Assembly (NCBI RefSeq): GCF_014202945.1
Contig: NZ_JACHHW010000002.1
Span: 372,001 to 436,000, forward strand
From: Zhongshania antarctica
Lineage (GTDB): Bacteria > Pseudomonadota > Gammaproteobacteria > Pseudomonadales > Spongiibacteraceae
Direction of reading: 5' to 3'
Length of the DNA stretch: 64,000 nt
A model generated the notes under the pieces. That model was not told the DNA's origin and did not search any database. It saw only the letters and a program-made list of their open reading frames with translations. This document shows positions 1-64,000 of the stretch, in pieces. Within the stretch, counting starts at the first letter, position 1. Every line of letters begins with the position of its first letter. Both the position numbers and the translations under genes were made by a program.

Positions 1-589
1 AGGCCTCGCGAATTCTTTTGGTGATCCGCACATCGGCGTCGCTGGGTTCGGCCACCCCCGACGGGTGATTGTGGGCCACAATCAAGGCTGCGGCATGCAA
101 CTCCAATGCCCGACGGGCAATTTCTCGGGGATACACCGCCGCGCCGTCAATTGTCCCATAAAACAGTGGCTCGTATACGAGAAGGCCATGCTGGTTGTCT
201 AAATACATCACCGCAAACACCTCGCGCACTTCCTGCCGCAACTGAGCCAACAGAAATTGGCGGGTGGCAGCCGCACTCGCAAACACCGGCCGCTGGCGTA
301 AATCCTCTGCCAAATACCGACGGGACATCTCTACTACGGCCTGCAACTGCACATACTTGGCGTCACCGAGCCCGTGGGAACGGCAAAAACGCTCTTGACT
401 GGCGGCCATCAGCGCACACAAGCCGCCGTGCTCAGCCAATAGCTCTCTGGCCAAATCGACAGCGGACTTACCCTTAACCCCAGTGCGCAAAAATATGGCC
501 AGCAACTCGGCGTCAGCCAAGGCCGCTGCGCCACGCTGTAACAGTTTTTCTCGCGGCCGCTCATCTATCGGCCAATCCGTAATCGCCAT
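1..589 (-). CDS. radC: RadC family JAB/JAMM protein (3' end cut off)
   Basis: The minus-strand frame opens with ATG at 589 and stays open to base 1, so the C-terminus is outside the window. The N-terminus reads [17 protein letters not shown], followed by the RadC hallmark [14 protein letters not shown] and a helix-hairpin-helix-like stretch. The JAMM metal-binding motif [15 protein letters not shown] appears near the cut end. RadC proteins are widespread; an early role in DNA repair was not upheld and the biochemical function is unsettled. The gene is divergent from coaBC, as in Pseudomonas. Plus-strand open frames across it are antisense shadows. Identification is strong and function weak. 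Confidence 0.93.
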
Positions 590-672
590 ATCACCCTCCC
601 TGGTGAACATACGATTCATAGCACTGGTAGTCGCCAGCGCCGATAAGCTTCATAATACCGCCAAACTCAGCG

Positions 673-1893
673 ATGACGAATGGCAAAATGAAACAACTGA
701 GCAACCGACATATTCTATTGGGCGTTACGGGGGGCATAGCGGCCTATAAAAGCGCCGAGCTCATCCGTCGCCTCAAAGACCACGGCGCCGACGTGCGTGT
801 GGTGATGACGGCCGCCGCCATGGAGTTTATTACCCCACTCACGCTGCAGGCGCTGTCGGGCAACCCAGTGCACACCACCTTACTCGACCCCGCCGCAGAA
901 GCCGGTATGGGCCACATTGAGTTAGCACGCTGGGCAGACGTGATTTTGATCGCCCCGGCCAGTGCCGACTTTATGGCGAGATTGGCCACCGGTCGCGGCG
1001 ACGACTTACTCACCACCCTGTGCTTGGCCACGCCCGCGATCATCGCGCTTGCGCCTGCAATGAATCAAGGCATGTGGCGCGACCCCGCCACCCAAGCCAA
1101 TGTCGCCACACTGCAAGCGCGGAACATCCACCTTTTTGGCCCCGCCGCTGGCGAGCAGGCCTGCGGTGATATCGGCCCTGGTCGGATGTTAGAAGCCCAG
1201 GATTTAGCTGAACGCTGCGCAGGGCTCTTTAATAGCCGCCTGCTGGACGGCGTCCACCTTACGATTACCGCCGGACCCACCCGCGAAGCAATTGACCCTG
1301 TGCGCTATATTAGCAACCACAGCTCCGGCAAGATGGGCTACGCACTGGCCAGCGCCGCCGCCGACGCGGGCGCCCGCGTAAGCCTCATTAGCGGCCCCAC
1401 CAACTTACCCTGCCCAGACCGAGTTCAGCGTATCGATGTGGTTAGCGCCACCGATATGCATAACGCTGCCTTAGCGGTAATGGGGCAGTGCCAGGTATTT
1501 ATTGCCTGCGCCGCAGTGGCCGATTACCGGCCCGTCAATTGCGCCGACCAGAAAATAAAAAAAGACAACGAGAGTATGCGTATCGACTTGGTTCGCAACC
1601 CAGACATTGTCGCCGCCGTAGCAAATCATGCGCAGCGTCCATTTACGGTCGGCTTTGCCGCGGAGACCCAGGACTTACTGCACTACGCTCGGGACAAGCT
1701 GCAGCGTAAAAACCTTGATATGATCGTGGCCAATGACGTGGCCAATACCAGTATTGGCTTCAATGCCAACGACAATGCCGTGACCGTAGTAACACCCGGC
1801 GGGGAGCAAAGCATTGCCCAAATGGGCAAAAATCAATTGGCGGTGCAATTGATCGCGCTGATCGCCCAAGAGTTTCATTGCTCACAAAGCTAG
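673..1893 (+). CDS. coaBC: bifunctional phosphopantothenoylcysteine decarboxylase/synthetase
   Basis: This fused CoaC-CoaB enzyme makes 4'-phosphopantetheine for coenzyme A: CoaB joins cysteine to 4'-phosphopantothenate using CTP and CoaC then decarboxylates the product using FMN. The CoaC half (about residues 10-185) shows LGVTGGIAAYKS, the active-site His in GHIELARWAD, and the APAMN motif. The CoaB half (about 190-400) shows ITAGPTREAIDPVRYISN, SSGKMG, AAVADYRP and KIKK. At 406 residues it has the normal family length. ATG 673 and ATG 688 are both possible starts and neither has a clear ribosome-binding site. It is divergent from radC. In Pseudomonas dut follows, but here algC follows after about 60 bases. 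Confidence 0.97.
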   Translation: MTNGKMKQLSNRHILLGVTGGIAAYKSAELIRRLKDHGADVRVVMTAAAMEFITPLTLQALSGNPVHTTLLDPAAEAGMGHIELARWADVILIAPASADFMARLATGRGDDLLTTLCLATPAIIALAPAMNQGMWRDPATQANVATLQARNIHLFGPAAGEQACGDIGPGRMLEAQDLAERCAGLFNSRLLDGVHLTITAGPTREAIDPVRYISNHSSGKMGYALASAAADAGARVSLISGPTNLPCPDRVQRIDVVSATDMHNAALAVMGQCQVFIACAAVADYRPVNCADQKIKKDNESMRIDLVRNPDIVAAVANHAQRPFTVGFAAETQDLLHYARDKLQRKNLDMIVANDVANTSIGFNANDNAVTVVTPGGEQSIAQMGKNQLAVQLIALIAQEFHCSQS

Positions 1894-1955
1894 ACAGCTT
1901 GCTCAGGGCCTTCCATTATAAGTATTAAATCTATCAGGACGACACTAAAGCTGCG

Positions 1956-5338
<3,383 letters not shown>

Positions 5339-5369
5339 ACTCAGCGCTGGATAAGGTCATCTACACCCT

Positions 5370-5954
5370 ATGAATAAACGTCCTTCACGACGCGAAGAAA
5401 TTCTTCAAGCACTCGCCAAAATGCTCGAATCCCAGCCCGGCACCCGCATCACTACCGCTAAATTAGCGGCAGAGGTGGGGGTATCTGAGGCCGCCCTCTA
5501 TCGGCATTTTCCGAGTAAAGCCAAGATGTTTGAGGGCTTAATTGAATTTGTAGAAGACACAATATTCAGTCGCGTCAGCCTAATTCTTGGCGAAGAGCCA
5601 CAAGCCCTAGGCCAAATTGCCAAAGTACTGCAGCTGCTACTGACGTTTACTGAGCGCAATCCCGGTATCACCCGCATTTTCAATGGCGATGCCTTGGCGG
5701 GGGAAAATGAACGCCTGCGCGGCAGAGTCGTGCAGTTTTACGACCGCTTAGAGACCCAGCTTAAACAAATTTTACGCGAGGCAGAGATACGTGAGGGCCT
5801 GCGCACTCAAATCACTGCCAACAGCACGGCCAACATCCTCATTGCTGCCGCCGAGGGCCGCATTAGCCAATTTGTACGCAGTGATTTTAAGCGCCTCCCC
5901 ACCGAAAACTGGGAAGAGCAGTGGCAGCTACTGAGTGATACGATTTTCCGCTAA
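5370..5954 (+). CDS. slmA: nucleoid occlusion factor SlmA (TetR family)
   Basis: SlmA binds specific chromosomal sites and blocks FtsZ ring assembly over the nucleoid. The N-terminal TetR helix-turn-helix (about residues 10-55) is clear, with [21 protein letters not shown], and the rest is the all-helical dimerisation and FtsZ-contact domain. At 194 residues it has the usual SlmA length, and the argB-slmA adjacency supports SlmA over a generic TetR regulator. It starts at ATG 5370, 31 bases after argB, and is likely part of the same transcript. It converges on the next gene with only a 26-base gap and no obvious terminator hairpin. Confidence 0.93.
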
Positions 5955-5980
5955 GCGGCAACACCTATTAGAAAAGCGCC

Positions 5981-6637
5981 TTACTTTTGCGGTTTGGAGT
6001 AATAATTCCGTCTAACGTCCACCTGCCCCTGCAGGTCTGCGAAGCGACTCTTATCCCGCTCGTAATTATTGGCGACCTGCTCAAGCTCTTCTTGACGGGC
6101 GCCAATATGTTGCTCGGTAGTGGTAAGTTCTCGGCGCAGCGACGCCAGAGTGTTAGTAAGCTCAGTCGGCACCGCTAAACCGCGGCGCTCCAATTCTGCG
6201 GCCTCAGCCTGGTTGCTATATACCTGCTGCTTAATAATGGAGAGATTGCTTTTTAAAATCGAGATTCGCACTTTTATATCGTTAAGCGCGCGCTTTTTAG
6301 CAACCTCAATGTCGTGAATATTGCTATAGCGCAGCAGCAGCGACTCATCCCATTTACGGGTTTTGGCGTCAGCGGCGGCTCGCGCTTCTTCAATACCAAG
6401 CTCCAATGCGCGGGCTTTGCGCTCAGCTTCACTCAATTGGGGAGCGATGGTTTTTACCACACTGCCGTCAAGGCGAATAATATCGTAGCCACGGGGCACT
6501 GCGTCCGGCGGCACGCTGTCATCAATCACCACCGTGCCATCGGGACCGGGATAGCGATAGTAAATACTCTGGGCATGAACCGTTGATAGCTCAATCCAGC
6601 ACAGCGCTAATAGCAGTAAACCACGAGCCATAATCAC
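5981..6637 (-). CDS. secreted DUF4124-like protein with coiled coil
   Basis: This is a predicted exported protein of 218 residues. A signal peptide (GLLLLALCWIELSTVHA) ends near residue 22. A short beta-rich segment follows (IYYRYPGPDGTVVIDDSVPPD) that resembles the DUF4124 domain of many proteobacterial periplasmic proteins. The rest, roughly 75-210, is a charged helical region rich in Glu, Arg and Ala that should form a coiled coil. GTG 6637 has a ribosome-binding site (GGATGGGA) at good spacing, and ATG 6631 is the alternative. The function is unknown. It lies between slmA and pyrE, convergent with the former and in line with the latter. Confidence 0.8.
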   Translation of the reverse strand: MIMARGLLLLALCWIELSTVHAQSIYYRYPGPDGTVVIDDSVPPDAVPRGYDIIRLDGSVVKTIAPQLSEAERKARALELGIEEARAAADAKTRKWDESLLLRYSNIHDIEVAKKRALNDIKVRISILKSNLSIIKQQVYSNQAEAAELERRGLAVPTELTNTLASLRRELTTTEQHIGARQEELEQVANNYERDKSRFADLQGQVDVRRNYYSKPQK

Positions 6638-6683
6638 TGTAATCCCATCCTCATTCGCGTTACAAAGTCACTTAATACGCTAT

Positions 6684-7337
6684 TTATATAACAACGCCAT
6701 AGCGTTCTCGATACGCATTGATACGTGCTATCAAATTCTCGTCGCCCGCCGACTGCGTCAAATAAGCCACAATATCGTGTAATCCCACAATGCTCACCAC
6801 CGCCAAATTGGCGTCCTGCTCCAGCTCCTGAATCGCCGAACGCTCACCCTGGCCGCGCTCTTGGCGGTCGAGACCAATCGCGACACCGGCCACCTCGGCA
6901 CCCTCGGCTACGATCATCGCAATGGCTTCTCGGATTGCGGTGCCGGCTGTAATCACGTCGTCAATAATCAATACGCGCCCAACAAGCGCGGCGCCAACAA
7001 GGCTCCCACCTTCGCCATGGTCTTTCTTTTCTTTGCGGTTATAAGCGTACGGTACATCTAGCTGATGGTGCTCTGCCAGCGCACAAGCGGTTGCCGCCGC
7101 CAGTGGAATCCCCTTGTAGGCCGGACCAAACAACACATCGAACTGAATGCCCGACGCCACAATAGCATCGGCGTAACAGCGACCCAGTGCCGCCAAAGCC
7201 CCGCCGCTGCTAAAGCGACCGGCATTAAAAAAATAAGGGCTAACACGACCAGATTTAAGGGTGTATTCACCAAAACAAAGGGCTTCGCTGGCAATGGCTT
7301 GCTGAATAAATCGTTGTTGATAGGGTTTAATGCTCAT
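6684..7337 (-). CDS. pyrE: orotate phosphoribosyltransferase
   Basis: PyrE transfers the phosphoribosyl group of PRPP to orotate, giving OMP in pyrimidine synthesis. The PRPP-binding signature [13 protein letters not shown] spans about residues 122-134, and the mobile catalytic loop [12 protein letters not shown] lies at about 100-111. An N-terminal substrate segment, [12 protein letters not shown], is also present. At 217 residues it has the normal length. It starts at ATG 7337. It is divergent from the crc homologue, the same neighbourhood as pyrE-crc-rph in P. aeruginosa. Confidence 0.97.
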
Positions 7338-7672
7338 CTATGTTTCCAATAGCTAATACGTCAAATAAGTAGCCGCCCATTTTACCCAGCTACAGGGAAA
7401 ACCTCACCTATGACACGAAATGCGGGCAAAAGTCCGTAAAAATACTGAACATCGGCTATCAATCCGGTGTTTTTTAACAGATATTCTTTACTGCGATTGT
7501 TGTCAATAGTGTTTCATTGTAGTCTAACACCTTGTTTATATCGAAAATTCAGCCACGCTATTGCTGAACGCCACTTTTGTATTGAGGTTTGGCGTCCTAA
7601 CTCGCTATAACGATCTACCTCAACGCTCAAGCTTGGTCACCACGGCCTCGTTATCGACACGATAGGAAAGAC
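7338..7672. other. divergent pyrE-crc intergenic region
   Basis: This 335-base gap separates the diverging pyrE and crc genes and must hold both promoters. It is more AT-rich than its neighbours. A TTGTCA hexamer near 7500 could be a -35 element for crc, but the matching -10 is poor. I see no open frame, no strong hairpin and no recognisable operator here. Confidence 0.4.
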
Positions 7673-8455
7673 ATGAGAATTATCAGCTTTTGCGCTGACA
7701 GCATCGTAGATGCTGCAAAAAGAGGCTTCTTCGACTGGGTTACTAAGCAGGATGCCGACATCATCTGCATTCAGAACCTAGGCATTGCCGAATACAAACT
7801 TCGCGACGACGTGTATTTTCCCCGCGACTACAACCCCTATTTCTTTGATGCCGCCGACGGTAAGCACAACGGCGTCGCCATTTACTGCCGCAAACTGCCC
7901 AAAGCCATCATGACGGGACTGGGATTTTTAGATTTTGATATGGACGGCCTCTACATTCAGGCCGACTTTGACAACATCAGCATTGGCAGCTTGCTTGCCC
8001 CCACCGCCGAAGAAGGCGATAGCGCAGGCCTAATTCGTAAAAACCAATTTTTTGAGCAGTTTGGCAATCACCTGACCAAAGTGCGCAACAAACGCCGTGA
8101 CTTTATCATTTGCGGCAACTGGAATATTGCCCATCGCGGTATAGATATTCAGGACATTCGCGGTAACCACGGCAAGCCCGGCAGCTTGGCCGAAGAGCAG
8201 CAGTGGATGGATCGCCTGTTTCGGGAACAGCAGTACTCCGATGCATTTCGTCTAATTAATAACGATCCCGACGAGTTTAGCTGGTGGCCAGACGGTGAGC
8301 CCGGCACTAACGGCTGGCGGGTAGACTACCAAATCACCTCAGAGCACATGACACCACGAGTTGAATACGGCGCCATTTACAAAGTACAGCAATTTGGCAA
8401 GCACGCACCGGTGATTATGGACTACGACTTTGAGTTACCAGAAAGCCCCTTTTAA
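7673..8455 (+). CDS. crc: Crc-type exonuclease III homologue lacking nuclease residues (catabolite repression control)
   Basis: The protein (260 residues) has the exonuclease III/APE fold, but its catalytic positions are changed. The Asn of SFNxNG is Cys7, the metal-ligand Glu of CLQE is Asn35 (CIQN), the Asp of GDxN is Asn149 (CGNWN), and the Asp of the SDH motif is Lys243 (FGKHAP). Asn151, Asp218 and His244 are retained. This pattern, together with WxVDYQ and FSWWPD and the position between pyrE and rph, matches Pseudomonas Crc. Crc works with Hfq to repress translation of mRNAs for less-preferred carbon sources. ATG 7673 is preceded by AGGAAAG. The Crc role is inferred from homology and context. 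Confidence 0.85.
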   Translation: MRIISFCADSIVDAAKRGFFDWVTKQDADIICIQNLGIAEYKLRDDVYFPRDYNPYFFDAADGKHNGVAIYCRKLPKAIMTGLGFLDFDMDGLYIQADFDNISIGSLLAPTAEEGDSAGLIRKNQFFEQFGNHLTKVRNKRRDFIICGNWNIAHRGIDIQDIRGNHGKPGSLAEEQQWMDRLFREQQYSDAFRLINNDPDEFSWWPDGEPGTNGWRVDYQITSEHMTPRVEYGAIYKVQQFGKHAPVIMDYDFELPESPF

Positions 8456-8467
8456 GGGCTTTCTGGT
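8437..8467. terminator. hairpin between convergent crc and rph
   Basis: There is a perfect 12-bp inverted repeat (ACCAGAAAGCCC and its complement) with a 7-base loop that contains the crc stop codon. No long T-run follows on either side, so it may act weakly or stabilise the 3' ends of the convergent crc and rph transcripts. Confidence 0.6.
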
Positions 8468-8473
8468 AAACAA

Positions 8474-9193
8474 CTAGGCCAGCGCCGCGCGCTGAGCCTC
8501 GATCAATTCAGCAATACCTTTCTCAGCTAAATCCATCATTGCATTCATTTCAGCGCGGCTAAACGTAACGCCCTCTGCCGTGCCCTGCACCTCAATCACG
8601 CCGCCCTTATCATCCATGACCACGTTCATATCGGTTTCGGCATTGGAATCCTCTGCGTAATCCAAATCCAGCACTGGCACGCCTTGGTATACACCGACCG
8701 AAATCGCGGCAACTTGCTGCTGAAGCGGGTTACCGTTTATTAAACCCTTCTTCTGCAAACTGGCCACTGCGTCCGCCAAGGCAACATACGCTCCGGTGAT
8801 AGACGCCGTGCGCGTGCCGCCATCGGCCTGAATCACGTCGCAATCCAAGTAAATGGTATTCTCACCTAGCATTTTCAAATCGATAGACGCGCGTAGCGAG
8901 CGGCCTATCAAGCGCTGAATCTCTTGGGTGCGGCCACTCTGTTTGCCCCGTGCCGCTTCCCGATCCATACGACTACCGGTAGAACGCGGCAACATGCCGT
9001 ATTCCGCCGTTACCCAGCCTTGACCGCTGCCACGCAAAAATCCAGGTACGCTGTTCTGTACCGACGCAGTACAAATCACCTTGGTATTGCCCATTTCAAT
9101 CAATACCGAACCCTCGGCATGGCAGGTGTAATTGCGGGTAATGGTTACCTGACGTTTTTCATCGCTGGCGCGCTCGCTGGGTCGTGTCATCAT
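8474..9193 (-). CDS. rph: ribonuclease PH
   Basis: RNase PH is a phosphate-dependent 3'-5' exoribonuclease that trims tRNA 3' ends. The 239-residue sequence has the family signatures: [19 protein letters not shown] at the N-terminus, [14 protein letters not shown] with the phosphate-site Arg neighbourhood, [15 protein letters not shown], and [19 protein letters not shown]. The tandem ATG ATG start lies at 9193/9190. The length is normal with no sign of decay. It is convergent with crc and divergent from yicC, the common rph-yicC arrangement of gammaproteobacteria. Confidence 0.97.
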
Positions 9194-9356
9194 TTAATTC
9201 CATAGGCATTCAAAAGAGTGGCGCAGATTATACCTGCCAAGCCATCCCCACCCCAAACTTCTCCCGGACAACTCCCGTGCCCAAATCAAATCACTGCTGA
9301 AGAAACGCGCTAAAAAGTTTAGAATGGTGTTTCTAATCAACACCAAGGGGAAGACA

Positions 9357-10223
9357 TTGACTACCAGCAGCATGACCGCCTTTGCCCACCAGCAATCTGA
9401 CTACCCTTGGGGCAGTGCCACCTGGGAACTGCGTTCGGTCAACCATCGCTACCTGGAGCTGTCTTTCAAACTACCAGAGAGCTGGCGTAATTTAGAACCC
9501 AGCCTCCGCGACGCCCTGCGCAAAGGCCTGCAGCGCGGCAAAGTTGAATGCGCGCTCAAGGTTCAACTGCACAACCAGCAGCAAGCGCTGCAACTCAACA
9601 ATGTGCTTGCAGGACAAATTCTCGACGCTGCCAATAAGCTGAAATCGGATATCGCCCACGCCGCGCCAATCAATGTTTTTGAATTATTGCGCTGGCCCGG
9701 CGTACTCGAACCTCAAAGTGTCGACGGCGACGCCATTAGCAGCCAATTACTCGAAGGCTTTCAACAAGCCCTTGCCGAACACCTCGCCAACCGCCAACGT
9801 GAAGGCCAAGCACTGGCAGACCTCATCACCCAGCGCCTCGACAGCATCAGCGCCATCGTCGCCGACATCCGCAGCAAAATGCCCGGCATCGTCATCGCTC
9901 AACGCGAAAAACTACAACAGCGCCTTGCCGAACTCCAAGTGGAACTCAACCCCGAGCGCCTAGAGGCAGAAATCGCCCTCATCGCCCAAAAAGCTGACGT
10001 AGACGAAGAACTCGACCGCCTCGATACTCACGTAACCGAGGTACGCCGAGTCCTTAAAAAAGGCGGCGCCAGCGGCAGACGCCTCGACTTTTTTATGCAA
10101 GAACTCAACCGCGAAGCCAATACCCTGTCATCTAAAGCGGTGGTTTCGGAAAGCACTCAGGCGGCAGTAGAGTTAAAGGTGTTGATTGAACAAATGCGGG
10201 AGCAGATCCAGAATATTGAGTAG
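9357..10223 (+). CDS. yicC: YicC family endoribonuclease
   Basis: YicC proteins act as RNA endonucleases in E. coli and B. subtilis, with an N-terminal YicC domain and a C-terminal DUF1732 domain. The start is best placed at TTG 9357, preceded by AAGGGGA at ideal spacing, giving TTSSMTAFA after Met as in other YicC proteins (288 residues). An upstream ATG at 9324 would add an 11-residue tail that does not fit the family. SVNHRYLE, an acidic helix, and the conserved C-terminal block with DEELDRLDTHV, GRRLDFFMQELNREANTLSSK and VELKVLIEQMREQIQNIE are present. gmk normally comes next; here a 6.5-kb defence island separates them. Confidence 0.93.
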   Translation: MTTSSMTAFAHQQSDYPWGSATWELRSVNHRYLELSFKLPESWRNLEPSLRDALRKGLQRGKVECALKVQLHNQQQALQLNNVLAGQILDAANKLKSDIAHAAPINVFELLRWPGVLEPQSVDGDAISSQLLEGFQQALAEHLANRQREGQALADLITQRLDSISAIVADIRSKMPGIVIAQREKLQQRLAELQVELNPERLEAEIALIAQKADVDEELDRLDTHVTEVRRVLKKGGASGRRLDFFMQELNREANTLSSKAVVSESTQAAVELKVLIEQMREQIQNIE

Positions 10224-10565
10224 GTCTAGCGCGCCACTAAAAATCCATTTTTTCTTTAAGATCATAAGGTTAAATATATTCTGGGTGCTCCACAACACCA
10301 GCCCCTACACTTTAATGCGCATAAAAATGTGATTTCTTTCTTTTTTACGCGCATAAAAGTGTGGTGTTCAGACCTCGGGAAGCGCTATCCATCTAGCTCT
10401 ACGGGAAAACTCAGCTTTACATAGTGACGAGCACTGTAAAATGCGTAGTTTTTAATTTTTTACGCCTAAATATAGCCGTTAGACGGTAGGTCGACGGTTT
10501 AACTTCTCAACACTATCTCTCATGAATAACCAAATAAGCCTATTATTAAATTTATCCATCACACC
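10224..10565. other. left boundary of the yicC-gmk island
   Basis: This 342-base AT-rich intergenic stretch lies between the convergent yicC and DUF2357 genes. No open frame is convincing. It holds a long imperfect inverted repeat (listed separately) and a weaker GCGTA/TACGC repeat near 10,443-10,466. No T-tailed GC-rich terminator was seen. Confidence 0.5.
10307..10362. repeat. 21-bp imperfect inverted repeat centred on ATGCGC
   Basis: The left arm 10307-10327 (ACACTTTAATGCGCATAAAA plus A) pairs with the right arm ending at 10362 at 19 of 21 positions, across a spacer of about 14 bases. Each arm is itself nearly palindromic around (A/T)ATGCGC. An outer AACACCA/TGGTGTT pair extends the symmetry, with a six-base insertion in the left side. 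The layout resembles paired protein-binding or tyrosine-recombinase core sites, but a convergent transcription terminator is also possible. No matching copy was found at the other end of the island. Confidence 0.6.
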
Positions 10566-13073
10566 TTAATTTTTATATACTTCATCCACCTCTGAAAATT
10601 TAACGACATTTTCTATCCGTGAAAGCGTGGTAAGTTTCATCGAATGTAAAAATTTCCGAAGAGGGACATTGTTTACTGACTGTTGTAACGTAAGTGGTTT
10701 ACCTAATTCAAACAGGTAGTACAACTCATCCGACCCAGACTGCTTTCCCGCCTGATTTTCAGTTATTTCATTGCGTGGTAGTAAGGATACTCGTTTTACT
10801 GACCACACCTTGTCTATCTGCTTTGTACTCGGAATTTGTTTCGAAGGCGAAGCCAACGCTAAATAACGAACCTCGTCCACAATGTGAGCGCCAATTTGCC
10901 CCTCAAGCTGATGAATCGCTTTTTGCTTTATGTGATACCACTGAGCAGTGCCGTTCTCAAAATTTTCGAGGTAGCTTTTACTACGACCTGTTAGGTTTCC
11001 TAGCGCGGCCGTTAGTGTCAAATCAGGATACAGCACTTGGCGCATTCCGTAATAAGGAATACGGGCAGCTTCTTTCACATATTGCCGCTCTGCCATGCCA
11101 GCAACTGGGTACAAAGTATCATTGGCTTGCCCCGCCTTCACACTTGAAGCCGTGCCGATCTGGGCCTGCAAAAATTCTGACAGCCATTGGTGGCCGCAAT
11201 AATTGCTTTCGGCTTGGCTGGGTAATAACGCAAATGCCCCTATGCCCACCTCCTCTATCGCATTCGCGTAAGGGTTCATCTCTTGGGCTTGATCAAAAAA
11301 GCCTGGGTATAATGCAAATGCGCCGAACACAGGTCGACTTTTCTTAGCTCGGTCGCTTGAAACCGCATTGTCCGGTGTGGACAGGCGAATTAACGCATCT
11401 CGATAACGGTGCATTTGATTAATGGCATCGTCTGGAACGTAATCTGTCTTCGAGATATTGTCTTCGCTGCCGTCAAATCGGTTTTTGTCCGTTTTTATTC
11501 GGTATTTCGCATCAAATAGCCAAATAAACTGCTTTTCTTCGGTTAACTCACCAGCTTTGGGCAAAGTGACCTCCAAAACAATATCGGGCTCTTGGCTTAC
11601 TAAATACGAGCGAATCGACTGACCTTTTTTGGTGAACTTGGGCTCATGCGCGAGCCTTGCGGTAACGCCATCAGCTCGTTTAAAGCGAAATGCCCCTGCG
11701 AAGCCGTCTTTTAACTGATATTCAAAAAAGTCATTTTGCGATAATTTCGCGGCGTCATTTTCAACTAATGTGAAGCCCAAATCCTGCTCCAAAATCTGTT
11801 TCAGACACAAAAAGCACCACACTTCATAAATCTCAGCCACCGACTTCATTGAAATGCTCGACTGATTGCCAAACACATCTAAATAAAATTTAAGCTCCTG
11901 CCACACGCGGTATACCGCGCTGTAACCAGTTTTTTGTTGCAGCACCAACGATTCACGATTCAGCCCACCGTATGCACCCACCTCTTTTAAAAAACTTTGA
12001 TTCAACACCTTTTGCAACGGCTGCTGCCAGTTATGCAGCTCATTTAAAAAGGAATCTGACAGACGTTGTCGTTCTGGCGCTTGGTTACTTGTGCGTAGCT
12101 TGGCTTCAAATTCGGCCAACTGCCGCTTACTGCGCTTAACCGCCATTTTAATAAAGCGATTTTCTGGCGTATCTACGCTCAGTTGCTTTTTTTCTAGCCG
12201 ATAACGTTTGTCATATTGGCCATTGGCGAAATCTTGTTTAACTTGCTCACCCAGCTTGTAGGGCAGACGACCTTTTAACTTCGCCGCTTTGATATTGGCC
12301 ACCGAGGGTTGAAGCCGACTATGTGGTGCCGTGCAGATGACTTTAAGGCCTAGCTCAAATCGCGATCTTAATGCTGCGAAGTTAGCCAACCACATTAGTG
12401 GAAAGTGACCTCGCTGCTTACTGCTTGCGGCATCTTGCTCGGTTTTTTCAACTAAACTAAAGCGCCATAGAGGATAAACAGAATCGATAGCCCGATACAT
12501 GGCTGGTAAGTCTTGATGCAGCGCCATTTTCGTCGGCAACACTTCAAAAGCAATATGCTGTGTATGCGTTTTACCCTCTTCCTCAAAAGACAGTGGTAAA
12601 CGCATCCAGCCAACATCATTGCCGGTATTAATGGAGCCTATTAAACGCGCCGGAAGCGGGCCGCGTTGCTTGGCAAAACGAAATGCTTCGCTGACGCCTT
12701 GGCTACGGTGTACTAAGCGTGCATCAGATACCGCGCCAAAGAACACCCATTCAAACTGATATTGCGTATTTTCGAAAAACAAAGGGGCATTTAAGGTAAG
12801 CATTGAACGTTTTTCAGGCCCAGCGACACTCGTCGCCAAAGCTGCTTGTGCGTAGATACCGCTAGGCCCATCAATAACCGCAATATCAACCAGCTTAGCC
12901 TCTGGAGAAAAGCGTAGCTCAGGACTTATATTTTCCGCATTTCCGACACGAGCAAGCGTTAAGCTTGCTCTTTTTTCCACAGTGGCCTGATATACCTTCG
13001 CCCGAGCGCTAATGTCATTAGCCCAAATCGAAAACTCGAAATCAGGCGTTTGTAGTCGCAATAACTCAGGCAT
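10566..13073 (-). CDS. DUF2357 PD-(D/E)XK nuclease, McrC-like partner of the AAA+ McrB protein
   Basis: This 835-residue protein is the probable DNA-cutting subunit of the adjacent McrB-like motor. The C-terminal half carries a PD-(D/E)XK nuclease core: an acidic helix with SVAEIYEVWCFL (Glu414), QEPDIVLEV (Asp497, Glu501), then WLFDAKYRI (Asp521, Lys523), followed by INQMHRYRDA at about 552-560, typical of DUF2357 nucleases. The first roughly 280 residues are a beta-rich DUF2357 region of unknown structure, and a helical segment (about 280-400) joins the two parts. It starts at ATG 13073, 32 bases after the McrB-like gene, as the last gene of the operon. GC is about 45-50 %, closer to the host than the upstream part of the operon. 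Nuclease activity is inferred from the motifs. Confidence 0.85.
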   Translation of the reverse strand: MPELLRLQTPDFEFSIWANDISARAKVYQATVEKRASLTLARVGNAENISPELRFSPEAKLVDIAVIDGPSGIYAQAALATSVAGPEKRSMLTLNAPLFFENTQYQFEWVFFGAVSDARLVHRSQGVSEAFRFAKQRGPLPARLIGSINTGNDVGWMRLPLSFEEEGKTHTQHIAFEVLPTKMALHQDLPAMYRAIDSVYPLWRFSLVEKTEQDAASSKQRGHFPLMWLANFAALRSRFELGLKVICTAPHSRLQPSVANIKAAKLKGRLPYKLGEQVKQDFANGQYDKRYRLEKKQLSVDTPENRFIKMAVKRSKRQLAEFEAKLRTSNQAPERQRLSDSFLNELHNWQQPLQKVLNQSFLKEVGAYGGLNRESLVLQQKTGYSAVYRVWQELKFYLDVFGNQSSISMKSVAEIYEVWCFLCLKQILEQDLGFTLVENDAAKLSQNDFFEYQLKDGFAGAFRFKRADGVTARLAHEPKFTKKGQSIRSYLVSQEPDIVLEVTLPKAGELTEEKQFIWLFDAKYRIKTDKNRFDGSEDNISKTDYVPDDAINQMHRYRDALIRLSTPDNAVSSDRAKKSRPVFGAFALYPGFFDQAQEMNPYANAIEEVGIGAFALLPSQAESNYCGHQWLSEFLQAQIGTASSVKAGQANDTLYPVAGMAERQYVKEAARIPYYGMRQVLYPDLTLTAALGNLTGRSKSYLENFENGTAQWYHIKQKAIHQLEGQIGAHIVDEVRYLALASPSKQIPSTKQIDKVWSVKRVSLLPRNEITENQAGKQSGSDELYYLFELGKPLTLQQSVNNVPLRKFLHSMKLTTLSRIENVVKFSEVDEVYKN

Positions 13074-13105
13074 TCCTAGCCACTCCTTTTGCTTTTATTT
13101 TAGGG

Positions 13106-15145
13106 TTATGGCCAAAAACTCGTAAACGTAGCGCTATCTAAGCGCTGCGTCATCCATTCCAATTTTCCTTTCGAACGACACGCAATACGCAGCACTTTAT
13201 CTGTTTCCAAAGCATTCTCAGCGCCCGATTGTTCGCGATACAGGTCTGGGCGCTGATTAGCTTGATCACTATCTTTGTCCGCATTCCAGATAGGCGATAA
13301 CTGCTCAGCCAACACCTTATTCAGCTCAGCCAACACATTCTCGCCAGTTGCCGTTGCCAGCTTGTCGCTATCGCCTTCAATCCTAGGGAGCACTTTGCAC
13401 ATCATAAAGTCATCCCACACGGCTTTTAGGGTGAGTTCGTCCTGTGGCTGACTGCTGATCACGGCTAGTAATAATTCATTCAGTGCTCGGAACGCCAATT
13501 CGAACGGGGTGTTTTTTAAAACCGTATTTACAGCCGTTAAAAAAGCGATAGATTTTATGCCCTTCACATCAGCTGTCGCATCTAGCAATACAACACTATT
13601 TCTAGCATTTGACCAAATGGGGTAGCTAAGGGTTTTGTGCTCGATGGCTGGCGGATCAGACAAAAAATCATCGTAGCTATTGGGAAAAAATGCGCCAAAA
13701 TCAACGCTCAATGCGCGGTCAATCACCTTCCGCGAAAAACCATGAGTCGTTTCATCCATATTCACAGTGCCCGCGACCATTAAATTAAATGGAATTGCTA
13801 AGCCATACCCGCAGATCAACTGCCACAGCTCGTCGTAGCCTGACGATTCAAACCCCAAATCAGCTCTTAGCTTGCCCGTATCCGCCACTGCGTTAATCGT
13901 TGCCGGCTTTAACAAGGCATCACTGAAGTAGATAAAAGTATCCTCTTCCCAAAGCCATTCGCGGGTCTCCAGCACCGACAAGTAATCGGCAAAATACTGT
14001 TCAACAGGTGCAAGGTTCATTTCATCTAAACACAACCAATACGGCAGAACGTCATTAAGCACAGTGCTATCGCCAGTCACCACCAAACGTTTGCCTTGCC
14101 TATGGCAATCCTGCACTTCAATTGTTAAGCCCTTGTCAGCAATGCCACGCCATGCCTTGGCAATAAACTGTAAAACGTCTGTAGTGATATATTCCGCTTG
14201 GCCGTGACTTGAGAGGCGCGAGATATAGCCCAATATATCACTCGGCTCATGCCAATCAGGCCTTACTGAAGTTAGGCAATAGGTTTCGTTTAACTGACCG
14301 GATGCTTTTGCTTGCTCGCGTACGAATCTTGTTTTACCAGTACCAGAGAGGCCGGCTAGGAGGAGAAAGGGTTTTGAGAGGACAATATTTTTAGATTCAT
14401 TTGATGAAAAGTACTCAGCCAATTTCTTACAGGCTGCACTATACATAGAATTTCCAGCTATATCGGCTTCTTGCCAGCCAGGAACAGATTTAAGTAAGTT
14501 TAAGGCGTTTATCACGCCTTCGGAGGATAGTTCATAAAGCGAAGATTCACCTATACCAATTTCACCTACGTACTTATCACTAAACTTTATTCCAGTCGCA
14601 GAATAACTATACGCTGTTCTTTCTGACAACCCTTTTTGTAGCATCCAGCCATGAAATCTACTTTGAATACTGGAATATTTTCTCCGTGATACTAAATTAT
14701 TTTCTTCTAGTTTGAAAAAATTATTCCAGTTCGATAACGCTGTTCCTATATTATCCTTAGTTAAATACGTATTTTCTTCTGGCGGCACGTAATCCAAACC
14801 AGCAAGAAAAGATATTATTTTTGATATCAACTTAGTTAATGAACTTGTTTGACTACCCCCAGCCGAGTGAATAATTCCAAGATCATTTTTATTTACTGAT
14901 TTATATATTTCTCGGTAAGATTTTTCCTCATACTGAAAAAACATAGCCTTTCTAGTTGGAGTCGCCTCCCATTTTTCATAAACAGCATTATATTCATCAA
15001 GAATAAAAATCAGAAAAAGCCTTATAGCTTCCGGTGGTATGCTGAATTCCTGGTTAGTAGAATTTGCGTATGTCAAAACAACCGCCTCTTCCACAACTAC
15101 TTTCTGGCCTTCGTCCACAGTATTGCAATATTCTTGAAAATTCAT
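13106..15145 (-). CDS. McrB-like AAA+ NTPase with variable N-terminal recognition region
   Basis: The C-terminal part (about residues 255-600) is a McrB-family AAA+ motor with Walker A GLSGTGKT (265-272), Walker B LCLDEMNLAP with Asp374-Glu375, and GTVNMDETTHGFSRKVIDRA carrying the sensor/arginine-finger region (Asn462, Asp464). McrB proteins hydrolyse GTP to drive translocation and cleavage by McrC-type nucleases; GTP rather than ATP use is inferred. The first roughly 250 residues match no family I recognise and should hold the DNA-recognition domain. The ATG at 15145 overlaps the methyltransferase stop by 4 bases (ATGA), so translation is coupled. Sampled GC falls from about 53 % (13,861-13,920) to about 32 % (14,641-14,760), with the break near 14,390, just upstream of Walker A. 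Confidence 0.88.
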   Translation of the reverse strand: MNFQEYCNTVDEGQKVVVEEAVVLTYANSTNQEFSIPPEAIRLFLIFILDEYNAVYEKWEATPTRKAMFFQYEEKSYREIYKSVNKNDLGIIHSAGGSQTSSLTKLISKIISFLAGLDYVPPEENTYLTKDNIGTALSNWNNFFKLEENNLVSRRKYSSIQSRFHGWMLQKGLSERTAYSYSATGIKFSDKYVGEIGIGESSLYELSSEGVINALNLLKSVPGWQEADIAGNSMYSAACKKLAEYFSSNESKNIVLSKPFLLLAGLSGTGKTRFVREQAKASGQLNETYCLTSVRPDWHEPSDILGYISRLSSHGQAEYITTDVLQFIAKAWRGIADKGLTIEVQDCHRQGKRLVVTGDSTVLNDVLPYWLCLDEMNLAPVEQYFADYLSVLETREWLWEEDTFIYFSDALLKPATINAVADTGKLRADLGFESSGYDELWQLICGYGLAIPFNLMVAGTVNMDETTHGFSRKVIDRALSVDFGAFFPNSYDDFLSDPPAIEHKTLSYPIWSNARNSVVLLDATADVKGIKSIAFLTAVNTVLKNTPFELAFRALNELLLAVISSQPQDELTLKAVWDDFMMCKVLPRIEGDSDKLATATGENVLAELNKVLAEQLSPIWNADKDSDQANQRPDLYREQSGAENALETDKVLRIACRSKGKLEWMTQRLDSATFTSFWP

Positions 15146-16359
15146 GGTATATTACCCCCGATTTTTTTAGCAATTCTTGTAATCACTGGCACGACTACTG
15201 AATTTCCAAACTGTTTGTAGGCCGGAGATCTTTTCTCAGGAACGATAAAGCTTTCTGGAAATCCTAGCAATCTCGCGCATTCTCTTTGGGTCAAAAATCT
15301 AGGGTTTTTCCCAACTTGAGGAACCAAACACTCCTTACCATCCTTACCGTATCTTGCAACAATAGTATTCGAAGGCTTATCTAAATCTGCCGTATGCGCG
15401 GTAAATCCAGTCCCCCTCTCAACATTACGCTTAGTTCTGTTGATATGCCCTTGCCAAAGCCTGTCTGATATTGTGTAACTTTCGTCTACGCTAGACTCTA
15501 AAATTGACTTTAATGCCAATGGCTCTCCATCAAATTCAGGAAATTTAAAAGTGAAATTCAAATCTTTTCGAACAGCCACCATATAACACCGAACTCTACG
15601 CTGAGGAACCAACGAACTTGAATCAATTACTTTGTATGAAAAACTATATCCGCTATTTTCAATAGTTTCCTTGATTGTGCGGAACGTTCTACCCTCATCA
15701 TGCCTTTCAAGATTTCTAACATTTTCCAAAAAAACTATCTTAGGTCTCTTAACATCAATAACTCTCATCACATCGAAGAACAATGTCCCTTGAGTGTCAC
15801 ACAAAAAACCATGACTTTTACCTACAGCATTCCTAGCTGATACGCCTGCGTGCGAAAAAGGCTGACATGGAAATCCCGCCAACAAAATATCATGACTTGG
15901 AATTGCACTCTCATCTATTTTTGTTATGTCTCCAAATGGAAATTCTCCATGATTTTCTTTATATGTTTTTTGCGCTCCCTTGTCATACTCTGATGAAAAG
16001 ACACAAGCTCCACCCGCATTCTGAAACCCTAGCCTGACACCACCAATGCCAGCAAAAAGATCAATAAATCTAAACCTAGCGTTCTTTTCTGGCCTCAGTT
16101 TAAGAGCACCAAATACCAGGTCAAAAAAATCATCTTGATTTGTATATATTTTCTGTTTTTTAAATACCGCGAGTATTTTCTTCTTCATCGCCGCCGGTGA
16201 CGTAACAGTAGGATCACAAAAAAACTGACTACCCGTTGCAATAGCATGCAACCATTGATCTACAAGCGCCTTCGGCTCTGTGCCCTCAGGTACATGCGGC
16301 AGGACAAATGGTGCAATTAGGAGCTCAGCCGAAGCCAATATGTCTTTTCTATTCTTCAT
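15142..16359 (-). CDS. DNA (cytosine-5-)-methyltransferase of the island
   Basis: This 405-residue C5-cytosine methyltransferase carries the standard motifs in order: I FAGIGG (102-107), IV GFPCQPFS with catalytic Cys165, VI ENVRN (Glu212), VIII QRRVR (253-257), and X YKQFGNSVVVP (381-391). The target-recognition region contains ARYGKDGKECLVPQ and then RFLTQRECARLLGFPESF, resembling Dcm/EcoRII-group enzymes; the target sequence cannot be read from this. About 95 residues precede motif I, longer than minimal enzymes. It is the first gene of the operon, starting at ATG 16359 with a weak ribosome-binding site, and its stop overlaps the McrB-like start. GC is near 40 %, below the host. It presumably protects host DNA from the partner nuclease. 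Confidence 0.93.
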   Translation of the reverse strand: MKNRKDILASAELLIAPFVLPHVPEGTEPKALVDQWLHAIATGSQFFCDPTVTSPAAMKKKILAVFKKQKIYTNQDDFFDLVFGALKLRPEKNARFRFIDLFAGIGGVRLGFQNAGGACVFSSEYDKGAQKTYKENHGEFPFGDITKIDESAIPSHDILLAGFPCQPFSHAGVSARNAVGKSHGFLCDTQGTLFFDVMRVIDVKRPKIVFLENVRNLERHDEGRTFRTIKETIENSGYSFSYKVIDSSSLVPQRRVRCYMVAVRKDLNFTFKFPEFDGEPLALKSILESSVDESYTISDRLWQGHINRTKRNVERGTGFTAHTADLDKPSNTIVARYGKDGKECLVPQVGKNPRFLTQRECARLLGFPESFIVPEKRSPAYKQFGNSVVVPVITRIAKKIGGNIP

Positions 16360-16764
16360 TATTTACTACTACAATTTTTGATTGTTGACCAAAACACCCA
16401 AGCGGTTTTTTAGTTACTTAGCGTGACGAATGACTTTTTAGTTGTATTCCGCATCAACGGCTCATGCACCAGATAGACCAATGAGCGTAGCGCTCAAGTT
16501 TGATCTGAAGCGCCCAATACACTGTATATCCAGACAGTGAAAAAAACATCAACACCATACACCAATTAGGCAAGCATTGTAGGTCGTTCTACCTACAACT
16601 AGAACCAATTTATTCTCCCCAGCCGCTACCAGCTGGGCCAGTGAAAGCTGATGCCCGCAAGATAATACCCCTGACTTCTGCCCATTGAGTGTGACTCATA
16701 GTCCGTAGACCCCAGTTCAATCTTTGGTAAATATGGGTCATCTAAACGCCTCCGGACCGCAACC
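16360..16764. other. right boundary of the island and promoter region of the restriction operon
   Basis: This stretch of about 405 bases precedes the minus-strand methyltransferase gene on one side and the small plus-strand gene at 16,765 on the other, so it should hold both promoters. It contains two inverted repeats: TTGTAGGT...ACCTACAA (16577-16598, listed separately) and CCCAGC...GCTGGG (16618-16637, 8-base loop). No open reading frame is convincing, and no integrase, direct repeat or att-like duplication matching the left boundary was found. Confidence 0.45.
16577..16598. promoter_or_regulatory. perfect 8-bp inverted repeat, possible operator
   Basis: TTGTAGGT and ACCTACAA are separated by 6 bases (cgttct), giving a symmetric 22-base site without a T-tract. 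It lies about 220 bases upstream of the methyltransferase start. A dimeric regulator site is the simplest reading. No controller protein gene is present in the island, so this stays speculative. Confidence 0.4.
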
Positions 16765-16974
16765 ATGAACCTACCAACACACGACAACTCAGGCACAAAC
16801 GATCGGAACGCTAGATTCGAAATTCATATCGACGCCAATCCCGACCGATGGCGGGGCGGCTTTCAATGGGCTATCACTAATTCCGGAATAGAGTTTGATT
16901 GTGGATTGAGCTTTACTGAGGAAGACGCCGTGAATGACGCTCAGCAGCGCATCGCCGAAATCCAACGCGCCTAA
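16765..16974 (+). CDS. small hypothetical protein
   Basis: This 69-residue open frame starts at ATG 16765. The body (FEIHIDANPDRWRGGFQWAITNSGIEFDCGLSFTEEDAVNDAQQRIAEI) looks like a folded alpha/beta unit with strands followed by an amphipathic helix, and it uses host-like codons. No family was recognised. It lies between the restriction island and gmk, about 140 bases upstream of gmk. The ribosome-binding site is poor, so expression is uncertain. Confidence 0.5.
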   Translation: MNLPTHDNSGTNDRNARFEIHIDANPDRWRGGFQWAITNSGIEFDCGLSFTEEDAVNDAQQRIAEIQRA

Positions 16975-17049
16975 GATCATCGCTAGCATAATGCCAATAC
17001 CCACAGAATTCCCCCGCTTCCGTGACGCTTTGCCAAACTGGTCGTATAA

Positions 17050-17733
<684 letters not shown>

Positions 17734-17767
17734 GTGTCAACTTTTTGTTAGACTGCCAAGTAATTAA

Positions 17768-17797
17768 CAGCGCGCAATTTGTGCGCTGATTTTGTTT
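17768..17797 (+). terminator. hairpin with T-rich tail between gmk and rpoZ
   Basis: CAGCGC (17768-17773) and GCGCTG (17783-17788) form a short stem followed by ATTTTGTTT. It is a plausible partial terminator or attenuator in the gmk-rpoZ gap of about 80 bases. Confidence 0.5.
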
Positions 17798-17816
17798 AGT
17801 CTGCAGGAAACACATC

Positions 17817-18080
17817 ATGGCCCGAATTACTGTTGAAGACTGCCTACAAGCCGTCGATAATCGCTTTGAATTAGTTATGGTCGCCAGCAAACGCGCCCAT
17901 GCTCTGGCAACCGGCGGCAAAACTGCCTTAGTTGCAGAAGAAGGCGATAAGCCAACGGTTATTGCACTGCGTGAGCTGGCCGAAGGTAAGATCACCCGCG
18001 AGCAAGTCATGGCTGCCAATAAGCACGACGACGAGCCAGAAATCGATCTGGGCGCTGAATTGGGCGCCGCTTCACTGTAA
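17817..18080 (+). CDS. rpoZ: RNA polymerase omega subunit
   Basis: Omega stabilises the beta' subunit of RNA polymerase and is part of one ppGpp-binding site. The 87-residue sequence begins [30 protein letters not shown], the conserved omega core, and contains [19 protein letters not shown]. The ribosome-binding site is GCAGGAA. It lies between gmk and spoT as in E. coli and Pseudomonas. Confidence 0.97.
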
Positions 18081-18102
18081 TTCGCGTCTGAAAGGGGCGT
18101 CG

Positions 18103-20283
18103 ATGCATCAATACAGTTTTTTCAATCCGAGCAGCGGCGTTATACAGCCAGCCGGATCGATCGACGCCCTTGCAATCTCCCTTGCTGAATACCTGACGCC
18201 CGATCAGGTCAATCAGGTTCGACGCGCGTACTACTACGCGGAACAAGCCCACGAAGGTCAAAACCGTCGCAGTGGCGAGCCATACGTAACCCACCCCTTA
18301 GCAGTTGCCAGTATTCTTGCAGACATGCACATGGACGTTCAAAGCCTCATGGCGGCGATGCTCCATGACGTCATTGAAGACACCCATGTCACCAAACAGG
18401 GTTTAAGCGATCAATTTGGCGATGTCGTCGCCGAGCTAGTAGACGGGGTTTCGAAGCTAACCCGTATCGAGTTTCAATCTAAAGCCGAGCAACAAGCCGA
18501 GAACTTCCAGAAAATGGCCTTGGCCATGGCCAAGGATATTCGCGTTATCTTGGTTAAACTCGCCGACCGCCTACACAATATGCGCACCCTCGGGGCCATG
18601 CCCCAAGATAAGCGCCGCCGTATCGCCAGAGAAACGCTGGAGATTTACGCGCCCATTGCCCAACGCTTGGGCATGCACAATATTCGGGTTGAGTTCGAAG
18701 ACCTGGGCTTTATGTCCATGCACCCCATGCGCGCCCGACGCATTCGCAAGGCCATTACCACGCGCTTTGGCGACCGTAAAAAAACCATCACCACCATTAA
18801 AGAAAGCATCGAGAACTGCCTTACCGAAGAAGGCCACAGCGCGAATGTCATCGGCCGCGAAAAGCACCTGTTCAGTATTTACAGCAAAATGCGCAATAAG
18901 CGTAAGTCGCTAAAAGAGATTATGGATCTCTATGCCTTTCGCATAGTCGTAGACTCGGTCGACAGCTGCTACCGAGTATTAGGCTGCGTACACAGCTTGT
19001 ACAAGCCGGTACCAGGCCAATTTAAAGACTATATTGCCATTCCCAAGGCCAATGGCTACCAGTCTCTGCACACGGTGTTATTTGGTCTGGAAGGCGTGCC
19101 GATTGAAATTCAGATCCGCACCCACGAAATGGAAGAAATGGCCAATAACGGCATCGCCGCCCATTGGCTGTACAAAAGCAGCGACCAAGAGCCCAAGCGC
19201 AATTCTAGCCATGCCCGCGCTCGCCAATGGGTGCAAGGCCTTTTAGAAATGCAGGAGCGCGCTGGCGACTCCTTAGAATTTATCGAGAATGTAAAAATTG
19301 ATCTCTTCCCCGACGAGGTCTATGTCTTTACCCCGCGCGGCGACATTATGGAATTGCCCGCAGGCGCCACTGCCGTAGACTTTGCCTACGCGGTTCACAG
19401 CGACATTGGCAATAGCTGTGTGGCCTGCCGAATCAACCGCCGTTTGGCGCCCTTGTCAGAAACCCTGCAAAGCGGTCAGACAGTAGAAGTGATTACCACC
19501 CCCGGCGCCCAACCCAATCCGGCATGGCTGCATTTTGTGGTCACAGCCAAGGCCCGTACTGGTATTCGCCACCACCTGAAATACCAGCGCAAAAACGAAG
19601 CCTTAACCCTGGGCAAGCGCATGCTCGAACGCGCACTGGCCAGCATGAACGAGAACATTGCCGACTTCGAAGACAAATACCTGCAGCAACTGGTCGACAC
19701 TACCCACGCCAAAACGCCGGACAATGTCTACGAACAAATTGGCATGGGTAACCGAGTTGCCTATTTAACCGCCCGCCAATTATTAAATTTACGCGACAAT
19801 ATTGCCGACGGCGACGCCCTGCGGCCACCGCCAACCCGCCACTCCATGGTCATCCATGGCACCGAAGGGTTTTTGGTTAATTTTGCGCGCTGCTGCTACC
19901 CCATACCCGGCGACCACATTATTGGCATCGTCAGCTCCGAAAAAGGGGTGGTGGTACACTGCGAAAACTGCCACAACAGCATTGAACTTAGCAGCCAGCC
20001 CGAACGGGTAGTACCTCTGAGCTGGGCAGAAAATATTGACCGCGACTTCTCGGTAGAAATGAAAATTGAATTAACCAAGCAGCGCGGCATTATTGCTGTG
20101 TTAGCAACTCGCGTAAATGGCGCTGACGGCAGTATAGAAAAAATCAGCGTAGAAGATGAAAATGCCAAAATTAGCACCATTCACCTTATTGTTGGCGTAC
20201 GCTCGCGAGTGCATTTAGCCAATATTATGCGCCGCATACGGAATATTTCCGCGGTGATAAAGGTGACCAGGGAAAGGCATTAA
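18103..20283 (+). CDS. spoT: bifunctional (p)ppGpp synthetase/hydrolase
   Basis: SpoT makes and degrades the alarmone (p)ppGpp. The 726-residue protein has an N-terminal HD hydrolase domain with its metal site intact (THPLAV with His64, LHDVIEDT with His88-Asp89). A synthetase domain follows (FSIYSKMRNKRKSLKEIMDL, GQFKDYIAIPKANGYQSLH), then a TGS domain (VYVFTPRGDIMELPAGATAVDFAYAVHSD), a helical region, a conserved RCCYPIPGD segment and a C-terminal ACT domain. The start is ATG 18103, preceded by AAAGGGG; an upstream in-frame GTG/ATG extension overlaps rpoZ and does not fit the family. It follows rpoZ by 22 bases. Confidence 0.96.
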   Translation: MHQYSFFNPSSGVIQPAGSIDALAISLAEYLTPDQVNQVRRAYYYAEQAHEGQNRRSGEPYVTHPLAVASILADMHMDVQSLMAAMLHDVIEDTHVTKQGLSDQFGDVVAELVDGVSKLTRIEFQSKAEQQAENFQKMALAMAKDIRVILVKLADRLHNMRTLGAMPQDKRRRIARETLEIYAPIAQRLGMHNIRVEFEDLGFMSMHPMRARRIRKAITTRFGDRKKTITTIKESIENCLTEEGHSANVIGREKHLFSIYSKMRNKRKSLKEIMDLYAFRIVVDSVDSCYRVLGCVHSLYKPVPGQFKDYIAIPKANGYQSLHTVLFGLEGVPIEIQIRTHEMEEMANNGIAAHWLYKSSDQEPKRNSSHARARQWVQGLLEMQERAGDSLEFIENVKIDLFPDEVYVFTPRGDIMELPAGATAVDFAYAVHSDIGNSCVACRINRRLAPLSETLQSGQTVEVITTPGAQPNPAWLHFVVTAKARTGIRHHLKYQRKNEALTLGKRMLERALASMNENIADFEDKYLQQLVDTTHAKTPDNVYEQIGMGNRVAYLTARQLLNLRDNIADGDALRPPPTRHSMVIHGTEGFLVNFARCCYPIPGDHIIGIVSSEKGVVVHCENCHNSIELSSQPERVVPLSWAENIDRDFSVEMKIELTKQRGIIAVLATRVNGADGSIEKISVEDENAKISTIHLIVGVRSRVHLANIMRRIRNISAVIKVTRERH

Positions 20284-20289
20284 GGGAAA

Positions 20290-20361
20290 GTCGGACGTCT
20301 GGGGTCTGATGTCAGACGCATCCGCACGGTCTGGTTTTTCGTCAGACGCCCGACATCCGAC
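20290..20361. repeat. GTCNGAN heptad inverted-repeat element, copy 1
   Basis: This 72-base element fills the spoT-ridA gap. The left arm is built of degenerate heptads (GTCGGAC GTCTGGG GTCTGAT) and the right arm of their complements (GTCAGACGCCCGACATCCGA plus C), so it can fold into a hairpin. A second copy of the same design lies at 61445-61539, and a pure tandem version at 62876-62924. Confidence 0.75.
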
Positions 20362-20380
20362 TAAATAACTAGGAGCCACC

Positions 20381-20764
20381 ATGAGCACTAAAGAATACAT
20401 CAACACCCTTCACGCCCCAGAGGCTATTGGCACTTACTCGCAAGCAGTGAAGGTGGGCAATACGGTTTATTTGTCTGGCCAAATCCCCTTGGTGCCAGAA
20501 ACCATGACCATGGTTGACGGCGGGATTGTTGAGCAGGCGACTCAGGTGTTTAAAAACCTGTCGGCCGTGGCTGATGCCAGCGGCGGCAGCTTAAATAACG
20601 CGGCTAAGGTAAACATCTCCTTAACCGATCTGAGCGTGTTTGCTCAGGTCAATGAGGTAATGGCGAAATTTTTTACTGAACCCTACCCAGCCCGCGCCTG
20701 CGTTCAAGTTGCCGCACTACCCCGCGGCGCCATGATTGAAGTTGAAGTCATACTCGCACTTTAA
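20381..20764 (+). CDS. ridA: RidA family reactive imine/enamine deaminase
   Basis: RidA hydrolyses reactive enamine and imine intermediates released by PLP enzymes such as threonine dehydratase. The 127-residue sequence has the family pattern: HAPEAIGTYSQAVKVGNTVYLSGQIPL at the N-terminus and YPARACVQVAALPRGAMIEVE at the C-terminus. The substrate-carboxylate Arg is at position 105, as in canonical RidA. The ribosome-binding site AGGAG lies 6 bases before ATG 20381. The spoT-ridA order is also seen in Pseudomonas and E. coli relatives. Confidence 0.95.
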   Translation: MSTKEYINTLHAPEAIGTYSQAVKVGNTVYLSGQIPLVPETMTMVDGGIVEQATQVFKNLSAVADASGGSLNNAAKVNISLTDLSVFAQVNEVMAKFFTEPYPARACVQVAALPRGAMIEVEVILAL

Positions 20765-20772
20765 TTACAGCT

Positions 20773-21657
20773 TCAAGCTTTAGCGGTACTCGCGCGCCAA
20801 GCGCGCAGTACCGGTTCAAAACCGTCGCGAAAAGTCGGGTATTTCAATGTATAGCCGCTTTCTCGCAGACGGCGATTCACACAGCGCTTGCTCCCAGTAC
20901 GCGCAATCGGCTCGCCCTTGCTCGCGTAAGTCACGCCTAACTGCACAGCCAACCACGCCTGCACATCTTGAATACTCGCAGCCTCATCATCCACGCCCAC
21001 ATAACAGTTTTCGAGTTTGCCACCCGCCTCGGCTTTATCTATTAAATGGGCGATAAACCCAACGCAATCGTCGCGGTGAATTCGGTTTGTGTAATGCAGT
21101 GGCTGTGGCGGCGCGCAGTCGCCCTCCAAGACCTTATTCAGCATAAAGAATCGCCCGCTACCATAAATACCGCCAAAGCGAATATTACTGTGGGACCAAG
21201 CAGTAGCAGCTATTGCCTGCTCAGCGTTTAAGAGACTTCGACCAGAAAACCGATCGGGGGCCGTTTCGCTAGTTTCATCGATTATGTCGTGATTGGCCTG
21301 CGCATACACACCGGTACTGGAGACAAAAAATATGTGCTTAGGTGGCACCGCGATCGCAGCCAAAACATTGGCCAAACCCCGCTCAAATACAGCTTCGTAG
21401 GCCTCAGCCTTATTTCCGCCAGGCGTTAAGGTCACCACCACATAATCTGCCCGCAGCGGGCCAAGGGCTGCCACACTCGCAGGATCGCAAACATCCGCCG
21501 CCAACGCCGTAATCCCCGGCGCCAATTTGGCAGTATTACGACGTAAACCTTGCACCGCCCACCCCTGGGGTAAATACAACTCTGCCAACCCATTGCCAAT
21601 ATCACCACAACCCACAATGAGCAGCTTTTTTTGTTCGCTTTTGCCTTCAACAGCCAT
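20773..21657 (-). CDS. NAD(P)-binding SDR/epimerase-like protein (YeeZ type)
   Basis: This extended short-chain dehydrogenase family member has 294 residues from ATG 21657. A TTG 11 codons upstream extends the frame but is a less likely start. The N-terminal Rossmann motif is KKLLIVGCGDIGNGLAELY, with VFFVSSTGVYA-like strand 5 (HIFFVSSTGVYAQ) and IRFGGIYGSGR. The usual YxxxK pair is not evident, which is typical of atypical SDRs such as YeeZ. Substrate and pathway are unknown. It is convergent with ridA with an 8-base gap. Confidence 0.85.
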   Translation of the reverse strand: MAVEGKSEQKKLLIVGCGDIGNGLAELYLPQGWAVQGLRRNTAKLAPGITALAADVCDPASVAALGPLRADYVVVTLTPGGNKAEAYEAVFERGLANVLAAIAVPPKHIFFVSSTGVYAQANHDIIDETSETAPDRFSGRSLLNAEQAIAATAWSHSNIRFGGIYGSGRFFMLNKVLEGDCAPPQPLHYTNRIHRDDCVGFIAHLIDKAEAGGKLENCYVGVDDEAASIQDVQAWLAVQLGVTYASKGEPIARTGSKRCVNRRLRESGYTLKYPTFRDGFEPVLRAWRASTAKA

Positions 21658-21804
21658 CGCCAGCGTAAACTCCAATAAATAAAACGACAATTCGCCCAGT
21701 GCCAGCAGTCTTCGCTATACTGGCTCTCATCTTTTTTCTGCTAGGTGTTAGCGGCGATTACGAGCGCCGCTGCAGAGCTTAGCACTTTGCACCCGAGGAC
21801 GACC

Positions 21805-22803
21805 ATGGCAAGCCTTCCCATCATGCGACGTATCGTTACCGTTAACAGCGAAGATCACCACCTGAGCTTCGCCAATGAGGCTATGCCAGAGCCAACCGCC
21901 AAGGAAGTCTTGATTCGCGTTATTGGCTCCGGCGTTAATCGTCCCGACTTAATGCAGCGCTATGGTCTGTATCCACCACCAGCAGACGCCAGCCCTGTAC
22001 TGGGTTTAGAGGTATCGGGCGAAATTGTCGCCGTCGGCAGCGACGTCAGCCGCTGGGCCGTGGGCGATATGGTGTGCGCGCTGTGCAATGGTGGCGGCTA
22101 CGCCGATTATACCGTAGCCCCCGCCAGCCAATGCCTCACCGTTCCCAAGGGCATGTCGGTACTCGATGCGGCGGCGCTACCAGAAACCTTATTCACGGTT
22201 TGGCACAATGTTTTTCAGCGCGCCAAATTAAAAGCTGGCGAGCACTTCCTCGTTCACGGCGGGAGCAGCGGCATTGGCACAACTGCCATTCGTCTCGCCA
22301 CAGCGATGGGCGCCAAGGTTTATACCACCGCTGGTAGCGAAGCCAAATGCACAGCCTGTGAAGACCTCGGCGCGCTAAAAGCCGTTAATTACAAAACCGA
22401 GGCCTTTGAAAACGTCCTCGCCGAGGCATCTGACGGCCACGGCATGGATGTGATTTTGGATATGGTAGGCGGCGACTATGTGCAAAAAGATATTAAGCTC
22501 GCCGCCGCCGACGGCCGCATCGTTTTTATTGCCTTTCAAGCGGGCTTTACCGCCGAATTGAATTTTTTACCGGTACTGATGAAACGACTGACCTTAACCG
22601 CCTCAACCCTGCGCGCCCAAAGCGCTGAACAAAAAGCCCAAATAGCCGCCGAACTAGAAGAGCAGGTTATGCCGCTGTACGGCAACGGCACAATAAAACC
22701 GGTAATTGATCAGGTCTTTCCATTTGCTGATATCGCCGCCGCCCATGCCCGCATGGAAAGTGGCGCCCATATCGGCAAAATTTTACTGCGGCTAGCGGAG
22801 TAA
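21805..22803 (+). CDS. NAD(P)H quinone oxidoreductase, PIG3/zinc-free MDR family
   Basis: This medium-chain dehydrogenase/reductase has 332 residues from ATG 21805, preceded by GAGGACG; a GTG start at 21745 is less likely. The N-terminal GroES-like part contains SGVNRPDLMQRYGLYPPP, and the cofactor domain contains FLVHGGSSGIGTTAIRLATAMGAK. Structural zinc ligands are absent, as in quinone oxidoreductases of the PIG3 group. It probably reduces quinones with NADPH. It lies between the SDR gene (divergent) and oxyR, in keeping with a redox-stress neighbourhood; the exact substrate is not known. Confidence 0.88.
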   Translation: MASLPIMRRIVTVNSEDHHLSFANEAMPEPTAKEVLIRVIGSGVNRPDLMQRYGLYPPPADASPVLGLEVSGEIVAVGSDVSRWAVGDMVCALCNGGGYADYTVAPASQCLTVPKGMSVLDAAALPETLFTVWHNVFQRAKLKAGEHFLVHGGSSGIGTTAIRLATAMGAKVYTTAGSEAKCTACEDLGALKAVNYKTEAFENVLAEASDGHGMDVILDMVGGDYVQKDIKLAAADGRIVFIAFQAGFTAELNFLPVLMKRLTLTASTLRAQSAEQKAQIAAELEEQVMPLYGNGTIKPVIDQVFPFADIAAAHARMESGAHIGKILLRLAE

Positions 22804-22909
22804 TCTCGGCTTTTCCGTTAAAGTATAAATTGCCTTTTCAGCGCGGCAGGGTAGTATTGAGCGTCATAGGTATTAACTATTACGTTTTCACTATTGCACA
22901 GGTATTTTT

Positions 22910-23884
22910 ATGACGCTTACCGAACTGCGCTACATTCTTGCCCTGAAAGATTCAGGGCATTTCGGCAAGGCGGCAGAAAAATGCTTTGTTAGCCAGCCCA
23001 CCCTCAGTGTGGCCATTAAAAAACTGGAAGACGAACTCGGCATTTCTTTGTTTGAGCGCAATCGCGGGCAAATTAAAACGACGCCGGTGGGCGAACAAGT
23101 GATTCGCCAAGCGCGCTATGTGCTAGAGCAAGCCGACCATATTCGCGAGCTCGCCAATCAGGGCCGCGACCCCCTGGGCACGCCGCTGGCCATTGGCGCA
23201 ATTCACACCGTTGGCCCCTATCTTTACCCGCGCTGTATTCCGCTAATTCGCGAGTATGCGCCGGAGATGCCTTTATATATTGAGGAGAATTTAACCGGGG
23301 TCTTGCGAGAGCGCCTGCGCTCCTCCCAGCTCGACGCCATTATTGTCGCACTCCCCTTTAATGAACCCGACGTTGTTACCCAGCCGCTCTACGAAGAACC
23401 CTTTGTTGTGCTACTGCCCTGCGACCACCCCTTAGCGCAAAAAATGGCGCTACACCAAGACGACTTACTCAATGAAAATGTTCTGCTCCTCGGAGAAGGC
23501 CACTGCTTTCGCGACCAAGTCATGGCCGCCTGCCCGGGACTTCGACAAACCTTTGCCAATGGAGATCGCCTGCTGCAGTCCGTTGTCGAGGGCAGCTCAC
23601 TCGAAACCTTAAAGCACATGGTCGTCTCCAAGCTTGGTATTACCATACTGCCGCTGTCAGCCGCGCAAGTTGCTCCCTATGGCGATGGCGTGCTGTGTAC
23701 TCGGCCTTTTGTCGACCCCTCGCCAACCCGCACCGTAGCATTGGCCTGGCGCGCGAGTTTTCCCCGCCACCAGGCCGTGGATGTCATTAGCCGCGCTATA
23801 AAAGCCTCGGCGGCAGCACTAACCTCGCTGCCAAGCTCACAAAGTCCATCCAAAACAAAACGTAAAATTAAAAAGTCCGGATGA
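22910..23884 (+). CDS. oxyR: hydrogen peroxide-sensing LysR regulator OxyR
   Basis: OxyR is a tetrameric activator switched on by a peroxide-driven disulfide. The N-terminal helix-turn-helix reads MTLTELRYILALKDSGHFGKAAEKCFVSQPTLSVAIKKLE. The redox cysteines sit exactly at the E. coli positions, Cys199 (LGEGHCFRDQ) and Cys208 (MAACPG), so this is a true OxyR and not a generic LysR protein. Its 324 residues end with a Lys/Arg/Ser-rich tail. The stop overlaps the recG start (ATGA), an oxyR-recG pairing shared with Pseudomonas. Confidence 0.96.
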   Translation: MTLTELRYILALKDSGHFGKAAEKCFVSQPTLSVAIKKLEDELGISLFERNRGQIKTTPVGEQVIRQARYVLEQADHIRELANQGRDPLGTPLAIGAIHTVGPYLYPRCIPLIREYAPEMPLYIEENLTGVLRERLRSSQLDAIIVALPFNEPDVVTQPLYEEPFVVLLPCDHPLAQKMALHQDDLLNENVLLLGEGHCFRDQVMAACPGLRQTFANGDRLLQSVVEGSSLETLKHMVVSKLGITILPLSAAQVAPYGDGVLCTRPFVDPSPTRTVALAWRASFPRHQAVDVISRAIKASAAALTSLPSSQSPSKTKRKIKKSG

Positions 23885-26004
23885 GCCAAGCCACTGACAA
23901 GCGCAATCCGGCTACCACCGTGGCGCTACATCAACTTGGTGTCGCCACCTTAAAAGGTGTGGGCCCCAAGGTGCGCGAAAAACTCGACGCACTGGGCATT
24001 AAAACCGTACAAGATTTACTGTTCCACCTGCCCCTGCGCTACCAGGACCGCACCCGTATTACGCCGATTGGGGCCATGCAATTAAGTACCGACGTCGTCA
24101 TTGAAGGTAAAGTGCTGGTTGCCGATGTCGTATTCGGCCGTCGTCGCAGCTTAGTCTGCCGAATCCAAGATGGCAGCGGCACCACCACCCTGCGCTTCTT
24201 CCATTTTAGTGCGGCGCAAAAAGCCCAACTCACCCCTGGTGCGCGACTGCGCTGCTTTGGTGAACCCCGCCGGGGCAGCGGTGGCCTAGAATTTTACCAC
24301 CCGGAATACCGCGTTCTCGGCGGCGACGAACCCGTACCTGTAGAAGAGCGACTCACGCCGATTTACCCAAGCACAGAGGGCTTTGCCCAAACCAGTTGGC
24401 GCAAGCTCTGCGATCAAGCGCTACAGTATCTAGAGCACCACCCAGTAAGTGAATGGTTACCAACTAAATCACTTCCCTATGCCCTTAATAACAGCCAATG
24501 GACCTTGGCCGAGGCGCTGCGCTACTTACACCATCCGCCGACTGACGCCTCGATCAGTCAATTACAAGAAGGCTTGCATCCCAGCCAGCGGCGCCTGGCC
24601 TTTGAAGAATTACTTGCCCATAATTTAGCCCTGCAAGAGTTGCGACGCGAAACCCAGCGCGGTGGCGGCCCGGCCCTCGACGGCCCAACAACACTACAGC
24701 GCGGATTTTTAAAAGGCTTGGGCTTTACGCTAACAGGCGCACAACAACGCGTAGCCAAAGAAATTGCCAAGGACTTGCGCAGCCACACCCCCATGCTGCG
24801 TTTGGTTCAAGGTGACGTTGGCAGCGGTAAAACCGCCGTGGCGGCACTCGCCGCATTGCGGGCAGTCGCCAGCGGCTACCAGGTCGCGATTATGGCGCCC
24901 ACTGAAATTTTGGCGGAGCAACACTACCAAAGCTTCAGCCAGTGGTTTGAACCCCTCGGTTTAAATGTGGCCTGGCTTACCGGCAAATTAAAAGGCAAAG
25001 CTCGGCAACTGCAAAGCGACGCCATTGCCGATCACAGCGCCCATGTCGCGGTTGGCACCCATGCGCTTTTTCAGAACGACGTGGAGTTCGCCCGTCTCGG
25101 CTTAGTCATCATCGACGAGCAACATCGCTTTGGTGTGCACCAGCGCCTAGCGCTAAAACAAAAAGCCGCGGCCCAGGTCGGCCAGCCCCATCAGCTCATC
25201 ATGACCGCAACCCCTATTCCACGAACCTTGGCGATGACCGCCTACGCCGACCTCGATACCTCGGTCATCGATGAATTGCCACCGGGCCGCAGCCCAGTCA
25301 ATACCGTGGTACTGGCCAATGACCGGCGCGGCGATGTAATGGAAAGACTCCGAGGTGTTTGCGCCAGCGGACAGCAGGCCTATTGGGTGTGCACCCTGAT
25401 CGAAGAATCTGACAAGCTTCAAGCGCAAGCCGCTGAAGCCAGCTGGGAGCTATTAAAAGAAACCCTGCCGGAATTGCGCATTGGTCTAGTGCACGGCCGC
25501 ATGAAGCCCAAAGAAAAAGCCGCTGTCATGGCGGACTTTAAAGCGGCAGAATTAGATTTAATCGTCGCCACCACGGTAATTGAAGTCGGGGTAGACGTGC
25601 CCAACGCGTCGCTAATGATCATTGAAAACGCCGAGCGCCTCGGCCTAGCTCAGTTACACCAATTACGCGGCAGGGTCGGCCGTGGCAGCCAGCAAAGCTT
25701 TTGCGTATTGCTTTATCAAACGCCGCTGTCACGTAATGGTCGCGAGCGTTTAGCCGCCCTGCGCGACAGCAATGACGGCTTTGTTATTGCAGAGCAAGAT
25801 TTAGCACTGCGCGGCCCCGGCGAAGTACTTGGCACCCGCCAAACCGGCTTAATGAGTTTTAAAATCGCCGACTTACAGCGCGACGACGATTTGCTCGACG
25901 CGGTGCGCGAACAAGCCCAGCACATCATCGAAAACCATCCAAATAACGTTAAGCCGCTTATCCAACGCTGGCTATCTGGCCGCAGTGTATACGCCTCGGT
26001 ATAA
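23881..26004 (+). CDS. recG: ATP-dependent DNA helicase RecG
   Basis: RecG remodels stalled forks and branch-migrates Holliday junctions. The 707-residue protein has the N-terminal wedge (OB) domain (about 1-155), then superfamily 2 helicase motifs: Walker A GDVGSGKT (311-318), DEQH box (412-415), TATPIPRT, and the C-terminal helicase lobe ending with QLHQLRGRVGRG. All motifs are intact and the length is normal. The ATG at 23881 overlaps the oxyR stop by four bases, so translation is probably coupled to oxyR. Confidence 0.97.
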   Translation: MSQATDKRNPATTVALHQLGVATLKGVGPKVREKLDALGIKTVQDLLFHLPLRYQDRTRITPIGAMQLSTDVVIEGKVLVADVVFGRRRSLVCRIQDGSGTTTLRFFHFSAAQKAQLTPGARLRCFGEPRRGSGGLEFYHPEYRVLGGDEPVPVEERLTPIYPSTEGFAQTSWRKLCDQALQYLEHHPVSEWLPTKSLPYALNNSQWTLAEALRYLHHPPTDASISQLQEGLHPSQRRLAFEELLAHNLALQELRRETQRGGGPALDGPTTLQRGFLKGLGFTLTGAQQRVAKEIAKDLRSHTPMLRLVQGDVGSGKTAVAALAALRAVASGYQVAIMAPTEILAEQHYQSFSQWFEPLGLNVAWLTGKLKGKARQLQSDAIADHSAHVAVGTHALFQNDVEFARLGLVIIDEQHRFGVHQRLALKQKAAAQVGQPHQLIMTATPIPRTLAMTAYADLDTSVIDELPPGRSPVNTVVLANDRRGDVMERLRGVCASGQQAYWVCTLIEESDKLQAQAAEASWELLKETLPELRIGLVHGRMKPKEKAAVMADFKAAELDLIVATTVIEVGVDVPNASLMIIENAERLGLAQLHQLRGRVGRGSQQSFCVLLYQTPLSRNGRERLAALRDSNDGFVIAEQDLALRGPGEVLGTRQTGLMSFKIADLQRDDDLLDAVREQAQHIIENHPNNVKPLIQRWLSGRSVYASV

Positions 26005-26029
26005 GGCTTTTTTGCAAAAGCCTTATACC
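25998..26029 (+). terminator. 14-bp hairpin at the recG stop
   Basis: GGTATAAGGCTTTT and its perfect complement flank a 4-base TTGC loop. The recG stop codon TAA is inside the left arm. The stem is only moderately GC-rich and no long T-run follows, so it may act as a 3'-end stabiliser or a weak terminator. Confidence 0.65.
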
Positions 26030-26069
26030 CTTAGTCGACACCACCGAAAACATCGACTACACATAAAGA

Positions 26070-26444
26070 ATGATCGATAAAATTAAAAACCTGCGCCGCT
26101 TCTTCCGGCTGCCCTACCCCAAGGCCGCCGAGCCCCCGCTCACCGTAAATAAAGACACCACCTACCGCGTTCTAGAAATTTCCGAACGCGGTATTTTACT
26201 GGCCCAAAAATCAGATGCGCCACTGCAAATCGGCGAAACCCTACGGGGCAATATTCGGTTTCACGACCAACACAGCGAAGAAATCGAAGGCCAAGTGTAC
26301 CGGCTAGACCCGCGTGGGGTGATCATTACCTTAAGCCAAGGCATTAGTCCGAAATACATGATGCAGGAACAAATTTATGTCAGAAATACCTTTCCGGTAT
26401 TTTTCCGCTATACAATACGAGATAACTTTAAGGCAAGCCATTAA
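26070..26444 (+). CDS. PilZ-like domain protein
   Basis: This small cytoplasmic protein (124 residues) starts at ATG 26070. The N-terminal RRFFRLPYP resembles the RxxxR of PilZ c-di-GMP-binding domains, and EISERG takes the place of the usual (D/N)xSxxG. A beta-rich body follows (GNIRFHDQHSEEIEGQVYRLDPRGVIITL). Ligand binding is uncertain because the second motif is altered. It stands alone downstream of recG and converges on the DUF805 gene. Confidence 0.6.
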   Translation: MIDKIKNLRRFFRLPYPKAAEPPLTVNKDTTYRVLEISERGILLAQKSDAPLQIGETLRGNIRFHDQHSEEIEGQVYRLDPRGVIITLSQGISPKYMMQEQIYVRNTFPVFFRYTIRDNFKASH

Positions 26445-26493
26445 CTGACGGCTGCCCACAGGTAAGTCCCTTCATTAGAAAAGCTGCTCCAAA

Positions 26494-26832
26494 TCAAGGT
26501 GCGTTAGCAGAACCGTATTCATTGTCGCCATCACTCGCTTGGCAAAGAAACACCAGCATCACAATGAAACCGACGAGCGGCACCAGGTAAATTAACTGCC
26601 ACCACCCCGACCTGCCCGTATCGTGAAGCCGCCGCGCGGTAATACTAATACTTGGCAGTAATACCACCAAAGAAAAAAGCGAGGCCAACCAAACCGTGTT
26701 CAGCACATAGTCGGCAACAGAAATGGCAATATAAATAAGGAAGTAAGCCAGCACAAACATCCAATACGCTTGCCGACTTGCCCTGCCGGAAAATTCAGCA
26801 TATTTTTTAAACGCGTCAGTAAAATATTCCAT
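26494..26832 (-). CDS. DUF805 membrane protein
   Basis: This small inner-membrane protein (112 residues) has about four transmembrane helices. The DUF805 pattern is visible: FSGRASRQAYWMFVL at the start, ITARRLHDTGRSGWWQLIYLVPLVG in the middle, and a polar C-terminus with DGDNEYG. The start is set at ATG 26832, preceded by AAAGGG at ideal spacing; ATG 26850 and a GTG further upstream are alternatives. The function of DUF805 proteins is unknown. Confidence 0.88.
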   Translation of the reverse strand: MEYFTDAFKKYAEFSGRASRQAYWMFVLAYFLIYIAISVADYVLNTVWLASLFSLVVLLPSISITARRLHDTGRSGWWQLIYLVPLVGFIVMLVFLCQASDGDNEYGSANAP

Positions 26833-26888
26833 CGTTAACCCTTTAGTCATTTTTTCTACTGTAAAGATGGGGATCTGGCTATCTGCCA

Positions 26889-27059
26889 CTAATCTTTTTT
26901 ATCAATTGTAATCTCAATGATTTTGCTACTACCCGCAAACCACTTTTGTATATACAAGGAACCGACAATCGGCGCAGTTCCTTCATCGGGAATTTCTTTA
27001 TAGCGAACACTGTTTTTTGTTTCTTTTTCAAACTCAAATTTAAGGACTTTCTTTGACAT
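26889..27059 (-). CDS. small conserved hypothetical protein (MSKKVLKFEFEKETKN type)
   Basis: A 56-residue protein starting at ATG 27059 with a good ribosome-binding site (GGTGGAAAG). The sequence contains KFEFEKETKNSVRYKEIPDE and PIVGSLYIQKWFAGSSKIIEITI, a beta-hairpin-like pattern that I have seen described only as hypothetical in diverse bacteria. The upstream extension of the frame overlaps the HNH gene and is not needed. It lies 16 bases downstream of the HNH gene on the same strand, so the two may be cotranscribed. Confidence 0.7.
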   Translation of the reverse strand: MSKKVLKFEFEKETKNSVRYKEIPDEGTAPIVGSLYIQKWFAGSSKIIEITIDKKD

Positions 27060-27075
27060 AAATCTTTCCACCAGA

Positions 27076-27441
27076 CTATTTTTTATCGCTGTCCATCTTT
27101 GCCTTGAGATCAGCAAAGGGATTAAATGTGGCCGCTTTTGACTTTTTCTCAGTGGTACTGCCATAGCGGACTAAATTTTCGTATTTGGTATGCTCCTCGT
27201 CATGGCAATAAATACATAACAGTTCCCAGTTACTGCCATCAGGCGGGTTGTTATCATGATCGTGATCGACGTGATGTACCGTTAACTCAGATAAATTCCT
27301 ACGCTCAAAATCACGCGCGCACCGCCCGCAAACCCAAGGGTAAAGCTTTAAGGCTTTTTCTCGATAACCGCTGGCGCGCTTAGTATTGTACTCGCGCTGT
27401 TCTGCTAAAACTTGATCCAGTGTCTTTTTTTGACCGCTCAT
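27076..27441 (-). CDS. yajD: YajD family HNH nuclease-like protein
   Basis: This 121-residue protein resembles E. coli YajD. It contains ASGYREKALKLYPWVCGRCARDF, then the HNH core LTVHHVDHDHDNNPPDGSNWELLCIYCHDEEH with two CxxC zinc pairs (CGRC, CIYC) and the HH/N/H active-site residues, and a C-terminal FNPFADLKAKM tail. The start is ATG 27441 (AGGCAAG ribosome-binding site); the longer frame to 27507 adds a hydrophobic tail foreign to the family. Nuclease activity is likely from the motif, but the biological role of YajD is unknown. Confidence 0.88.
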   Translation of the reverse strand: MSGQKKTLDQVLAEQREYNTKRASGYREKALKLYPWVCGRCARDFERRNLSELTVHHVDHDHDNNPPDGSNWELLCIYCHDEEHTKYENLVRYGSTTEKKSKAATFNPFADLKAKMDSDKK

Positions 27442-27534
27442 TAACTTGCCTATAAATGTAAATATTTGAATTATCTGATGATATATAAGCTTAGCTCTTC
27501 TTAGCACAGCCCAGAAAATGAATTCCAGGGCGGC

Positions 27535-27846
27535 TTATAAGCCATCCCCGTCCTGCCACGGGAGCTGTCGCAGTTCCTGAAGACTACCGTCAGTTAGCAA
27601 CAGCCAAAGATCAAGAATCTTGGTCACCGGAATTTCAGCCATATGCCAAGGACCCTCACCGCTAACGGCGTTTTCAAGACAAACTAGCCCTGAGTGAAAC
27701 GCCGAGATGCTCCACTGGCCATCATGTATCAGCGTAACACAGGCTTCTGCGTCATCTGCGCTGAGCGACCCTAGAAGAGTCCGTCTCTGCTTTAATGATG
27801 GGTTCCACACCGTATCGCCGTTTTGGTCTAGCGCCGAATTGCTCAT
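27535..27846 (-). CDS. hypothetical protein
   Basis: A 103-residue soluble protein starts at ATG 27846, with AAGGAAG about 11 bases upstream. It has no signal peptide or transmembrane helix. The sequence mixes short strands and helices (LLGSLSADDAEACVTLIHDGQWSISAFHSGL, EIPVTKILDLWLLLTDGS). No family was recognised. It is on the same strand as the HNH gene with only a 27-base gap, so it may head that small-gene transcript. Confidence 0.65.
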   Translation of the reverse strand: MSNSALDQNGDTVWNPSLKQRRTLLGSLSADDAEACVTLIHDGQWSISAFHSGLVCLENAVSGEGPWHMAEIPVTKILDLWLLLTDGSLQELRQLPWQDGDGL

Positions 27847-28050
27847 AGTATTTAATACTTCCTTACTTATTCAAGAGAGGACACCAATACTGCGCGCCGG
27901 CTTATAAAATTTAACTGACCAAAAATCCACCTTGATATAGAAAGTAGCCACACGGTTATTCAATACAGGAATTGCGCTAGATTGTCGACCAGCAGCTAGT
28001 AAAACTCATACTCAAGCTTTAAGCGAAGGGTATAATCAGCACTGCTTTCG

Positions 28051-28848
28051 TTACTGCTCAATTGGCGATGCCGCTTTTAAACCCGCCCGATAACGCAATG
28101 TTAAGGTGGTCAGCATAGCCGCAATCGCAAATACATAAATCGCAACTTGTGCTGGTGCGGGTGTCGCCTCATAGCCCACCATGGCGTAAAGCAATTGCCC
28201 CGGCAGGCCGTCTTCAGGTAAAAAGCTGCTGCTATCCCAAGCCTGACCGTCGGGCAGGTAATCGGCCTGAATCAACATTTTACAGCCTTGTAAAATCATG
28301 CCCCCCGCCACCAATGTAAGTAACATGCTGCCGAAGAATACGGCGCGACGGGGTCTAAAACTCAACAGCCAATAATAAAATAAGGCACAAAAACTAAAGC
28401 CGATACCCAAACCAATTACCGCGCCGCTATATAAACCTAAGCGCGATTCTTGATTACCGTGAAAAGCTGATAAATAAATATAAATTTCTGAACCTTCACG
28501 GATCACTGCCAAGGCAATAGCGACGGCCATCGCCACGAACAATGTGGTATTTAGTGGCTGACGATGATTGAAGTGAAACACTAATTTTTGACAGCTATAC
28601 AGTAGGCAGAGATAAATCAATAATTGAATTCCTGCGTCGCTCAGCTCTTGGCCGACGCCACCCATGGCCGATGAAATACTGCCCATTTGCTGGCCGTAGC
28701 CTACCGCCCCTAGCAAGCCGGCTAATGCCCCCCATTTAAACCACCCCTGCCTCACGCTCAATTGTCGACACATAGACAAAAGAATACTTACCAGCAGTGC
28801 TGCCTCAAGTACTTCACGAATAATAATGACGACACTAGTCAGCAGCAT
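28051..28848 (-). CDS. FTR1 family iron permease
   Basis: This integral membrane protein (265 residues, about seven transmembrane helices) has the two REXXE iron-coordination motifs of FTR1 permeases: REVLE at residues 11-15 and REGSE at 117-121. FTR1 proteins import Fe(III) produced by a partner oxidase or carrier. It is the last gene of a four-gene minus-strand operon (response regulator, histidine kinase, cupredoxin, permease), 22 bases after the cupredoxin gene. Neither a P19 (FtrA) nor an FtrD-type ferredoxin gene is nearby, so the uptake system looks reduced. Confidence 0.9.
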   Translation of the reverse strand: MLLTSVVIIIREVLEAALLVSILLSMCRQLSVRQGWFKWGALAGLLGAVGYGQQMGSISSAMGGVGQELSDAGIQLLIYLCLLYSCQKLVFHFNHRQPLNTTLFVAMAVAIALAVIREGSEIYIYLSAFHGNQESRLGLYSGAVIGLGIGFSFCALFYYWLLSFRPRRAVFFGSMLLTLVAGGMILQGCKMLIQADYLPDGQAWDSSSFLPEDGLPGQLLYAMVGYEATPAPAQVAIYVFAIAAMLTTLTLRYRAGLKAASPIEQ

Positions 28849-28870
28849 TTTACTTTACTCGATTTATTTC

Positions 28871-29215
28871 TCATTCAGAAATTATCTTGCCTTGAGCACT
28901 CTTGGGATTAAACTCACCGAAAAATGGGTACTCTCCCGCCGGTAGCGGGCCAATAAATAGTAAGGCCTTCTGGCCGCCCAAAATTACTTTTTCGCGATTC
29001 AACTCGTAACTTTCAAACTCCTCCGGCGTGCTATCGCGGTTGTATACCCAAAGTTTAATTTTGGTATTGGCGGGCACCCGCAACTCTGCGGGCGTGAATA
29101 AATGTTCGCGTATTTCCAGATTGAAGCTGGGCTTTTCTGCCCAAACCGAGGTCGCCGCTAACAGCAATAGTGCAACTACGGTTGCGAGCCCCAAGGTCGA
29201 CATTAATTTGCTCAT
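28871..29215 (-). CDS. periplasmic cupredoxin-like protein of the iron-uptake operon
   Basis: A 114-residue exported protein with a signal peptide (about 1-26, ending SVWA). The mature part is a single cupredoxin domain similar to EfeO/FtrB N-domains: FNLEIREHLFTPAELRVPANTKIKLWVYNRDSTPEEFES and PLPAGEYPFFGEFNP. The usual copper ligands Cys and His are not evident, so electron transfer by a type-1 copper site is doubtful; an iron- or metal-handling role beside FTR1 is inferred. The ATG overlaps the histidine kinase stop (ATGA). Confidence 0.85.
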   Translation of the reverse strand: MSKLMSTLGLATVVALLLLAATSVWAEKPSFNLEIREHLFTPAELRVPANTKIKLWVYNRDSTPEEFESYELNREKVILGGQKALLFIGPLPAGEYPFFGEFNPKSAQGKIISE

Positions 29216-30597
29216 GCCTGCTCGCCCTCACGGCTAGTACCCAGCGCCTTTTTTGCTTTTGCGTTGGGCGTTAGCGCCTTATCACTGCGCAACGATGCGG
29301 GGAATACAATAGATACCGCCAAGCCCCTGCTCTGCAAACCTGATTTCATGACTATTTTAGCACCGTGTAACTCTGCAATATGCTCGACAATGGATAAGCC
29401 TAAACCACATCCGCTTGCTCCCGAGCTGTGGCGGTCGCCCCCCAGCCGATAAAAACGTTCGAACACCCGACTCTTCGCCTCGGCCGATATACCCGGCCCG
29501 TTATCTGCCACCGTTAGCCAAACCTCGCTGGTCTTGACCTCAGTGCGCAACTCAATGCGTCCGCCCTGCTGGGTATATTTGCTGGCATTATTGACCAAGT
29601 TTTGCAGTAAAATCCCAAGTGCGAAGCGGTCGCCATCCACGGTTACGGCATCGCCTGCTAACTCGATGGTTTGCTGTTTAGCAGCGCAATCGGCGTAGCG
29701 CTCAGCAATAGCATCGCGAGCTAAGCTTCGCAGCGATATTTTTTCAAATTTTGCTGGGTAGTGATCTGGTGTGGTGCGGTGTAGTAATAGCATTTGCTCG
29801 ACCAAATGCGCTAGGCGGTCTACGTCTTTAGTCAAGCTGCGCAAAGAATCACTGCCGTTGGGCAGCTCATCGCGCACATTGTGAAGGTGCATTTTAATTG
29901 CACTGATGGGTGTCCGTAACTCATGGGCGGCATCGGCAGAGAAGCGGCGCTCTCGTTCAAACGAGGCGCTCAAGCGACTTAGCATAGAGTTTACCGATTG
30001 AATAACCGGCAACAATTCTACCGGTGCACCATCAACTCGAATGGCGCCAAAATCGTCGGGCGATTTTCGGCGCAGAATGCCCGCCAGTACGCCAAGGCTA
30101 CTTAAGCCGTGGCCAATGATTAACCAAATTAATATTCCCGCCACGGGTAATACCAAAACCACCGGTACAACAGATTCTAATATCACGCTCTCGGCTAAAC
30201 GATAGCGTTGATCTACGCGCTCAGCGACCACCACTCGTCGACCAGAATTCGGGTTTAAATAGCTTAGCGTGCGCCAGCGGTAATCATTAAAGTTATGTTC
30301 ACCAAAACCCGGTACTTCGCTAATAATTTGTGCGGGCGCGTGGACAGAACGCCACAGTAATTTGCCTTCGCCTGAAAAAATTTGGAAGACCATTTGCTCA
30401 TCATCTGCTGACGGCGGCGATTCCACATTCGGCAATGGCATGGCCGCAAATTGCGCGGCCATTTCGCTTAACTTTTGATCAAATAGATTTTCAGCCTCCA
30501 GCATACTTGAGCGATAACCGTGCAGCGCGGCAATAAAGTTAACCAGCATAAGTGCCGACAACACACTAATGATCAAAAAACGGCGCAGCGAGGTCAT
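29212..30597 (-). CDS. sensor histidine kinase
   Basis: This membrane sensor (461 residues) has transmembrane helices at about 5-25 and 138-162 flanking a periplasmic domain of roughly 110 residues. A HAMP-like linker follows, then the H-box ADAAHELRTPISAIKMHLHN (His225) and a complete HATPase with N box (LVNNASKYT), G1 (VADNGPGIS) and G2 (GLGLSIV). The architecture resembles QseC/PmrB kinases. It overlaps the response regulator by four bases upstream and the cupredoxin gene by four bases downstream, so it probably controls metal-uptake functions. The signal is unknown. Confidence 0.93.
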   Translation of the reverse strand: MTSLRRFLIISVLSALMLVNFIAALHGYRSSMLEAENLFDQKLSEMAAQFAAMPLPNVESPPSADDEQMVFQIFSGEGKLLWRSVHAPAQIISEVPGFGEHNFNDYRWRTLSYLNPNSGRRVVVAERVDQRYRLAESVILESVVPVVLVLPVAGILIWLIIGHGLSSLGVLAGILRRKSPDDFGAIRVDGAPVELLPVIQSVNSMLSRLSASFERERRFSADAAHELRTPISAIKMHLHNVRDELPNGSDSLRSLTKDVDRLAHLVEQMLLLHRTTPDHYPAKFEKISLRSLARDAIAERYADCAAKQQTIELAGDAVTVDGDRFALGILLQNLVNNASKYTQQGGRIELRTEVKTSEVWLTVADNGPGISAEAKSRVFERFYRLGGDRHSSGASGCGLGLSIVEHIAELHGAKIVMKSGLQSRGLAVSIVFPASLRSDKALTPNAKAKKALGTSREGEQA

Positions 30598-31256
30598 TCA
30601 CTGTCACCCAGAATGAAGCCAACCCCGCGAATGGTCTTGATAACCGAGTGACCTAATTTTTTACGTAGATTATGCACATGCACATCGACAGTATTACTAT
30701 TAACTTCATCGCCCCAGCTATAAAGTTTTTCTTCTAATTGCTCCCGACTAAATACCTGACCAGGACGGTCAGCCAAGGCCCGTAAAATGGCAAACTCGCG
30801 ACGAGAGACCTTTTGCACTTCACCATTCAATTGCACTTCATGGCTAGCTATATTAAGACTGACATTGCCAATATGAATTTCTGCTTCGCGCAGTGGACCA
30901 CTGCGCCGCGACAGCACGCGGATGCGGGCCAATAGTTCTTCAAAAGCAAACGGCTTAGTAAGATAGTCATCGGCGCCGGCATCGAGTCCTGTAATTTTAT
31001 CGCTAAGACCGTCACGGGCAGTGAGGATAAGCACAGGAATACCGGTTTGAATTTTGCGCAACGCTTGCAACAGGCTGAGACCGTCGATATCTGGCAAGCC
31101 CAAATCCAATATCACTAAATCTAATTGGCCTGCTTCATAAAAGCGCACAGCATTGACGCCAGTCGCCGCGTGGTCAACGGCATACCCCGCCCGTCGCAGC
31201 GCGGTCAACATACCTTGGGCTAAACTTTCATCGTCTTCGATAAGCAGTAAACGCAT
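30594..31256 (-). CDS. OmpR-family response regulator
   Basis: This 220-residue regulator has an N-terminal receiver domain (acidic pair Asp8-Asp9, phospho-acceptor Asp51 in LVILDLGLPD, and the Lys of LTKPFAFEE) and a C-terminal winged helix ending VHNLRKKLGHSVIKTIRGVGFIL. It resembles QseB/PmrA proteins. It is the first gene of the operon with the kinase, cupredoxin and FTR1 permease, starting at ATG 31256. It probably binds upstream of itself in the 31,257-31,656 gap; no direct-repeat operator was clear. Confidence 0.94.
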   Translation of the reverse strand: MRLLLIEDDESLAQGMLTALRRAGYAVDHAATGVNAVRFYEAGQLDLVILDLGLPDIDGLSLLQALRKIQTGIPVLILTARDGLSDKITGLDAGADDYLTKPFAFEELLARIRVLSRRSGPLREAEIHIGNVSLNIASHEVQLNGEVQKVSRREFAILRALADRPGQVFSREQLEEKLYSWGDEVNSNTVDVHVHNLRKKLGHSVIKTIRGVGFILGDSE

Positions 31257-31656
31257 TATTGAAACTCACTTTTTAATAAGCGTAGCGCATTTGGTTTTGG
31301 CATATTAACACGTACTGCTTTAGCGCAAGGGAGCATCGCCTTACTGCTTCATCAGGTTTTTTCTACCGAAACGGTTTTGAGTAGGTCTGTTCGCCCTCAC
31401 ATCGCAATGTAATGCTGCTAGCGTAAAGATTGAATTTTAAGGAATACTTAAGAAAATAAAGGGAGGGGGAAAAGGTCAGCCACGGCGGCTTTGTGGCTGC
31501 CTTCATCTATCGAGCAAAGAGTACATTGGCAATGACAAGCAGTAACGACGGGAAGGTATGCGGCAGCACTTTGTCACGAGTGCCGCGTTACACAGCACTC
31601 GGAAAAAATGAATACCTACCGCTCGCTAAGCACTGCCCAAACAAGCAAAACAAAAC
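31257..31656. other. intergenic region upstream of the two-component operon
   Basis: This gap of about 400 bases holds the promoter of the minus-strand regulator operon and the 3' region of the LpoB-like gene. A CAGCCAC...GTGGCTG hairpin (31477-31499, 9-base loop) is present without a T-tract. A plus-strand open frame overlapping the LpoB gene looks spurious. No other gene was seen. Confidence 0.4.
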
Positions 31657-32259
31657 TTACCAGCTTACCGACTTAGAGGAGCCACGCTTTACAATCGGAG
31701 TTTCGCCTTCCCAAATAGCTAAACCAGATTTAATCTCTGTTAAGCTCAACTGAAAGAAGTACTCCACTTGGGTTTTGTTACGGCCCATGCTGTGATTGCG
31801 CTGCAAAATTTTACCGGTGAGCGACAAGTCTGGTGCTTGCAACTGCCCCTTTGCGGCAATACCTTTCTGGTCAAATTCACTATTACCACGCAGTTCGCGG
31901 GCAACATAACTCATTTCGTCTTCGGGGCCATTAAACGCCACCGCCGTAGTGACCATAACCTTGCCGGAATTAAGCAATTCAATGCGGATTTTTTTCACGA
32001 GCTGGTCGGTATCAATCCGCTGCATGGTGTCGTTAATCATGCGCCCAATCGCCAAAATATAACGACCGCCGCTGGGCTTGCTCACCGCCCCACTGGCAAT
32101 CATCGACTGTACAGCTTCACCGGCTGCCTTTTCAAAATCCCGGTATTCCAAGCCCATTACCGAATCGGCGGTGTCGTTGTTGGTGTCAACAATTTTCACG
32201 CCGCTGGCACAGCCCGTGAGTACCAGCGCCATAGCGCAGGCTGCAAATAATTTTTTCAT
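31657..32259 (-). CDS. lpoB: LpoB-like penicillin-binding protein activator lipoprotein
   Basis: This outer-membrane lipoprotein has 200 residues, with the lipobox LTGC at Cys17. The body matches the LpoB family (YcfM): SVMGLEYRDFEKAAGEAVQSM, YILAIGRMINDTMQRIDTDQL, and a C-terminal SLTEIKSGLAIWEGE. In E. coli LpoB reaches through peptidoglycan to stimulate PBP1b. It follows a YcfL-like gene (12 bases) and a COG3014 gene on the same strand, the neighbourhood known from Vibrio and relatives. Its partner PBP here is not known. The start is ATG 32259. Confidence 0.85.
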   Translation of the reverse strand: MKKLFAACAMALVLTGCASGVKIVDTNNDTADSVMGLEYRDFEKAAGEAVQSMIASGAVSKPSGGRYILAIGRMINDTMQRIDTDQLVKKIRIELLNSGKVMVTTAVAFNGPEDEMSYVARELRGNSEFDQKGIAAKGQLQAPDLSLTGKILQRNHSMGRNKTQVEYFFQLSLTEIKSGLAIWEGETPIVKRGSSKSVSW

Positions 32260-32271
32260 GTGTTTACCCCT

Positions 32272-32655
32272 TTATTTTTCGGCAATTTCAAAACGATAAT
32301 CAACGGCTTCTGGCCCCGGCCCACTCTGCACAATTTCCACGGTTTGACCCGGCTCAATAGTGCGCTCCTGCCATTTTCCCAACACGGTAGTCACTGGCTG
32401 GCCATCTGCCCGATACCACAGTACACGGAAAGAAATCCGCACTGTGGTCATGGCCTTGGATTCAGCCCGCAGCATTAATTTGGTACCGGTTTCACGGTCT
32501 GGCCACTCGCGCAGTTCCAAAATATCGAGGTAACGACCGTCGTAGCTAACATGTGCTGCCCACGCTGGCGCATTGTCTCCCTGCCGTAAACCGGCACAAG
32601 CCGAGACCAATAGGGCTAGTCCAAAAACCACCATAATCCGCTTTAATATAGTCAT
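32272..32655 (-). CDS. YcfL-like DUF1425 lipoprotein
   Basis: A 127-residue lipoprotein with signal peptide and lipobox VSAC (Cys20). The mature part is a single beta-sandwich-like domain (VRISFRVLWYRADGQPVTTVLGKWQERTIEPGQTVEIV), the pattern of E. coli YcfL (DUF1425), which is also encoded next to LpoB (YcfM). It is predicted to be periplasmic and anchored in the outer membrane. The function is unknown, and the linkage to LpoB suggests a part in cell-wall growth. Confidence 0.85.
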   Translation of the reverse strand: MTILKRIMVVFGLALLVSACAGLRQGDNAPAWAAHVSYDGRYLDILELREWPDRETGTKLMLRAESKAMTTVRISFRVLWYRADGQPVTTVLGKWQERTIEPGQTVEIVQSGPGPEAVDYRFEIAEK

Positions 32656-32667
32656 CGATGATTCCTT

Positions 32668-34092
32668 TTATAAATAAAACAACTCGACATAGGGCGCGGC
32701 ATTTGGGCTCGGCTGCTTAATATAGATCAACACATCTTTATCTGCAGGCAAACTCATTGTCGTCGCCAAACCACTACCATAAGGTATTCGTAAATCTACT
32801 GCCTGTTTAGCAGGCATTTTTGCTAAAGACCACTGTTCCGGCATGGCATGCCAGCCACGGGTATCTGCTGAGGCGCTGGCATTGGCGTAGACCATGCCCG
32901 CAATATTGCCCAGCGGCCCCAACTCTTTTGCCATGCGATCTTGGAGCACGGCCTTGCTCGCCGCCGACACAATTGCCCGTGTTACCGTTGCCGACCAGCG
33001 CTTTTGAAACTCGGTTTGCATGACTCTATCCATACGAGCAAAGGACTGGAATTCCACTGCCTGCGCGCCCAGCGCAATGCTATTTACGCTGCTGCGACTG
33101 GATCGGTTTACTAGCTCAGGGAGCGCCACCGTTACCTGAATAAATGCGTTCATGGTAAACCAGGGTATCGAAAAGCGTTTTTCGCTATACACCGGGCTTA
33201 AGCCGCTTTCATACACTACCCAGCGCTGAGCAGCTCCCGTACTCAAGCGCCCCCGCTGCCGCAAGTTCAATAAATCCTCAGCGATAATGGGATGGCCACC
33301 AACCATGCCGTTAACTCGCTCTAATAAGGTCTCGGCCTGGCCAATATCGCTACCCGAACCACTCGCGAGAAACATCGCATTCATATACGCCACCGCGGGG
33401 TTCACAAAGCTGTCGTAGACCTGCCACTGGTCCATATTCGGAAAGTTCTGGCGCAGCGCATTCTGCACACCGGGTGAGCGCAGGTTACGCTTGGCCTCCG
33501 CACTTTCTTGTTGCGCTTCGACAATCATCTCTTGATAGCGTTCTACCGCAATCCGCACCCGCTCATTGGCACGGTTAAACTCCACCCGGGCATTGTCTCT
33601 CTCGCCCAATGACCAAAATGCCAGTGCCTTGTAAAAATTGCTTAAAATACGCTCGGCGGGCGGCGGCTCATAGGAGCGCACCGCATCGTTCACCAAAACG
33701 GCGCCGATATTTTCGCCGAGTTTTCGGGCGCCGCCCTGCACGTCTTTGTCTTTAAATAGGTTCTCTAGGGCATCGTAATGGGCAATCGCCCGACGGGGAT
33801 TGCCCGCCAAACGCCAATTTTCGGCCACCTCAAGATGCAATAACACCTCGCCGGAACGCGCCACAACAGGCTGTAATTCTCGGGTTTTAATGTCCATTAA
33901 GCCGAGCTGCTGCTCAATAGCCTCGGCGGCGGCGAGGTATTGCCCTGCTTGGTAGCGCTGATCGATATTTTGGACAAAATCGCTGTTTTGGTAGTTCACG
34001 CAGCCACCGAGAAACAACGACAGCAATAATAAGCAGCAGGCGTGAGCAAGTAGCGGCCAAGGTCGATTAAGCCTTTTTACTTGATCTATCAC
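32668..34092 (-). CDS. COG3014-type lipoprotein
   Basis: A 474-residue exported protein with a hydrophobic signal and lipobox LGGC (Cys31). The mature region is helical with a tetratricopeptide-like first half (YQAGQYLAAAEAIEQQLGLMD, FYKALAFWSLGERDNARVEFNRANERV), fitting the COG3014 family encoded beside LpoB and YcfL homologues. The frame begins with GTG 34092, preceded by GGGAGTGGG; no ATG is available near the signal sequence. It lies 48 bases after the HexR-like gene. The function is uncharacterised; a scaffold role in the envelope is inferred. Confidence 0.82.
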   Translation of the reverse strand: MIDQVKRLNRPWPLLAHACCLLLLSLFLGGCVNYQNSDFVQNIDQRYQAGQYLAAAEAIEQQLGLMDIKTRELQPVVARSGEVLLHLEVAENWRLAGNPRRAIAHYDALENLFKDKDVQGGARKLGENIGAVLVNDAVRSYEPPPAERILSNFYKALAFWSLGERDNARVEFNRANERVRIAVERYQEMIVEAQQESAEAKRNLRSPGVQNALRQNFPNMDQWQVYDSFVNPAVAYMNAMFLASGSGSDIGQAETLLERVNGMVGGHPIIAEDLLNLRQRGRLSTGAAQRWVVYESGLSPVYSEKRFSIPWFTMNAFIQVTVALPELVNRSSRSSVNSIALGAQAVEFQSFARMDRVMQTEFQKRWSATVTRAIVSAASKAVLQDRMAKELGPLGNIAGMVYANASASADTRGWHAMPEQWSLAKMPAKQAVDLRIPYGSGLATTMSLPADKDVLIYIKQPSPNAAPYVELFYL

Positions 34093-34140
34093 TTATTTGC
34101 CCACTCCCAATCCAAATACGCTGAATAACCCTAGGCTGTG

Positions 34141-35004
34141 CTATAGACCGCTGCTTTTAGAATCCGTGCGCAGCGCCTGCAAGCCTTTTTCAATGGTGTT
34201 CAAATGCTCGCGAACCCCGGCTTTGCTGCGCGAGATACCCACCGCAAGAATATCCAATACCGCCATATGGGCGAGGCGCGACGGCAGCGGTGTGTAATCG
34301 CCGTCGTCTTTATCGACATCAATGGCAATGGCCAGATCAGCCAACACCGCTACTGGCGAGCCAGAGGGCGCCAAAGCAATAACCGGTGCGCCACTTTGCT
34401 GGGCCAACTTGATGGCGTCAAGTAGGGCGCGGGTGCGGCCCGACTGGGAGATGGCCACGACCACGTCGTTTTTCTGTAATGACATGGCCGACATCGCTTG
34501 CACATGGGGGTCGGAATACACGCTGGCCGAAATTTGCAAGCGAAACAGATTGTGCTGGGCATCGGTGGCCACCGCCGCCGAGGCACCAAAGCCGTAAAAC
34601 TCCACCCGCCGCGCGGCGCTAAGCAAGGCGACCGCCTGCTCAATGGCACTGACCTCAATACTATCGCGAACCTTTTTCAAAGCTTCCATGGTGGAATCGA
34701 ACACCTTAAACGTGTACTGGCGGGCGGAGTCTTCGTCGCCAAAGCTGAATTCTTCGTAGTCTGGGCTGTGGGCGATATGCTGAGCGAGGGCGACCTTAAA
34801 GTTCTGAAAGCCATCACAGCCTATCGCGCGACAGAAGCGCACCACCGTTGGCTCACTAACATGGGCCTCTTGAGCCAAATCGACAATCCGCATATGAATG
34901 ACTTCTTTGCGGTTTTCAAGAATATAGTCGGCCACCTTGCGCTCAGAGCGACGCATTTGCTCCCGGCAGGTTTCCATGGCACGGATAATATTTCTCGGTC
35001 GCAA
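34141..35004 (-). CDS. hexR: HexR-type RpiR family regulator with SIS domain
   Basis: A 287-residue transcription factor. The N-terminal helix-turn-helix contains VDLAQEAHVSEPTVVRFCRAIGCDGFQNFKVALAQ, and the C-terminal SIS sugar-phosphate domain contains VEFYGFGASAAVATDAQHNLFRL and VVAISQSGRTRALLD. It closely resembles Pseudomonas HexR, which senses KDPG and represses Entner-Doudoroff genes. The start is TTG 35004, preceded by GGAG at 6 bases; ATG 34977 is the alternative. No zwf, edd or pgl is adjacent. Three envelope lipoprotein genes lie downstream on the same strand. The specific role is inferred. Confidence 0.85.
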   Translation of the reverse strand: MRPRNIIRAMETCREQMRRSERKVADYILENRKEVIHMRIVDLAQEAHVSEPTVVRFCRAIGCDGFQNFKVALAQHIAHSPDYEEFSFGDEDSARQYTFKVFDSTMEALKKVRDSIEVSAIEQAVALLSAARRVEFYGFGASAAVATDAQHNLFRLQISASVYSDPHVQAMSAMSLQKNDVVVAISQSGRTRALLDAIKLAQQSGAPVIALAPSGSPVAVLADLAIAIDVDKDDGDYTPLPSRLAHMAVLDILAVGISRSKAGVREHLNTIEKGLQALRTDSKSSGL

Positions 35005-35224
35005 ATTTAACTCCGACAGCTCAGTTTTAGTTATTTAGGCCCTTTATTGTAACTCAGCCTAGAAGTATTGGCGCCTACTCGCCGCTAAACGGCGCTTCCC
35101 CCCAATATTGGGGAGGTCACCCCGCGCAATAAGCCCTAGCCTTACTCTAGGGGAGGCTCTGCACAAGGTGTGTATTTAGGGTTTGATCTTATTAAAAAAT
35201 AGTGCGGCTATTGGAGTAGCGACA

Positions 35225-36850
35225 ATGAAGTTAAAATTGCTTGGTTTGAACTGTATATTTCTTATCAGTGCCTGCGGCGGTGGAAGTGGCTCTAGCGGTG
35301 GCGGCGGCTCGCCCGCAGCCGATGATAGCCTGCAAGGCATTTTTACCGATAGCCCGGTGTACGGTGTTAAATACCAAACCGATAGCTTGCAGGGTCTGAC
35401 GAATGCCCTCGGCGAATTCAACTACCGCGAGGGTGAGTCAATTGTATTCTCTATTGGCGACCTGCTGTTCCCCAGCATCAGCGCAACACAGCAAATCACC
35501 CCAACAGATCTCGCCCAAGGTAATAGCGAAGTTCGCACTAATATTTTGCAGCTATTGCAATCGCTAGACAGCGATGGCAACCCCGACAATGGCATTGAGA
35601 TCTCAGCGGAAGCAGAAAACGCCTTTAAAGGCAGCACCTTAGATTTAGAAAGCGCCGACTTCGACAGCGAAGCCCAAACGATACTGGATACCATCAAAGA
35701 CGGTATTCAGCTTGTCAGCGAAGAGCAGGCTGAAGCACACTTTCAAAGTGCACAGGAATCACAAATTCTCGGCAGCTGGCTATACAGTGAAGGCGAGGGC
35801 AAACGCAATGTACTGACCTTTATTGATACAACACGGTATATCATTATTCACGAGCACAGCGATGACGGTGATCAAACTGCCGGTTCAGTTGAATTTGGCA
35901 ACTACACCTGGGACGTGGAGGATGGGGCATTCAGCACCTCGCTAATCGCCCAATCCGATAATTCTGGCGGCCTTTACGATGAGGGAAGCTCAGTATCAAC
36001 GGCCAGCGTCACCGGCGACACCCTAACGCTTAATTTTACCGACACTGATAGCGGCACAGTCAGTTTTAGCCGCGTAAAAAATCTGAACAATGGAATACAG
36101 GGCGCGTGGCAACTCTATGAGCCCGACGCAGATAACCTCAATATCCTCACCTTCCTGTCTAACTCCGAGTACGTTCTCGCGCACACCAATAACCTCGAAA
36201 GCTACGAGGACCTCCCTCAACAGGCTTTATCGGGTGAGTTTGGTACGTTTACGGTGGATGGGGGCAGCTATACCTTCACTGCCAGTGTAGATAGCGACGG
36301 TGACGGCGGCTTATACAATAAGGATGAGCTGAGTTACAACATCAGTGGCTTAACGGCCGAGCGGTGGGGCGACTTAAAGTTCGTGGACGAAGGCGAGCAA
36401 ATATTTTTTGCGCGAGTAGGACAGTTCACAAGCACACTCGTTGGCGAGGGTGACGATTTAGTCGATATTCTTGTGAATCGTGACGTCGGTTTTGATGAAA
36501 CCGCCTTAGTTGGTAATTGGCAGGTCACCTCTACCTCACCGTCTTATCACGACAAAGTGGGCTTTGTTGAAAGCTTCAGCGTTCAGCTCAAGGCAGATGG
36601 CACCGGCACCGTAACCTTCGAAGAAGATGATGTCACCACCCTTGTCTGGGAGGTGAACTCTGCGGGCACCCTGTCTTACACCGAGACCGATGACTCTGGC
36701 GACACTTGGCGTCTCAACATTGCACCGGTAAAAGGCGCGGCAAATAGTGTGTTAATTGATAGCAAAAGCCCCGCTGGCCAAGAAGATTTCGCCGATGTAC
36801 TCGTTGAAGCAAGCTTTACACCCATAACAAGCAAGGAGCTACAAAAATAA
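35225..36850 (+). CDS. large lipoprotein with repeated lipocalin-like units
   Basis: A 541-residue protein starting at ATG 35225 (GGAG ribosome-binding site); a TTG 14 codons upstream would put a foreign tail before the signal. The lipobox is ISAC (Cys17), followed by a Gly/Ser-rich linker. After an N-terminal domain containing DSPVYGVKYQT and GEFNYREGESIVFSIGDL, three related beta-rich units begin ILGSWLYSEGEGKRNVLTF, IQGAWQLYEPDADNLNILTF and LVGNWQVTSTSPSYHDKVGF. It is acidic and Asp-rich and probably exposed on the cell surface. I know no function. It is divergent from hexR. Confidence 0.8.
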   Translation: MKLKLLGLNCIFLISACGGGSGSSGGGGSPAADDSLQGIFTDSPVYGVKYQTDSLQGLTNALGEFNYREGESIVFSIGDLLFPSISATQQITPTDLAQGNSEVRTNILQLLQSLDSDGNPDNGIEISAEAENAFKGSTLDLESADFDSEAQTILDTIKDGIQLVSEEQAEAHFQSAQESQILGSWLYSEGEGKRNVLTFIDTTRYIIIHEHSDDGDQTAGSVEFGNYTWDVEDGAFSTSLIAQSDNSGGLYDEGSSVSTASVTGDTLTLNFTDTDSGTVSFSRVKNLNNGIQGAWQLYEPDADNLNILTFLSNSEYVLAHTNNLESYEDLPQQALSGEFGTFTVDGGSYTFTASVDSDGDGGLYNKDELSYNISGLTAERWGDLKFVDEGEQIFFARVGQFTSTLVGEGDDLVDILVNRDVGFDETALVGNWQVTSTSPSYHDKVGFVESFSVQLKADGTGTVTFEEDDVTTLVWEVNSAGTLSYTETDDSGDTWRLNIAPVKGAANSVLIDSKSPAGQEDFADVLVEASFTPITSKELQK

Positions 36851-36866
36851 CGGCACCTGCGCCACA

Positions 36867-36912
36867 AAAGCCCTAGGTATTCTGCCCATCCGAGCATGAT
36901 GCCTAGGGCTTT
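36867..36912 (+). terminator. 11-bp inverted repeat after the repeat lipoprotein gene
   Basis: AAAGCCCTAGG (36867-36877) and CCTAGGGCTTT (36902-36912) form a perfect 11-bp stem with a 24-base loop, starting 16 bases after the stop codon. A T-rich stretch follows (TCTGCATTTTTCTGC). It is a probable transcription terminator. Confidence 0.65.
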
Positions 36913-37092
36913 CTGCATTTTTCTGCATACGATTAACTCTGATCGTAAAGCGTCAAAAGCCTGCCATACCCTCCTCACCCTATCGATTTAGGCCCTTAGC
37001 CATAAAACTCGCGTCGAATATTGCCACTCACTCACCGCTAATCACCATTTTAGCGGTGCCAGCGGCGGATAATCCCAGTAGAATACGGCGCC

Positions 37093-39267
37093 ATGGACGT
37101 ATCTTATATTCTTGACGAACTCAATGACGCGCAGCGCGACGCGGTAACCGCCGACAGCACAGGCACCTTAGTACTTGCCGGGGCTGGCAGCGGTAAAACC
37201 CGGGTGCTGGTCCACCGTATTGCCTGGAAGATCAAGGTAGAGGGACTGTCGACCCACAGTATTATGGCCGTGACCTTTACCAATAAAGCCGCCAAGGAGA
37301 TGCGCGGGCGCATCGAAAGCTTGCTGGGTAGCAGTTTAAATCACGGTATGTGGGTGGGCACCTTTCACGGTTTGGCTCATCGCCTGCTCAAGGCCCACGC
37401 CCAAGAAGCAGGACTCCCCAATAATTTCCAAATTTTGGACAGCGACGACCAGCTCCGCCAGCTCAAGCGTATCCACCGAGAGCTTGCGTTAGACGATAGC
37501 CGCTGGCCGCCCCGGCAGTCTCAGTATTTTATAAATGGTCACAAAGATGAAGGTCGCCGCGCCGCCCACATCGACGATTTTGGCGGCGATATCTACCTAA
37601 CAACCATGCTCAAGGTTTACCGCCGCTACGAGGAGATCTGCCGCCAGCAGGGGGTGATCGACTTTGCCGAACTATTATTGCGAGCCCTTGAGCTGTGGCG
37701 AGACAATCCAGCCATTCTCGACCACTACCAACAGCGCTTTAAGCACGTTTTGGTTGACGAGTTTCAAGACACCAACGCCGTGCAATACGCTTGGCTGCGC
37801 CTACTCGCCAGCAAAGGCATGGCCATGACCGCAGTAGGTGATGACGATCAGTCGATTTACGGCTGGCGCGGCGCCCGCATTGAGAATATTCAGCAGTTCT
37901 CTAAAGACATTGAAAACACCCACGTGGTGCGCCTTGAACAAAACTATCGCTCCACCGCCACCATCCTCAAAGCCGCCAATGCACTGATCGCCAATAACAG
38001 CCAGCGCTTGGGCAAAGAACTGTGGACCGAAGACGGCGACGGCGACAAAATCTCGCTGTTTGCCGCCTTTAACGAACAAGATGAAGCGCGCTTTCTCACC
38101 GACCGCATCGCCGAACTCGTCCGCGACGATTACCGCCGCAGCGATATTGGCGTGCTATACCGCAGCAATGCCCAGTCGCGAATACTGGAAGAATATCTGA
38201 TTCGCGCCGGTCTGCCCTACCGCATCTACGGCGGTCAGCGCTTTTACGACCGTCTAGAAATTAAAAATGCGCTAGCCTATATGCGTATTGTTGAGCTGCG
38301 CGACGACGACACCGCCATCGAACGGGTCATTAATACCCCAACCCGTGGCATTGGCACGCGCACGGTGGAAATTCTGCGCGAATACGCCCGCGAACATCAA
38401 ACCTCGCTGTGGCGCGCATCGTTGGCCATCATCGAAAATGGCCTGCTGCCCGCCCGCGCGGGTAACGCCCTGCGCGGCTTTTTAGCATTGGTGGAAGATT
38501 TAGCCGAGCAGTGCCGAGATAAACCCCTCGACGAGCAGATCAACATCGCCATTGATCGTTCGGGCCTGCTGGCCTTTCACGAAAAAGAAAAAGGAGAGAA
38601 GGGTCAGGCCCGGGTCGAAAACCTACACGAGCTGATCACTGCCGCCGCCGCCTTTGAGCCCGAAGACGAAGACATCGAACCCCTGCGCGCCTTTCTCGAC
38701 CGCGCGGCGCTGGACGCCGGAGACCAGCAGGCCGACGAGCACGAAGACAGCGTGCAATTAATGACTTTGCACTCGGCCAAGGGTTTGGAATTTCCGGCGG
38801 TGTTTATTGTTGGCGTGGAAGAAAACCTCTTCCCTCACAAAATGTCGATGGAAGACCCTGAGCGCCTCGAGGAAGAGCGTCGCCTCGCCTATGTCGGTAT
38901 AACCCGCGCCGAGCAAAAGCTGTTCTTAAGCTACGCTGAGTCTCGTCGTCTGCACGGCCAAGAAAGCTTTAATAGCTTATCGCGTTTTATCCGTGAAATA
39001 CCCAATGAACTCATCGACGAAGTGCGCATTAATAATACCGTTAGTCGACCAAGCAGTTACGCTCAAAGCGGCGCAACCACGGCGCAACAAGCCTCGGCGG
39101 CGGCAATGGGCATTTCCTTGGGTCAACACGTTTTACACAGCATTTTTGGCGCTGGCGTAGTACTCAGTTTTGAAGGCCAAGGCGCGAGTGCCCGCGTGCA
39201 AGTTAATTTCGAAGACGAAGGCAGTAAATGGCTGGTGCTGCAATACGCCAATCTTCAAATTTTGTGA
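37093..39267 (+). CDS. uvrD: DNA helicase II
   Basis: UvrD is the superfamily 1 3'-5' helicase of nucleotide-excision and mismatch repair. The 724-residue protein has Walker A AGAGSGKTR (Lys35), VTFTNKAAKEM, GTFHGLAHR, DEFQDTN (Asp222-Glu223), DDDQSIYGWRGA, LEQNYRS, and the late motifs LMTLHSAKGLEFP and VGITRAEQKLFL. The C-terminus has a UvrD-type basic/hydrophobic end (GVVLSFEGQGASARVQVNFEDEG). It starts at ATG 37093. A gap of about 240 bases separates it from the upstream terminator hairpin. Confidence 0.96.
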   Translation: MDVSYILDELNDAQRDAVTADSTGTLVLAGAGSGKTRVLVHRIAWKIKVEGLSTHSIMAVTFTNKAAKEMRGRIESLLGSSLNHGMWVGTFHGLAHRLLKAHAQEAGLPNNFQILDSDDQLRQLKRIHRELALDDSRWPPRQSQYFINGHKDEGRRAAHIDDFGGDIYLTTMLKVYRRYEEICRQQGVIDFAELLLRALELWRDNPAILDHYQQRFKHVLVDEFQDTNAVQYAWLRLLASKGMAMTAVGDDDQSIYGWRGARIENIQQFSKDIENTHVVRLEQNYRSTATILKAANALIANNSQRLGKELWTEDGDGDKISLFAAFNEQDEARFLTDRIAELVRDDYRRSDIGVLYRSNAQSRILEEYLIRAGLPYRIYGGQRFYDRLEIKNALAYMRIVELRDDDTAIERVINTPTRGIGTRTVEILREYAREHQTSLWRASLAIIENGLLPARAGNALRGFLALVEDLAEQCRDKPLDEQINIAIDRSGLLAFHEKEKGEKGQARVENLHELITAAAAFEPEDEDIEPLRAFLDRAALDAGDQQADEHEDSVQLMTLHSAKGLEFPAVFIVGVEENLFPHKMSMEDPERLEEERRLAYVGITRAEQKLFLSYAESRRLHGQESFNSLSRFIREIPNELIDEVRINNTVSRPSSYAQSGATTAQQASAAAMGISLGQHVLHSIFGAGVVLSFEGQGASARVQVNFEDEGSKWLVLQYANLQIL

Positions 39268-39293
39268 GACCGATTTTTTAAATAGGGAAAACC

Positions 39294-40427
39294 ATGACGC
39301 CCAGTAAAAATAATTATACGCCGCTCATTATTCTCGTTTTAATCGCCGCGCTGGTCGGCATGAGCTGGCTTTATGTTGGCGAGCGCAGTCGCGATCACAG
39401 CCGCAGTGAACAACAAAAGAGCAGCAGTGGCCAACAAGTGTTTCACTGGAAACTGGTTACCACCTGGCCTAAGAACTTTCCCGGTTTAGGCACTGCACCG
39501 GAAAAATTCGCTAACATCGTCAACGCCATGAGCCAGGGCCGCCTGCTGATAAAAGTCTACGGCGCCGGTGAGTTGGTGCCCGCCATGGGCGTATTTGACG
39601 CGGTATCTGCGGGCAGCGCCCAAGCTGGCCACGGTGCCGCCTATTACTGGAAAGGCAAACTCGCGTCCTCAATTTTCTTTACTGCGGTGCCCTTTGGTAT
39701 GACCGCGCAAGAAATGAATGGCTGGCTGTATCACGGCGGCGGTATGCAACTGTGGCGAGAAGCCTATGCGCCTTTTAATTTAGTGCCCTTGGCTGGCGGC
39801 AATACCGGTGTGCAAATGGCGGGTTGGTTTAATAAAGAGATCAACTCTATTGAGGATGTTAAAGGCCTCAAAATGCGCATTCCCGGCTCCGGCGGTGAAG
39901 TCTGGGATCGCCTTGGCGGCAGTGCGGTAACCCTGCCCGGCGGCGAGTTGTACACCTCATTGCAAACTGGGGTAATCGACGCCACCGAGTGGGTGGCTCC
40001 CTACAACGACATGGCCTTTGGGTTTCATGAAGTGGCTAAATATTATTACTACCCCGGCTGGCACGAGCCAGGTTCGACCTTGGAATTAATTATTAATAAG
40101 AGCGCGTTTGAAGCCCTGCCCAAAGATTTGCAAACCATTGTTGAAGCCGCTGCACGCTACGCCAACGCCGACATGCTTGACGAATATACCGCGCGCAATA
40201 ATACCGCGTTAAAAGAGTTAGTGGGGGAACATAAGGTACAGCTACGCAAGTTACCCGACGATGTGCTACGCGAATTACATCGGGTATCGGATGCCTACTT
40301 ACTCGAATTATCTAAAACAGACGAACTCACCGGCCGAGTTTACCAAAGCTGGAAACAGTTTATGGAAGATGCTAAAGAGTATCATCACATCTCTGAGCAG
40401 GCCTATATTAATGCGCGGGATCTTTAA
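39294..40427 (+). CDS. TRAP transporter substrate-binding protein, TakP-like DctP family
   Basis: A 377-residue periplasmic binding protein with an N-terminal hydrophobic segment (about 8-26) that may stay as a membrane anchor, because no clear cleavage site follows. WKLVTTWPKNFPGLGTAPEKFA, the Arg of KMRIPGSGGEVWDRLGG, and NTGVQMAGWFNKEI are typical of the TakP group that binds alpha-keto acids. The cognate DctQ and DctM genes are not adjacent but lie 1.5-3.3 kb further on in the opposite direction. The substrate is inferred, not shown. Confidence 0.88.
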   Translation: MTPSKNNYTPLIILVLIAALVGMSWLYVGERSRDHSRSEQQKSSSGQQVFHWKLVTTWPKNFPGLGTAPEKFANIVNAMSQGRLLIKVYGAGELVPAMGVFDAVSAGSAQAGHGAAYYWKGKLASSIFFTAVPFGMTAQEMNGWLYHGGGMQLWREAYAPFNLVPLAGGNTGVQMAGWFNKEINSIEDVKGLKMRIPGSGGEVWDRLGGSAVTLPGGELYTSLQTGVIDATEWVAPYNDMAFGFHEVAKYYYYPGWHEPGSTLELIINKSAFEALPKDLQTIVEAAARYANADMLDEYTARNNTALKELVGEHKVQLRKLPDDVLRELHRVSDAYLLELSKTDELTGRVYQSWKQFMEDAKEYHHISEQAYINARDL

Positions 40428-40452
40428 TCACCGCGCAGTTGCAAACTGGCAA

Positions 40453-41307
40453 TTAGGCTATTTTTAAGTATTCTTCACTAATCTTCCACAGGCGCTCAGC
40501 GGCAACATCGTCCTTGGCCCACGGTTTAATTTTCCCCAGTTTACAGTTAGCAAAATATTCACCACTGACATTGTCTAGGCTTGGTGAAGTCGCCACAAAT
40601 ATCGACGTCTGCGCGCCCTGTTCTGGGGTTTTGAAAAACAATTTAGTAATGCCGCCCACAATCTTGCCAAGCAGCGCATTGTCCTGATGGCCGAGGTGGG
40701 TGGCCACCGCTCCAGGGTGTACGCAATTCACCGTAACGCCAGTGCCCGCTAGTTTTTGTGAGAGTGACCGGGTCCAAAGAATATTGCAAAGTTTTGAATG
40801 GCCATACACCTTAAATATTTTATAGGGTGTCGTTTTATATTCAATATCATTAAATTGCACGCCTTTCACAAAGGCATGTGCCTCCGATGCCACGCTTACT
40901 ATACGCGCAGGCGCACTTTGCTTAATGCGCTCTAACAGTAAATTGGTCAGTAAAAAATAAGCCAAATGATTTACTGCGAACGTTTCTTCTATACCTTCTG
41001 CGGTCACCTTGCGCTTGGTGTTCATTACACCGGCATTATTCAACAACAGGTGGAGTGGTTTATCCGTGTCCAAAAAATTCTGCGCTACCCGGCGAATATC
41101 TTGCTGACTGGCGAGATCGCCGAGTAACAAGGTTGCGCGGCACTCAGGGGACTGAGCGGCAATTTCGGCCAATACCGCCTCGCCCTTTTGCGCATTGCGG
41201 CATAACAGAAACAATTCAGCGCCCTGCGCGGCTAAAGCCAGTGCAGTTTCTTTACCGATACCACTGCTGGCACCGGTGATTAAACAGACCTTATTGAGCA
41301 TCGACAT
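40453..41307 (-). CDS. short-chain dehydrogenase (retinol dehydrogenase-like)
   Basis: A 284-residue classical SDR: TGASSGIGKET cofactor motif (about residues 10-20), LLNNAGVMN, catalytic Ser in VSVASEAHAF, and YGHSK carrying Tyr and Lys. The C-terminal part resembles retinol dehydrogenase/WW-domain oxidoreductase-like proteins of marine bacteria. The substrate is unknown. It is convergent with the TRAP binding-protein gene (25 bases) and lies 73 bases from the next gene upstream. It starts at ATG 41307. Confidence 0.88.
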   Translation of the reverse strand: MSMLNKVCLITGASSGIGKETALALAAQGAELFLLCRNAQKGEAVLAEIAAQSPECRATLLLGDLASQQDIRRVAQNFLDTDKPLHLLLNNAGVMNTKRKVTAEGIEETFAVNHLAYFLLTNLLLERIKQSAPARIVSVASEAHAFVKGVQFNDIEYKTTPYKIFKVYGHSKLCNILWTRSLSQKLAGTGVTVNCVHPGAVATHLGHQDNALLGKIVGGITKLFFKTPEQGAQTSIFVATSPSLDNVSGEYFANCKLGKIKPWAKDDVAAERLWKISEEYLKIA

Positions 41308-41380
41308 TATTATTCTCCATTATTGTCGTAAGCTTACCGGCCGAGATAATTTTGTGGTGTTGCGTTAAAGCAATCCGACT

Positions 41381-41770
41381 TTAATCAACAACTCGTGTGC
41401 GGCCATTACCATCAATTGCCACAAACACAAATTCACCCTCGGTCACTTTGGCGGGCTCGTACTGGTGCTTATTGGTTACCCAAACTTCAACCCGAACCCG
41501 AATAGAGCTACGCCCCACATCAACGATGTCGGTATAGCAACTTACCGCTGCACCGACATTGACTGGCGTCATAAATGCCATGGAGTCTACTGCCACGGTA
41601 GCCACCCGACCACCTGCGCGACGCGCGGCGGTTTGACTACCGGCAAGATCCATTTGCGACATAAGCCAACCACCAAAAATGTCACCACTGGCATTCGTAT
41701 CTGCCGGCATGGCGATGGTGAGCAAGGCGAGTTCACCGGCAGGTTTGGGCGTGTCGTCGATGTCACGCAT
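41381..41770 (-). CDS. YciA-type acyl-CoA thioesterase
   Basis: A 129-residue hotdog-fold thioesterase. MPADTNASGDIFGGWLMSQMDLAGS contains the catalytic Asp region of YciA and BACH enzymes, followed by VATVAVDSMAFMTPVNVGAAVSCYTDI. It should hydrolyse acyl-CoA to free acids and CoA in the cytoplasm. It starts at ATG 41770 and is followed by the SDR gene on the same strand. Confidence 0.9.
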   Translation of the reverse strand: MRDIDDTPKPAGELALLTIAMPADTNASGDIFGGWLMSQMDLAGSQTAARRAGGRVATVAVDSMAFMTPVNVGAAVSCYTDIVDVGRSSIRVRVEVWVTNKHQYEPAKVTEGEFVFVAIDGNGRTRVVD

Positions 41771-41887
41771 AAATTTGTCTCTCTAAATTAGGGTAAAATT
41801 AAATGCCGCATAGTTAACGTTCACTATTCGGCATTGTCAATGATGTGTATAGCATTATTAGAGCCGCGGGTATAGCAGACTAAGCCC

Positions 41888-43261
41888 TTATTGCCCGCGG
41901 ACTAAGGCGGGTAACCAGGTAGCCAAGCTCGGCCACCACGCCAATAAAAATAACATTAGTAATTGCAAACCAATATACGGCGCCACCCCGCGATAAATAT
42001 CTGCGGTCGACACCGATGGCGGCGCCACCCCGCGCAGATAAAATAGCGAAAAACCAAAGGGCGGCGTTAAGAATGAGGTTTGCAAATTCAGCGCAATCAT
42101 AATGCCAAGCCAAATGGGATCAACGCCCATGGCCAGTAGAATCGGCCCCACAATTGGCACGACCACAAAAGTAATTTCGATAAAATCAAGAATAAAGCCC
42201 AGTAAAAATATCACCACCATCACGATCAACGTCGCGGTAACTACGCCACCGGGCAAACCATCGAAGAAGTGTTGGATGAGTTCGTCGCCACCAAAACCGC
42301 GAAACACCAATGAAAACACGGCGGCGCCGATTAAAATCATAAACACCATGCAGGTGACTTTTAAGGTTTCCCGCGCTACTTCACCCAGCCGCGCCCAGCT
42401 TAACTGACCTTTAACCGCGGCCATCAGCGCCGCGCCCAACGCACCCACCCCCGCCGCTTCGGTCGGCGTTGCGGCACCGACTAATATCGAGCCCAATACG
42501 GTCACAATGAGGCCGATCGGTGGCAACAACCCTTTTAACAGGGCACTTAACGGCGGCGGATTCAAATCTTTAGCGGCGGGCGCCCGCTCTGGTTGGCGTA
42601 TGGCAACAAACCCCATATACAGCAAGTACAGGCACACCAATAGTAAGCCGGGAACCAACGCGCCAATAAACAAATCGCCAACAGACAAGGTCTTTGGGCT
42701 AAACACGCCCATGTCCAATTGCGCCTGTTGATAGGCGCTAGATAAGGTGTCGCCCAGCAAAACCAATGCGATGGACGGCGGAATAATTTGCCCTAGGGTG
42801 CCGGTAGCGCAAATGGTACCCGTGGCGAGCTTGGGGTCATAACCGCGACTGAGCATGGTCGGCAGTGACATCAAGCCCATGGTGACTACCGTGGCCCCAA
42901 CAATACCGGTACTGGCGGCGAGTAACATGCCGACCAGTATCACGGAAAAGCCTAAGCCACCGCGTCTGCGACCAAACAAGGCCGCCATATTGTCGAGCAG
43001 CTCCTCTGCCAAGCGGCTTTTTTCTAATAACACCCCCATTAATACAAAAAGGGGGACCGCAATTAAGGTGACATTACTAATGGTGCCGTACAGGCGGTTT
43101 GGCAGCGCCGATAAAAACGATGCGTCGAAATACCCCAGCACAATGCCGATACCGGCAAAAATCATGGCGGTGCCCGCCAAACTAAAGGCCACCGGATAGC
43201 CCAACATGAGCACGAGGCAAATAGCGACAAACATCAAAATGGGTAGCAGCTCAATCAGCAT
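41888..43261 (-). CDS. TRAP transporter large permease DctM
   Basis: A 457-residue polytopic inner-membrane protein with about 12 transmembrane segments. It contains PLFVLMGVLLEKS, ASTGIVGATVVTMGLMSLP and GTICATGTLGQIIPPSIALVLLG, the signature of DctM proteins. It drives substrate uptake with the sodium gradient. The start overlaps the DctQ gene by 11 bases, so the two are cotranscribed. The nearest substrate-binding protein gene is the TakP-like one on the opposite strand at 39.3 kb. Confidence 0.94.
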   Translation of the reverse strand: MLIELLPILMFVAICLVLMLGYPVAFSLAGTAMIFAGIGIVLGYFDASFLSALPNRLYGTISNVTLIAVPLFVLMGVLLEKSRLAEELLDNMAALFGRRRGGLGFSVILVGMLLAASTGIVGATVVTMGLMSLPTMLSRGYDPKLATGTICATGTLGQIIPPSIALVLLGDTLSSAYQQAQLDMGVFSPKTLSVGDLFIGALVPGLLLVCLYLLYMGFVAIRQPERAPAAKDLNPPPLSALLKGLLPPIGLIVTVLGSILVGAATPTEAAGVGALGAALMAAVKGQLSWARLGEVARETLKVTCMVFMILIGAAVFSLVFRGFGGDELIQHFFDGLPGGVVTATLIVMVVIFLLGFILDFIEITFVVVPIVGPILLAMGVDPIWLGIMIALNLQTSFLTPPFGFSLFYLRGVAPPSVSTADIYRGVAPYIGLQLLMLFLLAWWPSLATWLPALVRGQ

Positions 43262-43769
43262 GGCTAGGCGCCTCCTGATTGATTAGCACGAGCGCATTGC
43301 GCAGTAACTCAGCCAAACCCTGCAAAGCGAGATTAATCGCCATGAGCGGCAGTAAGGATTTTAATAAGTAAACAAAGGGCAGCCCCCCCGGTTCTACCGA
43401 GGTTTCGCGTATTGCCCAGGCATTAGCGGCAAAATCCCAGCTGCTTATTAAAATGAATCCGCAGAGGGGCAATAAAAACACAATACAGCCAATGCTATCG
43501 ACCCACGCTTTGGTGCGCGCGGAATAACGATGGTAAAAAATATCTACCCGAACATGGCCGCCGTGTTTTAAGGTGTAGGCCGCACCCAACATGAATACGG
43601 TGCCGTGCAAATAGTTCACCGACTCCTGCAACGCGGTCAACCCCTGGCCAAAACCATAGCGCATAACAACCACGGTGGCGGTGCCTAACATCATTAAGGG
43701 AATTAAATACGCCAAAAGGCGTCCAAAGCGCTCGGTAAACGAATCGATTAAAAATACACACTGTTTCAC
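43251..43769 (-). CDS. TRAP transporter small permease DctQ
   Basis: A 172-residue protein with four transmembrane helices and the DctQ core VVVMRYGFGQGLTALQESVNYLHGTVFMLGAAYTLKHGGHVRVD. The start is GTG 43769 with an upstream AGGGAT; no ATG is available near the N-terminus. It overlaps dctM. Together with DctM it forms the membrane part of a tripartite transporter. Confidence 0.92.
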   Translation of the reverse strand: MKQCVFLIDSFTERFGRLLAYLIPLMMLGTATVVVMRYGFGQGLTALQESVNYLHGTVFMLGAAYTLKHGGHVRVDIFYHRYSARTKAWVDSIGCIVFLLPLCGFILISSWDFAANAWAIRETSVEPGGLPFVYLLKSLLPLMAINLALQGLAELLRNALVLINQEAPSHAD

Positions 43770-43845
43770 TGATCGGTATCCCTGAGTAAGCGCCTCATTA
43801 TAGCCATTCTATTGCCGCTGCCGCGAGTTTAGACCAGGAGAATCT

Positions 43846-44493
43846 ATGCGTTCTGTAATCCTAAGTATTTTATTGGCGACATCTGCTAGCTTTAGTTACG
43901 CCGATGTTATCGCCCGCTATGCAATGGGGCCAGAAACCTTGGTATTGAGTTACCGCGACGATCAACATATTCGCGTTGACCGCGGCCAAATGGCCTATTC
44001 GATTATTAACGGCGAACAAGCGACAGCGATCATTAGCCAAGGCGGTGCGCAAATCGTCATGAACGTCGACGATATGGGCGATGTCATTGCCAGTGCGCAA
44101 CAAGGTCAGACCATCAGTATTCCTGACACCCACGCCGTGAGTCTCAAACCCACCAAGGAATTTAGCAATATCGCCGGTTTCAAGGGGCGGCTTTATATTG
44201 CGAGTGATGGCGCCAACAGTTACCGCACCGTGCTCACCGACAGCCCTGCCGTTATTGAGGCCAGCGACGCACTGCGCCAGTTCTTTCGCCGCTTTGCCGG
44301 TGCCATGAAAAATGATCGTGGCAATAAGCTGCTCGCCCTCGAAAACAGCTTTAAAGACCAAGCTGAGCGCGGCGTGCTCTATGTGGAAGGTGGCTTCAAA
44401 CTGCTCAGTATTAGCCAAGAGCAGCGTCCAAATAACCACTATACGCCGCCACCCATCGGCATTCAGTTCAATATGCCCGCCGCTAGCCGCTGA
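43846..44493 (+). CDS. exported hypothetical protein
   Basis: A 215-residue protein with a signal peptide (about 1-19, ending FSYA) and a mature beta-rich part (IARYAMGPETLVLSYRDDQHIRVD, AYSIINGEQATAIISQGG), similar in style to DUF4412-type periplasmic proteins. A helical C-terminal part follows. It starts at ATG 43846, preceded by CAGGAGA. It is divergent from the TRAP permease genes. The function is unknown. Confidence 0.75.
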   Translation: MRSVILSILLATSASFSYADVIARYAMGPETLVLSYRDDQHIRVDRGQMAYSIINGEQATAIISQGGAQIVMNVDDMGDVIASAQQGQTISIPDTHAVSLKPTKEFSNIAGFKGRLYIASDGANSYRTVLTDSPAVIEASDALRQFFRRFAGAMKNDRGNKLLALENSFKDQAERGVLYVEGGFKLLSISQEQRPNNHYTPPPIGIQFNMPAASR

Positions 44494-44584
44494 GACTGTC
44501 GCGGGGACGTCCAGTGATACCGTGATCTAAGCGCGTAAAATCGGTATCATTGCTTCCCCATGCCAATGTGAATTTAAGAGTGTT

Positions 44585-45088
44585 ATGACAGATCAGGCCC
44601 CCTTTGCCGACCAAGAGACCTTATTAGAGTTATTTGCTGGCATCCATCCAACAAATAATCAGCCCATTTTCGAAAAGGTGCTCGCCACGCCGCTCGCCAA
44701 CGTAAGCGAATACCGGCTGCTAAAGTCCCCCCTCTTTGTGCGCGGGCTTGCCGCATTAGATAGCGTAAAGATAAACGAGGATGCCCGTGGCCGCTTTACC
44801 CTGCTTGAGCACAGCGGCAATCTCTGCGTGCGGGTGTTTTTGCGTCAGCCCAATGAAGATTTGGAAGTTCAGCTCACTGCCGAATTAGAAAAACTCGGCG
44901 GCAGTTTAGACATAAAGACCGAACGTGCAATGGTCTACAGCATTCACTTTGGCGTCGGCTTTAGCAGTATTGAAGCCTTATTGAATAAGTGGGCCAATAG
45001 CGATCAAGCTAAGTGGGTCTACGGCAATGTCTACGACCCCGAGACCGGCGACCCGCTCAATTGGTGGCAGGCATTACTGCAGGTTTGA
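44585..45088 (+). CDS. hypothetical cytoplasmic protein
   Basis: A 167-residue protein with no signal or membrane segment. After a helical N-terminus ([25 protein letters not shown]) come mixed strands and helices and a Trp-rich end ([23 protein letters not shown]). No known family was recognised. It starts at ATG 44585 and ends 22 bases before yaaA, so the two genes probably share a transcript. Confidence 0.7.
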
Positions 45089-45110
45089 ATCAATCGTCAC
45101 AGGACTCCCC

Positions 45111-45887
45111 ATGTTACTGCTAATTTCCCCAGCCAAGACCTTGGACTTTGAAAATCCTGCGCACACAAAAAAGTTTAGCCAGGCCGATTTCCTCGACCGC
45201 TCGCAGGTTTTAATTGAGCAATTACAAACGCTCAACCCTGAAGACATCTCCGGCTTAATGAAAATTAGCCCAAAGCTGGGCGAACTCAATCATCAGCGCT
45301 TTATGAACTGGCAGCTGCCCTTTGGCCCAGACAATGCCAAGGCAGCAGTACTGGCGTTTCGCGGTGACGTATACACCGGCCTCGACGCCGACAGTTTCAG
45401 CGCCAGCGATTTCACCTTTGCCCAGCAACATTTGCGCATACTCTCTGGCCTGTACGGCCTATTGCGCCCGCTTGATTTGATCCAGCCCTACCGGCTCGAA
45501 ATGGGCACTAAATTTGAAAATAAGGCGGGCAAAAACCTCTATCAATTTTGGGATACCGCGATTACCGAGGCAGTGAATCACCAACTCGCCGAGATTAAAT
45601 CGCAGGTTCTGGTGAATCTCGCGTCCAACGAATACTTTAGCGCTATCAAACCCAAGGCGCTGGCTGCTGACATTATTACCCCAACGTTCAAAGACTTTAA
45701 AAACGGCAAATACAAAATTATTAGCTTTTACGCCAAAAAAGCACGGGGCTTAATGGCCAGCTATGTAATTAAAAACCGTATTAAAAATGTCGATGACCTT
45801 AAGCAATTCAATAGCGATGGTTATTATTTTTGTCCTGAACAATCTACTGCCAGAGAATGGGTTTTTCTTAGAGACAGCCAAGACTAA
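45111..45887 (+). CDS. yaaA: peroxide stress protein YaaA (DUF328)
   Basis: YaaA lowers intracellular iron during peroxide stress and binds DNA in E. coli. The 258-residue sequence starts [13 protein letters not shown], the family hallmark, and continues with [48 protein letters not shown] and [13 protein letters not shown]. The start is ATG 45111 with AGGACT upstream; a longer frame from 45027 overlaps the preceding gene and is not credible. Oxidative-stress function fits the oxyR gene elsewhere in the window. Confidence 0.95.
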
Positions 45888-45894
45888 TAAGACT

Positions 45895-46353
45895 TTATTC
45901 CATCGCTAAAATTTGCCGCCACTCCTCCGGAGTAACGGGCATAATCGACAAGCGACTGCCTTTTTGGACGAGTGTCATTTCGCCCAGCGCGGGTTCAGCT
46001 TTCAGCTCGGCCAGCGCAATGAGGCGCTTAAATTTTCGCTCAAAGCGCACATCTACCATATACCAACGCGGGTTTTCTGGGCTGGCCTTGGGGTCAAAAT
46101 AGCGAGACTCTGGGTTTTGCGCGCTGCTATCTGGGTAAGCCTCACGCACCACTTCGGCAATGCCTGCAATACCCGGTTGCGGGCAAGAGGAGTGATAAAA
46201 GAACACTTTGTCACCCACTTTCATTTGGTCGCGCATCATATTGCGAGCCTGATAGTTTCTGACCCCGTCCCAATGTTCAGTGCCCTTTGGCCGCCTGCGA
46301 AGATCGTCGAGACTAAACGTGTCAGGCTCAGATTTCATCAGCCAGTAAGCCAT
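45895..46353 (-). CDS. EVE domain protein
   Basis: A 152-residue single-domain protein starting at ATG 46353, preceded by AGGAG at 7 bases. A longer frame to 46479 overlaps the divergent methyltransferase gene. The EVE pattern is clear: AYWLMKSEPDTFSLDDL, GVRNYQARNMMRDQMKVGDKVFFYHSSCPQPGIAGIAEVV, and a C-terminal SIMPVTPEEWRQIL. EVE/PUA-like domains bind modified nucleotides, and the standalone YTH-like type is widespread in bacteria; its biological role is not settled. It is convergent with yaaA. Confidence 0.92.
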   Translation of the reverse strand: MAYWLMKSEPDTFSLDDLRRRPKGTEHWDGVRNYQARNMMRDQMKVGDKVFFYHSSCPQPGIAGIAEVVREAYPDSSAQNPESRYFDPKASPENPRWYMVDVRFERKFKRLIALAELKAEPALGEMTLVQKGSRLSIMPVTPEEWRQILAME

Positions 46354-46454
46354 TGTTGTACTCCTGAAAAAGCCGTTACACTTGGCGACAGCCGAGGATA
46401 GGCTATCAACCTTCGCCAAGGAATGATTTAAGCATAATTCAAAGGGATTTAACC

Positions 46455-47063
46455 ATGAGTCAAGCCAAACCCTTTTCACAGGCCTGTGAGAACAATCAGT
46501 CGTTTATCTTAGAGATCCTTGCGCCTCTGTTTACAGCCGGGCAACGAGTATTGGAAGTTGGCAGCGGCACGGGCCAGCACGCCGTGCATTTTGCCGCTAA
46601 CTTACCCAAGCTTCATTGGCAGTGCAGTGATCGACGTGAAAATTTGGAGGGTATTCAGGCCTGGATCGACGACGCCAAACTCGACAATTTAGCGCCGCCG
46701 CTTGCGCTAGACACCAGAGACCTAGCGTGGCCGCAGCCCGCATTTGATGGTATTTACTCGGCCAATACCCTGCATATTATGAGCTGGCACGAAGTAGAAT
46801 TGTTTTTTAGTCATTTACGCAAAAGCCTCAAAGACGACGGCCTGCTCTGTATTTACGGCCCGTTTAACTATCAGGGCAAATACACGTCTGCCAGCAATGC
46901 GAGCTTTGATCAATGGCTAAAACAGCGCAATCCTCAGAGTGGCATCAGGGACTTCGAGGCCATCAATGCCTTGGCCGAAAAAATAGACTTACACTTGCTC
47001 GCAGATCATGCCATGCCCGCCAATAACCGCCTGATAATTTGGCGCTCGCAAGGCAGCAGATAG
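46455..47063 (+). CDS. DUF938 SAM-dependent methyltransferase
   Basis: A 202-residue class I methyltransferase with SAM motif VLEVGSGTGQHAVHFA and an acceptor-strand pattern LDTRDLAWP, IYSANTLHIMSWHEVELFFSHL and GPFNYQGKYTSASNASFDQWLKQRNP, typical of DUF938 proteins. The substrate is unknown. It starts at ATG 46455 (AAAGGGA ribosome-binding site), divergent from the EVE gene, and is followed by a strong bidirectional terminator. Confidence 0.9.
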   Translation: MSQAKPFSQACENNQSFILEILAPLFTAGQRVLEVGSGTGQHAVHFAANLPKLHWQCSDRRENLEGIQAWIDDAKLDNLAPPLALDTRDLAWPQPAFDGIYSANTLHIMSWHEVELFFSHLRKSLKDDGLLCIYGPFNYQGKYTSASNASFDQWLKQRNPQSGIRDFEAINALAEKIDLHLLADHAMPANNRLIIWRSQGSR

Positions 47064-47091
47064 GCGCCGCGATATGCAAAATTTAAGGCAT

Positions 47092-47123
47092 AAAAAAACC
47101 CGGCGCAGTGGCCGGGTTTTTTT
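47092..47123. terminator. bidirectional Rho-independent terminator
   Basis: A7-CCCGGC and GCCGGG-T7 flank a 6-base loop (gcagtg). It lies between the plus-strand DUF938 methyltransferase gene and the minus-strand OmpA gene and can serve both. Confidence 0.92.
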
Positions 47124-47150
47124 ATGAGCTATTAATCGCAAACAGTGCGC

Positions 47151-48680
47151 TTAGTAGTCAGTTTCCTCAGAAGTATCGTACTCGTACTCGTCTTCTAATG
47201 CTGGCTCTGCTTCTGCAGGGGCTTCTTCAACCATTGGCTCATCTTCAACCATTGGCTCGTCCATCATGGGCTCGTCCATCATGGGCTCGTCCATCATGGG
47301 CTCTTCGACTGCAGGCTCGTCATACATCATTGGCTCTACTGAATCACTAGAACCGTCGCCAACTACCTTCAACTCTACACGACGGTTTTGCGCACGGCCG
47401 TCTTTAGTGTCGTTGCTGGCAATAGGCTGCTCTTCGCCGTAGCCGCGAGCAGTTAGGCGATTCGCCTCAACACCACTGCCAACCAAGTAGCTTTTTACAG
47501 ACTTAGCGCGGTTTTGCGACAGGTTCATATTGTAGCTGTCACTGCCGGTGCTATCAGTGTGGCCTTGTAGCTCAACGTCAAAACCAGGTGAACTCACCAG
47601 TGTTTCAGCAACACCATTAAGAATGGTCTCTGCATTCATGGTTAGCTGAGCACTGTTTAGCTCAAAGTTAACACCGCGCAGAATAACCGCTTGGTCTTTA
47701 GCACAGCCATTAGACATGACAGCTTGACCAGCCGGAGTATCAGGGCATGCATCATCGGCATCAACAACGCCATCGTTGTCACCGTCTAAAGGACAGCCAC
47801 TGGCATTTACTTTAGCGCCAGCTGGGGTATTTGGACACTGGTCAAGATAGTCAGCAACACCGTCATTATCGCCGTCAAGTGGGCAGCCAACGCTGTCTAC
47901 TTGAACGCCGCGTGGGGTTCCTGGGCACTGGTCAGTTTCGTCAGAAACGCCGTCGCCGTCGCTATCTTTTACGCCGTACTGGGCTTCAAAGAAATTGTAG
48001 CGCAAGCCGAGTTGCACGCTCTGCGCGCTGTATTCGTTCTCTTGCTCAATTGCCGCTGACTTGAAGGTTGCATCTTCTGCAACACTATAGCGATAGCCTG
48101 CATCGAGCGCCAAACGCGGGGTCAGGAAGTAAGTGATACCAGCACCCAATTGGCCAATGGTAACGTCATCATCGGCATCGCCCATGTCGAGGTTAGCCAT
48201 GCCCAAACCAAAACCGATGTAAGGGCGCAGACGTTCGCCAGCGGCGAAGTCATACCACACGTTACCCATCATCGAGGTTACTTCAAGGCTGTTGTCGCTG
48301 GTGGTTGACACGCCGCCACTCGAAATTTTATCAATGTCGTTCTCGCCCTGGCGGTATTCAAATTCAATACGTACTGGGCTAGCAAATTTATAACCAATGC
48401 TAAAACCATAACTGGCATCTTTGTCATAGCTGGTTTCGATGTTTGCAGAACTAGTCGATGAGCCACCCAACAATCCGTTGAGTACATCGCCAATCAGCGG
48501 AATCGCAGCAAAGCCGCCCGCAGTTGTCGTTGTCGCAGTGCCATCAGCATCAAATACTTCATTGTAAAAAGCGTTACCGCCAACATAGAAGCCAGTTTCC
48601 TGATCTTCAGCCATTGCCGCGCCGGTTGCTGATGCTAATATCACACCCGCAGCCAGAGCCGATTTCCATTGCTTACTCAT
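47151..48680 (-). CDS. OmpA/OprF-like porin with TSP3 repeats and acidic Met-rich tail
   Basis: A 509-residue outer-membrane protein starting at ATG 48680 with AGGGG six bases upstream. The signal peptide ends TGAAMA (residue 24). An eight-strand beta-barrel (about 25-235) is followed by calcium-binding thrombospondin type 3 repeats (DSDGDGVSDETDQCPGTP and two similar units, about 238-326). The OmpA peptidoglycan-binding domain (332-442) contains GHTDSTG and NRAKSV. Beyond it lies an unusual 60-residue tail with three 15-bp repeats coding DEPMM units, ending in acidic/Tyr residues. OmpA proteins link the outer membrane to the wall. Confidence 0.92.
   Translation of the reverse strand: MSKQWKSALAAGVILASATGAAMAEDQETGFYVGGNAFYNEVFDADGTATTTTAGGFAAIPLIGDVLNGLLGGSSTSSANIETSYDKDASYGFSIGYKFASPVRIEFEYRQGENDIDKISSGGVSTTSDNSLEVTSMMGNVWYDFAAGERLRPYIGFGLGMANLDMGDADDDVTIGQLGAGITYFLTPRLALDAGYRYSVAEDATFKSAAIEQENEYSAQSVQLGLRYNFFEAQYGVKDSDGDGVSDETDQCPGTPRGVQVDSVGCPLDGDNDGVADYLDQCPNTPAGAKVNASGCPLDGDNDGVVDADDACPDTPAGQAVMSNGCAKDQAVILRGVNFELNSAQLTMNAETILNGVAETLVSSPGFDVELQGHTDSTGSDSYNMNLSQNRAKSVKSYLVGSGVEANRLTARGYGEEQPIASNDTKDGRAQNRRVELKVVGDGSSDSVEPMMYDEPAVEEPMMDEPMMDEPMMDEPMVEDEPMVEEAPAEAEPALEDEYEYDTSEETDY
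47256..47300. repeat. three perfect 15-bp tandem repeats in the OmpA tail
   Basis: CTCGTCCATCATGGG occurs three times in a row (47256-47270, 47271-47285, 47286-47300). On the minus strand each codes for Pro-Met-Met-Asp-Glu. Flanking near-copies code for EPMVED and EPAVEE variants. Copy-number change would lengthen or shorten the tail without a frameshift. Confidence 0.9.
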
Positions 48681-48887
48681 AAACATCCCCTGATCATTAA
48701 AGTTATACCTCCCATCAAAACTGAGCAGTTTCAACGAGGGGGTTTTTCTCACTTGCGCAATACTAGTCCATAGTAGTGCAAATTATCATTAAAAATGCGT
48801 GCACAATTAACGAATACGCAAACCCGCATGCTAAACCGGCAAAGCATCGCCGTAAAGCATCGCCATTTAACGGCGGGCCAAATTTCC

Positions 48888-50186
48888 TTATTTAGAACGT
48901 ATAACCTTTAAAGAAACCCGCCTATTCAGCGCTCGGCCCTCGCTAGTGCTGTTATCCGCTACCGGCATATTAGCGCCAAATGCCTGAATTTCAATACGCT
49001 CAGCAATAACACCTAGGCTAACTAGCGCCCTGCCAACTGCCCGCGCCCGCGCCCGAGACAAGCGATAGTTAGCCTCAGCATCGCCGCTATCGTCGCTGTG
49101 GCCTTGAATCGCTAATCGATATTGTGGCGATGCTAGCATCACCGCCGTTACCGCGGTTAAGCGGGCTTTAGCATCGGCATTAAGTTCCGTTTCACCGAGC
49201 CCAAAGCGGATACTTTCCAGGCCAACGCTCTGCCGCGCCGCACAGCCATTACGCAATACTCGCTCACCTGGAGCACTATTAGAACATTGATCTACACTGT
49301 TTTTGACCCCATCGTTATCGCTGTCCATACAGCCATTACTATCCACTTCATTCTCTGCTGGGGTATTAGGGCAGCGATCGAGTGGGTCAATAATCCCGTC
49401 ACCATCGCTGTCGGCACAGCCATAAAAATCAACGACCGCACTCCGCAGCGTTTCAGGGCAACGATCCTGCTCGTCCGCAATCCCGTCAGCATCGCTGTCC
49501 CTTAGAGCGCGACCGGTGGTGGATGCAAAGTGATAGCGCAGTCCCATCTGCCAGCGCCCACCGCCTTGCGGAATAGTAAACCTAGTTTCGGCAGTTTTAA
49601 GTTGCGCATCTTCGCCAATCGCATACTGATACGACATATCAAGCTGCCACTGCGGCGTCAAAGCTAGCCCAACACCCGCACCGGTAAATAGCGTCCACTG
49701 CTGGTGAGACGCCCCCGCAAGCCGACTCTGTAAACCACCCAGCCCGGCACCCAGATAGGGGCGAAACCGTGGGGTCATCAGCGAAAAGTCACGCCAGAGC
49801 GACACGCTCAATGCGTGTTGGGCAAGCTCCATATTTATAGGCTCCGCCGCAGAGCCGCCGCGGAGACGGCCGCGCTCAGATACATACCCGGCTTCTAGCC
49901 GCCAGTCATCGGCAAAGCTCAGCCCCGCCGCAATGTGGTAGTTGTCCCCTCTAGATTGATCTAGCGGGTCGGTATTGGTATTGGTATTGGGCGATGGTGG
50001 AAACAACACAGAAGACGAGTCACTAGCGTCATTAGCATAAGCCTCGGCCGTGCCGGACGGCCAAGACCCGCCCAGACCCGCTTTTAAATAATAGTGGCCA
50101 TTTGCCTCACCCGCGTCGCAGACGAAGGGCAAAAAGCTAGCGAATAGCGCTAGGCCCTGCCAATAACTAGATTTTTGCACGCTCAC
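48888..50186 (-). CDS. second OmpA-like protein with TSP3 repeats
   Basis: A 432-residue paralogue of the preceding gene. It has a signal peptide (about 1-25), a beta-barrel, TSP3-type calcium loops (DSDADGIADEQDRCPETL, DSDGDGIIDPLDRCPNTPAENEVDSNGC) and a C-terminal OmpA domain (GHSDDSGDAEANYRLSRARARAVG) ending LNRRVSLKVIRSK. It lacks the Met-rich tail of its neighbour. The start is taken as GTG 50186; the ribosome-binding site is weak and the exact N-terminus is uncertain. It lies about 200 bases upstream of the first OmpA gene on the same strand, consistent with tandem duplication and divergence. Confidence 0.88.
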   Translation of the reverse strand: MSVQKSSYWQGLALFASFLPFVCDAGEANGHYYLKAGLGGSWPSGTAEAYANDASDSSSVLFPPSPNTNTNTDPLDQSRGDNYHIAAGLSFADDWRLEAGYVSERGRLRGGSAAEPINMELAQHALSVSLWRDFSLMTPRFRPYLGAGLGGLQSRLAGASHQQWTLFTGAGVGLALTPQWQLDMSYQYAIGEDAQLKTAETRFTIPQGGGRWQMGLRYHFASTTGRALRDSDADGIADEQDRCPETLRSAVVDFYGCADSDGDGIIDPLDRCPNTPAENEVDSNGCMDSDNDGVKNSVDQCSNSAPGERVLRNGCAARQSVGLESIRFGLGETELNADAKARLTAVTAVMLASPQYRLAIQGHSDDSGDAEANYRLSRARARAVGRALVSLGVIAERIEIQAFGANMPVADNSTSEGRALNRRVSLKVIRSK

Positions 50187-50325
50187 ATCCCGTCACAACT
50201 CAATACCTCGCTGCTGAGCACCGAGTGTATCCCTGGCAGCCACTTTCACCAATAGCGCAGAAAACAGTGCTTTGCGATACCATACACCTCTTGTATTCAC
50301 TCTTTACCCCAAGGCAGCCTAGCCC

Positions 50326-51663
50326 ATGATCCCTGAACTCCTGTCCCCCGCCGGCAGCCTCCGCAATATGCGCTACGCCTTTGCTTATGGCGCAGATGCT
50401 GTCTACGCCGGACAACCCCGCTATAGCCTGCGCGTCCGCAATAATGAATTTAAAGATCTCGATACTCTGCGCACCGGTATGGAAGAGGCCCACGGCCAGG
50501 GCAAAAAATTCTACCTCGCCTCGAATATTTCCCCGCACAACGACAAAATACGCAGTTATTTACGGGATTTAGAACCGGTAATTGAGATGGGGCCCGACGC
50601 CCTGATCATGGCCGACCCCGGCCTCATGATGTTGGTGCGCGAAAAATGGCCCGAGCAAGTTATTCACCTGTCCGTGCAAGCCAACGCGGTGAACTGGGCG
50701 GCCGTTAAATTCTGGCATCAAAACGGCATTCAACGAGTCATTCTGTCTCGCGAGCTGGCTCTGGACGAAATTGAAGAAATTCGCCAGCGCGTGCCTGAGA
50801 TGGAAATAGAAGTCTTTGTGCACGGCGCGCTGTGTATTGCCTACTCAGGCCGCTGCCTGCTATCTGGCTATATGAACCACCGCGACCCCAATCAAGGCGC
50901 CTGCACCAATGCCTGCCGCTGGAAATATCAGGCTCACGAGGCCAAAGAAGATGAAACCGGCGACATTGTTGCGGTAAACAAACCCGCGCCAGTGCAAACC
51001 TATGTTCCCGAACCACAGCCCGCCATTGTCACCGAGCCGGTCTTATTACAGCAGGCTCAGCGCCCCGGCGAGTTCATGCCTGCCTACGAAGACGAACACG
51101 GCACCTATATAATGAACTCCAAGGATTTACGAGCGGTACAGCACGTCGAACGCCTAGCCGCGATGGGTGTGCACTCTTTAAAAATTGAAGGCCGCACCAA
51201 ATCCCACTACTACGTAGCGCGCACTGCCCAAGTCTACCGCCGCGCCATAGATGATGCCGCCCACGGCAAGCCCTTTGACATGCAGCTAATGGATGAACTC
51301 GACACCCTCGCCAACCGGGGCTATACCGAAGGCTTTTATCGCCGCCATCCGCCAAAGGAATACCAAAACTACGAAATGGGCCTTAACAATGCCCAACAGC
51401 AGCAGTTTGTTGGTGAAGTCGTCGATGCCCGCGATTCGGTTATCACCATCGATGTAAAAAACCGCTTTGTAACCGGTGATACCCTGGAGTTAATGCTGCC
51501 AGGTGGCAATACTCGCTTCCAGCTGAAAACCCTAAGCGACAAGCATGGCAAGGCCATCGATGCCGCGCCCGGTTCCGGTCACCGCGTGCAAATCCCGCTA
51601 GATCAGCCTCTGCCCGAGGCGGCACTAAAATACGGACTCTTGGTCAAAGACATCAACGCTTAA
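50326..51663 (+). CDS. trhP: U32 peptidase-like tRNA hydroxylation protein
   Basis: A 445-residue member of the U32 family matching E. coli YegQ/TrhP, needed for 5-hydroxyuridine at tRNA position 34. The N-terminus reads ELLSPAGSLRNMRYAFAYGADAVYAGQPRYSLRVRNNEF. The U32 signature is MEIEVFVHGALCIAYSGRCLLSGYMNHRDPNQGACTNACRW, with the Cys residues that should bind an iron-sulfur cluster or substrate. A C-terminal beta-barrel (about 360-440) follows. It starts at ATG 50326, divergent from the OmpA genes. Confidence 0.92.
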   Translation: MIPELLSPAGSLRNMRYAFAYGADAVYAGQPRYSLRVRNNEFKDLDTLRTGMEEAHGQGKKFYLASNISPHNDKIRSYLRDLEPVIEMGPDALIMADPGLMMLVREKWPEQVIHLSVQANAVNWAAVKFWHQNGIQRVILSRELALDEIEEIRQRVPEMEIEVFVHGALCIAYSGRCLLSGYMNHRDPNQGACTNACRWKYQAHEAKEDETGDIVAVNKPAPVQTYVPEPQPAIVTEPVLLQQAQRPGEFMPAYEDEHGTYIMNSKDLRAVQHVERLAAMGVHSLKIEGRTKSHYYVARTAQVYRRAIDDAAHGKPFDMQLMDELDTLANRGYTEGFYRRHPPKEYQNYEMGLNNAQQQQFVGEVVDARDSVITIDVKNRFVTGDTLELMLPGGNTRFQLKTLSDKHGKAIDAAPGSGHRVQIPLDQPLPEAALKYGLLVKDINA

Positions 51664-51713
51664 TTTGGCAAGCTACACTGCAGTAAACTGACGATAAAAA
51701 AACAGGACACAAT

Positions 51714-52097
51714 ATGGAACGGCAAAAGTTGCGCAATTTGCGGGGACTGGTCAACATCAGTCTGCTAAGCATGGTATTTGGCGCTATTCTCAACTTACTG
51801 GGCGACCTGCTCGGCAATAACTACGTGCTCGTCATTGGCTTTTTAGTGGTGCTGATAACGTTCTACTGTTACCGCCGTGCCGACAGCGAAGCGGCGTCCA
51901 GCATGGCCTACTATTTGTGGCGTTATCTTCCGACCTTGATTTTTGTTGCCATGCCGATTTTCATCTATTGGATCAGCAGCGATGCCCAGTGGTCACTTTC
52001 AGAGATTGTTCTGCTCACCCAAATCGCGACGAGCTATGTGCTACCGATACTGTGTTTGCTCTATGTTGAACGCGTGCTAAAGAACGCCCAGCAGTAA
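51714..52097 (+). CDS. hypothetical four-helix membrane protein
   Basis: A 127-residue protein with four predicted transmembrane helices (about 12-30, 38-55, 66-88, 98-120) and a basic N-terminus (MERQKLRNLRG). No family was recognised. It follows trhP by 50 bases on the same strand and is convergent with the FemAB-like gene. The ATG 51714 has AGGACAC upstream. Confidence 0.7.
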   Translation: MERQKLRNLRGLVNISLLSMVFGAILNLLGDLLGNNYVLVIGFLVVLITFYCYRRADSEAASSMAYYLWRYLPTLIFVAMPIFIYWISSDAQWSLSEIVLLTQIATSYVLPILCLLYVERVLKNAQQ

Positions 52098-52142
52098 CAC
52101 CACCCCCGCTCCTGAACCGCTTGAAACATAGCATTCAGGGGC

Positions 52143-53288
52143 CTATTCATCGCCCCGCCGAAACGGCAGCATGGCACTGGCCTCGCGCAAATACTGGGCA
52201 ATATGCTGTTTTTCATCATCGAGAAAGCGCGCCACCGCCTCAGAAAAATCCGCATCCGCTAAAAAGTGATTTGAATAAGTCAGTATTGGCGTAAATCCCC
52301 GCTGAATTTTATGCTCGCCCTGCGCGCCAGGGTCAAAATGGCGTAAGCCTTCGCGTAGGCAATATTCAATGCCTTGATAATAACAGGTTTCAAAGTGCAG
52401 AAATTCATACTCTCGCACGCACCCCCAATAGCGGCCATAGAGGGTGTGCTGATCGCGAAAATTCAGTGCCACCGCCACCGGCTCATTGCCGTGACTCGCC
52501 ACCACCATCACTAAATTTTCAGACATGGTCGCGGCTAACTGGGCAAAAAATGCCTCTGGCAAATAACCGCCGTGACCGCTGCGCTTGGCGTACGTTAATT
52601 GGTAACAGTGGAAAAAGAAACGCCACTGCGCGGCGCTGATTTCATCGCCCACTAAAATCTGCAAGTCTAAACCCTGCTCCGCCACAACCCGCCGCTCTTT
52701 GCGCAAAGTCTTGCGCTTGCGGGAGCTAAAACTGGCTAAGAAGCCTTCAAAATCGCCGTAATCTCGATCGTACCAATGGTACTGAGGACCAACACGCTGC
52801 ATAAAGCCCTGCTCTTGCCAGGCCGTCGACACTTCAGGCTTGGAAAACAAGATATGGGCCGACGACGCGCCGAGCGCTCTTGCATGTGCGGGTAAGGCTG
52901 TTGCTACGGCCGCCATCACCGCATCGCGATCGGCCTCATCACTCACACACAAACGCGGGCCAGTTGCCGGCGTAAAGGGGATTGCCGCTAATAATTTAGG
53001 GTAGTAAGAGCGCCCATGGCGCTGATAGGCATCGGCCCAAGACCAGTCGAAAACGTATTCGCCGTAACTATGGGTTTTAATGTACATCGGCATCACGCCA
53101 ATAACGCGGTCGTCACGGCGCGCAACCACATGGTGAGGCTGCCAACCTTTTTCAGCCGTCACCGCGCCGCTGGTTTCCAGCGCAGATAGAAATTCATAGC
53201 GGGTAAAGGGATACTCAACGCCCGCTATCGCATTCCAGTTCTCTATGCCGAGATCCGCAATGGCGCTAATAAACTCCAAATCCACCAT
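52143..53288 (-). CDS. FemAB/GNAT-like protein (DUF482)
   Basis: A 381-residue protein of the peptidogalycan-biosynthesis/FemAB-like family (DUF482). It contains NPFTRYEFLSALE-like YPFTRYEFLSALETSG, a GNAT-like core with GVMPMYIKTHSYGEYVFDWSWADAYQRHG, SSRKRKTLRKERR, and FDPGAQGEHKIQRGFTPILTYSNHFLAD. The start is ATG 53288; a 16-codon upstream extension overlaps ubiA and lacks support. Proteins of this family are thought to attach amino acids or acyl groups, but the substrate is unknown. It lies 10 bases after ubiA. Confidence 0.85.
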   Translation of the reverse strand: MVDLEFISAIADLGIENWNAIAGVEYPFTRYEFLSALETSGAVTAEKGWQPHHVVARRDDRVIGVMPMYIKTHSYGEYVFDWSWADAYQRHGRSYYPKLLAAIPFTPATGPRLCVSDEADRDAVMAAVATALPAHARALGASSAHILFSKPEVSTAWQEQGFMQRVGPQYHWYDRDYGDFEGFLASFSSRKRKTLRKERRVVAEQGLDLQILVGDEISAAQWRFFFHCYQLTYAKRSGHGGYLPEAFFAQLAATMSENLVMVVASHGNEPVAVALNFRDQHTLYGRYWGCVREYEFLHFETCYYQGIEYCLREGLRHFDPGAQGEHKIQRGFTPILTYSNHFLADADFSEAVARFLDDEKQHIAQYLREASAMLPFRRGDE

Positions 53289-53298
53289 CAATAAGGTC

Positions 53299-54180
53299 TC
53301 ACGCTGCCAACATAAAGTGCAGCACAATACCGGCAAAAATGACCGCGCCTACCCAATTATTGTTTAAAAAGGCCTTAAAGCAGTCATCGGGCAGACGGTA
53401 GCGAATAAGGCGTTGCTGGTAAATAAACAGGCCACTGGCGGCAATAAGACTGGCGTAATATATGAAGCTCATGCCAAAGCGTACGCCAACCATGAGCATG
53501 ACAATAATCACGCAAACCTGGAGCATGGCGGTGATCGTAATATCGTCATCACCAAACAGTATTGCGGTGGATTTAACGCCAATTTTTAGATCATCCTCGC
53601 GGTCTACCATCGCGTAAAAGGTGTCGTAGCACACCGTCCAGATCAGCACCCCAATGTAAATTAACCACAGCGCAGGTGGCAGCGAAGCGGTCTGCGCAGC
53701 AAAGGCCATAGGAATACCCCACGCAAAAGCAGCGCCCAAAGCCAACTGGGGTAAATGGGTATAACGCTTCATAAAGGGGTAGGTGGCGGCTAATAGCACC
53801 GCGCCAAAAGACAAGAACACAGTCAGTTGATTGGTGAATAACACCAGTACAAAGGCCAGCAGACACAAGCTGGCAAAAAGGATCAACGCTTCTTTTTCAC
53901 TGACTAAGCCCTGGGCAAACGGCCGCAGCTTGGTACGGCTGACATGGGCATCTATTTTTCGGTCTGCGTAATCATTAATGACACAGCCCGCCGAGCGCAT
54001 AAGAAACGTGCCTAAAATAAAAATGAGCAGTAAATGCCAATCTGGCACGCCTTCCGCCGCCAACCACAAAGCCCACAATGTTGGCCAAAGCACCAGATAG
54101 GTGCCTATTGGTCGATCCACCCTCATCAATGCGAGGTAGTGGGGATATTGCTTTTTAAGCTCGGTAATTAACTGCTGCAT
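53299..54180 (-). CDS. ubiA: 4-hydroxybenzoate octaprenyltransferase
   Basis: UbiA attaches the polyprenyl chain to 4-hydroxybenzoate in ubiquinone synthesis, in the inner membrane. The 293-residue protein has about eight transmembrane helices and the two Asp-rich motifs, [19 protein letters not shown] (near residue 70) and [15 protein letters not shown] (near 195), that bind Mg-diphosphate. It starts at ATG 54180 and lies 60 bases downstream of ubiC on the same strand, the usual ubiC-ubiA operon order. Confidence 0.96.
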
Positions 54181-54240
54181 AATTCACTCGCTCGCACTTT
54201 GAATTGAGTATACCAGTACTCATTGCCCCAATTTTAGCGC

Positions 54241-54801
54241 CTACCAGGGGCAAAACGCTGGCAGAAAAATCTCGCTCACCATAATAGGGTGTTGGCTCAG
54301 CAAAAACCGTGACCGCCGTCCCCACAGCACTTTCTCTGAGTCAGGACTTATACCTAGCGACAAATCAGCGACGGGCAGCTGGCAAATCTCGTAAGGATCG
54401 CGGGACATCATGGGGTCGGTAAACAATAAATGGCCGAGTGGCCGATTATCGAGATGGCGCAATCGCGCCAAACGTCCAACGAGGGACGTCGCAGGCATAA
54501 CACTGCGGGCAAACACCCACGGCTCATTACGGCAACAGAGCAACACTTCGCGAACCAAGCCCCACTCCCGATCGCCCATATTCAATAGGCGACGCTCAGA
54601 TAGGCGGGGCAACTGCCAGCGTTGCGACAAAACGTCAACGTGGAAATGCCCCTCCGAAACGCGGCGCAAATGGGCAGTTAAAGAGCCGGTATCCAGCAGC
54701 CAGCGAGCATCTTTTGCCGGTAACTGAGCGGCCGCACGTTTTTTACAGTTCTGCCAACGCGGTTCAGCGGTCTGGATTCGACTTGTTTGAAAAGCGTACA
54801 A
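54241..54801 (-). CDS. ubiC: chorismate lyase, probable TTG start
   Basis: UbiC converts chorismate to 4-hydroxybenzoate and pyruvate, the first step of ubiquinone synthesis. Family residues are visible: EPWVFARSVMPATSLVGRLARLRHLDNRPLGHLLF and LWGRRSRFLLSQHPIMVSEIFLPAF (the Arg-rich and C-terminal Glu parts of the active site). No ATG or GTG is in frame upstream of residue 97 of the extended frame, so a TTG must be used; TTG 54801 gives 186 residues, fitting the family, and TTG 54852 or 54867 would give longer versions. It is divergent from the rubredoxin gene. Confidence 0.82.
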   Translation of the reverse strand: MYAFQTSRIQTAEPRWQNCKKRAAAQLPAKDARWLLDTGSLTAHLRRVSEGHFHVDVLSQRWQLPRLSERRLLNMGDREWGLVREVLLCCRNEPWVFARSVMPATSLVGRLARLRHLDNRPLGHLLFTDPMMSRDPYEICQLPVADLSLGISPDSEKVLWGRRSRFLLSQHPIMVSEIFLPAFCPW

Positions 54802-55005
54802 TAGCGGCCATTCCAGAATGGTAAATAAGAAGATAGTAAGCTTCGGCCGCAATAAGTGCCGCGCCAAATGCCTGTATGTGGCGGCAGAATGCGTGATTCA
54901 CCAGCGACTTGCAAGTTCCAATATCGGCCGAATGGACCATGCTATCGAAAGACTTTTAACTTAAGCTTCGTGAATAGAAGCACTGTATTTAGGGGATGTA
55001 AGCAA

Positions 55006-56376
55006 ATGAGTAAATGGGAATGTATTGTCTGCGGTTGGGTCTACGACGAAGCCGTGGGTGACCCGGATTCCGGAATCGCCGCCGGCACGCGCTGGGAGGA
55101 CATTCCCGACGACTGGCTATGCCCCGACTGCGGCGTGGGTAAAGAAGACTTTGAAATGATTGAAAAGTCGGAAGAAAGCGATCTACCCCATCATGAAGAA
55201 CCCGCCACCGCCAGCGCCGAAGCGGCCATTGTGGTTATTGGCACCGGTTTAGCCGGCTACGGTCTGGTTCGCGAAATTCGCAAATACGACAAAGACAGCC
55301 CCATCATCATGATTAGCGCCGACGACGGCCGCGCCTATTCTAAGCCAATGCTATCGACCGGCTTCACCAAAAATATGGACGCCGATGCCCTCGCACAGAA
55401 AGACGCTGGCGGCATGGGTGAAGACCTTAATGCCAGCGTGTGGACGCTGACCAAAGTCACCGCAATCAACACCGCCAGCCAAACCATTACCATTGGCGAC
55501 CAAGCCACCCAAGTACATTACAAAAAGCTGGTCTTGGCACTGGGCGCCGATGTTATCCGGCCGCCCATCAAAGGCGATGCCTTGGAATACGTCTACTCAG
55601 TCAATGATTTGCTGGATTACGACGACTTCCGCACCGCTGTGGCGAAAAATAACGTGAAGAAAGTCTGCATTATTGGCGGCGGTCTTATCGGCTGCGAATT
55701 TACCAATGACTTGCTCAATGGCGGCATTGAAACAGAAACCGTCGACCCACTGGGATATTGCATTCCTACCCTGCTACCCGAAGTCGCGGGAAAGGCTGTA
55801 CAAGCAGGTCTCGAAGCCAAGGGCGCAAAATTCCATTTTGGGCCGCTAGTAACTGAAGTAAATAAAGCCGGTGATTCACTGGCGGTGAGCCTCAACAATG
55901 GCGAAACCATTAGCTGTGACTTGGTCTTGTCCGCCGTTGGCGTGCGTCCGCAAATCAAGCTCGCCCAAGACGCCGGCATTACAGTGAACCGCGGTATCGC
56001 CACCAACCGCCTACTGGAAACCAGTGCGCCCAATGTCTACGCCATGGGTGACTGCGCGGAAGTCGCTGGCCACGTTCTGGTTTATGTTGCCCCACTCATG
56101 GCCCAGGCCCGCGCCTTGGCCAAAACCCTCACCGGCGACGCCACCGAGGTCAGCTACCCCGCCATGCCGGTCACGATTAAAACACCGGCTTGCCCCGTCA
56201 CAGTTAGCCCTGCGCCTCGAGATGCTAAAGGCAGCTGGGAAATCGAGCAAGATGGCGTCAATGTAGTAGCGCGCTTTGTCGGCACGAATGGCGACTTACT
56301 TGGCTTTGCCTTAACGGGCGAAGGCACCAAGCAAAAAATGGCCCTGCAAAAGCAATTGCCGGCGATTATGCCCTAG
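55006..56376 (+). CDS. rubredoxin fused to rubredoxin-NAD(+) reductase
   Basis: A 456-residue fusion. Residues 1-50 are a rubredoxin with the four iron ligands Cys6, Cys9, Cys39 and Cys42 ([26 protein letters not shown]). After an acidic linker the rest (from about 72) is an FAD reductase with [23 protein letters not shown]-binding [13 protein letters not shown], and [28 protein letters not shown]. It should pass electrons from NADH through FAD to rubredoxin in one chain, for example to an alkane hydroxylase or a peroxide-reducing partner; none is adjacent. ATG 55006 follows AGGGGA; a longer frame from 54856 has no rubredoxin homology upstream. Confidence 0.93.
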
Positions 56377-56422
56377 CGAAATGCCTTTGTTGATAGAAAT
56401 GCCTTTGCATTTTTGATTGAAG

Positions 56423-56450
56423 CGGCTGCCACTAAGGCAGCCGTTTTTTT
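56423..56450 (+). terminator. Rho-independent terminator after the rubredoxin reductase gene
   Basis: CGGCTGCC and GGCAGCCG form an 8-bp stem with a 5-base loop (actaa), followed by seven Ts. A direct repeat GAAATGCCTTTG (56378-56389 and 56396-56407) lies between the stop codon and the hairpin. Confidence 0.93.
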
Positions 56451-56492
56451 GTTTCCATACTGTGCTGATAGATTCAGGCGGAAATGACGCCC

Positions 56493-57680
56493 TTAATCTG
56501 ATCGATACGATACCGAATTCACACCGTAAGCGCTAAACTCACTATTCATCGCGTAAAATATTTCTGGGAGTAATTGAACTAGGAACTGATCCAATTCCAC
56601 AACAGCCCTTTTGTTGCTATCGGCGAGTGATACTATTTCATCGTTAACCCGCTCATATTGGTCATATAAGGCCAATACGCGTGATTGCGCACTTTTATAA
56701 TCAATCTCAACATCTTCTAACTTATCTTTGGCCCAATCCCGCTCATCAATACACTCTTCAATTTTCTCATTGAGATCATCTGTAGCCCGCTGTTCTTGAA
56801 AATTGCATTTTTCTAAACATCGCCGATCCGGTTCATTGCGATAAGTGCCAAAAATAGGGTCCCTAACCCGCCGTTGACATCGATTTCCACAATCAAAATC
56901 AACGCCCTCGGCCCGGCAATTTGAGCTCGCATCATCAATATACGATTCGGCCTTGCTTTTATATTCATCCATTTTTTCAACGAGAGGGTTAATGCGCGGC
57001 ATAAGGCTTTGGCGCTCTTCCAGGAGCGGCTTTAATTTGGCATCCCTGGCATTAAAAGATTTAACTTTCTCGTGAATACGGCCTAACTCTGCGGCATCCA
57101 AGTCAGCTACTTGCCTATAAATTTTCGTCAGGCTAGCGATGCCCTCTTGGTAAGCTTGGATTTTTTCAGCGTTGTTCTCGGCGTGGTAAATGGCATTGTC
57201 AAAGCGCTCTGTGTATTCTGAGCACGGACTACTGTTGAATACTTCTTGGAACACTTTATCGCTATAAAACTGCTTACTACACCTCGATCCCACATCATTA
57301 AATTGGCCGCGTAGCGTTTCCAGTCCGCCATTACTGGCACCTCCAGACTCATTACTTGCGCTTGGCAAAATCTTCCAGCGCACAATTTTTTTCTCTAGTG
57401 AAGTGAGCTCACTCACTACGTCATCAAGGGTTTTTGCCACTTGATCATTAGCAACATAAGTGCGTAAGTTTGTGATTTGCTCAGCACTCGGTGCATCGCC
57501 CGTTAACTCACCATACTCAGTCCATGCCCGAACAACGCGTTCGCTGGCACGTTCTAACTCCGCTCTTGTGTCACTAATGTCAGCATAAGCATAGCTTGTG
57601 TACGCTGAAACCACAGCAAGACACAGCACGCACAAAACAGCGTGCGCCAACTGCTTGGTTCTTAGGAAAAAAATTAACAT
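56493..57680 (-). CDS. exported coiled-coil protein with Cys-rich centre
   Basis: A 395-residue protein with a signal peptide (about 1-33). The mature chain is mostly helical and strongly charged (ELERASERVVRAWTEYGEL, LEDVEIDYKSAQSRVLALYDQYERVN), consistent with a long coiled coil. A central patch has several cysteines (SSNCRAEGVDFDCGNRCQRRV, RRCLEKCNFQ, EECID) that could form disulfides or bind metal. No family was recognised. It is probably periplasmic or outer-membrane associated. It starts at ATG 57680 and stands alone between two terminator hairpins. Confidence 0.75.
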   Translation of the reverse strand: MLIFFLRTKQLAHAVLCVLCLAVVSAYTSYAYADISDTRAELERASERVVRAWTEYGELTGDAPSAEQITNLRTYVANDQVAKTLDDVVSELTSLEKKIVRWKILPSASNESGGASNGGLETLRGQFNDVGSRCSKQFYSDKVFQEVFNSSPCSEYTERFDNAIYHAENNAEKIQAYQEGIASLTKIYRQVADLDAAELGRIHEKVKSFNARDAKLKPLLEERQSLMPRINPLVEKMDEYKSKAESYIDDASSNCRAEGVDFDCGNRCQRRVRDPIFGTYRNEPDRRCLEKCNFQEQRATDDLNEKIEECIDERDWAKDKLEDVEIDYKSAQSRVLALYDQYERVNDEIVSLADSNKRAVVELDQFLVQLLPEIFYAMNSEFSAYGVNSVSYRSD

Positions 57681-57783
57681 CTGAATGGGGGCTCTACTTA
57701 AAATATTTTGTCTAACGGCTCAGCTTTGACTTTACCCCGCGATGTAAACGAGGTCAATTTAGCACCGTCGGCAAAGCTCACCG

Positions 57784-57825
57784 ACATAAAAATGGGGGAG
57801 CCACAAAGCTCCCCCATTTTTATGT
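57784..57825. terminator. 18-bp perfect hairpin after the FHA gene
   Basis: ACATAAAAATGGGGGAGC (57784-57801) and its full complement (57808-57825) flank the 6-base loop cacaaa. A-rich and T-rich outer parts make it work as a terminator in both directions; on the minus strand it ends the PP2C-FHA operon. Confidence 0.9.
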
Positions 57826-57856
57826 GTTCACAATTTTATTGAAAACTCGCTAAGTA

Positions 57857-58501
57857 TTATTCCGGCCGCAATTCAAAATCCAAGCGCGTATTGGCAATCT
57901 CCAAGGTGTCGCCATGCGCTAATTTACGTGGCTGTAAACCAATCTGCACGCCGTTAACCGTCGGGGTGCGACCATCTTGGCCTTCGATATGCTCCAAGTA
58001 GTAATCTTGCTGGCGTCGACTAATTGCCGCCACTTGCAAGCCCGCTTTACCTAACTTGGTCTGGGCTTTGCTCAACACCATTTCTCGGCCGGCTGCCCCC
58101 CCATTCTGCACCCGCAAATACCCTAGCAGGGCTGCTGGCGCAGGTTCGGCGCTGCGCATCGCTGGGCGAATGGCAATGGTCTTTTCGACCTCATCATCTG
58201 TTTCTGCAGCACGCTGGAGGCCCTGATAGGTAAGTGAATGCTTACCAATAGTGATGTAGTCGCCGCTGCGCAGGGCGTGGCGGGTCACCGGATTGCCATT
58301 GACCAAGGTGCCATTGGTACTGCCTAAATCAAGCAGAAAACTGTCATTCTGAAAGGTTTCGACCGCCGCATGACGACCACTCACCGCAAGATTTTCTATG
58401 CAAATATCATTATCGGCCGCCCGGCCAATAGTGACCCGCTCTTTGTCGAGGGGAAAATCCTCAAGCACTCTACCCTGAAAACTGAGAATCAGCTTTGCCA
58501 T
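57857..58501 (-). CDS. FHA domain protein (two FHA units)
   Basis: A 214-residue cytoplasmic protein. The N-terminal FHA domain (about 1-95) has the phosphothreonine-binding residues in VTIGRAADNDICI, LAVSGRHAAVE and LGSTNGTLVNG. A second, more degenerate FHA-like unit follows at about 130-210 (GKAGLQVAAISRRQQDYYLEHIE, TPTVNGVQIGLQ). FHA domains bind phosphothreonine peptides. The PP2C phosphatase gene is 28 bases upstream on the same strand, but no Ser/Thr kinase gene is adjacent. The role is inferred from domains only. Confidence 0.9.
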   Translation of the reverse strand: MAKLILSFQGRVLEDFPLDKERVTIGRAADNDICIENLAVSGRHAAVETFQNDSFLLDLGSTNGTLVNGNPVTRHALRSGDYITIGKHSLTYQGLQRAAETDDEVEKTIAIRPAMRSAEPAPAALLGYLRVQNGGAAGREMVLSKAQTKLGKAGLQVAAISRRQQDYYLEHIEGQDGRTPTVNGVQIGLQPRKLAHGDTLEIANTRLDFELRPE

Positions 58502-58529
58502 AATCCTAATCCGTTACTGAGCTATTTTC

Positions 58530-59345
58530 CTAGTCGAACCAGTCAAGCGTTTCGTCTGACGCATCGTCTTGTCCGGCGACCACCTCATCAACACACACAA
58601 TAATAATAGAAATATTATCTTTACCACCGGCCATATTGGCCAATTTCAGCAGCAACATTGCGGCGGTTTCAGGCTCCTGCCCGTGTTTGCTCAACACCTT
58701 GCTGATTTCAGTATCATCGAGCATACCGCTCAAACCATCGGAACACAGCAAATAGAGATCCTGACTGCGAACCAGTTCTTCTAATAAATCTACCTCAAGT
58801 TCCTCAAGCAAACCAAGCGCGCGGGTGATGACATTTTTGTTTTTGGCATTGCGGGCTTCTTCTTCGGTATACAGCTTGCGGGTCAGCCATTCCTGCACCA
58901 AGGTGTGGTCGGTAGTAAGCTGATCCAAAAACCCCTCACGAAACCGATATAAGCGCGAGTCCCCGACATGGGCGATGGCCACTCGGTTAGCCGTAAATTG
59001 CATGGCCACCACCGTGGTACCCATGCCTTGACGGGCCTCATCTTGTTTCGCAGCGTCGAGTATCGCCGCATTAGCAACAATAACCGCATCGCGAAGATGC
59101 AAGGTCTGAGGAGAGTACACCGCGTTTTCGGCGCTAGGCGCCGGACAATCAGCAAAGGACAGGTGATGCGCAATTTCATCAATGGCAATGGCGCTGGCGA
59201 CCTCACCCGCGTTGTGGCCACCCATACCATCGGCAACCACCATATAGCCTTGGTCTATGGCTAGACCGATAGCATCTTCATTATGCTCGCGCACTTGACC
59301 TATATCAGTAATGCCAAAAGCACGAAAACGTATATTCTCATCCAT
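58530..59345 (-). CDS. PP2C family Ser/Thr protein phosphatase
   Basis: A 271-residue phosphatase with the PP2C metal-binding motifs: DIGQVREHNEDAIG, VVADGMGGHNAGEVASAIA, VAHVGDSRLYRF-like IAHVGDSRLYRFREG, LLCSDGLSGMLDD, and GGKDNISIIIV. It resembles Stp/PppA-type phosphatases that reverse Thr phosphorylation. The FHA gene follows 28 bases downstream. The cognate kinase is not in the window. It starts at ATG 59345. Confidence 0.94.
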   Translation of the reverse strand: MDENIRFRAFGITDIGQVREHNEDAIGLAIDQGYMVVADGMGGHNAGEVASAIAIDEIAHHLSFADCPAPSAENAVYSPQTLHLRDAVIVANAAILDAAKQDEARQGMGTTVVAMQFTANRVAIAHVGDSRLYRFREGFLDQLTTDHTLVQEWLTRKLYTEEEARNAKNKNVITRALGLLEELEVDLLEELVRSQDLYLLCSDGLSGMLDDTEISKVLSKHGQEPETAAMLLLKLANMAGGKDNISIIIVCVDEVVAGQDDASDETLDWFD

Positions 59346-59468
59346 GAACTTGCGCCAAAGCTCTACATTATTAAGAACTGAGTATAGTCACTGCTTTTTA
59401 GCGCGGTCAATGTCGGTACTAAAAACGCGCTGCCAAGGAGCGGTAGGCCGCGCTCTTTATCGAATACA

Positions 59469-60623
59469 CTAGGGCTGAAGCTGATCAACTGGGCAGCTAT
59501 CAGACGGTATATTCGGATCGACCACACACTCAAAATAAGGCACGGTTTCATTATAAGTGCCGTCGAGCATCTTACGCATATTTTCAAATGCCACTCGCAT
59601 TACAGGATGATAAGCCTGTGCTTCAGAGCCATGACCCGCCAAATTCAAGTAGGGGTCTGCATCTCCCAAGCCTAAGGTGCCAGTGCCAGTTGAGCCCGGA
59701 TCTTGGAAGGGCGGAATACCCACAATGGTGAAGAACTGCGTAGGAATACCCGCGGTGGTCAGGCCCGAGGCCATTACTCGTCCCTGATTATGCGGCACTA
59801 AACCGTCATTAATCGCATGCACCACTGTCGCGGCCCGCAAACCAGCCAATTTCATTTCCGCCGCTTGGTAGGCTGGCGAGCGCCGCTCATAAGCCAAGGG
59901 ACAAATAAGGGGATTGCCGCCGGTTTCACGCTCAATACCTGCCTGCGCCTGCGCGGCCGTTTCCGATATCGAGGCTGCCGCCGTCGCTTCGGCATACGTT
60001 TCAATCAGCTGACTCACGCCTTCTACATCCAGCCAGTAATCGTAGAGTGAGCTGCCATCTGCCGTCACCGCTGTCGATTCCACTATCGCCGTACCCGAGA
60101 TTGAGCCACCCATCGACACCCCGAACATATAAACGGTTTCAATACTGGGAAACTTGTTCATGGCGTGCAATGTCGCCGCAATCGTATCGTGGGCGCCACG
60201 CAGGGTAGGAAAACCTAAATTATCGCGGTAGTCAGTGGTGACGAAGGCGACATTACCCGGATTATTTTCAAACGAGCGCGCGAGGCGAATCTCCCTCAAC
60301 ATATGCGGCAGCCAACTTTTGCGAACCGTGTGGCCAATACCGTGGGCAAACACCACCAAACGCGTGGGTAGCTCACCTTTCTTATAAACCAACAGGCCTT
60401 CAGGTAATGGCAGATTTGACGCTGTATCCGGCACGCACAAGGGGTTAATATCCATGGGTCCGGCAATATTGAAAGCGGCCAAGTCCACCGCCGCGTTAGT
60501 CGTAAATGTTTCAGTAACATAACTCGCCGAGGACGAGGAGCTCGAGGAAGAGCTCGACGAAGAACCACCGCAGGCAGCAAGTGTGGCAATAAGACCTAGA
60601 ACAAGAATATGAGGATATTTCAT
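59469..60623 (-). CDS. polyserine lipoprotein with alpha/beta-hydrolase fold
   Basis: A 384-residue exported protein starting at ATG 60623, preceded by GGGTGA. The lipobox is LAAC (Cys18), followed by 12 serines in a row (residues 21-32) coded by a mixture of TCN and AGC codons, then an alpha/beta-hydrolase domain. The hydrolase part has VVFAHGIGHTVR, the nucleophile elbow FGVSMGGS (Ser170) and a late His in GHGSEAQAYHPV. Similar polyserine linkers occur in surface enzymes of Cellvibrio/Teredinibacter relatives. An esterase or lipase role is likely; the substrate is unknown. Confidence 0.82.
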   Translation of the reverse strand: MKYPHILVLGLIATLAACGGSSSSSSSSSSSSASYVTETFTTNAAVDLAAFNIAGPMDINPLCVPDTASNLPLPEGLLVYKKGELPTRLVVFAHGIGHTVRKSWLPHMLREIRLARSFENNPGNVAFVTTDYRDNLGFPTLRGAHDTIAATLHAMNKFPSIETVYMFGVSMGGSISGTAIVESTAVTADGSSLYDYWLDVEGVSQLIETYAEATAAASISETAAQAQAGIERETGGNPLICPLAYERRSPAYQAAEMKLAGLRAATVVHAINDGLVPHNQGRVMASGLTTAGIPTQFFTIVGIPPFQDPGSTGTGTLGLGDADPYLNLAGHGSEAQAYHPVMRVAFENMRKMLDGTYNETVPYFECVVDPNIPSDSCPVDQLQP

Positions 60624-60817
60624 TGATTCACCCATGTAAGAAACCGACCTGACTCCCCGGCCAAGAATTTGCCATATAGAGTCAGCGTAACAACGCATTT
60701 ATTAATATTTGTGCAGCATGTTTGCCTTGATAACATAACTTGTCAATCTCCGGTATTGTGGATTACTCGCATATCAACAGTTAGACCGATCAAAAAACCC
60801 CTAATAGGAAGAACAAT
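60624..60817. other. divergent intergenic region
   Basis: This 194-base gap lies between the diverging hydrolase lipoprotein and methyltransferase genes. A TTGTCA with an ATTACT about 16 bases downstream could be a promoter for the methyltransferase gene. I see nothing else here. Confidence 0.3.
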
Positions 60818-61438
60818 ATGGGCTTTTACGAAAATAGAATACTTCCCTTTGTTATCGACAAAGCCTGCTCAATGGCGCCAATTATGGCGCTCCGTGAAAA
60901 AATCGTGCCGCTGGCAAGTGGGGTGGTACTAGAGGTAGGCATGGGCAGTGGTATTAACCTCGCGCTGTATCAAGCAGACAATATCGACTTTATTTGGGGG
61001 CTTGAACCCTCCGAAGGTATGCGTAAAAAAGCCCGTGCCAACCTTAAAAATACCAATCTCAAAGTGAAGTGGCTCAATTTAAACGGCGAAGACATTTCGC
61101 TAGACGACAATAGTGTCGACACCGTATTACTCACCTACACCCTGTGCACCATCCCCGACTGGCAGCAGGCCCTGCAGCAAATGCGACGGGTACTAAAGCC
61201 CGGTGGCAAATTACTATTTTGTGAGCACGGCCTCGCGCCAGACCGCAATATTCAAAACTGGCAAAACCGCATCACGCCAGTATGGAAAAAGCTGGCGGGG
61301 GGCTGCCATCTCAACCGGCGCATTCCCGAGCTCATCACCAGCTGCGGATTTAAAATTGACAGCCTTGAGCAATGTTATGTTGACGACGCGCCACGAATAG
61401 CAGGGTATATGTATTACGGGACGGCGGTGAAAAATTAG
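60818..61438 (+). CDS. class I SAM-dependent methyltransferase
   Basis: A 206-residue methyltransferase with SAM motif I VVLEVGMGSGINLALY, acidic loop WGLEPSEGMRKKA, motif II VDTVLLTYTLCTI and LKPGGKLLFCEHG. It resembles the METTL7/UbiE-like group, but the substrate is unknown. It starts at ATG 60818 with TAGGAAG upstream. It is followed by the second heptad-repeat element and then a symporter gene. Confidence 0.88.
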   Translation: MGFYENRILPFVIDKACSMAPIMALREKIVPLASGVVLEVGMGSGINLALYQADNIDFIWGLEPSEGMRKKARANLKNTNLKVKWLNLNGEDISLDDNSVDTVLLTYTLCTIPDWQQALQQMRRVLKPGGKLLFCEHGLAPDRNIQNWQNRITPVWKKLAGGCHLNRRIPELITSCGFKIDSLEQCYVDDAPRIAGYMYYGTAVKN

Positions 61439-61444
61439 TTGGAA

Positions 61445-61539
61445 GTCGGCCGTCTGCTGTCGGACAAAAACCAAAAGCAGCCATACGCTCAAGTTGCGAC
61501 GTACGGCCTCGTCAGACCTCCGACTTCCGACGTCAGACG
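61445..61539. repeat. GTCNGAN heptad inverted-repeat element, copy 2
   Basis: This roughly 95-base element lies between the methyltransferase stop and the symporter start. The left arm is GTCGGCC GTCTGCT GTCGGAC and the right arm is the complementary heptad run (GTCAGACCTCCGACTTCCGA plus CGTCAGACG). The loop is unrelated to that of copy 1 at 20290-20361, so only the arms are shared. Confidence 0.75.
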
Positions 61540-61600
61540 AAGCCGTGCTAAAGTAAAGCGCTATGTCGCTCCGCCACTACAATCACAGAGTAAATAGCAC

Positions 61601-62875
61601 ATGCGCAATATTCCCCTGCACTGGCAAATTGGCATCGCAATTCTTCTTGCGGTATTGGCTGGAATACTCGGCGGCGCCGACGGCGGTATAGGCGGGCTGG
61701 CTTTTATATCAGTATACGAATTTCTTGGCACCATTTTTCTAAATGCCTTAAAAATGCTCATTGTGCCGCTGGTAATGGCGTCGATTATAAGCGGCATGGC
61801 AGGCGTAGGCGGTGATAAATTAGAAAAGCTCGGCGGCAAGACCCTACTCTTTTACGCGTCTAGCAGCCTCATTGCCATACTCATTGGCTTGGCCGTGGTG
61901 AACATTATCGCGCCGGGCAGCGGTGACAACCAGGCCCTCGCCGCCACCATCAGCAGCAGCGACCCTGAATTAAGCGACACCTTGGCCAAGGTCGAAGGAC
62001 GCGGCATGGCCGACGTCGTGCAAGTATTTGTGCGCATGGTGCCCACCAATGTCGTGGCCGCCGCCGCAAACGGCCAAATGCTTGGTTTGATCTTTTTCAG
62101 CCTGCTATTTGGCTTTTTTCTGGCCCGCAGTAAATCCGAACACGCCGCCACCCTAATGCATTTCTGGCAAGGGGTGATGGACATCATGACCGAAATCACC
62201 ATGTGGGTGATGAAATTTGCCCCACTCGGGGTATTTGGTTTAGTGGCCAAGACCGTCGCCGCTACCGGCTTTGCGGCGTTCAAGCCCATGCTGTTATTTT
62301 TCTTTACGGCCTTGTTGGCCTTATTAATTCACGCTTTTGTGGCATTGCCACTACTGCTTCGTTACGTGGGCAGAGTTAATCCCAAAGCCCATTTTGCAGC
62401 CATGACCCCAGCGATGCTAACCGCCTTTTCCACGGCGTCTAGCTCAGCAACCCTGCCCTTAACCCTTGAGAGCATTCAAGAAAAATCCGGGGTATCGAAA
62501 CGGGTAAGTGGTTTTGTCTTACCCCTTGGCGCCACCGTTAACATGGACGGCACGGCCCTGTACGAGTGTGTTGCCGCCATGTTTATCGCCCAGGTTTACG
62601 GGCTTGACTTAAGCTGGGTGCAACAATTTACGGTGGTCATTATTGCCCTGCTCACCTCCATTGGCGTGGCCGGTATACCCGCCGCGAGCTTAGTGGCCAT
62701 CTCCGTGATTCTAGGTGCAATAGGACTTCCTCTTGAAGGGATTGGTTTATTACTGGTTACCGACCGCGTACTCGATATGGTGCGCACGGCGGTGAACGTG
62801 TTTAGCGACTCCTGCGCGGCGGTCATTATTGCGCGTAGTGAGGGTGAGACCACTAAGGTTGCAGCACAGGTTTAA
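61601..62875 (+). CDS. dicarboxylate/amino acid:cation symporter (DAACS family)
   Basis: A 424-residue polytopic membrane protein of the glutamate/dicarboxylate:Na+ symporter family. Key motifs are the serine-rich TAFSTASSSATLPLT re-entrant loop and PLGATVNMDGTALYE, with DSCAAVIIARSEGE at the end. The family imports glutamate, aspartate or C4-dicarboxylates with Na+ or H+. It starts at ATG 61601. It is flanked on both sides by heptad-repeat elements. Confidence 0.93.
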   Translation: MRNIPLHWQIGIAILLAVLAGILGGADGGIGGLAFISVYEFLGTIFLNALKMLIVPLVMASIISGMAGVGGDKLEKLGGKTLLFYASSSLIAILIGLAVVNIIAPGSGDNQALAATISSSDPELSDTLAKVEGRGMADVVQVFVRMVPTNVVAAAANGQMLGLIFFSLLFGFFLARSKSEHAATLMHFWQGVMDIMTEITMWVMKFAPLGVFGLVAKTVAATGFAAFKPMLLFFFTALLALLIHAFVALPLLLRYVGRVNPKAHFAAMTPAMLTAFSTASSSATLPLTLESIQEKSGVSKRVSGFVLPLGATVNMDGTALYECVAAMFIAQVYGLDLSWVQQFTVVIIALLTSIGVAGIPAASLVAISVILGAIGLPLEGIGLLLVTDRVLDMVRTAVNVFSDSCAAVIIARSEGETTKVAAQV

Positions 62876-62924
62876 GGTCGGAGGTCGGAGGTCGGAGGTC
62901 GGAGGTCGGAGGTCGGAGGTCGGA
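62876..62924. repeat. seven tandem copies of GGTCGGA
   Basis: Seven perfect 7-bp units begin on the base after the symporter stop codon. The unit is the same GTCGGAN heptad that makes up the arms of the elements at 20.3 and 61.5 kb. Perfect identity suggests recent expansion by slippage. Confidence 0.95.
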
Positions 62925-63039
62925 GAATTGCAGCCCACCCGCAATGTACTGGCTAGTTAGTTTTTGATTTTTCGACTGACACTAAAGTCTGCTTTCCGAC
63001 AATCACCTTCGGCTTCCTACCATAATAAGAGAAACAACT

Positions 63040-64000
63040 ATGAGCATACGCAAACCCATACCTCGCATTAAAAACGATAATTATTCCGAAGCCGCCGCCA
63101 AACAACGACGGGAATTTATTGAGGCCGAAACCGGCGTCAGCCTAAAACACACCGGCCATTATTCCATTGACCCAAAGGTAGTTGAGGGCAACGCCGAAAA
63201 CTTTATTGGCGTGGTACAAATGCCCGTCGGAGTTGCCGGGCCGTATTTGATCAATGGCGAGCACGCCCAGGGGGTTTTCTATGTGCCCATGGCAACCACC
63301 GAAGGCACCCTGATTGCGTCGTACAGTCGCGGCATGCGCGTTATTTCTGAATCCGGTGGCGCCACCGTTACGGTAACGGGCGAATCTATGCAGCGCGCGC
63401 CGCTGTTTGAATTTGCCAGCGCCCGCGAAGCCCTGCACTTTTCCCGATGGCTTGAACAAGAACTACCCTCCATTCGCGCCCAAGCCGAAAGCACTACCGC
63501 CATTGGCAAACTGCAACACATTCAAAGCTGGGTCATTGCCAATAAATTATTCACCCGCTTTAACTACAGTACCGGTGACGCCGCCGGACAAAACATGACC
63601 GGCAAGGCCACCCATAAAGCCTGCCAATGGATACTCGGTAACTACCCCGGCGTGATTGAAAATTTCTCGCTCTCCTGCGGTATTGAAACTGACAAAAAGC
63701 ACTCGCACATGAACCTTTTGCATAGTCGCGGCAAAAAGGTCGTAGCCGAAGCCACCATCAGCAAAGACGTACTAAAAGACCTGATGCGCGCAGATCCAGA
63801 GCGTATGGTACGCCTGCGTCAGCGCACGATACTCGGCGCTATTTTGGCGGGTTCAGCCTACAACGGCCCGCACTCAGCAAACGGTATTGCCTCCATGTTT
63901 ATCGCGACCGGCCAAGACGAGGCCAACGTCGTGGAATCCCATACCGGCATTGCCTTTATGGACCTCACTCCGGCGGGGGATTTGTATTACTCAGTGACGC
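63040..64000 (+). CDS. hydroxymethylglutaryl-CoA reductase (3' end cut off)
   Basis: A frame of 320 codons from ATG 63040 runs off the window. It encodes an HMG-CoA reductase: ENFIGVVQMPVGVAGPYLI, the catalytic Glu loop ATTEGTLIASYSRG, GDAAGQNMTGKATHKAC and the cofactor/substrate region KKHSHMNLLHSRGKKVVAEA. HMG-CoA reductase makes mevalonate from HMG-CoA. The motifs look closer to class I (NADPH) enzymes than to class II, but the assignment is uncertain because the C-terminus is missing. No other mevalonate gene is in the window. ATG 63040 has AAGAG upstream. Confidence 0.9.
   Translation, partial: MSIRKPIPRIKNDNYSEAAAKQRREFIEAETGVSLKHTGHYSIDPKVVEGNAENFIGVVQMPVGVAGPYLINGEHAQGVFYVPMATTEGTLIASYSRGMRVISESGGATVTVTGESMQRAPLFEFASAREALHFSRWLEQELPSIRAQAESTTAIGKLQHIQSWVIANKLFTRFNYSTGDAAGQNMTGKATHKACQWILGNYPGVIENFSLSCGIETDKKHSHMNLLHSRGKKVVAEATISKDVLKDLMRADPERMVRLRQRTILGAILAGSAYNGPHSANGIASMFIATGQDEANVVESHTGIAFMDLTPAGDLYYSVT

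Follow-up and report, generated by a model that had tools for sequence, protein, structure and literature searches.

The window, a 64,000-nucleotide stretch of Zhongshania antarctica DNA, carries a three-gene operon between yicC and gmk which, judged from its sequence and by analogy with characterised relatives, is very probably a PcaRCI-type restriction-modification system with a McrBC-like motor and nuclease. The pairing of a methyltransferase (M) with a motor (R1) and a nuclease (R2) most likely serves to destroy unmarked foreign DNA. The new element is the comparative result: among relatives of this operon, the type of reader at the N-terminus of R1 predicts the presence of M, and one motor-nuclease chassis is common to systems of both predicted methylation signs.

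The operon and its insertion site

The ORF list and profile searches revealed three intact minus-strand genes in the yicC-gmk interval. The first gene of the operon, M (15142..16359), encodes a C5-cytosine DNA methyltransferase of 405 aa and overlaps R1 (13106..15145), encoding a McrB-like AAA+ motor subunit of 679 aa, by 4 bases. A further 32 bases separate R1 from R2 (10566..13073), which encodes a McrC-like nuclease subunit of 835 aa. The insertion is flanked on the left by yicC (9324..10223) and on the right by gmk (17116..17733), both on the plus strand. An earlier sequence-only reading had placed this triple at 10566..16359 on the minus strand, between yicC and gmk; the ORFs at exactly that span, the domain matches and the identification of both flanks confirmed its account. 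The triple, whose absence from other genomes had been named as a finding against the proposal, is conserved in other genomes. The G+C content of the operon was 39–47% in 1-kb blocks, compared to 48–54% in its surroundings.

Among 18 genomes of the genus, the yicC-gmk spacing was approximately 0.1 kb in two, 1–19 kb in 12 (window counted) and 46–137 kb in three, while the two genes were on separate contigs in one. The operon does interrupt the yicC-gmk order, as had been proposed, but calling that order normally tight was an overstatement, since it is tight in only a minority of the genus. yicC was present inside the fetched stretch at 21 of 85 loci, window counted, and the site adjoining it is a recurrent insertion hotspot. 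Integrases of PF00589 occur beside yicC at L054, L066 and L070, and integrases of the searched type at just three of the 21 loci where yicC was present (L078, L079 and L124). No tyrosine integrase was found next to the yicC of the window, where the yicC-R2 gap is free of ORFs of 80 aa or longer; the M-gmk gap holds a single such ORF, 81 aa long. A search of window positions 9900–17400 for flanking direct repeats (att sites) gave no convincing pair.

Components of the operon

M was assigned to PF00145 (Pfam, E 7e-88) and was the only protein in the genome to match that family. Its motifs are PCQ at residues 164–166, ENV at 212–214 and QRRVR at 253–257, of which PCQ, ENV, Q253, R255 and R257 were invariant across nine aligned M sequences. 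The best PDB matches were 3lx6 and 3me5, followed by M.HhaI. Identity to chain 3lx6, which we take to be Dcm (entry title: cytosine-specific methyltransferase), was 51% over 303 aligned residues. The target-recognition domain (TRD) of M (15301..15588, minus strand, residues about 258–353) is related to the 3lx6 TRD (z 15.6) in a comparison that covered 30 of the 44 loci with an adjacent M. A symmetric, Dcm-like target is plausible from sequence, since the operon has a single M whose TRD has a Dcm-type relative.

R1 matched Pfam AAA_5 only below the cut-off (E 0.0027) and PADLOC PDC-M26A at E 2e-31. It carries a Walker A motif GLSGTGKT at residues 265–272, a Walker B DE at 374–375 and an NxD signature, N462-M-D464-E, and the Walker A, Walker B and McrB-type signature were all invariant in 12 aligned sequences, that of the window among them. 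NxDE was invariant in 48 aligned R1 and NxD was present by pattern in 84 of 85 (GTVNMDET in the window), in a set of relatives partly found through that same motif. NxxD is described as the form needed for GTP hydrolysis in McrB (parts of PMC11090510 and PMC7680126). Because R1 has NxD (NMDE) in its place, GTP use by R1 is something that we only infer. According to Bell et al. (PMC11090510), no NxD McrB had been characterised.

The N-terminal reader domain of R1 (14366..15145, minus strand, residues 1–260) is an exchangeable module and the predicted DNA-recognition part. PF12102 (MrcB_N) gave no match in the window R1 at E up to 1, and no known modified-base reader was found there using Pfam. 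A clear DNA-binding fold was not seen in the structure model of residues 1–260, and the longest helix of that model, checked for the long coiled coil of CoCoNuT systems over these residues only, was at most 20 residues.

R2 matched PF09823 DUF2357 (E 2.6e-60) and PF04411 PDDEXK_7 (E 1e-41), with a weak match to PADLOC PDC-M26B (E 0.0042), and its structure model matched McrC chains. The DUF2357 domain (11901..12641, minus strand, residues 145–391) corresponds to the part of McrC described as touching and activating McrB (PMC11090510, in part). In the PD-(D/E)xK nuclease domain (11298..11834, minus strand, residues 414–592), the catalytic residues P496 D497 ... D521 A522 K523 were invariant in 31 aligned R2, and the motif pattern was present in all 82 R2 that reach 600 aa. 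The C-terminal domain (10599..11033, minus strand, residues about 681–825) has a predicted PUA-like (ASCH/EVE/YTH) fold.

Reader type, methyltransferase and proposed cassette exchange among relatives

Of 520 relatives, the 80 with the highest similarity make up the named loci, a non-random sample for which the search patterns included NMDETTH. Removal of L118, which has no R1 reading frame, from 86 loci left 85 to be counted. Readers shorter than 60 aa were left unclustered (6 of the 85: L026, L076, L083, L098, L132 and L139), and the 79 clustered readers comprised 23 MrcB_N, 8 small readers (cluster 3) and 48 other full-length readers.

All 23 R1 with MrcB_N (PF12102, a 5-methylcytosine reader) were without M in the fetched stretch, which begins at a contig end at L130 and includes 0.66 kb upstream at L121. 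M was present with 46 of the 48 other full-length readers, and none of these 48 R1 matched PF12102 at E up to 0.01. The association was strong (Fisher p 1.1e-16, uncorrected for relatedness). Of the 46, 44 have an adjacent M measuring 300 aa or more; at L122 M is located elsewhere in the stretch in the opposite orientation, and at L147, where the contig starts, only the end of M is present as a 25-bit fragment. L100 has a reader of an M-linked kind, yet no M in its fetched stretch, and in L144, also without M, the similarity to the reader of the window is confined to the second part of that reader. The eight small-reader loci are without full M and fall outside this two-way rule. Two M-linked readers resemble known domains: the L142 reader is BpuJI_N, a restriction-enzyme domain, and the L145 reader weakly matches EVE, a modified-base reader (E 0.0088, below the cut-off). 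PCQ was missing by pattern in 7 of the 44 M (L099, L105, L109, L110, L112, L141 and L145); the M of L105, the only one of the seven scanned, still matched PF00145 (E 6.9e-53). The MrcB_N relatives without M are, by sequence, probably Type IV systems. A Vsr gene was observed at six M-type, three MrcB_N and one small-reader loci as well as at L118; with this spread it does not mark M cleanly.

With chassis similarity accounted for, the reader still covaried with the TRD of M (partial Mantel 0.59, 0 of 2000 permutations), a result based on 35 of 44 loci, as nine were dropped where the patterns used did not delimit the TRD. The window's reader type occurred with the window's TRD type at 10 of 10 loci compared to 0 of 34 others, and the window TRD was 72–83% identical in the nine other loci sharing its R1 reader (scores 383–434), against scores of at most 195 in the 34 others. 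Physical adjacency of reader and M could be a partial source of this covariation.

Pairs of loci could be found in which motor and nuclease were 87–96% identical while reader and M were wholly different, and the DNA junction in such pairs lay immediately ahead of the Walker A motif. On either tree of the two examined, 14 or more switches of reader type were required by well supported branches. A near-identical chassis, with R2 96% and the motor 89–91% identical, was seen in both states; L079 (Shewanella), which has an MrcB_N reader, and L124 (Methylophaga) are partners whose R2 are 96% identical. Close relatives seem to swap one recognition module and so to move between attack on unmarked and on marked DNA. 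It is somewhat favoured that a single McrBC-type chassis has had its methylation sign repeatedly switched by cassettes. The cassette slot would extend from the conserved upstream HTH regulator, where present, to the fixed junction before Walker A, and would hold either a methyltransferase and the site reader that goes with it, or a 5-methylcytosine reader alone. A swap would then convert a Type IV enzyme into a restriction-modification system, or the reverse, and R2 may have a PUA-like domain of its own, possibly base-reading, in both states.

Proposed function and relation to known systems

In the proposed mechanism, M would place C5 methyl groups on a cytosine of host DNA, within a Dcm-related site that is short and probably palindromic. 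R1 would assemble into an NTP-driven ring whose N-terminal reader would bind the same site when unmethylated, R2 would dock on the ring via DUF2357, and the motor would move DNA until the PD-(D/E)xK domain of R2 cuts. The reader would set the methylation sign, so that the same motor-nuclease with MrcB_N and without M would cut methylated DNA. Ring assembly, translocation and the restriction of unmethylated DNA are taken from characterised relatives; from the sequences we infer the binding of M's site by the reader, the identity of that site and the nucleotide used.

The BsuM system of Bacillus subtilis (YdiS-YdjA) has two methyltransferases and three restriction genes, a gene content different from that of the window. 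RE_LlaJI, which we take to be the Pfam family of the LlaJI R2, was absent among the Pfam matches of the window R2 at E up to 1. LlaJI of Lactococcus lactis likewise combines a McrB-like R1 and a PD-(D/E)xK R2 with C5 methyltransferases; it cuts unmethylated DNA and its R1 binds the site, but its two methyltransferases serve an asymmetric site (PMC1459862, in part), whereas the window has one M. The LlaJI.R1 of H. pylori is described as having a B3 reader, whereas the reader of the window R1 was assigned to no known family. The LlaJI type suggested by the sequence-only reading could thus be retained as a likeness in working, while membership was rejected on the single M and the missing RE_LlaJI match.

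The closest known counterpart is PcaRCI of Pectobacterium carotovorum RC5297, which is described as restricting unmethylated plasmids and phage, with protection by its own M; that M is Dcm-like, the system is located in a variable region, and its target was found to be CCNGG by nanopore (PMC8989522, in part). Its single C5 methyltransferase, McrB-like AAA+ protein and DUF2357/PD-(D/E)xK nuclease are all present in the window, and since the same three components restrict unmethylated DNA there, the window operon was assigned to this known kind, by published description and gene content and not by reader sequence. A relative from Pectobacterium brasiliense (L116) differs from the window in both reader and TRD type. 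The proposal that unmethylated DNA would be restricted is well supported by this precedent, as far as PMC8989522 describes it, together with the reader/M rule. The window also resembles the methyltransferase-associated group of the NxD McrB branch, as partly described in PMC11090510, in having NxD followed by E (E or D being usual there), a methyltransferase neighbour and a McrC homologue with extra domains. A two-component regulatory gene, frequent but not defining in that group according to the same text, was not found among ORFs of at least 80 aa in the window's yicC-gmk interval. In the CoCoNuT systems the PD-(D/E)xK of the McrC homologue is frequently inactivated or missing, whereas the PD...DAK of the window R2 is intact.

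Classic McrBC (E. coli K-12, Type IV) has the same motor and nuclease architecture, but its McrB has MrcB_N (DUF3578) at the N terminus and NxxD, and it has no cognate methyltransferase; with no MrcB_N, an M overlapping R1, and N462-M-D464-E instead of NxxD in the window, identity with it was rejected. That the operon is nevertheless a Type IV McrBC cutting methylated DNA, beside an orphan Dcm-like methyltransferase by chance, is very improbable. R1 and R2 are homologous to McrBC and close MrcB_N relatives without M exist that are probably Type IV, but the window R1 carries no known modified-base reader, M was found in 0 of 23 MrcB_N stretches, the reader/M pairing is conserved and M overlaps R1, and a 5-methylcytosine cutter beside a 5-methylcytosine methyltransferase would attack its own host. 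A restriction-modification system whose motor is fuelled by ATP or some nucleotide other than GTP is a lesser but appreciable possibility, raised by the NxD signature: NMDE does not vary across the aligned relatives (a set retrieved in part with this very motif), GTP hydrolysis in McrB has been linked to NxxD (PMC11090510, PMC7680126, in part), and purified R1.LlaJI is described as having neither GTPase nor other-nucleotide activity (PMC1459862, in part). GTP is favoured by the otherwise McrB-like Walker motifs and by the describers of the NxD group, who place it within the McrB GTPase family (PMC11090510, in part).

Two further explanations concern the role of the operon. It is unlikely to be an inactive or silenced passenger of the yicC island, as the three frames are full-length and all checked catalytic motifs are intact, even though no HTH-regulator-like ORF upstream of M is present in the window's ORF list (an upstream HTH regulator occurs at 24 of 86 loci) and a degraded copy of the operon exists within the genus (L022). 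Slightly less improbable, yet still doubtful, is a mainly selfish addiction module for which restriction of phage and plasmids would be a by-product. The location in a mobile-DNA hotspot points that way, as does a patchy occurrence suggesting mobility (R1 has a strong match in 2 of the 18 genus genomes and a weak one in a third), and Birkholz et al. argue likewise for PcaRCI; the strong phage and plasmid protection described for PcaRCI (both PMC8989522, in part) speaks against it, and such a role would be compatible with a restriction-modification system of the PcaRCI kind.

The contrast in methylation sign between LlaJI and McrBC was noted in 2006 (PMC1459862, in part), the sign of PcaRCI was ascribed in 2022 to a different DNA-binding domain (PMC8989522, in part), and Bell et al. 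left the methyltransferase-associated NxD group for a later paper (PMC11090510, in part). The present locus provides a clean single-methyltransferase example in this little-studied NxD McrBC group. Its relatives amount to natural domain-swap experiments on whether the reader alone decides between the destruction of methylated and of unmethylated DNA. They suggest a route by which a host may trade one defence strategy for its opposite with no need for a new nuclease to evolve, and they single out yicC as a site where such cassettes can be sought.

Operon composition and reader types

The three-gene operon between yicC and gmk (10566..16359, minus strand), consisting of a C5-cytosine methyltransferase (M), a McrB-like AAA+ motor (R1), and a DUF2357/PD-(D/E)xK McrC-like nuclease (R2), was confirmed. 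The sequence-only reading had interpreted it as a GTP-driven restriction-modification system that cuts unmethylated DNA, which was mostly right; LlaJI membership did not hold, and GTP use by R1 is putative. The locus belongs to an already known kind of system. Of the 293 genomes in the order sample, 16 contained an R2 relative, and 13 of these reached at least 41% identity (window counted). M, R1, and R2 occurred together in nine of these 16, again counting the window. R1 could be matched in three of 18 genus genomes, strongly in two.

A total of 520 R1 relatives was collected from GTDB species genomes using the WLCLDEM and NMDETTH patterns. The best 80 of these, together with the window and loci L021, L023, L026, L028, and L029, formed a comparison set of 86 loci, and the R1 reading frame could be recovered in 85. 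Clustering of the R1 part ahead of the Walker A motif (the reader) separated 23 loci, 8 small-reader loci, and 48 others, while six readers were too short for use.

Among these 85 loci, drawn largely from the best 80 of 520 relatives, all 23 members of the first cluster matched PF12102 (MrcB_N), which we take to be DUF3578, the domain through which E. coli McrB binds 5-methylcytosine. That E. coli domain is described in the consulted part of Bell et al. 2024 (PMC11090510). None of the 23 carried M within the fetched stretch. PF12102 was found in none of the 48 loci with other full-length readers, of which 44 had M immediately upstream with a length of 300 aa or more. In two more, M lay close by or was truncated where the contig begins, leaving L100 and L144 as exceptions. 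The difference (0/23 vs 46/48) gave a Fisher p value of 1.1e-16, with loci treated as independent and kinship ignored. The M-linked reader of the L142 R1 (L142:8218-10227) matched BpuJI_N (E 1.2e-7, 31.7 bits against a cut-off of 25), the N-terminal domain of BpuJI, a sequence-specific restriction enzyme. The M-linked reader of L145 weakly matched EVE at a score under the cut-off (E 0.0088); if real, this would be a modified-base reader and run counter to a clean reader/M rule.

The small-reader R1 (121–157 aa; L028, L082, L085, L092, L123, L131, L149, and L150) had no Pfam match in L085, the one scanned. All eight loci lacked a full M, three having just an M fragment immediately upstream (ORFs of 92, 127, and 175 aa); this kind may read some other modification or may have been detoxified once M was lost. 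In L089, L090, and L098, R1 is preceded by a pair of C5 methyltransferase genes or fragments of such genes, as in LlaJI, and such pairs may indicate asymmetric sites. In many loci M is preceded by an HTH regulator of 110 aa (PF25212, HVO_A0114; e.g. L072:7465-7797). By blastp, 24 of the 86 loci contained a match to it, which in five of them (L023, L078, L087, L107, and L116) formed the N-terminal part of M; no similar ORF was found in the window.

The yicC–gmk site

Both yicC and gmk were present in all 18 genus genomes. Gene positions placed them approximately 0.1 kb apart in two (G192 and G148), 1–19 kb in 12 including the window, and 46–137 kb in three (G291, G272, and G294); G297, with the genes on different contigs, has no gap value. 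A gene for a tyrosine integrase, carrying both PF00589 and an arm DNA-binding domain, starts approximately 200–270 bases from the yicC end in three stretches from the genus (L054, L066, and L070). In G291, whose yicC is 99% identical to that of the window, the 46 kb separating the genes (G291:C1:3972881-4019088) begins with an integrase gene. Among the 85 loci, drawn largely from the best 80 of 520 relatives, the fetched stretch included yicC in 21, the window being one of them: 11 with M, seven MrcB_N, two small-reader, and one without a reader. By our own estimate, a random site in a 4-Mb genome would be equally near yicC with a chance of approximately 1/200. Islands specific to yicC are known, for example in Shewanella and Pseudoalteromonas, from the part of PMC8978831 consulted. 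Since neither an integrase nor a clear pair of att repeats was found in the window's own yicC–gmk interval, the most fitting description of its operon is a passenger in a hotspot, or a remnant there.

Locus L022, from the same genus (genome G063), retains only a partial R2 (residues 195–834 matched) without R1 or M, located in a yicC island with the L066 integrase gene. A 1046-aa protein recurs in genus yicC islands (L056, L061, L062, and L066). In L062 this protein is a helicase that contains PLD-like and DUF3427 domains, and because its gene directly follows one resembling the HTH regulator, this regulator may be common to several defence genes. Between the yicC and R2 ends of the window (10311-10363), the 15-mer GCGCATAAAAnTGTG occurs twice, 32 bases apart, against 0.10 expected by chance in the window with at most one mismatch. 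It occurred five times across the 18 genus genomes, and the pair is perhaps an operator remaining from a lost gene.

Reader exchange on one chassis

Reader type and chassis (motor plus R2) are independent of each other. The motor-domain tree (85 rows, careful method) required 19 changes of the MrcB_N label, of which well supported branches forced no fewer than 14. The mean for shuffled labels was 20.7 changes, and 97 of 500 shuffles gave a count as low. For R2, the tree (82 rows, built by the quick method and flagged for long branches) required 17 changes; starred branches forced 14 or more of these, and 39 of 500 shuffles gave a count as low. Closely similar chassis carried MrcB_N in one locus and another reader with M (M-type) in the other: Shewanella L079 against Methylophaga L124 (R2 96%, motor 90% identical), Psychrobacter L140 against L110 (96% and 89%), and Pectobacterium carotovorum L115 against P. 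brasiliense L116 (88% and 87%).

Nine MrcB_N/M-type pairs were aligned as DNA without gaps, taking the end of the conserved KPF as anchor. Identity was 13–57% upstream of base -30 and 37–80% over the last 30 bases before the anchor. Over the motor's first 30 bases it was 80–97% in seven pairs and 67% in L111–L114 and L087–L121. Further along, identity falls again in some pairs, probably through indels. Two M-type pairs were compared as well: L084–L078, with differing readers, gave the same step and L084–L124, with like readers, gave none. The upstream HTH regulator of L079 was 92% identical to the L124 and L084 copies over 77 residues, so that here both ends of the exchanged stretch are delimited.

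Matching of reader and methyltransferase

The reader and METHYLTRANSFERASE are matched. In 35 of the 44 loci having a full adjacent M, similarity of the reader and the target-recognition domain (TRD) of M remained correlated after motor and R2 similarity was removed (partial Mantel 0.586) and, more weakly, after the rest of M was also removed (0.309); none of 2000 permutations was as high in either case. The window's reader type (residues 1–158) occurred in 10 of the 44 loci, itself counted, and its TRD type was confined to these, with 72–83% identity in the nine others; the remaining 34 loci reached at most 48% identity over at least 80 residues (score at most 195). Physical adjacency of the two modules could be the source of part of this covariation, and the simplest reading is that reader and TRD both recognise one and the same site.

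Comparison of 30 TRDs with that of PDB chain 3lx6, presumably Dcm, against shuffles related the window's type and the commonest other type to it (z 13–25), while those of L021/L074, L023/L078/L107/L116, and L142 showed no relation (z at most 1.7). The consulted part of PMC8989522 gives CCWGG for Dcm and CCNGG for M.PcaRCI of P. carotovorum. From this relationship and these sites, a palindromic CC-GG type site is a reasonable guess, of low confidence, for the window M, and agrees with its being single.

In the parts consulted, O'Driscoll et al. 2006 (PMC1459862) state that McrBC-like enzymes either act on their own, against methylated DNA, or act together with methyltransferases, against DNA that is unmethylated; PMC7680126 (2020) calls McrB N-terminal domains highly divergent (DUF3578, YTH, and B3), and a 2025 review (PMC12707154) says much the same. 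Birkholz et al. (PMC8989522) put the sign of PcaRCI down to an unrelated DNA-binding domain, and Bell et al. report that each of the three signature-motif branches shows association with methyltransferases, deferring treatment to a later paper. No report of repeated reader exchange on a near-identical chassis was found in the literature searched, mostly the main texts of open-access papers. What makes the window operon interesting is its relatives, which resemble naturally formed chimeras that switch sign.
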